Source: a virus
DNA length: 43,018 bases
Virus record (IMG/VR): IMGVR_UViG_3300021091_000148
Coordinates: 1 to 43,018 of that record
Strand: one strand, 5' to 3'
Shown here: positions 1 to 43,018 of the stretch, in pieces
Numbering within the stretch: the stretch's first letter is position 1
Layout of the letters: every line of letters begins with the position of its first letter
Translations under genes and position numbers: made by a program
Notes under the pieces: model-generated
The model's input: the letters and a program-made list of their open reading frames with translations, nothing else
Database searches by the model: none
Told to the model about the DNA's origin: nothing

Positions 1-3000
1 ATTCCGTCTGGCTCGTTGACTTTTACCGGTGATGTCACAGGCTCTGGAAATACTGGATCAAGTACCGCTTTGACGCTTGCAAACAGCGGAGCGACCGCTG
101 GCACCTACACAAAGGTGACGGTTGACGCGAAGGGTCGCGTCACCACCGGCTCGTCACTTGCTTCGAGCGATGTTACGACTGCACTTGGCTTTACGCCGTA
201 CAACAGCAGCAACCCGAGCGGCTATATCACTAGTTCGTCGCTGTCGAGCTATCTGCCGTTAACCGGCGGGACGCTGACTGGCGGACTGACTGGAACGACC
301 GGGTCGTTCAGCGGGGCTTTGACCGCGTCTAATCTCCGTGACGCTATCGGCGCGTTCAACGTCAACCTCGGCAGCGGCGGCTCCGAAGGACGCGGCGCAG
401 CGTCTGGGTACAGCGGTGGCGCGTATGGCGGCATCGGCTACAACGTGCGGCATACCGCTACAAGTGAACAGTACATCGCGCCGAGCGGAGACACCGCTTC
501 GTACCTCCGCTTCGACGCTGGCGGCTTCCGCTTCTTCAGCGCAGCAGCAGGGGCAAGTGGGCGAACGGTTAACTTCACAGGCAGCGGTAACGCTTTCCTC
601 GACCCGTCTGGCAACTGGTACACATCAGGTCAGATGTATGCGACAGGGAGTCAGCATCTTGTCCTCCACACCGCCAACTACAACAGCTACGCCCTGCCGT
701 TAAGCGGCGGGACGCTTACCGGAATTACGAATTCTGTTGATTTTAGAAGTCAAGGGCAAATTAGAGCGACTGGTTGGTATAACACCAACTCTGGAACACA
801 CACGGGTCTTGCCACAGAAATCGGCGTCTCCGGTGGCGAGTCGTACATCCTGTCGTACAACAGGGATACAAGTAGTTACGGAACCCTCAATTTAAGCGCA
901 ACCAACATACGACTTAATCCGCAGGGGGGTTCGTTAACGGGTCCGAGCGGAAACGCCATTCTCCACGCCGGAAACTACACCTCTACACTAGATGGTCGTT
1001 ATCTTTATGCAACATCTAATCCGAGTGTTGCAGGAAACTTCACTCTTTCCATTGGCAACAATGGCTCATACTCGTATGTCCAATCACATTCGGGTCAGCC
1101 GCTTGAGTTAAATCCCGTTGGAAACACGGTACGGATCACCGGAAACATCGCTCTTCACGCTGGCAACTTCGGCAGCTACGCCCTGCCGCTGACCGGTGGC
1201 ACGCTTACCGGCGCTATCTACGTCGGCACCAGCAGCTCTGGATCAGCTGCACGCGCACTCCGCATCGGCCCGTCCGGCAGCAACCCGGCATCCTTCGGCA
1301 GCTATGCCGGTGCGTGGCGTTCAACGATTGAAATCTGGGACAACGCCGTAACGCGGATGTTACATCTCACGCCGCCAGATGGTACGAACTACAACTACAG
1401 CTCTATCAAGTCTATCGGCGCTGGACTTCGCATTGATGTCGGTGGTGATGGTGGCACGAACGCGGTTGACATCGGAACGAACGGCGTCGCCAATTTTCCA
1501 CAAGGGCTTCAGCAGGGCGGTAACCAAGTCCTCCACGCAGGTAACTGGGGCAACTACATTCAGACGACTTATGCTGGGTGGGATAACTACCCCGGAAAAG
1601 ACGCTAATACTGTTGTCGGAGGTTCTTGGGCGCGTTCTTACTTCACTTATTCAAACAACGCTCCACTTACCGGTGCGTTAGCGCATTTCCCTGCCGGTGG
1701 CTATGACCTTCAGTTCAATGGTTCTTATGGCGATGGTACTGGGCGACTTGCATTCAGAAATAGAAATGGCGACAACGGTACATTCTTGTCTTGGCGCGAA
1801 ATTCTCCACGCTGGCAACTACACCTCCTACAGTCCATCGCTAACCGGTAGCGGCGCGTCAGGTACTTGGGGAATTAACGCCACCGGTTATGCACAGCGAC
1901 TTGGCAATTACGGTGGCGGCTACTACTCAGCAGACGACTGGCTTCGCACAAGCAACGGCGGTTCTTCATTTGACAGCTACCAGTTTAAAATTTACGGCAA
2001 CAGCCGCACGTTGATATTCCGCACCGACGGCAGCGATAACCCACATGGAGGTGGCGGATACTCCGCGATCTGGTATCACGGTGGAAGTGCGGACGCTAAC
2101 CGCAGAATGATTCTTGGCACCAGCGGCGACTTATGGACTAACAGTTACGGGTGGCTGCACGACTACTTCATGCCGAAGAGCGGCGGAACATTCAGTAGCC
2201 ATATAGCCCTGAGCGACAGCCGCCTCTACCTCCGCACCAACGGCGACACAAACCACTACCTGTGGAATGCTGCAGACGACTGGGAAGAGCTTGTTGCGTA
2301 CTTTGGAACCGGTTTCAGAGTTGCGGCAAGCAATGGAACAACCATTGCCACGTTTGCGACTGGCAACACATACATATATTCGCCGTTAAATACCACTGAT
2401 GTCATAAATCTTTCTTACAACATCACAGGTTCAGTTGCCACATCGGCTCGCAGAGGAATTGAGCTGCACGACCCCGGTGGAAGTAATTACTGGATCGGAA
2501 AACGCGCTGGCGCATGGACTCAGCCGCTAGACGTTTCTTTCTACACGGGCATCCGCTATCACGCGCATCAGGCATACGGTGGTCATAAGTTCTATGCCGC
2601 AGGATACGACTCAAACTTTGTTTTCTCTGTTGGTGACGGCGACAATCATGTACGGGTGATAAACAATCTATACGCCGGGGAGGTTTACTCAAACGGGTGG
2701 TTCCGCAACAACAATAGTGGTCAGGGGTTGTATAACCAAGCCACAGGAAACCACTTCTACTCAGACGGACAGTATTGGAACGTCGGGTACTCTGGCACTA
2801 CTGGCATACGCCTTCGCAATGGTCATGCTGGGACTATTCTCGGATACTTGTACGCGGAAACAAATGGAAACTTTGGTCTGCTGCATAACGGCGGCGGCTG
2901 GGCAGTCCAATGTCATCCCGGCGGCGGTGGGACGCTCCACGGCGGATGGGGCGGAACTTTTTCTGGGACTGTAACTGGAACCTTAACTGGAACCCTAAAC

Positions 3001-4032
3001 GCTAGTGCGAACACAAACTATATAGCACGGCATCTGGAGGCGACAAGCGGCTGGACAGTAGGCGGTACAACGCTATTTCTTGGCTGGTCTACTAGCTCTG
3101 TTCTGATTGGTAATAACGCCAACGGCGTTCACGACCATGCATACAGCGGTGGCGTTAATCGGACGTACATGGGCAACCCCGTCTACGCACAATCGTATCG
3201 CACTTGGGGTAACGTCGCAGGAACTGGTTCGGCTTCATATCACCCAGACGGCATATACAGCACCGGCACCAACTGGCTGTACGGCACCGTTTACCTGAAT
3301 GGAAACGCGCTTTACGACGCGGGGTACTTGCGGCTCAACAATGGATTTGAGATCACAAAAGGTGCTAGTAACTACGGAAACTTTAACAGTTGGGTGCATC
3401 TAGGCGGTCACTACGGTTTTTACTCGGGTACTAACAGCGCGCATTTCTATCCGAACAACGGATCGTATGGGTCGTGGCGAATAGACGGCAGTCGTAACGG
3501 ATGGAGAGGGATTGAATTCGAGGGCGACACCTCGTTAATGATGAATGCAGACGTATACGGATTTCACCGTAACGTGGGTGGCGCGTGGAGATTCTATGTC
3601 GAAAGCGGAAGCGGTTACTTCCCCGGAAATGTGTCTGCGTATTGGTCTGACGAAAGACTCAAGACAAATATCAGGCGAGTCAATCGTGAAGCCTTAGATA
3701 TTATCCGACAGTTCCGCGCACACCGATTCAATTGGAACGAAAAGGTCGAGCAGTACAATTTACCTATTGCGGTCGGAAAAGAAGAGGTCGGATTGATTGC
3801 TCAACACGTTGAAAAAGTGTTGCCCGACGCGGTAGTTGTTAACAAGTCTGCAAACAAACTTAATCCAGACGGTACTCAAGATGAACTTGATTACCTAACG
3901 ATTAACTACGACAAGATCACGCCGCTTCTTGTAGAGGGCGTGAATATTCACGAAGAAGAGATTGCAATGTTAAAAGAAGAGATTGGTTTACTTCGGGTGC
4001 TGATTGAATCTGTCAGCAAAAAAGTTCATTAA
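1..4032 (+). CDS. Tail fibre with C-terminal S74 intramolecular chaperone, 5' partial
   Basis: Long receptor-binding fibre, cut by the window start: the frame is open from base 1, and the first TTG at 16 is not a convincing start. The visible 1340 residues are Gly/Ser/Asn-rich with the recurring fibre motifs LPLTGGTLTG and ILHAGNY, typical of trimeric beta-helical shafts. The last 130 residues match the Peptidase_S74 (endosialidase-type) chaperone: YWSDERLKTNIRR near residue 1210, then EEVGLIAQHVEKVLPDAV. In this family the chaperone trimerises the fibre and cuts itself off just before the SDERLK serine. The Ser-Asp and Lys of that motif are present, so maturation cleavage is expected. The end is LRVLIESVSKKVH, a short coiled coil. 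Host receptor specificity is inferred. Confidence 0.93.
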   Translation: MPSGSLTFTGDVTGSGNTGSSTALTLANSGATAGTYTKVTVDAKGRVTTGSSLASSDVTTALGFTPYNSSNPSGYITSSSLSSYLPLTGGTLTGGLTGTTGSFSGALTASNLRDAIGAFNVNLGSGGSEGRGAASGYSGGAYGGIGYNVRHTATSEQYIAPSGDTASYLRFDAGGFRFFSAAAGASGRTVNFTGSGNAFLDPSGNWYTSGQMYATGSQHLVLHTANYNSYALPLSGGTLTGITNSVDFRSQGQIRATGWYNTNSGTHTGLATEIGVSGGESYILSYNRDTSSYGTLNLSATNIRLNPQGGSLTGPSGNAILHAGNYTSTLDGRYLYATSNPSVAGNFTLSIGNNGSYSYVQSHSGQPLELNPVGNTVRITGNIALHAGNFGSYALPLTGGTLTGAIYVGTSSSGSAARALRIGPSGSNPASFGSYAGAWRSTIEIWDNAVTRMLHLTPPDGTNYNYSSIKSIGAGLRIDVGGDGGTNAVDIGTNGVANFPQGLQQGGNQVLHAGNWGNYIQTTYAGWDNYPGKDANTVVGGSWARSYFTYSNNAPLTGALAHFPAGGYDLQFNGSYGDGTGRLAFRNRNGDNGTFLSWREILHAGNYTSYSPSLTGSGASGTWGINATGYAQRLGNYGGGYYSADDWLRTSNGGSSFDSYQFKIYGNSRTLIFRTDGSDNPHGGGGYSAIWYHGGSADANRRMILGTSGDLWTNSYGWLHDYFMPKSGGTFSSHIALSDSRLYLRTNGDTNHYLWNAADDWEELVAYFGTGFRVAASNGTTIATFATGNTYIYSPLNTTDVINLSYNITGSVATSARRGIELHDPGGSNYWIGKRAGAWTQPLDVSFYTGIRYHAHQAYGGHKFYAAGYDSNFVFSVGDGDNHVRVINNLYAGEVYSNGWFRNNNSGQGLYNQATGNHFYSDGQYWNVGYSGTTGIRLRNGHAGTILGYLYAETNGNFGLLHNGGGWAVQCHPGGGGTLHGGWGGTFSGTVTGTLTGTLNASANTNYIARHLEATSGWTVGGTTLFLGWSTSSVLIGNNANGVHDHAYSGGVNRTYMGNPVYAQSYRTWGNVAGTGSASYHPDGIYSTGTNWLYGTVYLNGNALYDAGYLRLNNGFEITKGASNYGNFNSWVHLGGHYGFYSGTNSAHFYPNNGSYGSWRIDGSRNGWRGIEFEGDTSLMMNADVYGFHRNVGGAWRFYVESGSGYFPGNVSAYWSDERLKTNIRRVNREALDIIRQFRAHRFNWNEKVEQYNLPIAVGKEEVGLIAQHVEKVLPDAVVVNKSANKLNPDGTQDELDYLTINYDKITPLLVEGVNIHEEEIAMLKEEIGLLRVLIESVSKKVH

Positions 4033-4046
4033 CTTAGGAGACGGCA

Positions 4047-4430
4047 ATGGCTATTGAGTTTTCATATCGAGTGAACAATGCGATGTCTGCATCGCAGGGA
4101 AACTTGACCGATGTTATTAAACAAGTGAACTTCACCGTTATCGGCGAAGACGACGGGGCAAAGTTTAGTTTGCCGACAAGTTGCGAGTTGGCAGATGCTG
4201 ACCCGAATAACTTCACGGCTTTTGATCAGTTGACTGAAGCGCAGATCATAGGGTGGGTCGAGAACCTCACAACTACGAACGCAATAAAAGATCACGTTGC
4301 AATGGTCATGGAAAAAGAGAAGTCGAAGCTTGTTTTAGAGAACAAGCGGTTACCGTGGAAACCAGTTGTTGAAGCCGCTCCGATGCCTCCGACCGATCCG
4401 GCTCCTCCGACGCCTCCGACCGGCGGGTAA
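4047..4430 (+). CDS. Small tail-associated protein of unknown function
   Basis: A 127-aa protein starting at an ATG with a good ribosome site (AGGAGA, 7 bases upstream), 14 bases after the tail fibre. Residues 1-95 look like a compact alpha/beta domain (FSYRVNNAMSA, then LTEAQIIGWVENLTT). The last 30 residues form a Pro/Thr-rich tail (PPTDPAPPTPPTGG). Similar short proteins with a 'TEeqvigWVe' segment are common beside tail fibre genes in environmental phages, where they have no known function. A role in tail fibre assembly or as a minor virion component is a guess from position. Confidence 0.75.
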   Translation: MAIEFSYRVNNAMSASQGNLTDVIKQVNFTVIGEDDGAKFSLPTSCELADADPNNFTAFDQLTEAQIIGWVENLTTTNAIKDHVAMVMEKEKSKLVLENKRLPWKPVVEAAPMPPTDPAPPTPPTGG

Positions 4431-4433
4431 CAA

Positions 4434-4901
4434 ATGCCTCTGCCGCCAAGTGGTCAAATTTCTATGGCTCAAATCCATTCGGAGTTTGGTCGTGGGCACA
4501 ACTTGAATGCCTATCGAGGGACGAGCCATTCGACGGGTACGTTTCCAAGCGGACAAATTGCATTTTCAGATTTTCATGGGAAATCAAATACTCCAACGCT
4601 TGTCGTGACGTATCCGTCACTCGCCTATGGACAGTTTTACGGCTACGATTACTGCGGGGGCACAAACACGCAAGTTGGACAGCCAACGATAACCGGTGGT
4701 ACGGGTGTTTACACTTATAGTTGGGCCCGTATAAGTGCATCTTTTGATATGACGATTAGTCAGACCAATGTCCAACGCCCTATTTTTGCTGCCTATTACT
4801 GCAATAATGGATTCGTAGAAACTTGGCGAGTGACAGTAACGTCGGGTAGCCAAAGCGTTTACAATGACATTAATATCTCTCTGGAATATTATATGCTTTA
4901 G
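4434..4901 (+). CDS. Tail-tip or receptor-binding accessory protein (LNAYRG type)
   Basis: A 155-aa protein. The first 50 residues hold the pattern seen at the N terminus of many phage tail-tip proteins: PPSGQISMAQIHSEFG, then LNAYRGT, then FPSGQIAFSDFHGK. The rest reads as one beta-rich Ig-like or PKD-like domain (TITGGTGVYTYSWAR, ending TWRVTVTSGSQ). I infer an adhesin-like virion protein in which the N-terminal part attaches to the tail and the Ig-like domain faces outward. It starts 3 bases after the preceding gene, so they are probably translated together. The exact function is not known. Confidence 0.7.
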   Translation: MPLPPSGQISMAQIHSEFGRGHNLNAYRGTSHSTGTFPSGQIAFSDFHGKSNTPTLVVTYPSLAYGQFYGYDYCGGTNTQVGQPTITGGTGVYTYSWARISASFDMTISQTNVQRPIFAAYYCNNGFVETWRVTVTSGSQSVYNDINISLEYYML

Positions 4902-4928
4902 TTTTAGCAACAACGGGAGTTTATTTTG

Positions 4929-5096
4929 ATGAGTACGTTGAAGTTTGAAGTAACGATGGAAGAAGGCAACTTGTTAATCGCAGCGCTTGCCAAGCAGCCA
5001 TTCGAGGCTGTGGCTGGCTTGATCAACAAGCTTCACCAGCAAGCGCAGGGTCAGCTTCCACCGCCGTCGGTGGAGGGTGATAATAAGGTCAATTAG
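4929..5096 (+). CDS. Conserved 55-aa phage protein
   Basis: A 55-aa ORF (start MSTLKFEVTMEEGN, then LIAALAKQPFEAVAGLINKL), preceded by a weak GGGAG ribosome site. The sequence pattern is one I recognise from many phage genomes near tail genes: a short amphipathic segment with a conserved LAKQPFEAVAGLI core and a Gln/Pro-rich end. Its function is unknown. It is the last gene before a clear terminator, so it closes this small tail operon. The composition argues for a real gene rather than chance. Confidence 0.7.
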   Translation: MSTLKFEVTMEEGNLLIAALAKQPFEAVAGLINKLHQQAQGQLPPPSVEGDNKVN

Positions 5097-5104
5097 ACCA
5101 GGTA

Positions 5105-5135
5105 AGCCCCGTCCCAATGAGGGCGGGGCTTTGTT
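5105..5135 (+). terminator. Rho-independent terminator after tail genes
   Basis: AGCCCCG (5105-5111) pairs with CGGGGCT (5124-5130). An inner TCCC/GGG pairing lengthens the stem, and TTTGTT follows. It lies 8 bases after the 55-aa gene and before the holin-like gene, so the tail operon ends here at least partly. Confidence 0.8.
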
Positions 5136-5159
5136 GCAAATATTAGCTTTGGTAACATA

Positions 5160-5417
5160 ATGGATATCACTTCCTCTGCCGGATCAGCTGATCAGCGTTA
5201 CTTGGAAAGCTCACCCCCTACCGACGAACGGTACTGGGCGGTTGCTTCTAAGCTCGCTGCCCATGAAGCGATGTGTGAAGAACGGTCTAAAAACATCGAT
5301 GGACGGTTAGAGAAGATAGAAGATGGTATCGAGAATATTAACCACTGGGGAATCGTGATTGGGTTCACACTGATCTGTAGCATGGCGGGTATCCTTGCTA
5401 CCTTGCTACTAAAATGA
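5160..5417 (+). CDS. Single-span membrane protein, XhlA/holin-like
   Basis: An 85-aa protein with a soluble N terminus, a short predicted coiled coil (NIDGRLEKIEDGIENI, residues 45-60) and one C-terminal membrane helix (WGIVIGFTLICSMAGILATL, residues 62-81). This layout, coiled coil followed by a terminal transmembrane helix, is that of XhlA-type haemolysin/holin accessory proteins and some small phage holins. A lysis role is an inference, and a membrane anchor for virion assembly is an alternative. It sits just after a terminator and just before a structural gene. The ribosome site is weak, so expression may be kept low. Confidence 0.6.
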   Translation: MDITSSAGSADQRYLESSPPTDERYWAVASKLAAHEAMCEERSKNIDGRLEKIEDGIENINHWGIVIGFTLICSMAGILATLLLK

Positions 5418-5424
5418 GGTACGC

Positions 5425-7143
5425 ATGGCTTACTTTAAACGCGACCGGTTTAGCGGAATTGCACCGGGCGTATCCCCCCGCCTCTTAAATGACCAGTTTG
5501 CTCAGACCGCTGAGAATATTGATTTTGAATCCGGGCGACTGACTCCGACTACGAACGACACCGAGGTCTACACCCTACAGAGTGGGCTTCGCCGGTCGAT
5601 CTACTACTATCGAGATATCAACTGGCTTGAGTGGGACGAGGACGGCGTCAAGGCCGTACCTGGTCCCATTCCAGGGGACACCCTGGCACGCCTGTACTTT
5701 ACTGGCGACGACTACCCGCGCTACGGCACGGTCAGTACGCTTATATCTGGCAACGCCGGGTACCCGGCCAACAGTTATCGCCTGGGAGTTCCGGCCCCTG
5801 CCGACGCGCCGACCATAGTTAAAACCGGTACGGCAGACCCGAATCAGACTCCAGACGATGTCTCTTATGTCTACACCTTCGTAACAGCCTTCGGCGAGGA
5901 AGGGCCTCCGAGCCCGGCTACCGCGCCGATTGAGCGCACGGACACCGAAACGGTCACGATTACGATGCCCGCCAACCAGCTGCCGAGTGGCAACTACAAC
6001 TTCGGCAACGGTTCGTTAAAGCGTATCTACCGGTCCAATACCGGCTCCACGAATACGGCGTTTCAGTTCCTGGCCCAAGTGTCTTTGGCTACTACCACCT
6101 ACGCCGACACGACCCCGTCAGCAGGTCTTGGGGAAGTGCTCCCAAGCGAGACCTGGATTGGCCCCCCGGACGACAACGTCTCGCTGTACCCGGACGGCCC
6201 GATGAAGGGTCTGATAGCCGTGGCAAACGGCGTGTTTGCCGGGTTCACCGGTAAACGGTTCTGTGTCAGTGAACCGTTCCTTCCGCATGCCTGGCCGGTG
6301 GATTACCGGATCACGGTCGAGGAGGACATCGTGGCCATCGGGGCCGTGGCCAACGGTGTTGTCGCTCTGACCAACGGCACCCCCTACTTCATCACGGGAA
6401 CTGACCCCAGTGCGATGACCGCGATTCGTGTTGACCTGCCACAGGCCTGTATCAACGTGAACAGCGTGGTCGACATGGGGTCGGTCCTGTTTTACGCAGG
6501 ACCAGACGGTTTGTGCGCCGTGAGCAGTGGTGATGGGCGCGTGGTCACCGAAGGGTTGATCTCGTCCAGGCAGTGGTCCGACATCTTCGCTCCGACCTCC
6601 TACCGTGCCTTTAGGCACGAGAACACCTACGTGGCGTTCTGGACTGAGGGCGGGGTCAACAAGGGCTTTGTATACGATCCACGGGCCGAGGAAGCAGCCC
6701 TCTCGACACTGACCACGGCTAACGCGGTACGCGGCGGGTACATGAATCCGAAGGACGGTGAGCTTTACCTAATCGTCAACAACAAAATTGCCAAGTACCG
6801 TGGCAGTAGCACAAAACGCACTCTCACCTGGAAGTCTAAGCAGCTCGTTCTGCCGAAGCCAACCAGCATGAGCTGGGTGTCCGTGCACGCTCAGGCTTAC
6901 CCGGTTGCAGTGAAGGTCTGGGCGGACGGTACGTTGATCGCCCACTACAGTTTGTCGTTTGCAAACAACACTTACACCCAGACCGTTACCGTACCAAACG
7001 GCGCTACGACCGGATCATTACGTGAGCCTGTGATGCGTCTTCCTGCAAAGCTAGCTCAGGTGTGGGAGGTCCAGGTGTCGGGGGCCGTTGAGATCGATGA
7101 AGTCTGCCTTGCCCAGAGCATGGATGAGATAGCTGGCTTATGA
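5425..7143 (+). CDS. Virion structural protein, probable tail hub or propeller
   Basis: A 572-aa protein with a good ATG and GAGGT ribosome site. The N terminus (RFSGIAPGVSPRLLNDQFAQ, then TAENIDFESGRLTP) is a signature I associate with a large podovirus structural protein. The body carries repeated beta-rich stretches such as GLIAVANGVFAGFTGKRFC and GMVNKGFVYDP-like blade segments, suggesting beta-propeller architecture, with an FN3-like stretch (VSYVYTFVTAFGEEGPPSPA) near residues 145-165. It overlaps the next fibre gene by 4 bases (ATGA), so the two are translationally coupled. I infer a tail or hub component that carries the J-like fibre. Confidence 0.72.
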   Translation: MAYFKRDRFSGIAPGVSPRLLNDQFAQTAENIDFESGRLTPTTNDTEVYTLQSGLRRSIYYYRDINWLEWDEDGVKAVPGPIPGDTLARLYFTGDDYPRYGTVSTLISGNAGYPANSYRLGVPAPADAPTIVKTGTADPNQTPDDVSYVYTFVTAFGEEGPPSPATAPIERTDTETVTITMPANQLPSGNYNFGNGSLKRIYRSNTGSTNTAFQFLAQVSLATTTYADTTPSAGLGEVLPSETWIGPPDDNVSLYPDGPMKGLIAVANGVFAGFTGKRFCVSEPFLPHAWPVDYRITVEEDIVAIGAVANGVVALTNGTPYFITGTDPSAMTAIRVDLPQACINVNSVVDMGSVLFYAGPDGLCAVSSGDGRVVTEGLISSRQWSDIFAPTSYRAFRHENTYVAFWTEGGVNKGFVYDPRAEEAALSTLTTANAVRGGYMNPKDGELYLIVNNKIAKYRGSSTKRTLTWKSKQLVLPKPTSMSWVSVHAQAYPVAVKVWADGTLIAHYSLSFANNTYTQTVTVPNGATTGSLREPVMRLPAKLAQVWEVQVSGAVEIDEVCLAQSMDEIAGL

Positions 7144-9950
7144 CCAAAGCGCGTACAACAAACGCGACCGAGATACCTGGTTTAGGTAAACCGCCGGGGG
7201 ATATTTCTCCGGCGCTTCGTAGGTACCTGGAAAGTATCTCTGAGGCTCTGCAGATTCGCCTCGGTCAACGCGGCGATGCCCGCGATCGAGCGGTCACGTT
7301 TCGTGAGTTGCTGGACTCTGGTCTTGCTATAGAGCTCGGCAGCAACCCGTATCAAATTGGTAAACCGCCCGCTGATCCTGACCCAGATCCTCCCGCGAAC
7401 GGTACGCCCACTGCGCCGACAAACTTCTCGGCTAATGGCGGGTACTCGATTGTTACCTGCTTCTGGGACTACCCGAACTACGGGCCGCACTCTCACACGG
7501 AAATCTGGCGACATACATCTAACGTCATTGGTAATGCTCAGCTGGTCGGCATTAGCTCTGGTATTTCTTTCATTGACCCGGTTGGGCAGAGCAAGACGTA
7601 CTACTACTGGGCTCGCCACGTATCTACGTACGATATTGCTGGCCCGTTCCACTCGGCCAACGGCGATGAAGCAGTAACGGCAGCGGATGTCGATGCGCTG
7701 CTTACCGTTTTGACCGGGGCTATAACTGAGTCACAGTTGTTTAATACGTTAGGCGAACGGATCAATTTGATTGATGCCAGTGCTTTAGTAACAAACTCCG
7801 TTGCATGGCGTGTAGCGCAAGAAGCCACTGCTCGTGCAGCTGCAATTGCTTTACTCGATGACGCTATGGAGTACAACAATGCTACTGCCTACAAGAAAGG
7901 CGACATTGTTGTTTACAACGCAAATCTGTATGAAGCTAAAAGCTCGACTACTGGTAACTTGCCAACTAACACTACGTTTTGGACACTTTTAGGTAGCTAT
8001 ACAAGCATAGGCGACATAGTAAAAAACAACGGTTCTAAAATCGTTGAGATTAATACGGTTACATCGGACAGTACTTCTGCAGCAGCGCAAGCTATTGTGG
8101 GGTTAAAAAGTACCGTAGAGAATCCGACGACGGGGGTAGTTGCTACTTCTACTGCGCTTGGGGCATTAACTACTAGAGTTTCAACTGCAGAAGGAAACAT
8201 AGTATCAAATAGTTCATCGATCACTTCGTTGAGCAATGCTGTAAATCACCCCACTACTGGACTTGCTACCAGAGCTTCGTCAACGGCGTTGAGTGCTTTA
8301 GATAGCCGTGTAACAGCAGCAGAAGGAGTAAACACTTCGCAATCGACGTCTATTACGTCATTGCAAAATACTATTGATCACCCTACTACTGGACTTGCTA
8401 CCAGAGCTTCGTCAACGGCGTTAAGTGCTTTGGATAGCCGTGTAACAGCAGCAGAAGGAGTAAACACTTCGCAATCGACGTCTATTACGTCATTGCAAAA
8501 TACTATTGATCACCCTGCTACTGGACTTGCTACCAGAGCTTCGTCAACGGCGTTGAGTGCTTTGGACAGCCGTGTGACTAGTGCTGAAGGTACGATAACA
8601 GCCCAAGGTAGCTCAATTACGGCTCTTCAGAGTACCGTAAATAATGCTACAACTGGTGTTGTGGCCACAGCTAACGCTGTTAGTCTGTTAAACACCGAGA
8701 TATTTCCTAACGGTACAGCCCAAGCTTCGTACATTGACCAAGTTAACGCTACAGTTGGCGCTAACACAGCGGCTATCCAGGCTGAAGCTACGACGCGTGC
8801 AACTGCTGATGGTACTTTGTTCGGGCAGTTCACCGTAAAGGTTGATCTAAACGGGCATGTATCTGGTTTTGGGCTTGCTTCGACGCTTAACAACGCAGCG
8901 CCGAGTTCTGAGTTTATTGTCCGTGCTGATCGGTTTTCGATTGCGTCGCCCGGTCAGGCGACAATCGTTCCTTTTATTGTTCAAGCTACTGCTACCACCA
9001 TCAACGGAGTTGCAGTACCAGCTGGTGTCTACATCAGCGACGCGTTCATTCGCAACGGTACGATCACGAAAGCCAAAATTGGCATCGGTGAGATCGATAA
9101 CGCCAACATTGCCAGTCTTAATGCGGACAAGATCACGGCGGGCTCAATTGATACTGCTCGTCTTACGATCGACAACGTCACGCTCGACTCGGTTTATGAT
9201 CCAAGCATTGGCCGCAACCGGCTGAAGATCCGCGATCTCGGCGTTGACGCGGCTCAGATCAATACTGCTGCTATCAAGACAGCAAAGATTGATGATCTCG
9301 CTGTCAGCACGATAAAGATTGCTGGCAACGCAATCACGCAGCCCGAGGTGTACACAGCGAATGATGTATACATACCGACCGCGTCTGCGATCATGTTGAC
9401 GAATAGTGGGGTAAATGAAAGCTACAACTTCGTTGGTTCACATAACGGTGATTACGAGTATCAGTTTCTTTACTTCGACGAGAATGGTATCCCGATATAC
9501 GACTTCGTCTTTGTAGGGGCAGGGAATGGTGATCACGTTAGGGTTATCACTTATACCGCGCCGACGTTTGCAAACGCGATCACCGTCATAGAAACCCCAA
9601 CGGTAACTGTGGGCGTTGACGCTACCGCCGCTGTGCAGATTGTGTACTACGCAACGCACGACGGATCAATCTACACGTACAACGATTCCGGTCAGCATAT
9701 ATTCATGCTTCTCGACACCGGCGTTGGGTATCGCCTTGTGGCGCAGCAGCAAGTAGGACTTCGCACTGACAGTGGTGCAGACACAATGGCTTCTCTTCCG
9801 ATTGCTATGACCTTTACGGCAAGAAACATTACGACTGCAAGAATAAAAATTTTGACTGGTAGTCGTCGTGTAGATTTGTCAATGGGAAACGGAAGCAACC
9901 CGTGCTGGCTGCGTAACAGCACTATCTCGCTGCTGGGTGCAAAAAGATGA
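7140..9950 (+). CDS. Lambda J-like central tail fibre / host specificity protein
   Basis: A 936-aa protein. Residues 70-180 look like an FN3 domain (TAPTNFSANGGYSIVTCFWD). Residues 240-285 form a chitin-binding type 3-like module (YNNATAYKKGDIVVYNANLY, TTFWTLLG). Residues 310-520 are heptad-like shaft repeats (SALDSRVTAAEG, SITSLQNTI), including three near-identical 44-residue units. Residues 560-620 match the DUF1983 domain of lambda J proteins (GQFTVKVDLNGHVSGFGLAS, EFIVRADRFSI). Further on are AKIGIGEIDNANI-type repeats and a distal beta domain. J-type proteins form the tail tip and bind the receptor. Here the carbohydrate-binding module suggests a glycan receptor (inference). Start MTKART overlaps the upstream gene by 4 bases. 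Confidence 0.85.
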   Translation: MTKARTTNATEIPGLGKPPGDISPALRRYLESISEALQIRLGQRGDARDRAVTFRELLDSGLAIELGSNPYQIGKPPADPDPDPPANGTPTAPTNFSANGGYSIVTCFWDYPNYGPHSHTEIWRHTSNVIGNAQLVGISSGISFIDPVGQSKTYYYWARHVSTYDIAGPFHSANGDEAVTAADVDALLTVLTGAITESQLFNTLGERINLIDASALVTNSVAWRVAQEATARAAAIALLDDAMEYNNATAYKKGDIVVYNANLYEAKSSTTGNLPTNTTFWTLLGSYTSIGDIVKNNGSKIVEINTVTSDSTSAAAQAIVGLKSTVENPTTGVVATSTALGALTTRVSTAEGNIVSNSSSITSLSNAVNHPTTGLATRASSTALSALDSRVTAAEGVNTSQSTSITSLQNTIDHPTTGLATRASSTALSALDSRVTAAEGVNTSQSTSITSLQNTIDHPATGLATRASSTALSALDSRVTSAEGTITAQGSSITALQSTVNNATTGVVATANAVSLLNTEIFPNGTAQASYIDQVNATVGANTAAIQAEATTRATADGTLFGQFTVKVDLNGHVSGFGLASTLNNAAPSSEFIVRADRFSIASPGQATIVPFIVQATATTINGVAVPAGVYISDAFIRNGTITKAKIGIGEIDNANIASLNADKITAGSIDTARLTIDNVTLDSVYDPSIGRNRLKIRDLGVDAAQINTAAIKTAKIDDLAVSTIKIAGNAITQPEVYTANDVYIPTASAIMLTNSGVNESYNFVGSHNGDYEYQFLYFDENGIPIYDFVFVGAGNGDHVRVITYTAPTFANAITVIETPTVTVGVDATAAVQIVYYATHDGSIYTYNDSGQHIFMLLDTGVGYRLVAQQQVGLRTDSGADTMASLPIAMTFTARNITTARIKILTGSRRVDLSMGNGSNPCWLRNSTISLLGAKR
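8261..8590 (+). repeat. 132-bp tandem repeat in the J-like fibre gene
   Basis: The word ACTTGCTACCAGAGCTTCG occurs at 8261, 8393 and 8525, exactly 132 bases (44 codons) apart. Copies one and two are nearly identical; the third follows them for about 65 bases and then diverges. More degenerate units flank them at protein level. They lengthen the coiled-coil shaft and are prone to copy-number change by recombination. Confidence 0.92.
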
Positions 9951-10318
9951 GTTTCATGGCTGTGTTTGATACAGACGGTAGATGCAAGTACGTACTCGAC
10001 GGCAGTCCAGAGTCTATCGATGTCAGCAGTGAAGCGGCTGTTGTCTACACGGACGAAAGGATCAACCCGAACGACGTGTGGTATGACCACACCGCTAGCA
10101 AGATGCTGCCGCGTACTCCGTTCAGGGTATCCATTGGGCAAAACAAGATTGAAAGGATACCAGCCGGGACCGTGATTTATGTCGGCTCGGAGTTAGTAGT
10201 AATGAACGAGAACTCGATTGAGTTTGAGGTGGACTACACGCAGACTGTTGTTGCGACGCTGCTGAATGTACGTCACCTAGACAGAACCGTGGAGGTGCCG
10301 TGTGAAGCTCAGGGTTAA
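9947..10318 (+). CDS. Hypothetical protein next to tail fibre
   Basis: A 123-aa protein overlapping the end of the J-like fibre gene by 4 bases (ATGA), so it is translated with it. It contains two beta-rich halves (MAVFDTDGRCKYVLDG; IPAGTVIYVGSELVVMNENS) and no membrane segment. I do not recognise the family. Its place between a fibre gene and a tail-fibre-associated small protein suggests a fibre chaperone or cap, but that is only positional. Confidence 0.7.
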   Translation: MSFMAVFDTDGRCKYVLDGSPESIDVSSEAAVVYTDERINPNDVWYDHTASKMLPRTPFRVSIGQNKIERIPAGTVIYVGSELVVMNENSIEFEVDYTQTVVATLLNVRHLDRTVEVPCEAQG

Positions 10319-10481
10319 GCAGGACTACGCCGAGCTACGGCGGAATGCGTATCCGGACGTCAAGGATCAGCTTGACGCCTTATGGAAAGGCGGCGCGGCT
10401 CTTGAAGAAATGGCTCGCAAGGTTGCCGCCGTTAAAGAAAAGTTCCCTAAACCAGTTGGAGAAGACAATGCACAAGGGTAA
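10302..10481 (+). CDS. Small tail-fibre-associated phage protein (YPDVKDQLDALWKGG type)
   Basis: A 59-aa ORF from a GTG at 10302, overlapping the preceding stop. The sequence KQDYAELRRNAYPDVKDQLD, then ALWKGGAALEEMARKVAAVK, then EKFPKP is a pattern found in a very common short phage protein encoded directly after tail fibre genes (YP..gDQLDALWKgg...kI.avKakyPKP). Its role is unknown; XkdW or tail-fibre-assembly labels are often given to it. It is in a different frame from the longer open frame starting at 10345. The family match and tight overlap make this frame the real one. Confidence 0.85.
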   Translation: MKLRVKQDYAELRRNAYPDVKDQLDALWKGGAALEEMARKVAAVKEKFPKPVGEDNAQG

Positions 10482-10572
10482 GAAATGCGTGCTTAATGCT
10501 CCGGTTAAGCCAATTAAGATGGAAAAAAAGAAGCCGTCTAAAGGCTACTCTGCCCCTAAAAAGAAAGGGTAA
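10468..10572 (+). CDS. 34-aa lysine-rich peptide
   Basis: The ATG at 10468 is preceded by GGAGAAGACA, a good ribosome site, and begins MHKGKKCVLNAPVKP; the C terminus is KMEKKKPSKGYSAPKKKG. About a third of its residues are lysine. The open frame extends upstream to 10345, but that part overlaps the conserved 59-aa gene, so I take the internal ATG. It resembles in composition the basic small proteins encoded before the capsid gene, which may bind nucleic acid or the virion interior. No family is assigned. Confidence 0.6.
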   Translation: MHKGKKCVLNAPVKPIKMEKKKPSKGYSAPKKKG

Positions 10573-10601
10573 AATTACCGTCTATGAAGTGAGGGGGCGG
10601 T

Positions 10602-10913
10602 ATGCCTGGTGTTAAGCGGATTAGTGACGGAATCCCAAAGGCGTTTAGCCTAGCTGGGCATAACATTGAAATAGTTAATATCCCCCGCAGGAAATGGAAG
10701 CATGGCAAAGATTGCGTAGGAATGTGGCTGCCAGAGCAGTACAGGATTGAGTTACTGGCGTCACTTAAAGGAACATACAGGCAGCAGGTATTTCTGCACG
10801 AGGCGGTCCACGCAATTCTTGACGTGGCCGGTTACTACGAACTTTCAGCAGACGAGCCGCTCGTGGATCGAGTGTCGCATCTGTTGCATCACATGTTGAT
10901 ATCGATGGAGTGA
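10602..10913 (+). CDS. Small HExxH zinc metallopeptidase-like protein
   Basis: A 103-aa protein with ATG after a GAGGGGGCGG ribosome site. It carries the zincin motif HEAVH (H66, E67, H70) in VFLHEAVHAILDVAGYYEL, followed by an acidic stretch (SADEPLVDRVSHLL) that could supply the third ligand. The size fits the minimal gluzincin-like proteins common in phages of Proteobacteria. Substrate is unknown. It overlaps the next gene by 4 bases (ATGA). It could alternatively be a non-proteolytic remnant that binds zinc. Confidence 0.75.
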   Translation: MPGVKRISDGIPKAFSLAGHNIEIVNIPRRKWKHGKDCVGMWLPEQYRIELLASLKGTYRQQVFLHEAVHAILDVAGYYELSADEPLVDRVSHLLHHMLISME

Positions 10914-11164
10914 GTTTGCTTATGGAAGATGTGGTCAATAAGCCGAAGCATTACAACACTGGTGAGATCGAGTGTATCGAAGCTATAAAAGCTAGCATGT
11001 CTCCTATTGAGTTCAGGGGTTATCTGAAAGGGAATATCCTGAAGTACTTGTGGCGATACAACTATAAGGGCAAGCCAGCCGAAGACGTTGATAAGGCAGC
11101 GTGGTACCTAGCTAGGTTGCAGGAGGAGTTAAAAAATGGTTATGGCTGGCGCAAATGGCTATGA
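10910..11164 (+). CDS. DUF3310 family protein
   Basis: An 84-aa protein. VNKPKHYNTGEIECIEAI (residues 8-25) followed by FRGYLKGNILKYLWRYNYKG and DVDKAAWYLARLQEEL matches the DUF3310 family, often labelled nucleotide kinase-like although no activity has been shown. Such proteins are common in phage early or metabolic regions. Here it is the last rightward gene before the converging leftward block. Overlap with the upstream HExxH gene implies co-translation. Confidence 0.85.
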   Translation: MSLLMEDVVNKPKHYNTGEIECIEAIKASMSPIEFRGYLKGNILKYLWRYNYKGKPAEDVDKAAWYLARLQEELKNGYGWRKWL

Positions 11165-11266
11165 CGCAGGTTGTAAAAGCGTAGTCGGCCGTCTCTTGTG
11201 CGCTTGCGTATTAGTGCTGGCATGGCACGCTATTCTGATATAAAACAAAATAAGAGTAAGAAGAAG

Positions 11267-11343
11267 AGCCGGGTGAGATAGTTGGGTTTGCTCACTCTAG
11301 GCATCCGGTGGAGGCCACACATTGCTGCTGGCCACACCCGGCT
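11267..11343 (-). terminator. Structured element between converging gene blocks, terminator-like
   Basis: AGCCGGGTG (11267-11275) pairs with CACCCGGCT (11335-11343). A competing pairing uses the same right arm: GGCC (11313-11316) with GGCC (11330-11333), extended by CCGGTG at 11305. On the minus strand the outer stem is followed by the pyrimidine-rich CTTCTTCTTACTCTTATTTT, so it may end the leftward operon. The 182-base gap 11165-11346 holds no convincing gene. A 30-codon minus-strand frame with a hydrophobic end lacks a ribosome site. Confidence 0.5.
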
Positions 11344-11346
11344 CCC

Positions 11347-11670
11347 CTAAAACGGACTGGAGTAGTAAGAGACGACAGTCTGCAGTGCTTTTACGTATTC
11401 GTCAATCTTTTGGACGTCGTTGTCTTTGTCGATAAAAAAGACTGGGGTTCCCCGGCCTTTGGCTCGTAGTTTGCGGTCTTTTTGCAAGGTGGCAATAGCA
11501 TCTTTCATTCGCTTTACCATCAAGGGTTCGATTAGCTCGTCTATTAACTCAGAAAAACCTTTGTCTAGTTTTTGCAGCGCTGGTGTGAGCTGGCGCTGTT
11601 GTATCTTCATAGCACGGGTTTTTCCCATAACTTTTTCAAGGACGGTTTTTGAGTATTTGATGTGGCTCAT
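11347..11670 (-). CDS. Hypothetical helical protein
   Basis: A 107-aa, Lys-rich and largely helical protein (YSKTVLEKVMGKTRAMKIQQ; FSELIDELIEPLMVKRMKDA). It ends VVSYYSSPF and has no membrane segment or motif that I recognise. It is the last gene of the leftward replication block, 4 bases after the next small gene, so both are likely on the same mRNA. The charge pattern and single ORF covering the space support it as real, but no function can be given. Confidence 0.65.
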   Translation of the reverse strand: MSHIKYSKTVLEKVMGKTRAMKIQQRQLTPALQKLDKGFSELIDELIEPLMVKRMKDAIATLQKDRKLRAKGRGTPVFFIDKDNDVQKIDEYVKALQTVVSYYSSPF

Positions 11671-11674
11671 GTTC

Positions 11675-11872
11675 TTAGGGCTCTTTTAGCCAGTGCGAGT
11701 TGGACGACTCAAGCTCGTCGATGCGTGTTTTTAGCTGGTCGATCTCGTAAAGGTAAGCACGGATGCGACTGCGTAGTTCGTAGATCTCAGCCCATAGTTT
11801 CTGTGGGGTGTCGAGTTTATAGTCGATTTCTCGTTGCCAGGAGCCTGGCGGGCTTTCTTTATCGTACTGCAT
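11675..11872 (-). CDS. Small coiled-coil protein
   Basis: A 65-aa protein whose second half is a heptad-rich coiled coil (KLWAEIYELRSRIRAYLYEI, then DQLKTRIDELESS). The N terminus is MQYDKESPPGSWQRE. It lies 14 bases downstream of the PD-(D/E)XK nuclease gene and 4 bases before the next gene. A small coiled-coil partner for an oligomeric protein is the most that can be said. Confidence 0.6.
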   Translation of the reverse strand: MQYDKESPPGSWQREIDYKLDTPQKLWAEIYELRSRIRAYLYEIDQLKTRIDELESSNSHWLKEP

Positions 11873-11886
11873 GAATCCTCAGTAGA

Positions 11887-12300
11887 TTACCTTGGCTTTT
11901 GTTTATCTTTAAACGTGCAAAACTGTACTATCCAAGAAGCTATTTGATTTCGTGGCGCAGCTTCTTGAAGGAAGTTGGTTTTAGAAATATTAGTATTCCA
12001 ACGTTTGTCTAATAGTATTAACGCTTGATTGCTAACACCAACCACTAGCGCAACAGGTTGTGACAAGTCGTACAACGTGTTTAGCCAGTGTTTTTGCTGA
12101 GGTGTAAGGCAAGTTTTTATTAGCGTTGATTTGCGTTTAGGTAGGGATTTTATGTATTTGTATTCGACAAAGAGTGTGCTGGCAGGCCCCGCGTAGAACG
12201 CGTCGGGGACACCGCCAGCAAATGTGTCGTGAATCTTCCACCGGAAGATTTCCGGTGGAAGATCCGCGTGCACGGCTCGAATAAAACCGTGCTCGTTCAT
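11887..12300 (-). CDS. PD-(D/E)XK nuclease, VRR-NUC/resolvase-like
   Basis: A 137-aa protein. GGVPDAFYAG (residues 29-38), then LFVEYKYIKSLPKR about 5 residues later, gives the Asp...Glu-x-Lys signature of PD-(D/E)XK enzymes. Gln residues further on (CLTPQQKHWLNTL) resemble VRR-NUC and phage Holliday-junction resolvase-like proteins. The first residues (PPEIFRWKIHDTFAGGVPDA) fit that family's start. The likely role is cleavage of branched replication or recombination DNA before packaging. It lies in the replication block, 9 bases after the upstream gene. Two strong hairpins lie within its first 70 bases. Confidence 0.8.
   Translation of the reverse strand: MNEHGFIRAVHADLPPEIFRWKIHDTFAGGVPDAFYAGPASTLFVEYKYIKSLPKRKSTLIKTCLTPQQKHWLNTLYDLSQPVALVVGVSNQALILLDKRWNTNISKTNFLQEAAPRNQIASWIVQFCTFKDKQKPR
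12233..12263 (-). repeat. 14-bp perfect inverted repeat inside nuclease gene start
   Basis: ATCTTCCACCGGAA (12233-12246) and TTCCGGTGGAAGAT (12250-12263) are perfect reverse complements with a 3-base loop. A second dyad, GCACGG (12270-12275) with CCGTGC (12287-12292), lies between it and the start codon at 12298-12300. In the mRNA both hairpins would form just after the AUG. Confidence 0.85.
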
Positions 12301-12309
12301 TCGCCAATG

Positions 12310-13032
12310 TTAGGCAGCGTTGCGCCCGGCATGTGCGAGGTAAACGCTTTTGGAGTACTCGTAGTCTTCTTTAGTCGCCCAGCCGACCCACTCTGCCTCG
12401 AGGTTCATGAACTGCGCTCCGGCTTTGTTGGTTACGGATACAGACTTTAGCTTCCATAGACCGGCAAAACGGTTGCCGCCTTTGAGGCCAATCATCGAGT
12501 TCCAATTGCGCGAGATGCGCATTTTTGAGCTTGAGAAGTCCATGATTACAGGCGTACGGTCAAGCTCACCGGTTTCTGGATTTTTGACCAGTAGGACGTG
12601 CGAATGCGTATCCGTGATAGTGTAATCCTGCGGTTTGTCTTGTTTCTTAATGGCTTCTTCCGCAGCGGACTGAGAAGTAAACGAACCAAGGATTCCGCCG
12701 CCAGCGTCGCGTGTACGCCATACGACGTACTCGTTTTTGAACAACAGACTGACTACGTACAGAGCTTCGCCGTAGTTGTGTCCGGTCAGCGAGTTGAGGA
12801 AATGACCAGGCTCAGCTCCAGGAATGTACTTGGAGTTGTACTTGTCTACTTCGTCCGACATCTTCTGAAGAAGTTTGACGCGAGGGATGGTAACGTGCTG
12901 ACCGACGTTTTCGTTGCCAAGGCCAGTGCCACCATCTTCGGCAATGTGGGCGGGTAATGAATCGCTACTGGAAGCCATTACAATTGAAGTAGATGGTTTT
13001 TCCTTGACGACAGCGTTTGATATTTTAGACAT
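12310..13032 (-). CDS. Conserved phage replication-region protein, possible ssDNA-binding role
   Basis: A 240-aa protein. A low-complexity N terminus (residues 1-45) is followed by VTIPRVKLLQKMSDEVDKYN, a beta-rich core (YGEALYVVSLLFKNEYVVWR; HVLLVKNPETGELDRTPVIM) and FAGLWKLKSVSVTNKAGAQF near the C terminus. I know this type of sequence from phage replication modules, where it is unannotated. Its place beside a coiled-coil protein, a helicase and two nucleases, where other phages have an SSB, makes single-strand DNA binding plausible but unproven. It is 14 bases from its upstream neighbour. Confidence 0.7.
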   Translation of the reverse strand: MSKISNAVVKEKPSTSIVMASSSDSLPAHIAEDGGTGLGNENVGQHVTIPRVKLLQKMSDEVDKYNSKYIPGAEPGHFLNSLTGHNYGEALYVVSLLFKNEYVVWRTRDAGGGILGSFTSQSAAEEAIKKQDKPQDYTITDTHSHVLLVKNPETGELDRTPVIMDFSSSKMRISRNWNSMIGLKGGNRFAGLWKLKSVSVTNKAGAQFMNLEAEWVGWATKEDYEYSKSVYLAHAGRNAA

Positions 13033-13046
13033 GTAGTTTCCTTTAG

Positions 13047-13469
13047 TTAAAGTGAACGAAAGTTGATTTTACGGATGACCCTGGGCGAAAGACCGGGGAC
13101 TCCTTCCCCGAGCTTCAGCAGCTCTCGGTAAGCCGTTGAGCTAATCCTCCGTTGAATCAAACTGAAGTCACGGGTCTCGACGACGTAGTCATACAGGGCG
13201 TCCCAATTGACTACTTCCGGGACCGTGTCTTCATTGATGGATACCGAATAGTCGCCGTTGGCAGTCCGGGATAACCCTTCGCTATCCATTTTCTTGAGCA
13301 GCGCAAGATCGATTTCGTCTTGTGATGCGTTTAGTTCCTTGAGTTGTTTGTTTAGTTTGTCGATTTGGCGCTTGAAGTCAGCGCGCTTTTCGATAAGAGC
13401 ATTGATGCTGAGCGAGAGCAGCAGGTCTTGCTCTACTTCATAAGGGACAAGTACTTCAGCTGTATTCAC
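13047..13469 (-). CDS. Coiled-coil replication-region protein
   Basis: A 140-aa protein. Residues 25-65 form a coiled coil (EKRADFKRQIDKLNKQLKEL), followed by an alpha/beta C-terminal part (DYSVSINEDTVPEVVNWDAL; RRISSTAYRELLKLGEGVPG). This overall plan recalls Gam-like or Gp157-like phage proteins, which have an N-terminal coiled coil and inhibit or assist nucleases, but no diagnostic residues let me assign it. Its start overlaps the end of the helicase gene by 4 bases, indicating coupled translation. Confidence 0.65.
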   Translation of the reverse strand: MNTAEVLVPYEVEQDLLLSLSINALIEKRADFKRQIDKLNKQLKELNASQDEIDLALLKKMDSEGLSRTANGDYSVSINEDTVPEVVNWDALYDYVVETRDFSLIQRRISSTAYRELLKLGEGVPGLSPRVIRKINFRSL

Positions 13470-14815
13470 GAAGCTTTCCTCATAGGGGTTAGTTTGTTTA
13501 GGATTGAAAGGAGCTCATCCATACGCTCGAGCTTGCCCTCGAGCTTGGTGTAGACGTCTGGTTCCCAGGTATCGCTGGCAGCAATATGTATAACCTCGGT
13601 CTTTTGGGTCTGACCGGTGCGGTAGATGCGGCGGTTGAACTGTTGGTAGTGTTCTGCGTTGTACGTTGGAGACGCCCAGATAACGCTGGTAGCAGTGGTC
13701 AGGGTTAACCCGTGACCGGCTGACTGAGGATGAGCGAATACAACCTGGAGTTGCCCGGCTTGCATTCGATCGACGATGTCTTTGCGCTTATTGGCAGGCG
13801 TGTCGCCGTCAATTACGCCGTACTCTATCTTCATCTTGTCAGCTAGCTTAGTGAGATGCTCACGTTCGTGCCGCCAGTTGAACGCTACGAGTGAGTGTTT
13901 GCGCTCACTTACGAGCTGCATCACCAGTTCGTAACGCTCTTCATGGACTCCAGCAACTATTCCGTCTTCTGTGTAAACGGCACCAGTGCAAAGCTGAAGT
14001 AGTTTCTTGACGCGGGCACCGGCGTTGATTGCATTAATTGTTGCTTTGCCGGTGTAAAGAACAGAGTCTTCGGCTAGAAGCTTATACTGCTCCATGATGG
14101 CTGGCGTTAGTTGTACACACATTGTATGTACAGATTGCTCTGGCATGTCGATGCAGTCTTCAAGACGGTAGCGAATGTTGATGTCTTTGATTGCTGCAGC
14201 AACGATCTGTTGGGCATCAGTCTTGTCGACCCATTCGTTGGCAAAGCCATTGAATCGTGAAGTGCAGACCGCCGATCGGAAACCATAGAAACGTTTTCCG
14301 AGCCGTTCTCCGTCGTCCACGATGAATGTCGGATGCCAGATGTCTAGGATGGTGTTGCTGTTTGGCGTACCTGACATGGCGATGCGGTACGGAAACTTAG
14401 CAACTATTTTGGCAACTGCTTTACTGCGCTGACTGTCTTTGTTCTTGAACGCTGTGAACTCGTCGATGCAAAGCGTTGAGAATCCTTCCAGGAGTTTTTC
14501 GTTTTTTGCGAGCCACTTGGCTGCGTCGTGGTTTGTGATTACAACGTCAGCGTTGCCGAGAAACGCAGCTTCTCGGTTTTTGGCATACGCAACTACATGC
14601 GTAAGACCAGGTTGAAATTTTTTGATGTCGTCTGCCCAGGAGGCAGACAAGATTGATAGCGGCGCAAGAACAAGCATGCGCCCTTCTTTACGCTTGACGT
14701 AGGCGTCAAGAACGCTGCGAGTTTTACCCGTACCAGGGTCGGACGTGATGAGAGCTCGCGGTGTTTTAAGTAGGAAATTAGTAGTTTTAACTTGATGATC
14801 GAACTGTTTAAGCAT
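13466..14815 (-). CDS. SNF2-type DEAD/DEAH-box helicase
   Basis: A 449-aa superfamily 2 ATPase. The Walker A motif is SDPGTGKTRSV (near residue 26), motif II is LCIDEFTAFKN (near 117) and motif III is AMSGTPNSN. In the C-terminal RecA-like lobe, VVFAHPQSAGHGLTLTTATS is motif V, and QQFNRRIYRTGQTQKTEVIH is motif VI with the SNF2-style RxxRxGQ pattern. It lacks accessory domains, as is usual for phage SNF2 helicases in replication modules. The likely role is strand displacement or clearing of proteins or branched DNA. It is translationally coupled to the coiled-coil gene downstream. Confidence 0.93.
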   Translation of the reverse strand: MLKQFDHQVKTTNFLLKTPRALITSDPGTGKTRSVLDAYVKRKEGRMLVLAPLSILSASWADDIKKFQPGLTHVVAYAKNREAAFLGNADVVITNHDAAKWLAKNEKLLEGFSTLCIDEFTAFKNKDSQRSKAVAKIVAKFPYRIAMSGTPNSNTILDIWHPTFIVDDGERLGKRFYGFRSAVCTSRFNGFANEWVDKTDAQQIVAAAIKDINIRYRLEDCIDMPEQSVHTMCVQLTPAIMEQYKLLAEDSVLYTGKATINAINAGARVKKLLQLCTGAVYTEDGIVAGVHEERYELVMQLVSERKHSLVAFNWRHEREHLTKLADKMKIEYGVIDGDTPANKRKDIVDRMQAGQLQVVFAHPQSAGHGLTLTTATSVIWASPTYNAEHYQQFNRRIYRTGQTQKTEVIHIAASDTWEPDVYTKLEGKLERMDELLSILNKLTPMRKAS

Positions 14816-14857
14816 TAGGAATATCTCAGTAAGGTTTCGATATTAGCGGAACTAATA

Positions 14858-15541
14858 CTAATGTTCAAGGAAATAAACCGGTTTTTCGCTATGCCAGCAG
14901 TAGCCGCAGTCGCCACAGGACTCCGTGAGCCCGAGCTGTTCGGGGCAGACGATGCCATTGTTACCGGCGTGTTGCTCGGACGCAACAACCTGGGAGCGAA
15001 ACTCCATGTTGGGGTCGTCCGAGAAGCGGACGCGCCAGCGCTGAGGGAACGTGTGATTTAAGTTGCCGATCAGTCTGCCGATCGTGCTGTCGTGGCGATG
15101 GTGCGTGTAGCCGAATACTTTGATCTGTGGCAGTGAGCACATCATGCCAAGCCAGAAGCGTACGTACTCTTCGGAGTAGAAGTCGCCGAGTACGTGCAAA
15201 CGGACCACGAACCCTGGTTTGTGTTTCTCGGACAGTTGAACGAGTTCATTGGCCAGGGAAAGCTCGAACCACGGATTGGTGTGGTCAAACCGATGAGCGA
15301 ATGGCATGTTGTTGCCGTAGCAGTTCATCCACTGTTCGCAGTGCGATGGGCAGGTTTTACGTTCTTCGAGAGTTAGGGAAAAGATCGGGAGCCCCCGCCA
15401 CATTCCTTTGCGGACGAGGGCCCCGAGTTTTTTATTACTGCTTCCCGGTTTGAGCATCTTGCCGTTGGGGGGCTTGATGCTCTTGCGGTATCTTGTTCGA
15501 TTGGATAGAAGTTGAACGTTGATAATTTGCAGTTGAGTCAT
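14858..15541 (-). CDS. GP88-like cysteine-rich protein
   Basis: A 227-aa protein. FSLTLEERKTCPSHCEQWMN followed by CYGNN gives the CPxxC...C cluster (near residues 63-75) typical of the actinophage gp88 family. Then come ELSLANELVQLSEKHKPGFV, VVRLHVLGDFYSEEYVRFW and VFGYTHHRHDS, and a second cysteine cluster near the C terminus (CPEQLGLTESCGDCGYCWHS). The arrangement suggests an iron-sulfur or zinc site on an alpha/beta barrel-like fold; a radical-SAM relation has been suggested for similar proteins. Function is unknown. It lies in a replication and recombination cluster. Its 5' end overlaps another small ORF in a different frame. Confidence 0.75.
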   Translation of the reverse strand: MTQLQIINVQLLSNRTRYRKSIKPPNGKMLKPGSSNKKLGALVRKGMWRGLPIFSLTLEERKTCPSHCEQWMNCYGNNMPFAHRFDHTNPWFELSLANELVQLSEKHKPGFVVRLHVLGDFYSEEYVRFWLGMMCSLPQIKVFGYTHHRHDSTIGRLIGNLNHTFPQRWRVRFSDDPNMEFRSQVVASEQHAGNNGIVCPEQLGLTESCGDCGYCWHSEKPVYFLEH

Positions 15542-15611
15542 TTTGTTCTCGTAACTTTTTGAGAAATAAAACTATTTCTAAGGCTGCAAGCAACCTCATG
15601 AAAAGAGCCAT
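15435..15611 (-). CDS. 58-aa ORF with strong ribosome site, overlapping the GP88-like gene
   Basis: ATG at 15609-15611 is preceded by AAGGAGAACTT, the best Shine-Dalgarno in this stretch. The product starts MALFMRLLAALEIVLFLKKL (a possible short membrane or amphipathic helix) and then becomes Gln/Ser-rich. The final 107 bases overlap the GP88-like gene in another frame. It may be a true small protein, or a leader whose translation delivers ribosomes to the GP88-like start 70 bases on. The flanking terminator and inverted repeat support a regulated start. Confidence 0.5.
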   Translation of the reverse strand: MALFMRLLAALEIVLFLKKLREQNDSTANYQRSTSIQSNKIPQEHQAPQRQDAQTGKQ

Positions 15612-15690
15612 AAGTTCTCCTTGGGCTACGTGGGCTATGTATACCCGCAAAAAAAGCTCCTCATTTAGAGGAGCTAAAAGGAGAACTTAT
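15610..15690 (-). promoter_or_regulatory. Inverted repeat able to sequester a ribosome site
   Basis: AAGGAGAACTTAT (plus strand 15678-15690) is the exact reverse complement of ATAAGTTCTCCTT (15610-15622). In leftward mRNA the first arm lies at the stop codon of the RecB-like gene. The second arm is the Shine-Dalgarno and the first two bases of the start codon of the 58-aa ORF. A read-through transcript could pair all 13 bases and hide that ribosome site. A terminator lies between the arms. Confidence 0.7.
15649..15675 (-). terminator. Rho-independent terminator after the RecB-like nuclease gene
   Basis: AGCTCCTC (15655-15662) pairs with GAGGAGCT (15668-15675) around an ATTTA loop. On the minus strand the stem is followed by TTTTTT (15654-15649). 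It lies 12 bases after the stop of the leftward nuclease gene. Confidence 0.88.
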
Positions 15691-16436
15691 TTAATCCCCC
15701 AAGTACACTCGGGGTGCTCACCTTTGCTGTACGGACACCATTTGCATGAGTCTTTGCTAGGCGTCGGGGCAAAGTCTTCGCAGGTTGTCATGATGACGCC
15801 CCTGCGATGGAAGCTTGGTGCGAACTGCATAGCTTCTGTTCTAGTAAACGCGCGAATAGTCCGCTCTCTTTTATCCAGATACCAAAGCTCGGTTTGCACA
15901 AGCTCGATAAGCGGAAATCGGAAGAAAGCGGCAATAGCGTACAACAAGCATTGCTGTGAGTGTTGTATTTCGTTGCCGAACTTTTTGCCTGTCTTAAAGT
16001 CGATGACTCGGACGCTGGTCTCGTCCTGATGCACTAATGCGTCAAGTTTGATGCGTGCCCAGGTCTGCGGCACCATCCAGCCTACAGCTTCCCACTCTAT
16101 GCTGAACCCCCATTCGCCTTCGACTTCTACTTTGGCTTCGCTAAACAGGTGGCGAAGCTCGTGGAAGTCGTCTGCGAATTTGGCCAGTTCTGGCGGAAGC
16201 TCGCCGATCTCGCCTTTTATGAACTCTTCAGCTAGTTTGTGTATCGCGGTACCGCGATCAGCTGCTGAGCTTGGGGGCTCAGGGATTTTTTTAACGCGTT
16301 GGATGAAGATCCTGTACGGACACTCTTCAAAAGTCTTGAGAGCCGAATAAGACCACGTAGAAACAGGGCCGAATTTGTCGGGTTTTTGGAAAGCGTCGTC
16401 AGAGTCCGGCCTGGAGCTCTGCGTTAAGTTTTTCAA
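15687..16436 (-). CDS. RecB-like PD-(D/E)XK exonuclease with C-terminal Cys cluster
   Basis: A 249-aa protein of the PDDEXK_1/Cas4-like group. It contains WSYSALKTFEECPYRIFIQR (N-terminal Cys), RGTAIHKLAEEFIKGE, then ARIKLDALVHQD and VRVIDFKTGKKF (catalytic Asp and Asp-x-Lys), then QCLLYAIAAFF (motif IV Gln) and the terminal cysteines CKWCPYSKGEHPEC, which could bind an Fe-S cluster with the N-terminal Cys. Such enzymes process DNA ends in phage recombination. The only available start is a TTG, 11 bases after the primase gene, with a weak GAG ribosome site. A terminator follows directly. Confidence 0.88.
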   Translation of the reverse strand: MKNLTQSSRPDSDDAFQKPDKFGPVSTWSYSALKTFEECPYRIFIQRVKKIPEPPSSAADRGTAIHKLAEEFIKGEIGELPPELAKFADDFHELRHLFSEAKVEVEGEWGFSIEWEAVGWMVPQTWARIKLDALVHQDETSVRVIDFKTGKKFGNEIQHSQQCLLYAIAAFFRFPLIELVQTELWYLDKRERTIRAFTRTEAMQFAPSFHRRGVIMTTCEDFAPTPSKDSCKWCPYSKGEHPECTWGIK

Positions 16437-16447
16437 AGTGACTATAC

Positions 16448-18994
16448 TCAGTTGTAATTACTGGTATTAGTATAGCTAATGTCTGGATTTTGCAACAGTT
16501 GTCGTTCGTCTGTTGCATCAAAGTAGACCTTGATTAGTCTCTGAATCTCGAGCTCGTCTTGTTGCCAATTTACAACAACGCCTGTAACAGGATGCGTTTC
16601 TCGGCTGGCTCCTGGCATACGCTTACGGCTAGGCACTATCCCAAACTTACTCATTTGCTTGGCGAATTCTCGCTGTGACAAACGGGGGTTTGCTTCGGTT
16701 TGTACGTGAAAAACCGTACGCAAATGCTCCATTGGGATTACCGTATATGTGAACTTGGCTAAGGCAATCCAGCCTTTGACGATGCGCTGCGCAGTAGATA
16801 CTTCGTTCATGTTTTGCGCGTTAGAAATGTTAATCTCGAGGATGTCGCTAAAAAACAACAAATCTCCTCGCTTTAGCGCTTCGGCAAACTCTTCCATGAT
16901 AGACATCGATACATGCCGCATTTGGTTCTTGGCAGTGTTGTCGATGCAAGTCTGAACCATGCGTTCGTCTATCTTGAAGGTCTGCAGATAACCAGCGAAT
17001 GCGTCAAGCTCTTCAGTCATAAGGTCGAGCTCTTTAAGAAGCTTGGGGTACGCCTCTTCGATCTTGCATTCCTGGCGGGGCGGGATGTTGTACCGCCGAT
17101 CGCCGTCCTCGATCTTGATGGCGTCGTTCCTGTTGGTTAGGAAGATGAAATTCGTGTAGTTTGGAATCTCCACTTGGTTGGTCCGCATTGCGCGGATCGT
17201 GATGGTGTCTTCCGTGATCTGGTTCTTGAGCTTGTCGGCGATCTTCATTGTGCCGATTGATGACGACGACATGTGGAACTCGTCGACAACTAGGAACAGC
17301 GCGTTGCGCATGTACAGGTTGAAATGCTCTTCGATGTTCTGTAGCGCCTTCATTGGTACGTGCTCGCTGCCAAACAACGGGCGAAGCACTTTGCTGTAGA
17401 ACAGACCTTTACCTGTACCGGGTACGCCGCCAAAGACCCAAGCGGTCTTGGCTTTTTGGCGGGTCTGGAAGATGTACGACAGCCAGTTGATGAAGTGCTC
17501 GAACTCGGCGTCGCCGTTGCCTAGTACGTGATGTACCAACGTGTAGATACGTGGGCAGACGTTCGAGATCAGTTTTGCGTGGCCATATTCCAATGGCTTG
17601 TTTGGAATTTTGGGGTCAAGCATGTACTTGGTCTTGCGGTACATGTTGACGAAATACGGTACGTTTTCGAAGTCGATCGACTCGCTGTTTGATGTTGGAT
17701 TAAAGACAACACGTGCATCCCGGACAAAGTCGGGTGCTGGCCGTCCATGGCTCAGCATAAAACCTTCGATACTGGTCTTGCTGGTCGGCACGAGCGGAAA
17801 CTCTTCCGTGAACTGGTTGAGGTTTGGGTCGTACACGCCGTTGTAGTAGATGTCTGTGTAGTAGTCGCGAAGTACGATTGGGTAGTTGGACTTGCCAGAC
17901 TTTTCAAGGTGCGTCTTAAAGAGCTCGAATATGCTCTTGTAAAATTCTTTGTCGGCTCTTTCGATTTCGAATATCGGCTCGTCCTTGAAATTGAACATGT
18001 AGGTTGGACGTTCGATATTGAAGTAATACCCGCCGCTGTCTCCGCCGTTGATATTGCATCGGATCCATGGCATAGCTGAAGAGTCGGCAATGCTAATAGA
18101 CATCTTGTCCGGATTAAGCAAGACTTCTTGGGCCTGGTGGTCAATGGTCATTGTCTGCAGCTTTGCTGATTTTTTCTTGATACCGCCGGACTGCCGCAAC
18201 TCATCTTTCAATGCTTGACCAGTTTGAAACGTTGTCTCTGGATTTAGAGACGTCATCAAGGCCGCCAGGTCGAACGATGCATTCGTTCGATCAACACGAA
18301 CGATACGGTCTTGATCAGAGACAAACGGGTTCTGTAGCGGGTCTTCGAATGTCGGCGGCGCAATGAAGATTAGCTTGCTGTTGTCTGCAACTGATACGTC
18401 GAGCGGATACCGCAGCGACTGGCCATTGGCGCTGAGCGTCAGTTGCGTCTTGAAAAGATCAGACGTGTAGTTGACGTGCTGCAGCCAAAGCTTGATTGAC
18501 TTAGGCGGCATTGGCACGGTCAGCAACATAAAGATGTGCATCGATATGCGCTCGCCCTTGAGGCCGAGACTAGCTGATGCTTGTGCTATGTAGCTTACGT
18601 CGTGCAGCTGGGTTGGTAGGTCAGCAATGATCTGCTCAGCAATTAACTGGACGTCGTTTGCTGTGAGCTTTGCTGATCTGATGATACGACGCGGCAATGT
18701 GATTGCGTCGAAATCAAGAACAAGCAACCCGTTCAGGGCAAGCCGGTCGCTTTTTTGTGCGCGGCTTTCAGAGACAAGCGCGCGTTTAAGCGCGCCTTTG
18801 AGCATGCAGTGCCCGGAGTTTGAATGCGTGCGAATAAGGTCTTCCAGCTGGACCAAGCCCGCCTGGGAAACCTGTATTGGATGCTCGTGTGAAGTTACGT
18901 CTTTGACATAGGGATAAGGTCTTGTGTCACCGTTGGTGAAGTAATGCTTACTCAGCGAGAAGCCGTTCGTGGCTTCCAAAAACGTAACCTTCAT
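16448..18994 (-). CDS. Primase / superfamily 3 helicase
   Basis: An 848-aa fusion. The N-terminal half has LLVLDFDAI near residue 88, an acidic pair compatible with a primase-polymerase active site, followed by SASLGLKGERISMHIFMLL. The C-terminal half is a DUF5906/D5-like SF3 helicase: Walker A GGVPGTGKGLFYS near 521, Walker B ALFLVVDEFHMS near 570 and motif C YTNFIFLTNRNDAI near 615. A winged-helix-like C-terminal region (LSQREFAKQMSKFGIVPSRK) follows. The protein would unwind and prime at the replication fork, working with the family A polymerase two genes upstream. Only the small csrA gene lies between them. Confidence 0.9.
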   Translation of the reverse strand: MKVTFLEATNGFSLSKHYFTNGDTRPYPYVKDVTSHEHPIQVSQAGLVQLEDLIRTHSNSGHCMLKGALKRALVSESRAQKSDRLALNGLLVLDFDAITLPRRIIRSAKLTANDVQLIAEQIIADLPTQLHDVSYIAQASASLGLKGERISMHIFMLLTVPMPPKSIKLWLQHVNYTSDLFKTQLTLSANGQSLRYPLDVSVADNSKLIFIAPPTFEDPLQNPFVSDQDRIVRVDRTNASFDLAALMTSLNPETTFQTGQALKDELRQSGGIKKKSAKLQTMTIDHQAQEVLLNPDKMSISIADSSAMPWIRCNINGGDSGGYYFNIERPTYMFNFKDEPIFEIERADKEFYKSIFELFKTHLEKSGKSNYPIVLRDYYTDIYYNGVYDPNLNQFTEEFPLVPTSKTSIEGFMLSHGRPAPDFVRDARVVFNPTSNSESIDFENVPYFVNMYRKTKYMLDPKIPNKPLEYGHAKLISNVCPRIYTLVHHVLGNGDAEFEHFINWLSYIFQTRQKAKTAWVFGGVPGTGKGLFYSKVLRPLFGSEHVPMKALQNIEEHFNLYMRNALFLVVDEFHMSSSSIGTMKIADKLKNQITEDTITIRAMRTNQVEIPNYTNFIFLTNRNDAIKIEDGDRRYNIPPRQECKIEEAYPKLLKELDLMTEELDAFAGYLQTFKIDERMVQTCIDNTAKNQMRHVSMSIMEEFAEALKRGDLLFFSDILEINISNAQNMNEVSTAQRIVKGWIALAKFTYTVIPMEHLRTVFHVQTEANPRLSQREFAKQMSKFGIVPSRKRMPGASRETHPVTGVVVNWQQDELEIQRLIKVYFDATDERQLLQNPDISYTNTSNYN

Positions 18995-19012
18995 AAAATC
19001 TCCGGAAAAGCA

Positions 19013-19219
19013 TTAGTCTTGCTTTTCCTCCTTGGTAGTGCAGGGATTTTCTTCGTCGAATATTTCCTGTCGATCTATAACGATCGTAGGTTCGGCGACA
19101 AAGGCCAGTCGTACATTATACCTATCTACGCGGGATACTTTTACAGTGGCAATGGTTTTGTTGTCGCGATGGATAACGACTGATTGCCCAAGACGTCTTG
19201 TTAGAACCAAGCGCGACAT
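19013..19219 (-). CDS. csrA: CsrA/RsmA-family RNA-binding regulator
   Basis: A 68-aa protein aligning over residues 1-55 with bacterial CsrA: SRLVLTRRLGQSVVI for LILTRRVGE..I, a central beta strand pair (VKVSRVDRYNVRLAF) and VIDRQEIFDEE for VHREEIYERI. The residues that contact GGA RNA in CsrA are kept: L4/L6 with R8-R9 in strand one and R50 in strand five. The tail (CTTKEEKQD) is phage-specific. CsrA dimers bind GGA in hairpin loops, usually over ribosome sites, and block translation. The start overlaps the polymerase stop as TAATG, so it is co-translated with polymerase. Targets may be host or phage mRNAs. Confidence 0.88.
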   Translation of the reverse strand: MSRLVLTRRLGQSVVIHRDNKTIATVKVSRVDRYNVRLAFVAEPTIVIDRQEIFDEENPCTTKEEKQD

Positions 19220-21048
19220 TACTTACTGTATTTCCTGTCGTATCCGCCTTCGGCTGCTAGAGGTAAATCTGGTGCCCAGGGCGGAGGTGTGCATAGATCC
19301 TTAATGATCAACTTCATTGTAGCATCAGGATCTTTATCCGGTGCTACAATGACGATTTCGTCGTGGACGGTGAGTGCTATTTGGCCGCCGTCAATGGAGC
19401 GGCTTAGCCTAAGTAGGCTGTCGGTAATTACTATTCTGGACAATGCTTGGATAACGTTCTCGGTTATTCGGCCGCCGTATGTCGCTTCTTGCATCTGATT
19501 GCGGGTCTGATAGGTCAGGCCCGTGGGGGACGGTTCGAGGTTGTGGTATTTAAGCGACATCCCATTGGGCAAAACCAACGCCCGGTCTGTAACGGTAAGG
19601 ATGTCTCTGTATCTAGTTCCATGATTGTCACGATGAAGTGACTGTTTCAGAAGGTTCTCGAGCCGTGCCCAAAGCAGTGTAATCTGGGAGTAAGTAGATC
19701 TATAGGTGAACACAATGTTGATTGCGTCTGATTCGGAGATCTGTGTAGTTGGACCTGATGCACCTGATTCTAATGTCAGCTTAAATTTGTTATGGCCCAT
19801 GCCATAGCCAAGACCGAGGATTGCGGTCTTGCCTACAAATCGCTCGGTTGGGTTGTCTTTTTTATTAATCGGCTTGTTGTAAATACGACTAGCGAAGTTA
19901 CTGTATATATCATCACCTATCCTAAACTGCTCAAGCAGCGACGTTTCTCCGGCTAACCAAGCAAGCATTCGCGCTTCAATGTTGGACAGGTCAGCAACAT
20001 AAAGAAAGTGGTCGTCTGGTGCGATTAGGCACTTGCGTAGCTCGCTACCTCGAGGTAGATTCTGCAAGTTAATCTTTTCGGTACCGCCAAAACGACCGGT
20101 ATGCGCTGCGTAATAGCGCAGCGGAACACTGATTGTGTTGTCTTCATGGACTGCATCGAGGAACCGACGGGACCTCGTTTCGTTGATGCGGGACTTAGCA
20201 GCTGCACGGGCGTTCCAAAGGGGCTCGTACTGTGGATACAGCGCTCGTAGTTGTTTCCAGCCCGCGTCGTTTTTGCCAAATGCTGGGATCTGTTTGCCGG
20301 TTGTTGGACTGCGCTTGGTTGGTGGAGTAATGCCAAGCGTAGCCAGATGAGCTACAAACTTATCGTTGCTGGCAAGAATTTCGCGCGTTGCACCGGAGCT
20401 TGTAATCAGATCTTCAGCGCTTTTGGTTTCTTGATCGTAGTACGCGATCAATCGTTCTCGGTCTATCTTCAAGACTGGCCGACAGAACATGCGCGTAGTA
20501 AGGTCGATGAGATCAAGCTCAGAGTTTGGATAGCCCTCGAGCATCTTGTGATAGATAGCGTGGGTAAGTTCGACATCCTGTAAACAGTATTTGGCCAGGT
20601 CAGATTCAATTTCTGGTGGGAGATCAAACAGGCCTTTGGCTTTGATCAGATCGTCGCCTTTTCGCATTGACTCGTCGTTTGGAAAAAGGCGAATGCTGGT
20701 GTCTTTCAATGAAGCTTTAAGACCAGGGAAGTAACCGCGTGCCATTGCAGCGGTGTCCAGGTAGTACGTCGGTGTAATACCGTAGTGTCTGGCCAAGATA
20801 TAACCGTCGAAGAGCGTGTTGTGGCACAGCAGCTGAATGTCATTCCAGTCGAATTGCTGCAAGGCGTCTTCGGCTTCGTCTGCGCTGTACCATTCAGCAG
20901 GCTCGTCGTTGACTTTGATGCCAACACCCCAGACTTTAAACATGGGGTGCTTGACATATTCCATTGTGGTCATTTTAGTAAGGCTGACCTTGGCGTCGTA
21001 ATAAGTCTCGAAGTCGAGGGTCAGCAGAGTTTTAGCCTTGGTAGTCAT
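19219..21048 (-). CDS. Family A DNA polymerase with 3'-5' exonuclease
   Basis: A 609-aa replicative polymerase. The exonuclease domain has ExoI LDFETYYD (residue 10), ExoII CHNTLFDGY (near 75) and ExoIII YCLQDVELTHAIY (near 155). The polymerase domain has motif A YVADLSNIEARMLAWLAGE (near 350), motif B RFVGKTAILGLGYGMGH (near 402) and motif C ALTVHDEIVIV (near 562). There is no 5'-3' exonuclease domain, as in T7-like enzymes. All catalytic acids are visible. A small HTH gene overlaps its first 17 bases, and csrA overlaps its stop. It replicates the phage genome with the downstream primase-helicase. Confidence 0.96.
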   Translation of the reverse strand: MTTKAKTLLTLDFETYYDAKVSLTKMTTMEYVKHPMFKVWGVGIKVNDEPAEWYSADEAEDALQQFDWNDIQLLCHNTLFDGYILARHYGITPTYYLDTAAMARGYFPGLKASLKDTSIRLFPNDESMRKGDDLIKAKGLFDLPPEIESDLAKYCLQDVELTHAIYHKMLEGYPNSELDLIDLTTRMFCRPVLKIDRERLIAYYDQETKSAEDLITSSGATREILASNDKFVAHLATLGITPPTKRSPTTGKQIPAFGKNDAGWKQLRALYPQYEPLWNARAAAKSRINETRSRRFLDAVHEDNTISVPLRYYAAHTGRFGGTEKINLQNLPRGSELRKCLIAPDDHFLYVADLSNIEARMLAWLAGETSLLEQFRIGDDIYSNFASRIYNKPINKKDNPTERFVGKTAILGLGYGMGHNKFKLTLESGASGPTTQISESDAINIVFTYRSTYSQITLLWARLENLLKQSLHRDNHGTRYRDILTVTDRALVLPNGMSLKYHNLEPSPTGLTYQTRNQMQEATYGGRITENVIQALSRIVITDSLLRLSRSIDGGQIALTVHDEIVIVAPDKDPDATMKLIIKDLCTPPPWAPDLPLAAEGGYDRKYSK

Positions 21049-21187
21049 GCACCGTGTCTTCTATAATGGTTATGATCTGACGTACGTATTCTTCAGAGAC
21101 TTCGAGCTTTTCGACTATCTCTTGGATTGAATAGCCGGATGAAAGAAGTTCGAGGACTTTGAAATCGTTGGGCTCAAAAAAGCCCAC
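21032..21187 (-). CDS. 51-aa helix-turn-helix protein
   Basis: A GTG-started ORF (VGFFEPNDFKVLELLSSGYS, then IQEIVEKLEVSEEYVRQIIT) ending EDTVHDYQG. GYSIQEIVEKLEVSEEYVRQII fits a GerE/sigma-4-like helix-turn-helix: a Gly-turn, then a second helix beginning SEEYVRQ. The protein is almost entirely this domain. The start shares the G of the upstream TAG stop, and the end overlaps the DNA polymerase start by 17 bases, so its translation is coupled on both sides. It could regulate the polymerase operon or bind the origin. No SD of its own is seen. Confidence 0.65.
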   Translation of the reverse strand: MGFFEPNDFKVLELLSSGYSIQEIVEKLEVSEEYVRQIITIIEDTVHDYQG

Positions 21188-21405
21188 TATTGATGGGCTC
21201 GGAGCACAGCAAGTAGCGCATTGGCGCGACGCATGACTTGCATCTGTGATTTGGTGTAAAGTGAGTTTACCATTTCGACGCCCATTTTCTGGAGCGTTTT
21301 GTCTCTAGAGACTGCGCCCATGGTAATTGTTAAACTGGTTATGTTGATCTTTTCGTTAGTCGTGTGAGACCTTGGAAAGATATAGGTTTTTTTGATACGT
21401 GGCAT
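21187..21405 (-). CDS. Hypothetical 72-aa protein
   Basis: A 72-aa basic protein (PRIKKTYIFPRSHTTNEKIN; VSRDKTLQKMGVEMVNSLYT) with a strong GGAAGGAG ribosome site. It has no transmembrane segment and no motif that I recognise. It is followed without a gap by the HTH gene and then the polymerase, so it heads the polymerase transcription unit. Confidence 0.65.
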   Translation of the reverse strand: MPRIKKTYIFPRSHTTNEKINITSLTITMGAVSRDKTLQKMGVEMVNSLYTKSQMQVMRRANALLAVLRAHQ

Positions 21406-21456
21406 ATCAAAGACTCCTTCCTGAGTTTTGTAGGTTAATAGTGCTGATGATTAGAT

Positions 21457-22587
21457 TCAAGCAGACAAATAAACTGTTTCGCCAAATGGCGCTACAAGGT
21501 TTTTGCTGACGGATACCCATAGTGTTGGAGCGCATGCTGCTTCTTCAGCGGACGCAAAGTCTTCTGCGCCTGTTTCTAAATCAGTAAGATAAACAATAGC
21601 TTGTACGTCCGGGTGGTTGTCGCGCAAATATTCAAACGCTGGCGTAAACGCTGTACCGCCACGCCCTTTGAACGAAGGAAGCTGTGACGCTTTTAAGCGT
21701 TCACCCGTATCAAGAACTTTTACGTCTTGGACTTGGGCGTCTGCTTGGATCCAGACAATTGATGACGGCTGGACCTGAGCCATGACTGCATCTACTTCAG
21801 AGATGAACTGAGCGCCCTGCTCGTCTGTAATGGATCCACTAGAATCGTTGACGACTGCAACTTTGCCACAGGTCTCTTGGTACATAGACGGAAGATATTC
21901 ATCTTCTGAAATCCATGCTCGGTGAGGCTTGCGCCACGAATAGTCGTCTCGGTTAAGTTCCGTGAAAAACGGCCAGAGGACCGTGCGCCAGTCAACCTTG
22001 GGTTGGAGTATTTCCGAGATAAAGAGCTCGATGTTACCAGGGAGTTTGCCACGTGCTTTGGCTACAGCAGCAGCTTCGCCTACGGCGATCTGCCAGTTGG
22101 ACTCTTGTTCAGCAGCAGAGCCTGCTTCAAGGCTGCCGCTTGTTGCGTCAAGCACGATACCCCAGGCGCAGGGCTTGGGGCGTTTGCTGGGCTCTTTGTT
22201 GATAAGGTTGTAAATTTCTTCCGCGCCCATACCTTTGTAGGCAGGGTCTAAAAGAGCGCCTTTTGGCAGGATAAATCCTGATTCGATCAGGTGGTCGTTG
22301 ATTGCGTAATCGCAAGCAATATTCCACAGCTGGTGATCACGTTCTTGTCTACGTGTCTGATGGTTAAATACACAATGCAGAACCTCGTGAGCCAGGAGCC
22401 CACGAAGCTGCATTGGATCTAGCTTAAGAATATAAGCAGGATCGTAGTACAGATGAATACCATCTGTAGCTGCGGTCTTAATATCTTCACGTTGCACAGG
22501 GCGAAGACGAATGGCCAACGTTCCGAAGAACGGCTGGTCCATTAACAGCTGCGAACGCGCTTTGACTAGCGCGCCTTCGGCAGACAT
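21457..22587 (-). CDS. VWA-like protein with N-terminal metallopeptidase domain (DUF2201 type)
   Basis: A 376-aa protein. Residues 60-80 hold LLAHEVLHCVFNHQTRR, an HExxHxxxxH zinc motif (H67, E68, H71, H76), in the putative metallopeptidase domain DUF2201_N. The C-terminal half is a VWA-like domain with metal-ion-dependent adhesion residues: VVNDSSGSITDEQ (DxSxS), KGRGGTAFTP (Thr) and IVYLTDLETGAED (Asp). Such proteins pair with MoxR AAA+ ATPases, as here two genes upstream, probably as a chaperone-like machine that remodels a target complex. The gap between this gene and the 225-aa neighbour is one base, so all three are one unit. Confidence 0.88.
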   Translation of the reverse strand: MSAEGALVKARSQLLMDQPFFGTLAIRLRPVQREDIKTAATDGIHLYYDPAYILKLDPMQLRGLLAHEVLHCVFNHQTRRQERDHQLWNIACDYAINDHLIESGFILPKGALLDPAYKGMGAEEIYNLINKEPSKRPKPCAWGIVLDATSGSLEAGSAAEQESNWQIAVGEAAAVAKARGKLPGNIELFISEILQPKVDWRTVLWPFFTELNRDDYSWRKPHRAWISEDEYLPSMYQETCGKVAVVNDSSGSITDEQGAQFISEVDAVMAQVQPSSIVWIQADAQVQDVKVLDTGERLKASQLPSFKGRGGTAFTPAFEYLRDNHPDVQAIVYLTDLETGAEDFASAEEAACAPTLWVSVSKNLVAPFGETVYLSA

Positions 22588-22588
22588 A

Positions 22589-23266
22589 TCAACCTCCTAC
22601 GAGTTTTGCTGTGAGTACTACTTCGTTGACAAATGCGTCGTCGAACTGAACTTCTTCCTTGATTTGTTGTGCGCGCGCAACACGGGTGATGCGCTCGTAC
22701 ATGCGAGTCTTGGCTTCGTGAGGAACGAAAGACTCACCAGCAGGCCAGGCAAGTAGCAGCTGCTTTACTGTCGAACATTGCTTGAGCAAGCTTCGAATCT
22801 TGGTGGAGTAGTCTGCTCTTTCGATGCTGTGCTGATGCTTGTCGAGTGCTGCTTGTTTGCAGCCATTTAACAGTTGAGACTGAACTTGTGGCCCAAGTTC
22901 GTCAAAGTTGAACTCGGGCATGCTCCAGCTGTTTGTCCTATAAATAGGAAAAGCTGGAACAAACTCGAATACGAGTTGTTCGGTGGTATTTGAGTGGAAT
23001 CCTGTTTTGCTGCTGAGACACAAACGGGCGCAGTCTTCCCTATTGATTCCTTTTGTTGGTCCGCCAAACGAATTAAAAGAGTACCTGTGTTGTCGATCAA
23101 ATTGATCTTTTAACGCTTTGTACGGTTCCGAAGATAATACAGCATCTCTAACAAGATTAGTAAGCTCTGTAGTTGGCTTAGGTTCGGGCCGCGCCGAATT
23201 AAAAGCTTCCATAGCTTTGTTATAAATTGTGTCACGTAAGTCATTGGTCATTCTTACTGAAGCCAT
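22589..23266 (-). CDS. Unknown protein between MoxR and VWA genes, possibly Nmad5-like
   Basis: A 225-aa protein beginning MASVRMTNDLRDTIYNKAME. The start (R-x-TND-RD-I...A) and STVKQLLLAWPAGESFVP near residue 165 recall the Nmad5 family (nucleotide-modification-associated domain 5), but I cannot confirm this by eye. It is tightly placed between the MoxR ATPase (11 bases) and the VWA protein (1 base), so it is a likely adaptor or substrate for that pair. No membrane segment is present. An uncharacterised accessory protein is the cautious reading. Confidence 0.65.
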   Translation of the reverse strand: MASVRMTNDLRDTIYNKAMEAFNSARPEPKPTTELTNLVRDAVLSSEPYKALKDQFDRQHRYSFNSFGGPTKGINREDCARLCLSSKTGFHSNTTEQLVFEFVPAFPIYRTNSWSMPEFNFDELGPQVQSQLLNGCKQAALDKHQHSIERADYSTKIRSLLKQCSTVKQLLLAWPAGESFVPHEAKTRMYERITRVARAQQIKEEVQFDDAFVNEVVLTAKLVGG

Positions 23267-23277
23267 AGGGTTCTCCG

Positions 23278-24276
23278 TTAGATAACAACGTCTACGTTAG
23301 CAGACGTCCATGATTTAAACGCCGGGTGATTCAGGAGCTGACGCTCTTTTGCGACGCAGTCGCGAATCAATACAACTTGGAACTCACGAGGCATGCGTCG
23401 GTTGTAACGCATGATGGCGTCGAAGTTACCTTGATCGACCCTCGATGCCAGTGCGCCAGCAATGGCGTAAAGCGTCGAAGGATCTCCGGGTACGCGTGTG
23501 GTTGATGGGTTCTGCATGAGATCGTCGATGTCCGGCAGATCCTTGCGGATTGCACGATGTGCGAGGTACTCGCCTGCAGGGCCGTCGCCGATCAAAGACG
23601 AAACGCCGTAGAACATGTCTTCCATGAACGGCAGTTTGCGGTTGACCATCTCCCAGGTACGGGGCGACGGAAACGCGTAGTCCGCGTTATCCATGCTGTG
23701 CAGGAGACCAGGGCGGTAACGCAAGAACGACACGATGCTGTCGTCAATGTTGCGTTGTAAAGCCCAGGCTACCCAGTCGTCGATGTTCGGCTCGAGAGTG
23801 TAGTGCGCAAACCGGTTCTTGACCGGGGTTGGCATTTCGTGGATCGCGGCTCGATCCTGGGCTCGGTTGCCAGCTGCTACGATGATGGTGTTTTCCGGAA
23901 GGACGTACGTGCCAATCTTGCGATCAAGAGTTAATTGCAGCAGTGCGTTCTGTGTGGCTTTTGGAGCATTGGGCAACTCGTCAATAAGCAGCACTACCGT
24001 GCCGGTGTAGTTGGTTTCCGGATAATCCTCGGGCACACCGTATCTTGTGCGGTATGAACCGTCGGCTTGCTCAACTACCTTGAGGCCGCCGCGAACGTCG
24101 ACAGGGTCAAACAGGTTGGCACGAAGCTCAAAGACTTTGGCTAAAAGATCTTCAGCAAACTGATAAACAATTTGCGATTTACCCAGACCTGGAGGACCCC
24201 AGATCATGGTTGGCACGCGAGCAAGCGCGTTGGCACGGAGTTCTGACTTGAGTTGAGAGGGACGAATAGTACGCAT
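23278..24276 (-). CDS. MoxR-family AAA+ ATPase
   Basis: A 332-aa protein. Walker A is IWGPPGLGKSQ (residues 25-35), Walker B is VVLLIDELPNAPKATQNALL (near 93-112), sensor 1 is IIVAAGNRAQD and the arginine-finger region is PTPVKNRFAHYTLEP, followed by a helical lid (DDWVAWALQRN; FPSPRTWEMVNRKL). These are features of MoxR ATPases, which act with VWA-domain proteins as chaperones for metal insertion or complex activation. The partner is encoded 690 bases downstream on the same strand. A structured 210-base leader precedes the gene. ATG with AAAGGACC ribosome site. Confidence 0.93.
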   Translation of the reverse strand: MRTIRPSQLKSELRANALARVPTMIWGPPGLGKSQIVYQFAEDLLAKVFELRANLFDPVDVRGGLKVVEQADGSYRTRYGVPEDYPETNYTGTVVLLIDELPNAPKATQNALLQLTLDRKIGTYVLPENTIIVAAGNRAQDRAAIHEMPTPVKNRFAHYTLEPNIDDWVAWALQRNIDDSIVSFLRYRPGLLHSMDNADYAFPSPRTWEMVNRKLPFMEDMFYGVSSLIGDGPAGEYLAHRAIRKDLPDIDDLMQNPSTTRVPGDPSTLYAIAGALASRVDQGNFDAIMRYNRRMPREFQVVLIRDCVAKERQLLNHPAFKSWTSANVDVVI

Positions 24277-24301
24277 TAGTTGGTCCTTTGTTGTGAATTA
24301 G

Positions 24302-24510
24302 GGTGCTTCCCCTGTGCGGCGGTAACTTTGCATCCGCTTCACGGCCACAGGAGACTGTCGTGTTGCCAACGCCCGGTTGGTTAGCCGGTAAGCATTACTG
24401 CCTAGGCATCATTGGCTATCCGTATTGCTACGGGTAAGCTGTTGCCGAACCACCCGCGCCTATCATGGCGCTTCTCATCGTCCGGGTCAGACTAGCTGCT
24501 GATTAGGCGG
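24302..24510 (-). ncRNA. Candidate structured RNA or leader upstream of moxR
   Basis: This 210-base non-coding stretch folds into several strong hairpins on the minus strand. GCGCC/GGCGC (24456-24460, 24467-24471). CCGTA/TACGG (24420-24424, 24429-24433) closes a GCAA GNRA tetraloop. GCCAA/TTGGC (24365-24369, 24412-24416) encloses CCGG/CCGG (24373-24376, 24385-24388). CCTGTG/CACAGG (24311-24316, 24346-24351) encloses GCGG/CCGC. No gene of credible length fits. It could be a cis-acting leader (riboswitch-like) or a separate small RNA. I cannot match it to a known family. Confidence 0.5.
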
Positions 24511-24514
24511 CACG

Positions 24515-24817
24515 TTATTTCTTGATGTCGATTACTTCGACCCAAGCAAATTTGCGGTACGGGAAACTGCGTGTGCGAACCCAACGTAGTTCCTCGTGTT
24601 TGACGTGTCGTTTTGCAATGAACAGGAATATTGAGATGAAGGCACCGGCCCAAAGGCCTGCCATCATGCCAGCGAAAGTGCCGGCGAATATCCAGATGAA
24701 AAAGAACGTCAGGCAGATGTCAAGAAAAATGTCGTGTTTAGCGATGCGTTTAAGGTTGAGCTTTAGTAATAGAAATATTATTGCGATGGCGGCTAGTGCG
24801 CCTTCTAATATGCCCAT
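24515..24817 (-). CDS. Small multi-span membrane protein
   Basis: A 100-aa protein with about three hydrophobic helices: ALAAIAIIFLLLKL (7-20), FLDICLTFFFIWIFAGTFAG (31-50) and MMAGLWAGAFISIFLFIA (51-68). A basic cytoplasmic tail follows (KRHVKHEELRWVRTRSFPYR). It is the most downstream member of the early small-gene block, just before the structured RNA. The function is unknown. A membrane-acting host-takeover or superinfection-exclusion protein, or a holin, would fit, but nothing discriminates. Confidence 0.65.
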   Translation of the reverse strand: MGILEGALAAIAIIFLLLKLNLKRIAKHDIFLDICLTFFFIWIFAGTFAGMMAGLWAGAFISIFLFIAKRHVKHEELRWVRTRSFPYRKFAWVEVIDIKK

Positions 24818-24842
24818 AGTTAGTTAGATCCTGTAGGGTTCT

Positions 24843-25109
24843 TTAATTGTTAATAGAATTGCTTATGAAAGCAAATTCGTTCAAAAGAGCAATCCCAGCT
24901 ATCTGATAGAGAAGTGAGTTTGAATAGCTTATGTACATGCCGTCACTGTTGTCGACGGTAAGTTCATCCTTCTCAAAGTCAATTAGTACGTCATGGTTTT
25001 TGTGTTTGTTTTTGCGCCAGAGTATTTTAGATCCGTCGAACTCTGGTTCTACAGATAAAGCACGGGTAATGTCAATGATTATTTTAGTTTCCTTTTCTGA
25101 ATATTCCAT
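24843..25109 (-). CDS. Hypothetical small acidic protein
   Basis: An 88-aa protein (MEYSEKETKIIIDITRALSV; DVLIDFEKDELTVDNSDGMY) with an ATAGGACAC ribosome site. It looks like a small alpha/beta domain without a membrane segment. It ends SISN-type polar residues (AFISNSINN). No family recognised. Part of the leftward early block. Confidence 0.65.
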   Translation of the reverse strand: MEYSEKETKIIIDITRALSVEPEFDGSKILWRKNKHKNHDVLIDFEKDELTVDNSDGMYISYSNSLLYQIAGIALLNEFAFISNSINN

Positions 25110-25130
25110 TGATGTGTCCTATATGGATAA

Positions 25131-25274
25131 TTACCAGTAATCTCGGTGGCCTCGACTGGCACGCCAGTTTGGCGGTGGAACCCAGCGCCAATCGTAAGGT
25201 GTGTAAAACATTACGTTTATTAAGCGCCAGTACCAAGATTTATTAAGGTTTTTTGTGATTGATGTCTGTACCAT
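25131..25274 (-). CDS. 47-aa Trp/Tyr/Arg-rich protein
   Basis: I place the start at the ATG at 25272-25274 (GAG ribosome site 8 bases upstream), inside the end of the upstream gene. A longer frame from 25325 is open but overlaps more. The product (NKSWYWRLINVMFYTPYDWR, then WVPPPNWRASRGHRDYW) is extremely rich in aromatic and Arg residues, unusual enough to suggest a real, perhaps membrane-interfacing peptide. Function unknown. Confidence 0.5.
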   Translation of the reverse strand: MVQTSITKNLNKSWYWRLINVMFYTPYDWRWVPPPNWRASRGHRDYW

Positions 25275-25452
25275 CAAGCCAGATCTCGCAAGCATTTCCT
25301 GTGACGGCGTCGTTCCCACGTTCATAGTTGAAACGCTCCCGTTTTGTATAGATATGCCATTCTTTACCTGTCATACGTAGTTGGACGTTTTTGCGGTAGT
25401 CCCAGCCGAAGTACTTAGTTTTCGGCTTGAGTGTTGTGGAAGATTTGTTCAT
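25243..25452 (-). CDS. Hypothetical 69-aa basic protein
   Basis: A 69-aa protein (KSSTTLKPKTKYFGWDYRKN; NACEIWLDGTDINHKKP). Basic and beta-rich, with no known motif. It overlaps its upstream neighbour by 38 bases and its downstream neighbour by 32 bases, typical of the compact early region. No function is proposed. Confidence 0.55.
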   Translation of the reverse strand: MNKSSTTLKPKTKYFGWDYRKNVQLRMTGKEWHIYTKRERFNYERGNDAVTGNACEIWLDGTDINHKKP

Positions 25453-25684
25453 CGCCTAAGTCTTCTCGTTTTGGGAATTCGTTTTCGGTGAGAAACGGTT
25501 TTGTGGCAGCAGCACGAACTCGTTCGATGAACATTTCGATTTCGTCAGCTGAGTCAAATACAAGATGGGGGCGAGCGTATCCTTCAGGGTTTTCGTTTGA
25601 GTCGTAAAAGACTTCACTTAGTTCGATATAACTATCGTTAGTAAACGGGTCTTCGAAATGAATAAAGCGAAGGTTCCAAACCAT
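25415..25684 (-). CDS. Hypothetical 89-aa acidic protein
   Basis: An 89-aa acidic protein (VWNLRFIHFEDPFTNDSYIE; HLVFDSADEIEMFIERVRAA) that reads as a small alpha/beta fold with a C-terminal helix. It starts 2 bases after the upstream gene ends. Its AGGAGATCTGACTATG start region contains a good ribosome site within the upstream gene. It may act by protein mimicry, given the net negative charge, but this is speculation. Confidence 0.65.
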   Translation of the reverse strand: MVWNLRFIHFEDPFTNDSYIELSEVFYDSNENPEGYARPHLVFDSADEIEMFIERVRAAATKPFLTENEFPKREDLGDEQIFHNTQAEN

Positions 25685-25686
25685 AG

Positions 25687-25920
25687 TCAGATCTCCTCTG
25701 CTTGTTGTTGGCTGATTAAATACCCAAGAGTGATGTCAAGTTCGCTGTAGCTATCGACACGAAGTACGGTAGTTTCCCATTTGGCGGATGGGTAAATTCT
25801 TTCGCAGTATCGTTTAGTTCTTTCGGCAGACGTTACGTCTGTGAATCCCCATTCGAATATTTCTGAGTATTCTCCAGGATCAAACTCTTTAGTTCCTTTA
25901 ACAAGCCAAATGATGCTCAT
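25687..25920 (-). CDS. Hypothetical 77-aa protein
   Basis: A 77-aa protein (IIWLVKGTKEFDPGEYSEIF; SAKWETTVLRVDSYSELDI) with mixed alpha/beta character and no membrane segment. The start overlaps the zinc-ribbon gene's stop by 4 bases (ATGA), so it depends on that gene for translation. Family not recognised. Confidence 0.65.
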   Translation of the reverse strand: MSIIWLVKGTKEFDPGEYSEIFEWGFTDVTSAERTKRYCERIYPSAKWETTVLRVDSYSELDITLGYLISQQQAEEI

Positions 25921-26123
25921 CGGTGAAAGCCTCCTTTATTATTGAAGCCTTTGATTTCTTCCCGGTTAGCTGGGACCATGTAGTTGCTTTTATGTAATGG
26001 CAGTATGGTGTGTTTGACTCTGCGAGCAGACGCTTCGCCGCACTGTAGACAGAGCTCGTAGCCGAGCGCTTTTCGTGCGTCGGGCACGCTGCGTTCTTGG
26101 CACTCAACGCATAGAGTGCTCAT
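25917..26123 (-). CDS. DksA/TraR-like zinc-ribbon protein
   Basis: A 68-aa protein with CVECQERSVPDARKALGYEL followed by CLQCGEASARR: two CxxC pairs (C5, C8 and C25, C28) separated by the RxPxAR motif of the DksA/TraR C4 zinc finger. The N-terminal coiled coil of DksA is absent, so this is only the finger plus a basic tail (KHTILPLHKSNYM). DksA/TraR proteins bind the RNA polymerase secondary channel. A finger-only version might instead bind nucleic acid. This frame is preferred over the overlapping minus-strand frame because it keeps the cysteines and the ATGA junction. Confidence 0.75.
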   Translation of the reverse strand: MSTLCVECQERSVPDARKALGYELCLQCGEASARRVKHTILPLHKSNYMVPANREEIKGFNNKGGFHR

Positions 26124-26125
26124 GA

Positions 26126-26383
26126 TTAGTGAACGTTGGACTTAAATTCGTTTTCAATGTCTCGTGATGTTCGTTTCATGAAGTCCCCTAGTCCGTCGAT
26201 TAAATGATCTATTTCTTCTTGGGTGATTTGGTTATTAGTTGATGCTCGCACTGAACCAAGCACGTACGCTATTGCTAGCGTAAAGTTCTTGAGAAAATTG
26301 TCGAGTTTCTCTGGGTTGAAGCCATCTGAAACTAAGTTTTCAATGGCTGCTTTGACATGTTTTTCAAGACTCATACGGGCCAC
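26126..26383 (-). CDS. Hypothetical helical protein
   Basis: An 85-aa mainly helical protein (SLEKHVKAAIENLVSDGFNP; EEIDHLIDGLGDFMKRTSRD). The true start may be the second Met (MSLEK). It overlaps the end of the upstream gene by 13 bases and lies 2 bases before the zinc-ribbon gene. No membrane segment. No function proposed. Confidence 0.62.
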   Translation of the reverse strand: MARMSLEKHVKAAIENLVSDGFNPEKLDNFLKNFTLAIAYVLGSVRASTNNQITQEEIDHLIDGLGDFMKRTSRDIENEFKSNVH

Positions 26384-26796
26384 ACGTAGGGTAAGTTTGA
26401 TGGTTCGATCCAGTTGTAGCGAGCGTAATACACAGGGTCTTTGCGCAATAGGTTGCTGCGATGAGACGCGTGCAATGCGTCTTCGCCTAGCCAGGCGGGC
26501 GGTGCGTCATTGCGTCCATCGGAGCTGTACTGATCTGCTGCGTCTTCGAAAAACAGCAGCAGTGAGTCGTTATACCCACGAGATATCCATTCACGGCACA
26601 TGGCGGCTCCATACCGACATAGCTCTATTTCGTGGTTGCGCCACATGTTGGTAGCTGGGTGATTGCGCCATCCGCCGGTGGTCTTTGGCATAGCAAGCAG
26701 TATTTGTTTGCACTCTACCCGCTGCTTTCCAAGGCGTTGGCGGTCTAGGATTAGTGCTGATTGGGCGTAGTTGGGATACGGTAAAAAAGTTTGCAT
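26371..26796 (-). CDS. MSMEG_6728-family protein (pyrimidine-dimer-glycosylase-like)
   Basis: A 141-aa protein starting MQTFLPYPNYAQSALILDRQ, then RLGKQRVECKQILLAM and GGWRNHPATNMWRNHEIELC, then YGAAMCREWISRGYND. This closely follows the MSMEG_6728 family (MQTFLPy..f..sa..LD.rRLgkqrvE...L), which is related in sequence to the pyrimidine dimer DNA glycosylase family (Pyr_excise). The full family length is present. It may repair or process damaged or modified phage DNA. Activity in this family is not well established, so I name only the family. Confidence 0.8.
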   Translation of the reverse strand: MQTFLPYPNYAQSALILDRQRLGKQRVECKQILLAMPKTTGGWRNHPATNMWRNHEIELCRYGAAMCREWISRGYNDSLLLFFEDAADQYSSDGRNDAPPAWLGEDALHASHRSNLLRKDPVYYARYNWIEPSNLPYVWPV

Positions 26797-26818
26797 AAAC
26801 TAAAGGACGTTTACATGT

Positions 26819-26992
26819 TTAAGTAGTAATAACGCCTAAGACATAACCGGCCAAAGTGCAGGTTATGCATATTAAAATTTCAAAAACCATAAAGTTGGGG
26901 TCTGGTGAAAGTTGCTGTTTGAGTTCTTCTTCTAGTTGTTTGATTTGGTATTTAAGTTTTCCTACATCGTATTCAGTATAGAAGAAAGACAT
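26819..26992 (-). CDS. 57-aa coiled-coil, single-span membrane protein
   Basis: The ATG at 26990-26992 forms a TAATG overlap with the upstream stop. The product is MSFFYTEYDVGKLKYQIKQL, then EEELKQQLSPDPNF (coiled coil), then VFEILICITCTLAGYVLGVI (membrane helix). The plan, coiled coil then one transmembrane helix, repeats in the 67-aa protein at 28507-28710 and in the holin-like 5160-5417. Function unknown. Confidence 0.65.
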   Translation of the reverse strand: MSFFYTEYDVGKLKYQIKQLEEELKQQLSPDPNFMVFEILICITCTLAGYVLGVITT

Positions 26993-27312
26993 TATTTTGT
27001 ATCCTGCGGTTTGTATCTTTTTACACCAAGAGTTCTATTGCCTACATTGCCGCCTAATAATTTACGGCGGCCTGTGTGTGTTAGTGTCAGCGTGCGGATG
27101 CGCTCTGTGTCTAGGTCAAGCATATCGCAAATCCAATTAAATGAACGTTCTTTTTCAGAAAAACTGTGTAAGTAATCTAAGGCTTCGTACCTTTCTTCTT
27201 TGTTGTCTACGTCTCGTATAGCTTGTAAAAGAACACTGGCCCATAGGGCACGGTAATTAGTATTAGCTCTAAGTATTTTATCCTCTTCAAAGTCATATTG
27301 GGTCTGGTACAT
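26992..27312 (-). CDS. Hypothetical 106-aa protein
   Basis: A 106-aa protein, helical at the N terminus (YDFEEDKILRANTNYRALWA; ERYEALDYLHSFSEKERSFN) with a basic C-terminal half (RKLLGGNVGNRTLGVKRYKP). FNWICDMLDLDTERIRTLTL reads like a helix-turn-helix, so DNA binding is possible. It is the first gene after the terminator at 27344-27386, so it may have its own promoter. Confidence 0.65.
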   Translation of the reverse strand: MYQTQYDFEEDKILRANTNYRALWASVLLQAIRDVDNKEERYEALDYLHSFSEKERSFNWICDMLDLDTERIRTLTLTHTGRRKLLGGNVGNRTLGVKRYKPQDTK

Positions 27313-27343
27313 AGCAATTGCCTATTTTCTAAACTAGTTACAT

Positions 27344-27386
27344 AAAAAAAGCCCCCTACCCGGTTCAGGAGTAGGAGGCTTTTTTG
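27344..27386 (-). terminator. Bidirectional rho-independent terminator
   Basis: An A-run, then a CCTAC/GTAGG stem with flanking GCC/GGC pairs (27351-27380), then a T-run (27380-27385). On the minus strand it reads stem then TTTTTTT. It ends the leftward transcript containing the 214-aa gene. Confidence 0.9.
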
Positions 27387-27444
27387 GTTGCTTTTTGTCA
27401 AGGCAACAACCGGCCTTTCCTCAACCTCATTGGTTGTTGGTTAA

Positions 27445-28089
27445 TTACGCAGCACGGAGCTGCTTCATGAAGTCACTCACTTCGTTTGCTTCCTGTTCCT
27501 CTTGGAGACGGGAGACAATCGAGTCCATAACAGGCATGGCTTCGTGGAAGTTTTCACAAGTCTTGTCCACGTACCAGTTGCCGTGCTCGTCGCGTGTGCG
27601 TTGTTCGAACACGTAGAGCGGGCTGATGTCGGTGAGATACGCCATCTTGGCAGCCAGAAGTGACTGCAGTTTGTTCAGTGCAATGAAGTCACTGTCAACA
27701 AGCGACGGAATGTGCTCGTTGCTGGCGTAGACACCTACCCAGTCACCGACGTCTTGCGAGAAGTCGATGCCGTTGCCGAGGTCAGGCTTGTCGTTTGCAA
27801 TGTACAGACGACGCGCTGCCCAACAGACGCCATTCATCACGGACTGAACGAAAGTGAGAAGACGCTCCGGCTTGAACGGAGGTCCTTCGACCGGAACGCC
27901 CTGCTCCAGTTCCGCACGAACTGCGGCCTGGCGCTGACGCTGCAAGCTGAAGAACGCAAGAGCAATACGCTCGAGCGGGTCGTTTGCTTGCTGCGACTCG
28001 ACGAACTTGGCGATGGTGCCAATGGTTGTGTTTTTCTCGGACATATAGCCGATGACATTGGGGATGAAGCTTTGGTCTTTAACAGTCAT
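27445..28089 (-). CDS. Hypothetical 214-aa early protein
   Basis: A 214-aa soluble protein (FIPNVIGYMSEKNTTIGTIA; RERLLTF-like stretch at residues 75-90; IPSLVDSDFIALNKLQSLLA; MDSIVSRLQEEQEANEVSDF). It is mostly helical with a glutamine-rich middle (SLQRQRQAAVRAELEQG). It is the largest gene of the early small-gene block, and a strong terminator follows it, so it is probably well expressed. Base composition is GC-richer than its neighbours and like the structural genes. I do not recognise the family. Confidence 0.75.
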   Translation of the reverse strand: MTVKDQSFIPNVIGYMSEKNTTIGTIAKFVESQQANDPLERIALAFFSLQRQRQAAVRAELEQGVPVEGPPFKPERLLTFVQSVMNGVCWAARRLYIANDKPDLGNGIDFSQDVGDWVGVYASNEHIPSLVDSDFIALNKLQSLLAAKMAYLTDISPLYVFEQRTRDEHGNWYVDKTCENFHEAMPVMDSIVSRLQEEQEANEVSDFMKQLRAA

Positions 28090-28108
28090 TTGAGTTACCT
28101 GTGGTTGA

Positions 28109-28273
28109 TTAGTAGTACTTAGTTTCGTTAGTCAGATCGTTAGTCCGACTAATATCCTCGAGCGTAGATTCGAGATCTACGTCCGATGATTCGTGGTCCG
28201 TCAGCTGGTGTTCGTAGTCAGTGAACAAGTCCCAGTTGACAGTGTTGAAATTGAGTGGATTGCGCTCACGCAT
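28109..28273 (-). CDS. 54-aa acidic protein
   Basis: ATG with a good TTGGAGAATAACC ribosome site. The product begins MRERNPLNFNTVNWDLFTDY and then becomes strongly acidic (ESSDVDLESTLEDISRTND). No membrane segment. Small acidic early phage proteins often act by binding host proteins or mimicking DNA. That is only an analogy here. Confidence 0.6.
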   Translation of the reverse strand: MRERNPLNFNTVNWDLFTDYEHQLTDHESSDVDLESTLEDISRTNDLTNETKYY

Positions 28274-28275
28274 GG

Positions 28276-28443
28276 TTATTCTCCAAGTTCGTCGATGTCG
28301 TTTTCTATATCGATTAGTAGGATAAGTGTGATTGCGAGCAATACGTCTGAAGGATGTTGAACACAGTAGTTAGTAAACTGTTTAGCTTTGTTGAACAGTT
28401 GTTCGAAGGTTGATTGTGGGATGGGTAGTGGTAGCTGTTTCAT
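28276..28443 (-). CDS. 55-aa protein with weak membrane segment
   Basis: I choose the ATG at 28441-28443 (AGGACTACTAACT upstream) over the longer frame from 28470. The product is MKQLPLPIPQSTFEQLFNKA, then a hydrophobic stretch (DVLLAITLILLIDIE), ending IDELGE. One short membrane helix is possible. It ends 2 bases before the next start, so the two are co-translated. One of the three 30-base repeats lies 34 bases upstream. Confidence 0.55.
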   Translation of the reverse strand: MKQLPLPIPQSTFEQLFNKAKQFTNYCVQHPSDVLLAITLILLIDIENDIDELGE

Positions 28444-28477
28444 AGTTAGTAGTCCTTGATTAAAGAACAAAAATAAT

Positions 28478-28507
28478 ACTGACCGCGAGACGCGAAGCGT
28501 CGAGCGT
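28478..28507 (-). repeat. 30-nt dispersed repeat, copy 2
   Basis: This copy shares its 30-base length and most positions with copies at 29577-29606 and 31160-31189. Its core is GACGC-GAA-GCGTC (28489-28501), a perfect 5-bp stem. It lies 34 bases upstream of the leftward ATG at 28443. Confidence 0.85.
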
Positions 28508-28710
28508 TATGTCCAACGGGCTATGTAGAGACCTACAATTATGCCAATAGAAAATACAAGTATTTCTGCAAGTATTAAAGTGTTTTCTAGTTTGAACTTC
28601 TTATCATTCAGATCACTTATGGTTTTGTTGAGGCGGGTTATTTCGGCGTGGTTAGAAGCTACTAAAGCTTCGTAGTGAGAAATAATCGACTCTTTTTCGT
28701 AAGGGTTCAT
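28507..28710 (-). CDS. 67-aa coiled-coil, single-span membrane protein
   Basis: A 67-aa protein. Residues 10-42 are a coiled coil (ASNHAEITRLNKTISDLNDK) and residues 44-64 a membrane helix (LILAEILVFSIGIIVGLYIA), with a short WT tail. The coiled coil should face the cytoplasm. Its start overlaps the upstream gene by 4 bases (ATGA). It is the same plan as the 57-aa protein at 26819-26992. Function unknown. Confidence 0.65.
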   Translation of the reverse strand: MNPYEKESIISHYEALVASNHAEITRLNKTISDLNDKKFKLENTLILAEILVFSIGIIVGLYIARWT

Positions 28711-29042
28711 GGGGATTTCTCCACCTTATTGGTAAATGTCCAGCGTGCCCAGGACGCGTGGTCTGCGGCATCGTCTTCGGTCAAGAAGTAATCCGACGTG
28801 CGGTCGTATGGCTCGTACCGCCATTGCCCGCAAGAAGCGTCGTAGTTGTAGCAACAGCGTCCTACGTACCAACCTGCTCCGCTTTTCATGGGCAGCTCTG
28901 GGCTAACTGCACAGAAGTTTGGTGCAGGGTCCTTGATGTTATCAAGGACGTACTCGTAGAACTCAGCGATGGTAGTGGCAGGAACGTCGTCGTAATAGAT
29001 GATGCTAGAAGCTGTTGGGGCGATTTGTCCTATCGGGAACAT
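28707..29042 (-). CDS. Hypothetical 111-aa protein
   Basis: A 111-aa protein with GGAGCCAACCA ahead of the ATG. It has several Cys and aromatic residues (GWYVGRCCYNYDASCGQWRY) and an acidic patch (DYFLTEDDAADHASWARWTF). There is no signal peptide or membrane helix, so the cysteines may bind metal. It overlaps the upstream gene by 38 bases. No family recognised. Confidence 0.65.
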   Translation of the reverse strand: MFPIGQIAPTASSIIYYDDVPATTIAEFYEYVLDNIKDPAPNFCAVSPELPMKSGAGWYVGRCCYNYDASCGQWRYEPYDRTSDYFLTEDDAADHASWARWTFTNKVEKSP

Positions 29043-29283
29043 TGGTTGGCTCCGTCTTTTTGGTTACGTTGATTGGTTCGATGACATCGGATATTCGGAT
29101 GATGAGCCTGTGCCAACCTCTTTGGTTGTCACAAGCCATCTTGTAGAGAACTTCGTAGGGCTTTCCAAGGACGGATAGCTCATCGGTTTCTACATTGGCG
29201 ATCTGGGCAAGCCTTGCGAGTGAGACGCGCAGGTTGACCAGGTCGCGTTGTGCTTGGCTGTCTATAGTTTGGGTTTTGAACAC
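29005..29283 (-). CDS. Hypothetical 92-aa protein
   Basis: I place the start at the GTG at 29281-29283, preceded by GAGGTAACAACA, a good ribosome site directly after the upstream stop. The longer open frame overlaps the upstream gene and has no site. The product is helical (SQAQRDLVNLRVSLARLAQI; PYEVLYKMACDNQRGWHRL) with a Pro/Asn-rich end. Function unknown. Confidence 0.62.
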   Translation of the reverse strand: MFKTQTIDSQAQRDLVNLRVSLARLAQIANVETDELSVLGKPYEVLYKMACDNQRGWHRLIIRISDVIEPINVTKKTEPTNVPDRTNRPNSF

Positions 29284-29293
29284 TGTTGTTACC

Positions 29294-29530
29294 TCAGTCG
29301 GTGTACACGGTGACTTCGAGTTCGCCGTTGGCGAACGCGCGGACCTCGCCACCGAAGTGGCCGGGGTGTTTCTCGCCTTTCTCGATCGATGCCCACTGGT
29401 CATCGGTTAGTTCACCGTTGTTATCGACAAGGGTGACAATGCGATAGTCCGAGTACGCCATCTCGTGTGGCTCGAGGCGCACGCGATGGATGTTTTTGTT
29501 ATAGGCGGAAGTTCTGGATATGAATTTCAT
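29294..29530 (-). CDS. Hypothetical 78-aa early protein
   Basis: A 78-aa protein (FISRTSAYNKNIHRVRLEPH; YSDYRIVTLVDNNGELTDDQ; GEVRAFANGELEVTVYTD), with an ACGAGG ribosome site. It looks like a small beta-rich domain with no membrane segment. It is the first leftward gene after the iteron region and has a 30-nt repeat 46 bases upstream of its start, so it may head a transcription unit. Confidence 0.65.
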   Translation of the reverse strand: MKFISRTSAYNKNIHRVRLEPHEMAYSDYRIVTLVDNNGELTDDQWASIEKGEKHPGHFGGEVRAFANGELEVTVYTD

Positions 29531-29576
29531 GGTTAGCTAACCTCGTTGGCTAATTGATTAAAGTGCACAAATGGAC

Positions 29577-29606
29577 ACTGATCACGAAGCGCGAAGCGAT
29601 GAGCGT
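29577..29606 (-). repeat. 30-nt dispersed repeat, copy 3
   Basis: This copy agrees with the other two at 26 or more of 30 positions except for a G/A mismatch inside the 5-bp stem (AGCGC-GAA-GCGAT). It lies 46 bases upstream of the ATG at 29530, at the left edge of the iteron gap. Confidence 0.8.
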
Positions 29607-30059
29607 GGTCCGTGGTTAGTGATTAGTGGTTAGTGGCCACTAGTATAAAAATGGTACAACTACTGGATATACAACCAGTAGTGTGTGCAGGGAACAGTCA
29701 AATGTGTGCAGCAAACAGGGGTATGTGTGCTGCAATAAAGTTGTTGTGTGCAGTAATTTTTCCTTATTTATCAGTTGTGTGCAGTGTGTGCAGTCATTTT
29801 TATGTACTAAACAAAAAAGAGCATGTCTCTTAAAAAAATGTGTTGGTTTCCCAGAGAAACTGGAAACCCCCCCTTTTCAGAGCACACAGTGTTAAGTGCT
29901 TGTTTTTACTGGAAAGTTTAGTGCACACATTTCCAGCACACATCGCACACACTGTTGTTTTCATACAACAGAGCCACGTCGGGCCTTTTGTGCACGGTCC
30001 ACGGTGCACGCTTCACTGGCCACGATTCACGATTCACGGTCCACGGGGCACGTGCACGT
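29607..30059. other. Candidate replication origin: phased TGTGTGCAG iterons and inverted flanks
   Basis: Non-coding region. TGTGTGCAG occurs at 29682, 29703, 29724 (one mismatch), 29745, 29776 and 29785. The first four are spaced exactly 21 bases, two helical turns. To the right, GCACACA-type copies in inverted orientation lie at 29882, 29923, 29936 and 29945. Between them is an A/T-rich core (29794-29845) with a GGTTTCC/GGAAACC hairpin and a run of seven C. The outer flanks (29604-29640 and about 30015-30050) are imperfect inverted repeats built on GTGGTCCGTG. Iterons plus an A/T core fit an origin; a regulator-binding array is the alternative. Confidence 0.6.
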
Positions 30060-30118
30060 AGCCGTTGAACCGAGGTTAAAGAGCCACGGATCGTGGTCCG
30101 TGGCTCTTGGTTAACGGC
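30060..30118 (-). terminator. Long hairpin after the 74-aa membrane protein gene
   Basis: GAGCCACGGA (30081-30090) pairs with TCCGTGGCTC (30097-30106), and the outer AGCCGTT/AACGGCT arms (30060-30066, 30112-30118) extend it. On the minus strand it follows the stop codon directly and is trailed by TTTAACC. It probably separates the 30118-31114 genes from the iteron region. Confidence 0.6.
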
Positions 30119-30342
30119 TATTGGTCACGGGCACCGAAGGTTGAACCATACTTCTTGAGCATGCGCTCACGACGACGACGTGCGAAGAACTTGTAGACGT
30201 CCTCAATCGCTAGTTCAAGGGCGACAACTATGCCGCCCAGGATGAGGCCTAGCATGAAGATAGGTAGGGAGAAGATAAGTCCGACGACAGTCAGGACAAT
30301 GGCAACACAGACGAGGAAGTTAACGGTAAAGCGAGACAACAT
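30118..30342 (-). CDS. 74-aa two-span membrane protein with basic tail
   Basis: I choose the ATG at 30340-30342 (GGAGTACCTACC upstream) over a start at 30360. The product has one long or two short hydrophobic helices (VNFLVCVAIVLTVVGLIFSL; PIFMLGLILGGIVVALELAI), then DVYKFFARRRRERMLKKYGS. The positive-inside rule puts the Arg-rich C terminus in the cytoplasm. It lies among the earliest leftward genes. A host membrane or superinfection-exclusion role is possible. Confidence 0.68.
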   Translation of the reverse strand: MLSRFTVNFLVCVAIVLTVVGLIFSLPIFMLGLILGGIVVALELAIEDVYKFFARRRRERMLKKYGSTFGARDQ

Positions 30343-30395
30343 GGTAGGTACTCCGTACATAGGATGGGGAGGTTGGAGGTCCCTCCCCGATGGGA

Positions 30396-30668
30396 TTAGG
30401 CAATGGCCTGCTCGATGGCTTCAGGCTGCTGGAGCTGATCGAAGTTGAGCTGCTCCTGAACAGGGGGCTGAAGGGTGAGCCGGTGGCTGAGATATGGTTT
30501 GCCTGCTTTGCTGGTGTTGAGCCAGGTAGATACTCTGTAGATACCAGGCTGAGTGACGTGTACGAGACCGACGTACTGCGGATCTTGCTTGTCGGGGCGA
30601 CGAGCGTTGGCGAAGGATGTGCCGGTGTTGGCGGCGGGTATACGAGGAGCGTTGGTTGAAATAGACAT
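30396..30668 (-). CDS. Hypothetical 90-aa protein with hairpin-borne ribosome site
   Basis: A 90-aa protein (SISTNAPRIPAANTGTSFAN; YVGLVHVTQPGIYRVSTWLN; QEQLNFDQLQQPEAIEQAIA): a disordered N terminus, a beta-rich middle and a Gln-rich end. I do not recognise it. Its start lies in a 28-base leader identical to that of the 57-aa gene at 30941-31114, in which the AGGAGG Shine-Dalgarno is held in a GCCC-AGGA-GGGC hairpin. Strong but regulated early expression is inferred. Confidence 0.7.
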   Translation of the reverse strand: MSISTNAPRIPAANTGTSFANARRPDKQDPQYVGLVHVTQPGIYRVSTWLNTSKAGKPYLSHRLTLQPPVQEQLNFDQLQQPEAIEQAIA

Positions 30669-30691
30669 TGATGTGCCCTCCTGGGCTGGTT
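30664..30691 (-). promoter_or_regulatory. Duplicated leader hairpin, copy B
   Basis: On the minus strand, GCCC-AGGA-GGGC (30686-30675) puts the Shine-Dalgarno core in a 4-base loop 7 bases before the ATG. All 28 bases are identical to 31110-31137. GGA in a loop over a ribosome site is the classic CsrA target layout. Confidence 0.65.
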
Positions 30692-30695
30692 GAGA

Positions 30696-30872
30696 TTAGT
30701 GACCTTTAGTTTCAGCTAGGGTGCCCATAACTGCGCAGAGAGTTGTACAGAGAATCCCTGCAAATACTGCTTGACCATAGATCGAGTCGTTAGGGTTAGA
30801 AGCGAACAGAATCCAGCCGGTTAGGAACAGATTAAAAACGGTTGAAAGATGCATTGCTGTTGAAAGTTTCAC
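30696..30872 (-). CDS. 58-aa two-span membrane protein
   Basis: GTG start at 30870-30872 with AGGGAACTATC upstream (an ATG at residue 7 is an alternative). The product has two hydrophobic segments: HLSTVFNLFLTGWILFA and YGQAVFAGILCTTLCAVMG, joined by SNPNDSI, ending LAETKGH. Two helices with a short turn resemble small phage membrane effectors or holins. It sits between the two genes that share the leader hairpin. Confidence 0.6.
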   Translation of the reverse strand: MKLSTAMHLSTVFNLFLTGWILFASNPNDSIYGQAVFAGILCTTLCAVMGTLAETKGH

Positions 30873-30940
30873 GATAGTTCCCTGTGTTTAGTTGAGATTG
30901 AAGGAGAGCAGTTTTACGTCATGCTCAGGACAGTGATTGA

Positions 30941-31114
30941 TTAGTCGAGGATTTCTGTAAGAGTGAGTAAGCCGAGAAGGATGTTGGTCGTGTGCTGCGG
31001 ATTCTCCTTGGCAGCAGTCACGAGGTTGGATGCTTGAGCTTGCACCTTATCCATTGTGCTGGGCTCAGTGGCCTGTTGTTCGTTGGTGGTGGTCTGGTTG
31101 TTTATGTCTGACAT
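30941..31114 (-). CDS. 57-aa early protein with hairpin-borne ribosome site
   Basis: ATG at 31112-31114. The product begins MSDINNQTTTNEQQATEPST (disordered), then MDKVQAQASNLVTAAKENPQ and HTTNILLGLLTLTEILD (amphipathic or weakly hydrophobic helix). It is the first gene of the leftward block, so probably the first made after injection. The leader with AGGAGG in a hairpin loop is shared with the 30668 gene. A 30-nt repeat lies 45 bases upstream. Function unknown. Confidence 0.68.
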   Translation of the reverse strand: MSDINNQTTTNEQQATEPSTMDKVQAQASNLVTAAKENPQHTTNILLGLLTLTEILD

Positions 31115-31137
31115 TGATGTGCCCTCCTGGGCTGGTT
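31110..31137 (-). promoter_or_regulatory. Duplicated leader hairpin, copy A
   Basis: Same 28 bases as 30664-30691. The hairpin GCCC-AGGA-GGGC occupies 31132-31121 on the minus strand. Sequence on either side of the 28 bases differs, so only the leader was duplicated or conserved. Confidence 0.65.
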
Positions 31138-31159
31138 ATTGAACATATACACAATAATT

Positions 31160-31189
31160 ACTGACCGCGAATCGCGAAGCGATGAGCGT
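31160..31189 (-). repeat. 30-nt dispersed repeat, copy 1
   Basis: The core is ATCGC-GAA-GCGAT (31171-31183). It differs from copy 2 at four positions, all in the stem and all compensated. It lies 45 bases upstream of the first leftward start codon. Confidence 0.85.
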
Positions 31190-31450
31190 CCGGGGTTACT
31201 GGGCGACAAGGTTCCAAGAACACGATGAAAACAAGGTTCCAAGATCTGGATTCCGGGGATCGGGGGTCCTAGCTCTGGGAGAGGGGAGAGAATGTGTGAG
31301 CAGTATAGATAGGGTTTTTGAGTCACCCCCTCCCCACCATCGAAAAGTGAAATCCAAAAATTTTTTTGCAAAATTTTTTCTGGCATACTCTGGCGACTCT
31401 GTTGACGCAGGGGGTCGGCAATCGACTCTTCAACAGACCACGAACCACGA
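31190..31450. promoter_or_regulatory. Divergent control region upstream of early genes and HNH/terminase genes
   Basis: No gene is seen in the 336 bases between 31114 and 31451. It holds a duplicated CAAGGTTCCAAGA (31208 and 31232) and four G-runs at 31255-31286 that could form a G-quadruplex. A C-rich tract (31325-31337) and A/T homopolymers (31355-31380) follow. A possible leftward -10 hexamer TATACT lies at 31307-31302 with a poor -35. A packaging site may also lie here, just before the terminase genes. Confidence 0.4.
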
Positions 31451-31933
31451 ATGGAGAACCCCATAACGTGCGTTAGGTGCAAGAAGTCGTTGCCACCGGA
31501 CCAGTTCAATAGGCACTCGCGCAACAGGGGCGAGATCAAACGCAGCTACTGTCGCGCCTGTGCCAAGGCCCTCGACCGTAAAACACGGTCCTCTGGCTAT
31601 GAAACCTATCTCCGGTACTTAATTCGTAAGAACAAGTCCTCGAGCACGGAACGTGGTATCTCTGATTACACGATCACGGCGGAGTCCTTGAAGGAACTGT
31701 GGGAGAAGCAGGGGGGTAAGTGCGCAATATCCGGCGTCATCCTTACCCATCACCTGGACGGAACGGGGCGTAAGGAGTTCAACGCCAGCATCGACCGGAT
31801 AGATAGCCAGCTAGGCTACGTCCCTGGTAACGTTCAGCTCGTTGCCTATCGTGCGAATGTGTTAAAAAACGACCTTGGGCTCGACATGCTTTATTGGTGG
31901 GTTAAGACAATTTACCAATACTCTTGTGATTGA
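31451..31933 (+). CDS. HNH endonuclease with N-terminal zinc finger
   Basis: A 160-aa protein. CVRCKKSLPPDQFNRHSRN and YCRACAKALD (C7, C10, C34, C37) form a zinc finger. The HNH core is GGKCAISGVILTHH, then NASIDRIDSQLGYVPGNVQL and VAYRANVLKNDL. This matches phage HNH endonucleases placed beside terminase genes, which in several phages are needed for packaging-linked DNA cutting. It is the first rightward gene of the head module. The ATG at 31451 has only a weak ribosome site. A free-standing homing endonuclease is the alternative. Confidence 0.88.
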   Translation: MENPITCVRCKKSLPPDQFNRHSRNRGEIKRSYCRACAKALDRKTRSSGYETYLRYLIRKNKSSSTERGISDYTITAESLKELWEKQGGKCAISGVILTHHLDGTGRKEFNASIDRIDSQLGYVPGNVQLVAYRANVLKNDLGLDMLYWWVKTIYQYSCD

Positions 31934-31954
31934 GCATTAGGGGGGCTAATATAA

Positions 31955-32233
31955 ATGCTGCAAAAAGTCCAGGTCTTTGCTATAGAGGGCTTTGAAGCGG
32001 CCGTTATTGGTACCGCCATTAGGGGCGGGAACGAGGTGCTGGTGTACGACGGTTATCTGGCCGAGGCCATTGCCCTCGGTCTGGAGCCTAAGGCCGCCAG
32101 CCTCAAAGAGTATTTAATGAAGATTGAGCTCGGCAAGCTTGGAGATAAGGCACCAGTTTTCGTGTTCTTGGATGTAATAAACGTTGGAGACAGTACCGAC
32201 TCCGTCAGAGAACCAGGAACTCCAGTCCACTGA
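31955..32233 (+). CDS. Hypothetical 92-aa protein before small terminase
   Basis: A 92-aa protein with a GGGGGG-type ribosome site upstream of ATG. It reads as alpha/beta (KVQVFAIEGFEAAVIGTAIR; EVLVYDGYLAEAIALGLEPK). It overlaps the proposed small terminase by 50 bases in another frame. No family is recognised. Its position fits a packaging accessory. Confidence 0.62.
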   Translation: MLQKVQVFAIEGFEAAVIGTAIRGGNEVLVYDGYLAEAIALGLEPKAASLKEYLMKIELGKLGDKAPVFVFLDVINVGDSTDSVREPGTPVH

Positions 32234-32696
32234 ACAGGTAGAACTCCAGTCATTCATGCCCTACATGGGGCTGTCACTGGGGGATCTAACTGCTCAGCAG
32301 GAGCGTCTTGTTCTTTATATGTCTCGTGGCATGACGACGGCAGCGGCCGGTCGTGCTGCGGGGTATACGACTCCGCAAGCCGCATACGATGCGGCGAAGC
32401 GCCCGGCCGTGGTCAAAGCGTTGAACTACTTTAGGGAGCAGTTCCGTGAAGAGGTGCATTTTACCAGAGTCCATGCGCACTCGATGTATCTGGATGCGTA
32501 CAACTCTGCAGCGACGTCTACCGAGATGAAGAACGCGACCGACTCATTAGTCAAGCTCCACGGTTTGGCGGCTCCGGACCACGCGACGCAGATCAACATC
32601 AACGTGACACCGGCCCACATGGAACGGATGTCTGATGAGGATCTGCTGAAGCTGGTCGGTAGAGACGAGAAGTATCTGGAGCCTGACTCCACTTGA
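32184..32696 (+). CDS. Terminase small subunit
   Basis: A 170-aa protein. LTAQQERLVLYMSRGMTTAA, then GRAAGYTTPQAAYDAAKRPA and VVKALNYFREQFRE, is a Terminase_2-like helix-turn-helix followed by helices. Then SATSTEMKNATDSLVKLHGL is the oligomerisation segment typical of small terminases. It would recognise the phage DNA start site. The start is uncertain: TTG at 32184 gives the full frame, and an ATG at 32256 (MPYMGLS) is an alternative. The last bases overlap the large terminase start. Confidence 0.82.
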   Translation: METVPTPSENQELQSTEQVELQSFMPYMGLSLGDLTAQQERLVLYMSRGMTTAAAGRAAGYTTPQAAYDAAKRPAVVKALNYFREQFREEVHFTRVHAHSMYLDAYNSAATSTEMKNATDSLVKLHGLAAPDHATQININVTPAHMERMSDEDLLKLVGRDEKYLEPDST

Positions 32697-34354
32697 TAGA
32701 AGAGATTCCAACTCGCAAGTGCAGACGGTGCAGGAACCTGCATCCTGTAACCTTGTTTGCGAGCGAGGTGGAGGGGATATGTGTCTATTGTAAAGCTGAT
32801 CGTGCAGAAGCATTACCGGACCCCGCCTTGCATAAAGATACGCACAGAAATATGGGGGAGGTGGAGCTTAGCGTTGAAGAAAGGGCAAAACGGGAACTAG
32901 CGTTCCGGTTACTCGCTCGAAAGAGATTACTGCCCTTCGTCGAAAAATACAATACAGACTACGTTGCAGGGTGGGTGCACAAAGATGTTTGTAAACGACT
33001 TGAACAATTTTCTCGGGACGTGGTGGACCAAAAGTCGCCGCGCCTTATGCTCTTTATGCCGCCGCGTCATGGAAAGTCGACACTTGCGTCAGTGGCATTC
33101 CCGGCTTGGCATCTGGGGCGTAATCCTGAACACGAATTTATTAGTTGTTCGTATTCAGGCTCGCTTGCGATGGGTTTTTCTCGGAAGGTTCGTCAAGTAT
33201 TACGTGAGCCTACCTATAAAGCGATATTCAAGACGCGTCTGGATCCGGATAGTCAAAGCGCGGAAGCGTGGCTGACTACTGCTGGCGGCGGTTACGTCGC
33301 AGCAGGTGTCGGCGGCGGTATCACGGGTAAAGGCGCGCACGTTCTTGTGGTCGACGACCCCGTCAAGAACCGCGAGGACGCTGAAAGCCAGAACAATCGC
33401 GACGCGAACTGGGATTGGTATACATCAACCGCGTACACACGTCTCGCGCCAGGCGGCGGTGTGCTCGTCATTCTTACGAGGTGGCACGATGATGACTTGG
33501 CTGGAAGACTTCTTAAAGCGGGTATTCAAGGTGGAGACGAGTGGGAAGTCGTTAGATATCCCGCCATCGCCGAAGACGACGAAGAGTTCCGAAAAACCGG
33601 TGAAGCGCTCCACCCGGAAAGGTACGACGTCGATTCGCTCCGCCGCATCGAAAAAGCGGTAGGTCCTCGAGACTGGTCTGCGCTCTATCAGCAGAATCCT
33701 GTCGCCGACGACGGTCAGTACTTCACCAGAACGATGGTGCAGTACTACGATGCCGACGAGATCGACCGCGAAGAGATGCGGTACTACTGTGCCTGGGACC
33801 TCGCGATCGGTAAGAACGACCGCAACGATTACAGCGTCGGCCTTGTCGTTGGCATCGACGAAGACGATCACATGTATGTAATGGACTGTGTCCGTGGTCG
33901 TTGGGATGGCTTCGAGATCGTCGAGCGGATACTCGATCTCTACGAGCAGTGGAAGCCGTCGATCATTGGCATTGAAAAAGGTCACATCGAAATGGCCCTC
34001 GGTCCGTTCCTCGAGAAGCGTGTGCGTGAGCGCGGGCTCTATGAGGCGTACTTCAAAGATCTGAAGACTGGGCGGCGTGACAAGGAGGCTCGAGCCCGAG
34101 CCATTCAGGGACGTATGCAGCAGGGCATGGTGTTCTTCCCGAGGGAAGCAGCATTCTCTGGGCCGCTCATCGCTGAGTTGCTGCGGTTCCCAAATGGTAT
34201 GCATGATGACCAAGTCGACGCGTTGGCGTGGATTGGTCTCATGATGACAGAGTTTACTACGTATCAAGCTCCTGTTGTTCGCGAGCCCTCTTGGCGGGAT
34301 AGGCTCATAGCTATTGCTCGTGGACCGCGCCAAAAGTCCGCGATGAGTGCTTAA
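32693..34354 (+). CDS. Terminase large subunit with N-terminal zinc ribbon
   Basis: A 553-aa packaging motor. The Walker A motif is MPPRHGKSTLAS (near 122-133), Walker B is VLVVDDPVKN (near 218) and the coupling motif is VILTRWHDDDLAGRL. In the nuclease, CAWDLAIGKNDRNDYS, then IIGIEKGHIEMALG, and HDDQVDALAW give the acidic residues. Upstream of the ATPase, CRRC (C10, C13) and CVYC (C30, C33) form an unusual zinc ribbon, possibly for small-terminase or DNA contact. The TTG start overlaps the small-terminase stop (TTGA); GGAG lies 12 bases upstream. Confidence 0.95.
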   Translation: MIEEIPTRKCRRCRNLHPVTLFASEVEGICVYCKADRAEALPDPALHKDTHRNMGEVELSVEERAKRELAFRLLARKRLLPFVEKYNTDYVAGWVHKDVCKRLEQFSRDVVDQKSPRLMLFMPPRHGKSTLASVAFPAWHLGRNPEHEFISCSYSGSLAMGFSRKVRQVLREPTYKAIFKTRLDPDSQSAEAWLTTAGGGYVAAGVGGGITGKGAHVLVVDDPVKNREDAESQNNRDANWDWYTSTAYTRLAPGGGVLVILTRWHDDDLAGRLLKAGIQGGDEWEVVRYPAIAEDDEEFRKTGEALHPERYDVDSLRRIEKAVGPRDWSALYQQNPVADDGQYFTRTMVQYYDADEIDREEMRYYCAWDLAIGKNDRNDYSVGLVVGIDEDDHMYVMDCVRGRWDGFEIVERILDLYEQWKPSIIGIEKGHIEMALGPFLEKRVRERGLYEAYFKDLKTGRRDKEARARAIQGRMQQGMVFFPREAAFSGPLIAELLRFPNGMHDDQVDALAWIGLMMTEFTTYQAPVVREPSWRDRLIAIARGPRQKSAMSA

Positions 34355-34356
34355 CC

Positions 34357-34770
34357 GTGGCAACACCTAAAGTCACTGTTACTTCCTACGAAGATTGGAA
34401 GAGTAAGTACGGGTTTCAGGAGAGCCCGGACTATAACTTGAAGGCTGCGTTTGAAGCCGGACTAGATCCGGAGATGAACTCGGGAGATGGCAAGTTCCAC
34501 TTATCAGATCGGTTCAAGCTGCCGACTCACCCTACTTATTCGACAGACAGTGACTATTCAAGATCAAAAGGAGCGCCTCCAGCAGGACGTTGGGAAGGTA
34601 GCGAAGAAAAGGGATGGACGTTCTACGCCAGCCCTCAAAACATTAAAAATCTCGGCGGCGAGAAACAATATCTAGCTTGGTGGGAAAAGAACGAGCCAGG
34701 GGTAAAGCTCGTGCTTCCTCAACAACCGTCACTTAGACAGTTGCCTGTTTTACCCCGTCTCACACGGTAA
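34357..34770 (+). CDS. Conserved phage head-module protein
   Basis: A 137-aa protein with a GTG start 2 bases after the terminase stop. Residues 20-75 (ESPDYNLKAAFEAGLDPEMN; GKFHLSDRFKLPTHPTYSTD; YSRSKGAPPAGRWEG) follow a pattern common in a short phage protein between terminase and portal genes (yDlrgay..G....gHfpDryK.PnHpTfSdes.Y). Its function is unknown; some copies are reported from virions. A basic C terminus follows. Confidence 0.75.
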   Translation: MATPKVTVTSYEDWKSKYGFQESPDYNLKAAFEAGLDPEMNSGDGKFHLSDRFKLPTHPTYSTDSDYSRSKGAPPAGRWEGSEEKGWTFYASPQNIKNLGGEKQYLAWWEKNEPGVKLVLPQQPSLRQLPVLPRLTR

Positions 34771-34776
34771 ACCATT

Positions 34777-36921
34777 ATGGCCAAAATCAAACCACAGTCT
34801 ATTGAAGATCAACAGCTCGCCCACACGCAGTGGCAGCGCTACGTGCGCGCCCGCGATAACGGGCATCTGCAGTACGTTGAGATGGCGAAGAAATGTGACG
34901 CGTTCTATCGCGGCGACCAGTGGGACAAGTCTGCTCTTGCAGTTCTGGAGGCCGAGGGCCGTCCAGCACTGACCATCAATACTATTCTTCCGACCGTGAA
35001 CACGGTCCTCGGAGAACAGTCCACGCGCCGTGCTGATATTCAGTTCAAGCCACGCCGTGGCGGTGACCAGGACGTTGCAAGCGTCCTAACCAAGCTGTAC
35101 ATGCAGATTGCCGACAACAACAAGCTCGACTGGGTTGAGCAGCAGGTGTTCAGCGACGGCCTCATCATGGACGGCCGTGGTTACTTTGATGTCCGCATGG
35201 ACTTTAGTGACCACGTAGAAGGTGAGGTACGCATCACGGCCAAGGACCCGATTGATATCCTGGTTGACCCGGATGCCAAGGAGTATGATCCGAAGACATG
35301 GAACGAGGTCTTTGAAACTAAATGGATGACCCTCGACGAGATCGAGGAACTGTACGGCGAAGACAAAGCCGAAGCGCTACGGTTCGTCGCCGAGAATGGC
35401 AACGGATTCGGACGCGACTCAATCGAATACGAAGAGACTCGCTACGGCAAGACTGACTCGACGCAGGACTATCTTAGAGCGTCGGTTCCTGGCAGTGAAG
35501 AATACCGAAACGTAAAGGCGCTACGTGTCATCGAGCGGCAGTACCGTAAGATGGGGCGTGCAGATTTCTTTGTTGATCCCAACACGGGGGATCAGCGCGA
35601 GGCCCCCGAAGAGTGGGGCGAGCAGAAGACGAAAAAGTTCGCCAAGCAGTACGGCCTTGGGATCATCAGTAAGATTAAGCGCAAAGTGCGCTGGACAGTG
35701 ACGTGCGACAAGGTCGTGCTCCATGACGACTGGTCGCCGTACGAAGACTTCACTCTCGTCCCTTACTTCGCGTATTTCCGTCGCGGCCGTCCGTTCGGTA
35801 TGGTGCGTAATCTGTTGTCTCCGCAGGAGCAGCTGAACAAGATCGCGAGCCAGGAGCTGCACATCGTCAACACCACCGCCAACAGTGGCTGGATGGTTGA
35901 GAGTGGCTCACTCGTCGGCATGACGACGGACGACCTAGAGGAGCACGGCGCAGAGACGGGCCTGATACTCGAGTACAACCGTGGTTCGCAACCGCCGACC
36001 AAGATTCAGCCTAATCAGATTCCGACCGGGCTCGATCGCATCAGTCAGAAGGCGGCGCTCAACATCAAGACTATCAGCGGCGTGAATGACTCGATGCTCG
36101 GGTCGGACAGCGCAGAGGTCTCCGGCATCGCCATTCAGGCGAAGCAGAATCGCGGCGTCATCATGATTCAGGTGCCGCTCGACAATCTGCGTAAGACTCG
36201 ACAGTACCTGGCGGAGAAGGTGCTGAATCTCGTGCAGCGGTTCTACACCGAGCAGCGCGTTATTCAGATCACCAACGAAGATGATCCAATGAAGCCGCGC
36301 GAGCCTATGGTCGTCAATGAAATGACGCCGGAAGGTCGCGTGATTAATGATTTGACTTTAGGCGAGTACGACGTAATCGTCGGCACTGCGCCTGCGCGCG
36401 ACTCGTTCGATGAGATGCAGTTCGCCGAGGCGATTAATCTTCGTCAGGTTGGCGTAGCCATACCGGACGACGCTATTATTGAGTACAGCCACCTCGCCCG
36501 TAAGGGAGAACTTGCGAAGCGTATCCGCATGATGACGGGTGTCGAGCAGACTCCGGAGCAGATGGAAGCCAACGCTATGCAGGCGGAGCTGGCGATGCAG
36601 CAGGTTCAGCTCACGCTGGTCAAACTGCAGGCAGAGGTTCAGAAGTTGCAGTCGGAAGCGGCGGTCAACATTGCCAAGGTACAGGATGTCGCCGACGTTC
36701 AGCCCCAGCTCAAGATGCAGGAGCTCCAGGCGCAGATTGCAATCAAGGAGCGCGAGCTCGAGCTGCGGCGTGAGCTTTCTTCGCTTACTAATGAAACGCG
36801 GCGTAATCAGCATCAGACTGCATCAGCGACTCGTATTGCTGCGACAGTCATGCAGACCGCTGCCAAGACGCAGAATCAGGGCCCGCCGCCCCCTGTTAAT
36901 ATCCCAAACATGCGGCAATAA
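34777..36921 (+). CDS. Portal protein, P22 type
   Basis: A 714-aa protein, close to the P22 portal length. The N-terminal part has AKKCDAFYRGDQWDKSALAV, RPALTINTILPTVNTVLGEQ and STRRADIQFKPR, the usual P22-family start. The middle has YIDILVDPDAKEYDP-like (KDPIDILVDPDAKEYDPKTW) and FGMVRNLLSPQEQLNKIASQ. The C-terminal 100 residues are a Gln-rich coiled coil (QAELAMQQVQLTLVKLQAEV; LKMQELQAQIAIKERELEL) that would form the barrel. Twelve copies make the DNA entry vertex and dock the terminase. The gene is in the terminase-portal-scaffold-capsid order. Confidence 0.93.
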   Translation: MAKIKPQSIEDQQLAHTQWQRYVRARDNGHLQYVEMAKKCDAFYRGDQWDKSALAVLEAEGRPALTINTILPTVNTVLGEQSTRRADIQFKPRRGGDQDVASVLTKLYMQIADNNKLDWVEQQVFSDGLIMDGRGYFDVRMDFSDHVEGEVRITAKDPIDILVDPDAKEYDPKTWNEVFETKWMTLDEIEELYGEDKAEALRFVAENGNGFGRDSIEYEETRYGKTDSTQDYLRASVPGSEEYRNVKALRVIERQYRKMGRADFFVDPNTGDQREAPEEWGEQKTKKFAKQYGLGIISKIKRKVRWTVTCDKVVLHDDWSPYEDFTLVPYFAYFRRGRPFGMVRNLLSPQEQLNKIASQELHIVNTTANSGWMVESGSLVGMTTDDLEEHGAETGLILEYNRGSQPPTKIQPNQIPTGLDRISQKAALNIKTISGVNDSMLGSDSAEVSGIAIQAKQNRGVIMIQVPLDNLRKTRQYLAEKVLNLVQRFYTEQRVIQITNEDDPMKPREPMVVNEMTPEGRVINDLTLGEYDVIVGTAPARDSFDEMQFAEAINLRQVGVAIPDDAIIEYSHLARKGELAKRIRMMTGVEQTPEQMEANAMQAELAMQQVQLTLVKLQAEVQKLQSEAAVNIAKVQDVADVQPQLKMQELQAQIAIKERELELRRELSSLTNETRRNQHQTASATRIAATVMQTAAKTQNQGPPPPVNIPNMRQ

Positions 36922-36943
36922 GTATCCAATAGGAGTTTGATAC

Positions 36944-37963
36944 ATGGCTGACGACAAGAAGGACGTGACGTTTGATGTGATGCCCGGTGCCGATCCCGTT
37001 GAGGCGGCCCCGGAGCAGAAGTTCGACTTTAATTTTGGGCTCGGCGAAGAAATTAAAGCCGCAGTTGCGGAACCGGCCACGGAACCGGCCATCGAGGAGG
37101 CAGAAGCGCCAGTAGTTTCGGAGGCAAAGGCGGAAGTTGAACCGGTGATCGAACCGACGCCGCTTGAAACGCCGGAAGTTGCTCCGGTTGTTCCGGAAGC
37201 GGAGGCGAAAAAAGCCCCAGAATCGGAGCCGAAGCAGAAGATGGTGCCGAAATCGCGCCTAGACGAGGTGTTGGCCAAGCAGAAAGCGCTGCAGAAGCAG
37301 CTCGACGACCTCATGGCGGCTAAAACCGCTGCCGAAACGGCTCCTGAGAGCTACGATTTCGCGGTAAAAGAGGTGGAGTACCAGAATATGGTGCTCGACG
37401 GTCAGCATGAGAAGGCTGCGGCCCTTCGTGCCGAGATCCGCAAGGCGGAACGCGCACAGCTCGAGTTCGAGTTGACGCAGAAAGTGGAGCAGAAGGTCAC
37501 TCAGAGCCAGCAGATATCTGCTTTGCAGCAGGCCGCAGCTGATCTGGAGGCCAATTTCCCTGTTTTTGACCGCGCTAGCCCTGATTACAACGAAAAGTAC
37601 ACGCAGGAAGTCATCGATCTGCGCGACGCCTTTATTGTTAAAGGCGAAAACCCGGTCGCGGCCCTGTCTAAGGCAGCGAAATTTGTCCTGCGGGAGTATG
37701 ATCTAATCGATATGAGCGGAGACACCACTCCTTCCCTGGCTGTCGCCCCGACTCCGAAGGCACCTAGCGTCGATGAGGTGGCCAAAAAGCGCGCAGAGGT
37801 GGCCCGCAAACTAAAAGCTGCTGAATCTCAACCCCCCGAAATGCCGGGAGAGAGCTCTGCAGCACGCGGCGAGAAAGCGATCGATCTTTCTACGTTGACA
37901 GAAGACGAGTTTAACGCTCTTCCTGCCGCTACCCTTAAGCGTTTGCGCGGAGATATTCTCTAA
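36944..37963 (+). CDS. Scaffolding protein
   Basis: A 339-aa protein, very rich in Ala, Glu, Pro and Lys. Residues 1-90 are disordered and acidic (EAEAPVVSEAKAEVEPVIEP), and residues 95-200 are helical (SRLDEVLAKQKALQKQLDDL; EIRKAERAQLEFELTQKVEQ). The C terminus is LTEDEFNALPAATLKRLRGD, a short helix like those scaffolds use to bind coat protein. Its place between portal and coat and this composition fit a procapsid scaffold. It overlaps the next gene by one base. Confidence 0.85.
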   Translation: MADDKKDVTFDVMPGADPVEAAPEQKFDFNFGLGEEIKAAVAEPATEPAIEEAEAPVVSEAKAEVEPVIEPTPLETPEVAPVVPEAEAKKAPESEPKQKMVPKSRLDEVLAKQKALQKQLDDLMAAKTAAETAPESYDFAVKEVEYQNMVLDGQHEKAAALRAEIRKAERAQLEFELTQKVEQKVTQSQQISALQQAAADLEANFPVFDRASPDYNEKYTQEVIDLRDAFIVKGENPVAALSKAAKFVLREYDLIDMSGDTTPSLAVAPTPKAPSVDEVAKKRAEVARKLKAAESQPPEMPGESSAARGEKAIDLSTLTEDEFNALPAATLKRLRGDIL

Positions 37964-38247
37964 TGGCCGGTCGCGATTCACGTTTAGCCCGAGCCGGTGT
38001 CTCTGGCTACAACAAACCTAAGCGTACACCAAGCCATCCGACCAAAAGCCACGTAGTTGTGGCCAAGTCGGGGGATCAGGTGAAAACTATCCGGTTTGGC
38101 CAACAGGGCGTCAGGGGCTCCCCCCGTAAAAAAGGGGAGTCCGACTCATACCGTAACCGCCGCGAGTCCTTCAAAGCCCGCCACGCTAATAATATTTCCA
38201 AGGGCAAGATGTCTGCGGCGTATTGGGCAAACAAGGTAAAGTGGTAA
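37963..38247 (+). CDS. Basic small protein A before the capsid gene
   Basis: A 94-aa protein rich in Lys/Arg/Ser (RLARAGVSGYNKPKRTPSHP; GSPRKKGESDSYRNRRESFK; RHANNISKGKMSAAYWANKV, ending KW). The RxSFkaRH...GKMSAAYWAN end is a pattern seen in many uncharacterised phage proteins. The high positive charge and head-gene position suggest contact with packaged DNA or the scaffold. Coupled to the scaffold and to the next gene by one-base overlaps. Confidence 0.75.
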   Translation: MAGRDSRLARAGVSGYNKPKRTPSHPTKSHVVVAKSGDQVKTIRFGQQGVRGSPRKKGESDSYRNRRESFKARHANNISKGKMSAAYWANKVKW

Positions 38248-38426
38248 TGGCTAAAACTAAGTCAAAGGTCAATGCCGCTGGTAATTACACCAAGCCGACT
38301 ATGCGTAAACAGATTTTTGAGCGCATTAAAGCTGGTAGTAAAGGTGGTAAACCAGGCCAATGGAGCGCCCGCAAAGCACAGATGCTAGCGGTCGAGTACA
38401 AAAAGTCAGGCGGAGGCTATAGGTAA
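38247..38426 (+). CDS. Basic small protein B before the capsid gene
   Basis: 59 aa. The ATG shares a base with the previous stop (TAATG), which decides the start against a TTG 24 bases upstream. The sequence KVNAAGNYTKPTMRKQIFER, then IKAGSKGGKPGQWSARKAQM and YKKSGGGYR is a widely shared phage motif (KPtmRk.if.rIKaGskGGkPGqWSARKAQmla..YK..GGGYr). Function unknown. Basic, Gly-rich and probably nucleic-acid binding. Confidence 0.8.
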   Translation: MAKTKSKVNAAGNYTKPTMRKQIFERIKAGSKGGKPGQWSARKAQMLAVEYKKSGGGYR

Positions 38427-38677
38427 TGGGGTTAGCCAAGTCACAGAAGTCCCTCAAGAAGTGGACTAAAGAGGACTGGGGCACTCGTTCTGGTAAGAAC
38501 AGCACCCAGGGCTCGAAGGCGACTGGCGAACGGTACCTGCCGAAGAAAGCTCGGCAGGCGCTGTCCCCTCAGGAGTATGCTGCTACTACCCGTAACAAAC
38601 GTCGTTCGCTTGCCAAGGGCGAGCAGTTCTCGAAGCAACCCAAGCGTATCGCCAAGAAGACCGCGCGGTACCGTTAA
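38426..38677 (+). CDS. Basic small protein C before the capsid gene
   Basis: 83 aa. GLAKSQKSLKKWTKEDWGTR, GKNSTQGSKATGERYLPKKA and RQALSPQEYAATTRNKRRSL, ending KQPKRIAKKTARYR. This is a recurring phage protein (SLK.WtkqdWgTkSGk.St..skatGERYLPkkar.aLs..EYaattr.Kr) without known function. It follows protein B with a one-base overlap. The three proteins A-C form one coupled cassette. Confidence 0.82.
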   Translation: MGLAKSQKSLKKWTKEDWGTRSGKNSTQGSKATGERYLPKKARQALSPQEYAATTRNKRRSLAKGEQFSKQPKRIAKKTARYR

Positions 38678-38694
38678 CCACAGGAGATAAGCGT

Positions 38695-38823
38695 ATGAAG
38701 ATGAAGAAGAAAGGCGGAAAGGGCCCTATGCATCGGATGCCGGATGGCACCATGATGCCTGGAAAAAGCCATAAGGCTAAAAAGTCGGCTAAGAAGCCAA
38801 CCAAGCCTAGATACCCTTATTGA
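38695..38823 (+). CDS. 42-aa lysine-rich peptide before the capsid gene
   Basis: ATG with a strong CAGGAGATAAGCGT ribosome site. The product is MKMKKKGGKGPMHRMPDGTM, then MPGKSHKAKKSAKKPTKPRY, PY. The HRMPDGTMMPGKSH core is shared by many tiny phage proteins encoded near head genes. Possibly DNA-condensing or an internal virion peptide. It ends the run of basic genes; a promoter and hairpins follow. Confidence 0.78.
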   Translation: MKMKKKGGKGPMHRMPDGTMMPGKSHKAKKSAKKPTKPRYPY

Positions 38824-38842
38824 TAATATTCGCATTAACTAG

Positions 38843-38871
38843 TTGCAAATTTGTATTAATGTTGCTATTTT
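38843..38871 (+). promoter_or_regulatory. Candidate sigma70-type promoter for the capsid gene
   Basis: TTGCAA (38843-38848) and TATTTT (38866-38871) are separated by 17 bases. TTGCAA also recurs as an inverted pair (AGTTGCAAA / TTTGCAACT) around the promoter, so it might bind a dimeric regulator. It would place transcription start near 38878, upstream of the hairpin array and capsid gene. Confidence 0.5.
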
Positions 38872-38905
38872 GCAACTGAACTCGTCTGCTGGAACGATAT
38901 TCAGC

Positions 38906-39067
38906 CGTGTCGGACACGTAAAAAACGTCGGACCCGCCTGCGCAGGCGTAAAACCCGCCGAGGTCGCGCCTCGTTAACCCGCGCTAAGTCGTGACCCCAC
39001 GATACGGGGTAACGGTTTAGCCGCACCAAAAGTCGGCTGTAGCCTAGTAATGCGTGTGCATTACTAG
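38906..39067 (+). other. Hairpin array in the capsid gene leader
   Basis: In order: CGTGTCGGACACG (38906-38918); CGCCTGCGCAGGCG (38935-38948, a perfect palindrome); CGAGG/CCTCG (38959-38963, 38969-38973); ACCCC/GGGGT (38994-38998, 39006-39010); and a perfect 10-bp stem CTAGTAATGC-GTGT-GCATTACTAG (39044-39067) 30 bases before the ATG. The 274-base gap 38824-39097 has no credible gene. The hairpins may end upstream transcription or stabilise capsid mRNA. Confidence 0.7.
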
Positions 39068-39097
39068 ATTTGAAACGCAATTTAAAGGAGAAGCCAA

Positions 39098-40240
39098 ATG
39101 GCTCTTACTAATTTTGCGGCGCTGACTAGTGATCAACTCACGGCATGGAGCCGTGATTTCTGGCGCGTCGCTCGCAATATGTCGTTTGTGAACCAGTTCG
39201 CTGGTTCAGGTTCGAACGCGATGATTACGCGTGTCACTGAGCTGACCAAGTCAGACAAGGGCACGAAGGCCGTCATCACTCTGCTTGCCGATATGACCGG
39301 CGACGGCGTGACTGGCGATAGCACCCTCGAAGGTAATGAAGAGGCGCTCCGCGCTTACGACATCACCATCGAGCTCGACCAGCTCCGCTTCGCGAACCGC
39401 ATTGCCGGTCGCCTCGCGGATCAGAAGAGCGTGGTGAACTTCCGTGAGCAGAGCCGTGACGCCCTCGCGTATGCGCTGGCTGATCGTTGCGACCAGCTGG
39501 CGTTCTTGACGCTATCGGGTGTGGCCTACACGCACAAGACCAACGGCGCTCTGCGCACGGTCTTGGCGTCTGGTCAGAACCTGTCGAACCTCGAGTTCGC
39601 TTCTGACGTGACGGCTCCTACCGCAGCGCGGCATCGCCGTGTTTCCGGTGACACTATCGCTGCTGGTTCGACTACGTCTGTTACTGCGACGGACAAGTTG
39701 AAGTACCGTCATATCGTTGACATCAAGGCCTATGCCAAGGATCAATACATCCGTGGCGTTCGCTCTGCTGGCAACGATGAGGTCTTCCACATGTTCGTGA
39801 CCCCGCAGCAGATGGCCTCCCTCAAGCTCGATTCGGACTTCCTCGCCAACGTGCGTAACGCTGGCATCCGTGGTCCGAGCAACCAGCTGTTTGCTGGTTC
39901 GAGCTCGCTGATGGTCGACGGCGTCATGGTCCACGAGTTCCGCCATGTGTTCAACACATCTGGCGCGACGACTGGTACCTCGGCGAACGCTGGCGCAGCT
40001 GGCTACAAGTGGGGTGCAAACGCAAACGTGACGGGCGCTCGTGCGCTCTTCTGCGGTGCGCAGGCTCTCGCTATGGCTGACATCGGTCTTCCGGATATCG
40101 TTGAAGATAACTTCGACTACCAGAACCAAGCTGGTATCTCGATTGGTAAGATCTTCGGTCTCCGTAAGCCGAAGTACAACAGCGACGTGACGGCAGACAC
40201 GCAGGACTTCGGCGTGGTTGCTCTCGACACGGCGCAGTAA
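39098..40240 (+). CDS. Major capsid protein, N4-gp56 family
   Basis: A 380-aa protein with a strong AAAGGAG ribosome site. The N terminus (LTNFAALTSDQLTAWSRDFW, VARNMSFVNQFAG) and NRIAGRLADQKSVVNFREQS, RDALAYALADRCDQLAFLTL near residues 105-150, followed by MFVTPQQMASLKLDSDFL, match the N4-gp56 family capsid proteins (HK97-type fold). Codon use is strongly GC-biased and even, as expected for the most abundant virion protein. A hairpin directly after the stop may protect or end the mRNA. A promoter and hairpin array precede it. Confidence 0.93.
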   Translation: MALTNFAALTSDQLTAWSRDFWRVARNMSFVNQFAGSGSNAMITRVTELTKSDKGTKAVITLLADMTGDGVTGDSTLEGNEEALRAYDITIELDQLRFANRIAGRLADQKSVVNFREQSRDALAYALADRCDQLAFLTLSGVAYTHKTNGALRTVLASGQNLSNLEFASDVTAPTAARHRRVSGDTIAAGSTTSVTATDKLKYRHIVDIKAYAKDQYIRGVRSAGNDEVFHMFVTPQQMASLKLDSDFLANVRNAGIRGPSNQLFAGSSSLMVDGVMVHEFRHVFNTSGATTGTSANAGAAGYKWGANANVTGARALFCGAQALAMADIGLPDIVEDNFDYQNQAGISIGKIFGLRKPKYNSDVTADTQDFGVVALDTAQ

Positions 40241-40248
40241 GCCGCTTA

Positions 40249-40276
40249 GGGGGCCCTCTCTTCGGAGGGGGCCCCC
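40249..40276 (+). terminator. GC-rich hairpin after the capsid gene
   Basis: GGGGGCCCTC (40249-40258) pairs with GAGGGGGCCCCC (40265-40276) with a small bulge. Only ATCTCTCTACT follows, so it lacks a strong T-run. It may slow transcription or protect the 3' end of capsid mRNA, lowering expression of the connector genes. Confidence 0.65.
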
Positions 40277-40299
40277 ATCTCTCTACTCCAGGAGCAATC

Positions 40300-40677
40300 G
40301 TGAAGGTTGTCTCGGATAAAGAAATTCGCGTTGCCACACTCAGTGGCGCAGTGGTTTTGTTTTTCCCAGGGGAAGAGTGCGAAGTAGCCGACGAGATCGG
40401 CATTCTTGCGCTGCAAATGGGAGCCCGACAGGTAGGGTTTGAAGCGCCGAAAGCGCCTCCTCCTGCGGTCAAAGATTCCCCCCAGATCGAAGAATTCGAG
40501 GACGTAAAGAACCTCGATGACGTAGTCGCTGGTATTGAGAAGCTCTGTGAACAGGGCGACCCAGAAGACTTCAAAGCGGATGGAACTCCCAAAGCTTCGG
40601 CAGTAAACCGCGCTGTCGGGCGCAACGTTAGCATTGAAGATCGGGAAGCAGCTTGGGATATATTCATCAAATCGTGA
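40300..40677 (+). CDS. Conserved head-module protein
   Basis: A 125-aa protein with GTG start and AGGAGCAATC ribosome site. The N-terminal half is beta-rich (DKEIRVATLSGAVVLFFPGE). The C-terminal half (VVAGIEKLCEQGDPEDFKAD, GTPKASAVNRAVGRNVSIED) is a small helical domain found in phage proteins next to capsid genes (iekLveegDp.dFkaDGtPkasAvnr.vG). It may be a head decoration or connector accessory. Evidence for the role is positional only. Confidence 0.75.
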   Translation: MKVVSDKEIRVATLSGAVVLFFPGEECEVADEIGILALQMGARQVGFEAPKAPPPAVKDSPQIEEFEDVKNLDDVVAGIEKLCEQGDPEDFKADGTPKASAVNRAVGRNVSIEDREAAWDIFIKS

Positions 40678-40685
40678 GGTAGGTC

Positions 40686-41390
40686 ATGGCCGTTACCGTA
40701 CAAAGTGTTATCGACAGAATCCAAACAACCCTTCAAGACACAACCGGGGTTCGCTGGCCTGTAGTCGGAGAGCTTATACTCTGGATCAACGACGCTCAGC
40801 GTGAGATCGCGCTGCTCAAGCCTGACGCTTCGGCAAAGAATACGACGGTCACTTTGGTTGTTGGCACTAAGCAGGATATCCCTAGCGACGGCAACGGTTT
40901 GTTGCGGGTTACCCGTAACATGTCGGCCGCTTCTAGCGGACTCGGCCGTCGCGCAGTGCGCATCGTGCAACGGGAAATCCTCGACGCGCAAACTCCCGAT
41001 TGGCATAACCCGTCTGTTACGGGCGACGCCGCTCATGGAACCGTAGTCAAACACTACGTCTACGACGAGCAGAACCCGCGCAACTTCTATGTTTATCCTG
41101 GGGTCTCGACCGCTGATTCCGCGTTCGTCGAGATTATATATTCGGCGAATCCTACCACCGTAGCGCAGAACGGCAACCTGGACATCCCAGACATCTATGC
41201 AAACGCGGTGATGAATTATGTGCTCTACATGGCATACATGAAGGACGCCGAGTACGCGGGCAACCAGCAGCGTGCGGCGTCGCACTATCAACTGTTCACG
41301 ACTTCTATTACTGGTAAAGGTCAGGTGGACGCAATGGTGACCCCTAACTACGACGCTAGACAACGTCCGGTTGCTGTAGCAGCGGGGTAA
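40686..41390 (+). CDS. Head-tail adaptor protein (DUF6682-like)
   Basis: A 234-aa protein. The start (VTVQSVIDRIQTTLQDTTGV, then RWPVVGELILWINDAQREIA, LLKPDA) is the known pattern of phage adaptor proteins of the DUF6682 group, followed by a beta-rich centre (QNPRNFYVYPGVSTADSAFV) and a helical end. These bind below the portal and open the way for tail attachment. Gene order (capsid, accessory, adaptor, second connector) supports this. Confidence 0.82.
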   Translation: MAVTVQSVIDRIQTTLQDTTGVRWPVVGELILWINDAQREIALLKPDASAKNTTVTLVVGTKQDIPSDGNGLLRVTRNMSAASSGLGRRAVRIVQREILDAQTPDWHNPSVTGDAAHGTVVKHYVYDEQNPRNFYVYPGVSTADSAFVEIIYSANPTTVAQNGNLDIPDIYANAVMNYVLYMAYMKDAEYAGNQQRAASHYQLFTTSITGKGQVDAMVTPNYDARQRPVAVAAG

Positions 41391-41396
41391 CAAGGT

Positions 41397-42083
41397 ATGG
41401 CAACTCTGTACGAGTCGTTGCTGCCTGAGATCATCCCGATGGTGCCGGGCTGTCCGGACACGCTCATCGAAAACAACATTCGATCAGCGGTCATCGAGTT
41501 GTGCGAGAAAGCACCAGTCCTTCAGGCGGAGCTTGATCCAGTTACCACACGCGTCGGGACGTTTGAGTACGACCTCGAGCCGCCGACCGACACCGTGGCT
41601 CACAAGATCATGTGGGCCGTGTACAACGGCAACGATCTCGAGCCGATAAGCACGAACCTTTTGGAACAGCGCAAGCCTGGTTGGCGTGATGCCGCAAATC
41701 GCGGGAACCCTGAGTACTTCGTGAAGGTCAGTCAGTCATTGTTCTGGCTCGTACCCGTACCGAACGTTACGAAGGTATCGAGCACGGTTCTGCGAGTTCA
41801 GCTGAAGCCAACGCAAACGTCTTTGTCGGCCGACGATGAGCTGATGTCCGATTATCGCGACACTATCGTCAATGGAGCATTGTTTCGTTTGTTACGTTTA
41901 CCGAGTAAAGAATGGACAGACCTGTCCGGTGCTTCGGTGTACGGATCGATCTTTAATGAAGGCATTGCTGCTGCCGATCGACGCGCGCGTCACGCCGACG
42001 TTGGCATCGCCAGGAAGGTAGCGTATGGAGGAGTCTACGCCCCATTTTCAAAGCGGAGAAACAGGTACAGCAACGGCTATTGA
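41397..42083 (+). CDS. Head-tail connector or tail tubular-like protein
   Basis: A 228-aa protein. LLPEIIPMVPGCPDTLIENN, then IRSAVIELCEKAPVLQAELD is the characteristic start of a connector found beside the DUF6682-type adaptor in podoviruses, with beta-rich FEYDLEPPTDTVAHKIMWAV and VSQSLFWLVPVPNVTKVSST. It likely forms the next ring of the tail. It starts 6 bases after its neighbour. The following gene overlaps its last 59 bases. Confidence 0.78.
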   Translation: MATLYESLLPEIIPMVPGCPDTLIENNIRSAVIELCEKAPVLQAELDPVTTRVGTFEYDLEPPTDTVAHKIMWAVYNGNDLEPISTNLLEQRKPGWRDAANRGNPEYFVKVSQSLFWLVPVPNVTKVSSTVLRVQLKPTQTSLSADDELMSDYRDTIVNGALFRLLRLPSKEWTDLSGASVYGSIFNEGIAAADRRARHADVGIARKVAYGGVYAPFSKRRNRYSNGY

Positions 42084-42480
42084 GCCGGTTGTCTCTGATA
42101 TTCGCCGGGAGTGGGATTGGGTACGGCACGGGGTTGAGGAGATTATTCGCAACGCGAAAACACTCACTTACCGGCCGGAGGATGTCTACGCGGCTTGCGT
42201 GAACAAGCAAGCCGTTTTGTGGACGACGAGTGAAGGGTTCGTGATCTCCACTACGGAGATTGACCCCTTCACGGACCGGAAGACGATGTTTCTTTGGCTC
42301 GCGTGGGCTAAGAAACGAGGTGATAGTTTAGTGGCAAAGTACCAGTTGTTTTTTGAGAAGGCTGCCCGCGAAGCGGGGTATAGTTATTTGGAAACCCGGT
42401 CTCCCTTTCTTGGGTTGATGGGGTATCTAGAGAGTCACGGTTGGGCTATAGATACTGTAGTTTATACGAGGGAGCTATGA
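42025..42480 (+). CDS. Acetyltransferase-fold-like virion protein (T7 gp13-like by position)
   Basis: A 151-aa protein with AGGAAGG ribosome site. YRPEDVYAACVNKQAVLWTT, EGFVISTTEIDPFTDRKTMF and FLWLAWAKKRGDSLVAKYQL, FFEKAAREAGYSYLETRSPF resembles a GNAT-like fold, as seen in the internal virion protein of T7-like phages and in related genes before ejection proteins. The GNAT catalytic role may be lost. The start is fixed by a 59-base overlap with the connector gene. The stop overlaps the next ATG (ATGA). Confidence 0.7.
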   Translation: MEESTPHFQSGETGTATAIEPVVSDIRREWDWVRHGVEEIIRNAKTLTYRPEDVYAACVNKQAVLWTTSEGFVISTTEIDPFTDRKTMFLWLAWAKKRGDSLVAKYQLFFEKAAREAGYSYLETRSPFLGLMGYLESHGWAIDTVVYTREL

Positions 42481-43018
42481 GTAGTAAGCCTAAGAAACAG
42501 GACTACCAAGCAAGCGAGTCTGAAAAGGCGTCGGCAGCCGTTGCTCAGGCGGAGTACGACTATTTTAAGCAGAAGTACGATCCGCTCCTGCAGGAAATGC
42601 GGGACAAGGTGAACAAAGAAGACCTTCGGTCTGGTCTGCGAGGCAGAGCTAACGCGGATGTTATGCAGTCTTTGTCTACGCCCTCGTATCAAGAAGTTTC
42701 TAGAAGTGATGCGTCTGGAGACTTGTCTGGAGCAATTAGTGGGCAGCTTACAAAGGCTGATGAAGCCGCAAACACAGTTAAGAACACTATGGGTTCCAGC
42801 GTGCTCGGCACAGCCCGTGGGCAGGCTGCAGATGCACAGACAGGCATGGCGCAGGCCAGTCGGCTTGCTACGTCTAACTTGTTGGAGCGAGCAAAAGCGA
42901 AACAGCAGGTCGCTGAGGCGAGAGCCGGTGCCGCTATGCAGATCGGATCTGCTGCGGTTTTGTCCGGACTTAGAAACTTATCGTCCGCCAAACCAGGCGA
43001 TACGAGAAGCACGCTCAG
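42477..43018 (+). CDS. Virion ejection-type protein, 3' partial
   Basis: Starts at ATG 42477 (ATGA overlap) and is still open at the window end, so only the first 180 codons are visible. The product begins MSSKPKKQDYQASESEKASA, then VAQAEYDYFKQKYDPLLQEM, RDKVNKEDLRSGLRGRANAD and a long Ala/Gln-rich helical stretch (VLGTARGQAADAQTGMAQAS; LERAKAKQQVAEARAGAAM). This pattern belongs to a conserved podovirus virion protein comparable by position to the T7 gp14 internal core protein. It probably helps form the DNA ejection channel. Confidence 0.82.
   Translation, partial: MSSKPKKQDYQASESEKASAAVAQAEYDYFKQKYDPLLQEMRDKVNKEDLRSGLRGRANADVMQSLSTPSYQEVSRSDASGDLSGAISGQLTKADEAANTVKNTMGSSVLGTARGQAADAQTGMAQASRLATSNLLERAKAKQQVAEARAGAAMQIGSAAVLSGLRNLSSAKPGDTRSTL

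Follow-up and report, generated by a model that had tools for sequence, protein, structure and literature searches.

A divergent CsrA-family protein encoded between DNA polymerase and primase in an uncultivated aquatic phage lineage, with candidate targets in phage leaders

Introduction

Known CsrA proteins repress translation when they bind a GGA presented in the loop of a hairpin that covers the Shine-Dalgarno sequence, with a preference for an A two bases before the GGA (ANGGA), and strand 1 and the Arg44 region are the RNA-contacting parts of CsrA/RsmE. E. coli CsrA is matched by 94 phage records. Phage CsrA/RsmA has been described from P. aeruginosa F116 and the RsmM phages, Burkholderia DC1 and Vibrio phages, and is presented there as the result of scattered, independent acquisitions (PMC7366521, PMC8450108). 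These proteins are mostly 57-70% identical to E. coli CsrA, closer to host CsrA than the subfamily reported here, and none of them is close to that subfamily. The csrA of Vibrio 219E41.1 lies beside cro-like genes, unlike the replication operon location found here. RsmQ of plasmid pQBR103, a mobile-element CsrA homologue with global translational effects, reprograms its host; it differs from the present protein in being plasmid-encoded, in having been shown to act on the host and in having no link to a replication operon (PMC9928087). IMG/VR has been scanned earlier for phage CsrA/RsmA genes (PMC8450108), and the gene described here may therefore be in the lists of that study. In the open literature we found no report of csrA adjoining a phage polymerase. 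What is new, as far as that literature allows, is the location in the replication operon throughout a lineage, together with the divergence of the subfamily and the corresponding hairpin signal.

The DNA analyzed here, called the window, is a stretch of 43,018 nucleotides (positions 1 to 43,018 of IMG/VR record IMGVR_UViG_3300021091_000148). A preliminary description, made from the window alone, had placed a phage CsrA in a lytic replication operon.

Results

The csrA gene product belongs to a divergent subfamily of CsrA

The open reading frame of 68 codons at 19013-19219 was confirmed and lies on the minus strand, which the preliminary description had not given. A search with PF02599, the Pfam CsrA family, had been set beforehand as the test that could refute the assignment; the product (MSRLVLTRRLGQSVVIHRDNKTIATVKVSRVDRYNVRLAFVAEPTIVIDRQEIFDEENPCTTKEEKQD) scored 35.4 bits (E 1.1e-8), above the gathering score of 27, and also matched PHROG CsrA-like families. 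PF02599 was likewise matched by 37 of 37 aligned relatives. An AlphaFold monomer built on the alignment of these relatives was confident (mean pLDDT 84), and when it was searched against the PDB the first 14 matches were all CsrA, RsmA or RsmE chains, with a probability of 1.00 and a TM score of about 0.6 by query; the Foldseek E-values reached only 0.015-0.17 because the protein is small. The same family was recovered by sequence in a profile search against PDB sequences.

With TIGR00202, the NCBIfam equivalog for the host carbon storage regulator CsrA, the window protein gave 30.1 bits and relatives 40.4 and 36.0, against a cut-off of 70.1. We therefore attribute these proteins to a divergent subfamily. 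Fold, length, strand-1 LTR motif and the equivalent of Arg44 are shared with host CsrA/RsmA/RsmE (PF02599; TIGR00202), whereas the lineage differs by two extra N-terminal residues (M-S/P-R), by an Asp in place of His43 throughout the alignment and by the location of the gene within a phage replication operon. In the window protein LTRR occupies residues 6-9, and Arg50 is the equivalent of E. coli Arg44. Invariant across the 37 relatives are M1, R3, L4, V5, L6, T7, R8, R37, F40, D49, R50 and E52. Strand 1 (L4, V5, L6, T7, R8) and R50 being among these, the RNA-contact surface is kept as judged from the alignment, in agreement with what had been proposed for LTRR and Arg50.

At the invariant residues the codons were scrambled (codon identity about 0.2-0.55 where the amino acid is shared), and the overall codon conservation of csrA was the same as that of polymerase and primase. 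Invariant residues with freely varying codons indicate selection on the protein rather than on an RNA element inside the gene. An RNA-level constraint within csrA, hinted at by low dS in some pairs, was discarded, codon identity being equal to that of the polymerase and primase genes. Across 80 viral loci the frame, the residues and the position are all retained, and the reading frame is therefore more than a product of chance.

csrA keeps a fixed place between polymerase and primase

In the window, csrA is preceded by a family-A DNA polymerase of 609 aa (19219-21048, minus strand; DNA_pol_A 1.6e-27, PHROG 17 3.6e-80) and directly followed by a primase/helicase-like protein of 848 aa (16448-18994, minus; DUF5906 9.9e-21, with PHROG 24712, 1829 and 1156, phage primase families). 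A PD-(D/E)XK nuclease comes next (15687-16436, minus; PDDEXK_1 6.8e-23). Pfam and PHROG thus confirmed the neighbors that had been named from the window, and their order was kept in relatives. The TAATG said to couple csrA to the polymerase is present in the window, where the polymerase TAA and the csrA ATG have one A in common, but is not general: taATG was found at 19 of 80 junctions, the others ranging from a 4-nt overlap to a gap of several nucleotides. The junction was tight in all loci.

Other genes were noted around this block. A 51-aa reading frame (21032-21187, minus) overlapping the polymerase gene start gave helix-turn-helix matches that were weak and below threshold (sigma-70 region 4, HTH_11 and others). 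Upstream of the polymerase, a MoxR-like ATPase, an Nmad5 nucleotide-modification protein and a DUF2201 metallopeptidase/VWA protein stand in a row (21457-24276, minus), kept in many relatives, and Pyr_excise, a pyrimidine dimer DNA glycosylase (1.2e-23), was found in the early region (26371-26796, minus).

Searching IMG/VR with the window protein gave 80 loci, and the order polymerase-csrA-primase was seen in all of them wherever the neighbors are on the contig. To avoid ascertainment on csrA, IMG/VR was also scanned with a primase profile, which gave 405 relatives. Among the best 80 of these 405, csrA lay just upstream of the primase in 79 and the remaining contig ends before that place (79/79 testable); more distant primase relatives could be without csrA. 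The lineage was sampled at many sites. Given this presence and the same neighbors at all csrA loci, csrA is, on the sequences surveyed, a core gene with a fixed place in the polymerase-primase operon of an uncultivated aquatic phage lineage. One 56-kb contig, IMGVR_UViG_3300020603_000019, carries csrA near both ends, in copies 100% and 96% identical to that of the window, perhaps an assembly joining two strains of a circularly permuted genome.

These observations bear on the idea that csrA is a passenger, acquired from a host and not under strong selection. Although csrA is known to travel with plasmids and phages (PMC7366521), this reading is already contradicted by the invariance of residues whose codons vary and by the 79/79 presence at a constant place. 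A dN/dS of 0.12-0.17 for several diverged pairs, with higher values for others, also speaks against it, and we regard it as very improbable.

No close relative of the window protein was found among phage isolates. With a more typical member of the subfamily as query, an uncultured phage of 595 kb gave the best match (45%). By polymerase, primase or terminase, the isolates that come nearest are KPP25, phiA008 and RHph_TM3_14A; unlike the window lineage, they gave no csrA match in the replication regions examined, and phiA008 has a small Cys-rich protein at the place between polymerase and primase. The invariable place of csrA would fit a role with the replication proteins themselves, by protein-protein contact or by RNA handling at the fork, with the CsrA fold re-used. 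We consider this improbable and a lesser rival, since invariance falls on the residues of the RNA-contact surface and since the closest isolates without csrA manage replication with polymerases and primases related to those found here.

The operon had been called lytic, which is an assumption, because the same replication gene block ends in an integrase-like gene in two relatives (L030 and L035). Confirmation by Pfam was obtained in L030 only (11589-12611, minus; Phage_integrase 4.8e-21). The presence of these genes suggests that some members of the lineage are temperate.

Leaders of marine members carry an excess of GGA-loop hairpins

In many marine members the primase leader places GGA in a hairpin loop, with quite different stems, as in GCUCU(GUAGGA)GGAGC, GGCUC(AGGAG)GAGCU, AUUGG(AGGA)CCAAU and AAGAUUC(GUAGGA)GGGUCUU; one such leader reads GCUCUGUAGGAGGAGCC. 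GGA-loop hairpins were also seen in relatives in the leader of the PD-(D/E)XK gene. By ensemble folding, the mean probability of GGA in a loop was 0.44 for primase leaders versus 0.11 for shuffled sequences, and 0.25 versus 0.07 for PD-(D/E)XK leaders; in DUF2201, Nmad5 and MoxR leaders it was at background. Swapping the 5' arms between species lowered pairing for primase and PD-(D/E)XK leaders (z 2.1-3.3) and caused no loss in DUF2201 and Nmad5 leaders. MoxR leaders were positive in the arm swap (z about 2-3), though at background by folding.

Taken over all leaders of marine csrA-bearing loci (n=393), z was about 7 for the arm swap and about 5 for the shuffle, values to be read with the partial dependence of related sequences and the several tests on the same data in mind. 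With one leader per N-terminal cluster, z was 4.8 (swap) and 4.3 (shuffle), on gene starts called by one simple ORF script and a crude clustering. The excess was centered on the GGA: shifts of -12, -18, +20 and +30 nt showed nothing, and shifts of -24 and -30 nt gave generic hairpins that are also present in csrA-less phages. Nine csrA-less phages showed a much smaller effect (z 2.1 swap, 0.9 shuffle), three csrA-bearing isolates of other lineages reached z 1.3 only, and the effect was weak in the window's own clade (z 2.1 and 1.7). The canonical A two bases before GGA was not enriched, being present in only 24% of hairpin leaders, and a first, loose hairpin count had remained near its shuffled range. 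Plain counts of ANGGA in leaders told nothing, since GGA is part of the Shine-Dalgarno sequence itself. Two further candidates were rejected: a second GGA upstream of Nmad5, which falls within the last coding part of the gene before it, and an autoregulatory site at the csrA start, where no more than about one leader in three has a GGA upstream.

Candidate sites and other RNA elements in the window

In the window itself, no hairpin with GGA in its loop occurs in the primase leader. The leader hairpin search returned GCCC(AGGA)GGGC over the Shine-Dalgarno sequence of the first early gene (site 31121-31132, minus; gene 30941-31114; leader RNA at 31121, AACCAGCCCAGGAGGGCACAUCAAUG) and an identical hairpin over that of an SSB-like gene (site 30675-30686, minus; gene 30396-30668). 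These two leaders are the best candidate CsrA sites in the window.

Folding also gave a 9-bp hairpin, GGAAAAGCA-AGACTAA-TGCTTTTCC, across the csrA stop, which ends beside the primase Shine-Dalgarno sequence (19004-19028, minus); the 51-nt stretch containing it has a minimum free energy of -11.7 kcal/mol (z -2.5). Other clades have different hairpins at the same csrA-primase junction. Furthermore, gene junctions across the lineage repeatedly contain a 15-bp palindrome, ATTAG-N5-CTAAT, which is found in the window at 14842-14856, 16466-16480 and 31936-31950. It occurs 9 times exactly in 20 kb of one relative (L070; 0.04 expected) and 6 times with up to one mismatch in the window (1.06 expected), and may serve as an operator or form a hairpin in intercistronic RNA. 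Finally, a GC-rich intergenic stretch of 238 nt upstream of the MoxR-like gene (24277-24514, minus) has equal length in two relatives (L002 and L005) and is shorter in others. It was dismissed as a CsrB/RsmZ-like decoy RNA, as no Rfam match was obtained and its folding was no better than that of shuffles (z -0.8).

Discussion

The preliminary description had proposed that the protein rewires translation during infection, of either host carbon metabolism or the phage's own early genes. Nothing ties the protein specifically to carbon metabolism, and the comparative evidence leans to phage mRNAs, weakly in the window's clade: the excess of GGA loops over Shine-Dalgarno sequences in marine members points to the phage's own transcripts as targets. 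The reading we place first, at about even odds, is that the phage CsrA is an RNA-binding dimer which is made with the polymerase and tunes the translation of phage genes via Shine-Dalgarno hairpins. The protein would be produced together with the polymerase, dimerize and bind GGA motifs that hairpin loops expose over Shine-Dalgarno sequences, and it would act mainly on the phage's own transcripts. In relatives these would be the primase and the PD-(D/E)XK nuclease just downstream of csrA, in the window genome perhaps the first early genes, and their translation would be damped as CsrA accumulates. One point against this scheme is that a hairpin at a start codon can equally function in translational coupling, with no need for CsrA.

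The main and serious rival is that the phage protein mimics host CsrA/RsmA or overrules it and so shifts the translation of host mRNAs (metabolism, motility, CRISPR-Cas) in favor of infection. Campa et al. found phage RsmA/CsrA to be correlated with RsmA-bearing hosts and propose an anti-CRISPR action, with repression of CRISPR-Cas (PMC8450108); the precedent of RsmQ (PMC9928087) and the intact RNA-contact residues also fit such a role. On the other side, csrA is fixed in the replication operon across a lineage from many sites, and it is phage leaders that show the excess of hairpins. A relative was present in a single GTDB genome, a Candidatus Neomarinimicrobiota MAG (L219, PBPT01000002.1), which has the phage csrA alone, on a 61-kb phage-like contig of uncertain binning. 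This contig may be misbinned, and Candidatus Neomarinimicrobiota was therefore not retained as host. We judge a mainly host-directed action unlikely, though far from negligible; control of phage transcripts is the better-supported hypothesis, not decisively, and phage CsrA may act on host mRNAs too.

In summary, the sequence comparisons lean toward phage genes as the targets of this CsrA. A wider version, in which the whole phage family would run its own post-transcriptional regulon, is put forward tentatively and with rather less than even confidence: the operon-encoded CsrA would bind Shine-Dalgarno GGA hairpins of many phage genes in an autogenous loop that coordinates early and replication translation and is not mainly host-directed. 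Phage CsrA genes have so far been treated as scattered, host-derived genes with presumed host effects. If the proposal is true, a core csrA with matching hairpins at the phage's own ribosome-binding sites would offer a concrete example of CsrA being used by a phage to time its own translation.

Follow-up and report, generated by a model that had tools for sequence, protein, structure and literature searches.

The window, that is, the whole 43,018-nucleotide virus record of a tailed freshwater phage analyzed here, contains an array of short repeats in a gene-free gap, and this element probably serves as an iteron-type origin of replication in a lytic phage that has a primase-polymerase/helicase resembling that of NrS-1. 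The replication origin, which had been put forward in a preliminary description of the sequence, is supported as the best reading of the element, although it is not proven. An origin fits the observations better than an operator array or a packaging site, considering the single locus, the two arms with a spacer, the DnaA boxes and the lack of a promoter match.

The phage and its iteron array

The early genes of the phage form a leftward block (including those for helicase, exonuclease, primase, polymerase A, MoxR ATPase and DUF2201), and the late genes form a rightward block (with TerS-like protein, TerL, portal and major head protein). The phage has a replisome of its own: a PrimPol/SF3 helicase, polymerase A, a SNF2/DEAD-type helicase and an exonuclease. 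The presumed replicative helicase/primase (16448-18994, minus strand) is a DUF5906 primase-polymerase with an SF3 helicase, of the NrS-1 type, and its SF3 region matches PDB 6k9e/6k9c, by sequence and by fold. Among cultured phages, the closest found were Aeromonas phage phiA008 and the Pseudomonas Kochitakasuviruses phiR18/KPP25, whose primases share about 31% identity and whose TerL proteins share 41-48% identity with those of the window; a scan of genome contigs yielded a single relative, on a contig binned with a Neomarinimicrobiota MAG.

Several other parts of the window deserve mention in their own right. Between the primase and polymerase genes lies a gene for a small CsrA-like protein (19013-19219, minus strand), which is present in all freshwater and marine relatives checked and was not found in phiR18 or phiA008. 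The MoxR ATPase, the Nmad5 protein and the DUF2201 vWA/metallopeptidase protein adjoin each other (21457-24276, minus strand), and these neighbors are retained in every freshwater and marine relative checked. A 132-bp tandem repeat (8245-8575; 2.5 copies, 96% match) is located inside the long rightward ORF 7140-9950. An SSB-like protein is encoded at 30396-30668.

The iteron array in the window is real, and the features of the locus are as follows.

29531-30117, no strand: gene-free gap with the whole element, between two leftward ORFs
29604-29640, no strand: left flank of GTGGTTA heptamers (GTGGTTA x3.6 at 29612-29636)
29682-29690, plus strand: iteron 1, TGTGTGCAG
29703-29711, plus strand: iteron 2, TGTGTGCAG, 21 bp from iteron 1
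29724-29732, plus strand: iteron 3, variant TGTGTGCTG
29745-29753, plus strand: iteron 4, TGTGTGCAG
29757-29775, plus strand: conserved block TTTTTCCTTATTTATCAGT, from alignment (TTTTTCCTTATAAATCAAT in relatives)
29776-29793, plus strand: iteron pair 5-6, head to tail, 9 bp apart, the left half of the conserved core
29794-29881, no strand: central spacer, A/T-rich on the left, the presumed opening region
29845-29868, no strand: hairpin GGTTTCCCAGAGAAACTGGAAACC (DNA fold z = -2.8 over 29800-29880)
29882-29888, minus strand: inverted iteron 7, GCACACA
29923-29929, minus strand: inverted iteron 8
29936-29942, minus strand: inverted iteron 9
29945-29951, minus strand: inverted iteron 10, 9 bp from iteron 9
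29993-30056, no strand: right flank of CACGGTC heptamers (CACGGTC x7.7 at 29993-30046)
30079-30108, minus strand: hairpin with a 12-bp perfect stem, just past the stop of the leftward ORF 30118-30360

The gap, originally given as 590 bases long, is indeed free of genes but measures 587 bp. Among the six words claimed for its left part, five (at 29682, 29703, 29745, 29776 and 29785) are exact copies of TGTGTGCAG, whereas the one at 29724 carries one mismatch; the intervals of exactly 21 bp between the first four words and the inverted GCACACA copies on the right side (29882, 29923, 29936 and 29945) were both recovered. When both orientations are counted, TGTGTGC/GCACACA occurs 10 times within 270 bp, and the largest cluster of a 7-mer per 300 bp comprises 10 copies at the array and 4 elsewhere in the window. 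In 60 dinucleotide shuffles of the window, the maximum for any 7-mer was 3-4 copies per 300 bp, so that the array lies far above chance.

Two hallmarks of iteron origins can be recognized here, namely, short, helically phased repeats in non-coding DNA (four at 21 bp, pairs at 9 bp) and an adjacent A/T-rich opening region. The latter, which the preliminary description had reported together with a hairpin, is modest: the A/T fraction is 0.70 at 29780-29839, compared with roughly 0.4-0.6 around it; the hairpin is present, with a C7 tract next to it (29867-29873) that is also found in the relatives G003, G008 and G013. The TTTTTCCTTATAAATCAAT block that adjoins the left pair is kept, with small changes, in the freshwater arrays, including those with other words. 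The search for a protein-coding match at this locus revealed no coding or RNA-family match over the array: a blastn comparison of the gap with phage and plasmid records gave no match, and Rfam gave nothing above the threshold (SAM_alpha at 29525-29588 was sub-threshold only).

An operator array could, in principle, look similar: a phage regulator would bind the words and switch the leftward early genes, perhaps along with the rightward late ones, on and off, and the words would change as operator and regulator evolve together. The array adjoins the start of the leftward early genes, near the early/late divergence, and a TGTGTGC array also lies close to HTH-like genes in L022, a prophage-like, unrelated contig. 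However, regulators usually serve several promoters whereas exact TGTGTGCAG is confined to the array within the window, a search of the 29300-30300 region revealed no sigma-70-like promoter, and the combination of 10-15 sites over 250-400 bp, a spacer and, in several lineages, a DnaA box fits an origin better. Thus, we regard an operator array as unlikely.

The GTGGTCC-type inverted flanks, another feature noted at the outset, consist of 7-bp tandem repeats that form a 36-bp inverted repeat with 72% complementarity; the right flank is the inverse of the left one and is likewise in the 21-bp register. The flank heptamers look slippage-made and vary among relatives, as would be the case if the repeats had expanded selfishly or neutrally, without function, for example, by slippage in a non-coding gap. 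For the array itself, such an expansion is extremely unlikely: the iterons are mostly non-tandem, and they retain their spacing and two-arm orientation even as the word and the inter-word sequence change.

The hairpin at 30079-30108 has an RNA fold of -24.2 kcal/mol (z = -6.0), and a terminator scan of it found no T-run match; it is possibly the end of the ORF 30118-30360 transcript. In addition, a 27-bp element of the GACCGCGAATCGCGAAGCGATGAGCGT type occurs in the window at 28481-28507, 29580-29606 and 31163-31189, with two of the copies about 45-50 bp upstream of leftward start codons and one at the left edge of the array. This element resembles a small hairpin, in which paired changes are seen when relatives are compared, and is possibly an early promoter or leader element.

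Conserved layout and changing words in related phages

All close relatives and most of the distant ones carry an array at the same place, with differing words. Among near-complete genomes, syntenic arrays near the early/late junction were identified in G002, G006, G008, G010, G014, G016-G020 and phiR18, and arrays are also present in more than 20 shorter contigs. The sole near-complete exception among the genomes examined is phiA008, which has no comparable array despite encoding the same kinds of primase, polymerase and helicase. The arrays of G002 and L012 are essentially identical to that of the window, and the array type of the window is also found in G007 and G013 (primase identity to the window of 97% and 87%, respectively). 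The about 15 freshwater contigs of class B (primase identity of 76-79%, where covered) and G005/G006 (80%) have TGTGTGCAG arrays with different inter-word sequence and different neighboring small genes. Other relatives have other words: TGTGTGTCG in G003, TGTGTACCA in G008, TGTGCCAG in G010, TGTTCCAC in G020, GGTTCCAC in the marine G014 and G016-G019, TGTTACA in L042/L051/L083 and TGTYACGA in phiR18. Judging from inspection, these words would be variants of one ancestral word.

The shared core layout consists of a direct pair 7-9 bp apart, followed by a spacer of 77-117 bp (measured start to start, from the pair to the first inverted copy, with the arrays oriented alike) and then by inverted copies, which often come in pairs 7-9 bp apart. 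The layout is exact in the window, G013, G006, L006, L016, G010, G020, L051 and phiR18; in G003, G008 and L007, the direct pair includes one degenerate word (sequence read by eye), and the inverted half is incomplete by exact match in G016 and G017. On the strength of these sequence comparisons, the constant layout with a replaced word suggests that the origin and its initiator protein change together. A broader proposition, that there is one origin architecture in which the word was replaced several times (at least seven words) and which works with a still unknown class of phage initiators, is tentative and, on balance, improbable.

Very similar TGTGTGCA arrays with inverted copies were also observed in L005 (12046-12293), L008 (10223-10460), L010 (4717-4954) and L029 (6751-6988), contigs for which no protein similarity to the window phage was detected. 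In L010 and L029, the TGTGTGCA array directly adjoins a large primase-like gene. These arrays might reflect either convergence or a wider iteron system.

In class B, 13 contigs have a perfect DnaA box, TTATCCACA, 10-12 bp outside the outermost iteron, and TTATCCACA is also found beside the arrays of G005 and G006; in all these cases, the array-side box is the only exact copy in the available sequence (for G006, a 38 kb contig). The only exact TTATCCACA of phiR18, at 37297, is about 250 bp from the last iteron; of the two copies in L042, one lies at the array and the other away from it. A DnaA box is missing from the arrays of the window phage and its nearest kin, the window has none at all, and in the complete marine genomes checked, the boxes are away from the array or absent. 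For the genomes with boxes, a hand estimate gives about 0.28 expected array-box coincidences versus 3 independent ones seen (P about 0.003). A DnaA box near the iterons is common in iteron origins and is not obligatory. Marine relatives also have two exact DnaA boxes that are separated by 200-280 bp and are located off the array, several kb past the helicase gene (18280/18487 in L068, 55463/55745 in G017 and 34263/34470 in G018).

The array could also be thought of as a pac site, with the repeats bound by the small terminase subunit (32184-32696) for headful packaging. Pac sites may be made of short repeats, as in P1 and SPP1, the distance between the array and the terminase genes is about 2 kb, and the contigs G001 and G007 end within it. 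This possibility is quite improbable given that the usual location of pac sites is in or beside terS whereas, here, other genes separate the array from terS, that no packaging role is known for DnaA boxes at the array, and that contig ends at repeats are to be expected from assembly.

The inflection of the GC skew that was proposed as a check of the origin is not seen: the cumulative skew keeps rising across the array in both the window and G002. In the marine G016, G017 and G020, the cumulative skew minimum is less than 500 bp from the array, and the flip coincides with a nearby flip in gene direction. The third-position skew is lower on the early than on the late coding strands in 11 of the 12 genomes, phiR18 being the exception, a pattern that does not point to bidirectional forks. 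The skew pattern is neutral for a unidirectional origin and gives no support to a bidirectional one; in the clade of the window, GC skew is uninformative as an origin test.

The putative initiator

If the array is an origin, a phage initiator would bind the words on both arms, with cooperativity provided by the 9-bp pairs and by the helical phasing of the direct copies. The A/T-rich center would then open, with the help of the host DnaA at the array-side box in some of the relatives, after which the NrS-1-like primase-polymerase/SF3 helicase and the family A polymerase would be loaded. Because the array and the initiator must match, the two would change together, which would lead to different words in sister phages.

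In agreement with the preliminary description, no known Rep gene was detected: RepA_N, Rep_3 and lambda-O-type proteins are absent by Pfam/PHROGs among the window proteins scanned. Neither of the two initiators that it suggested gained support. Among the proteins scanned, neither Pfam nor PHROGs revealed a small HTH protein, and the winged helix of the primase/helicase is nearly constant while the word changes. Specifically, the predicted C-terminal recognition helix of the primase (SQREFxKxMS) is nearly constant across phages with different words, with few group-specific changes within it; in the full-length primase model, the helicase part was poor (shallow alignment), and the C-terminal region alone was used. 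The near-constancy of this modeled helix argues weakly against the primase as the reader of the word; the wing or other parts of the primase could still play this role.

Other early proteins were considered and rejected. The C-terminal changes in the MoxR ATPase (23278-24276) cluster in G003, yet this candidate was dropped because of its neighborhood, with the MoxR protein encoded beside the DUF2201 vWA protein, and because no homolog was found in phiR18. The product of ORF 24515-24817 co-occurs with the arrays but reads as a short membrane protein, and it is 92-95% alike between G003 and several phages with different words. ORF 27445-28089 yielded an all-helical model with no significant PDB match, and a homolog was not found in the marine phages.

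The fast-evolving Nmad5 protein (22589-23266) has a homolog in all array-bearing genomes checked, phiR18 included, and none was found in the array-less phiA008. By this co-occurrence, Nmad5 is a candidate initiator; its N-terminus, MASVRMTNDLR, resembles, in our own reading only, the start of a ribbon-helix-helix domain.

Relationship to known origins

Iteron origins with cognate initiators are known in plasmids and phages, including lambda O/ori, P1, pSC101 and RK2. Those origins and the present element have in common phased short direct repeats beside an A/T-rich stretch and, in some of the relatives, a DnaA box; the differences are the two opposed arms, the conserved spacer and the lack of a known Rep gene alongside, as well as of a DnaA box in the window itself. 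In satellite phage P4, the alpha protein is a primase-helicase that binds through its C-terminal winged helix. The P4 origin resembles the present one in its short iterons, in both orientations, and in the presence of a primase with an SF3 helicase, but here the predicted recognition helix of the primase winged helix does not follow the word, and a second, ori/crr-like array as in P4 was not found in the window.

In the PLE satellites of Vibrio cholerae, the iterons of the non-coding origin covary with the DNA-binding domain of the initiator between close relatives; there are three semi-palindromic iterons of roughly 30 bp, and the initiator is a RepA_N protein (PMC8263062), a type that, as already indicated, the scan of the window proteins did not find. 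By analogy, PLE would be a precedent for the paired change of iterons and initiator, and rivals that target the origin could drive the switching of words, as in PLE/ICP1. The polymerase of the deep-sea phage NrS-1 (PMC7102993; PDB 6k9c, 6k9e, 6lrb), the SF3 helicase region of which is matched by the window primase, comes from a phage in which an 8-nt recognition sequence, present in two copies rather than as an iteron array, has been considered a possible origin.

A description of an array-type origin was not found in the Kochitakasuvirus papers searched, which cover the literature incompletely. Iteron origins are a known kind, and the novelty is that lytic phages of one group have replaced the word repeatedly while the layout stayed constant. 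Beyond a few models, the origins and initiators of most phages are unknown. The present analysis predicts an origin, the layout of which can be checked, for a large group of phages from freshwater and the sea as well as for Pseudomonas phage phiR18, which can be cultured, and the recurrent change of the word within a constant layout amounts to a natural experiment in the co-evolution of an initiator and its site.
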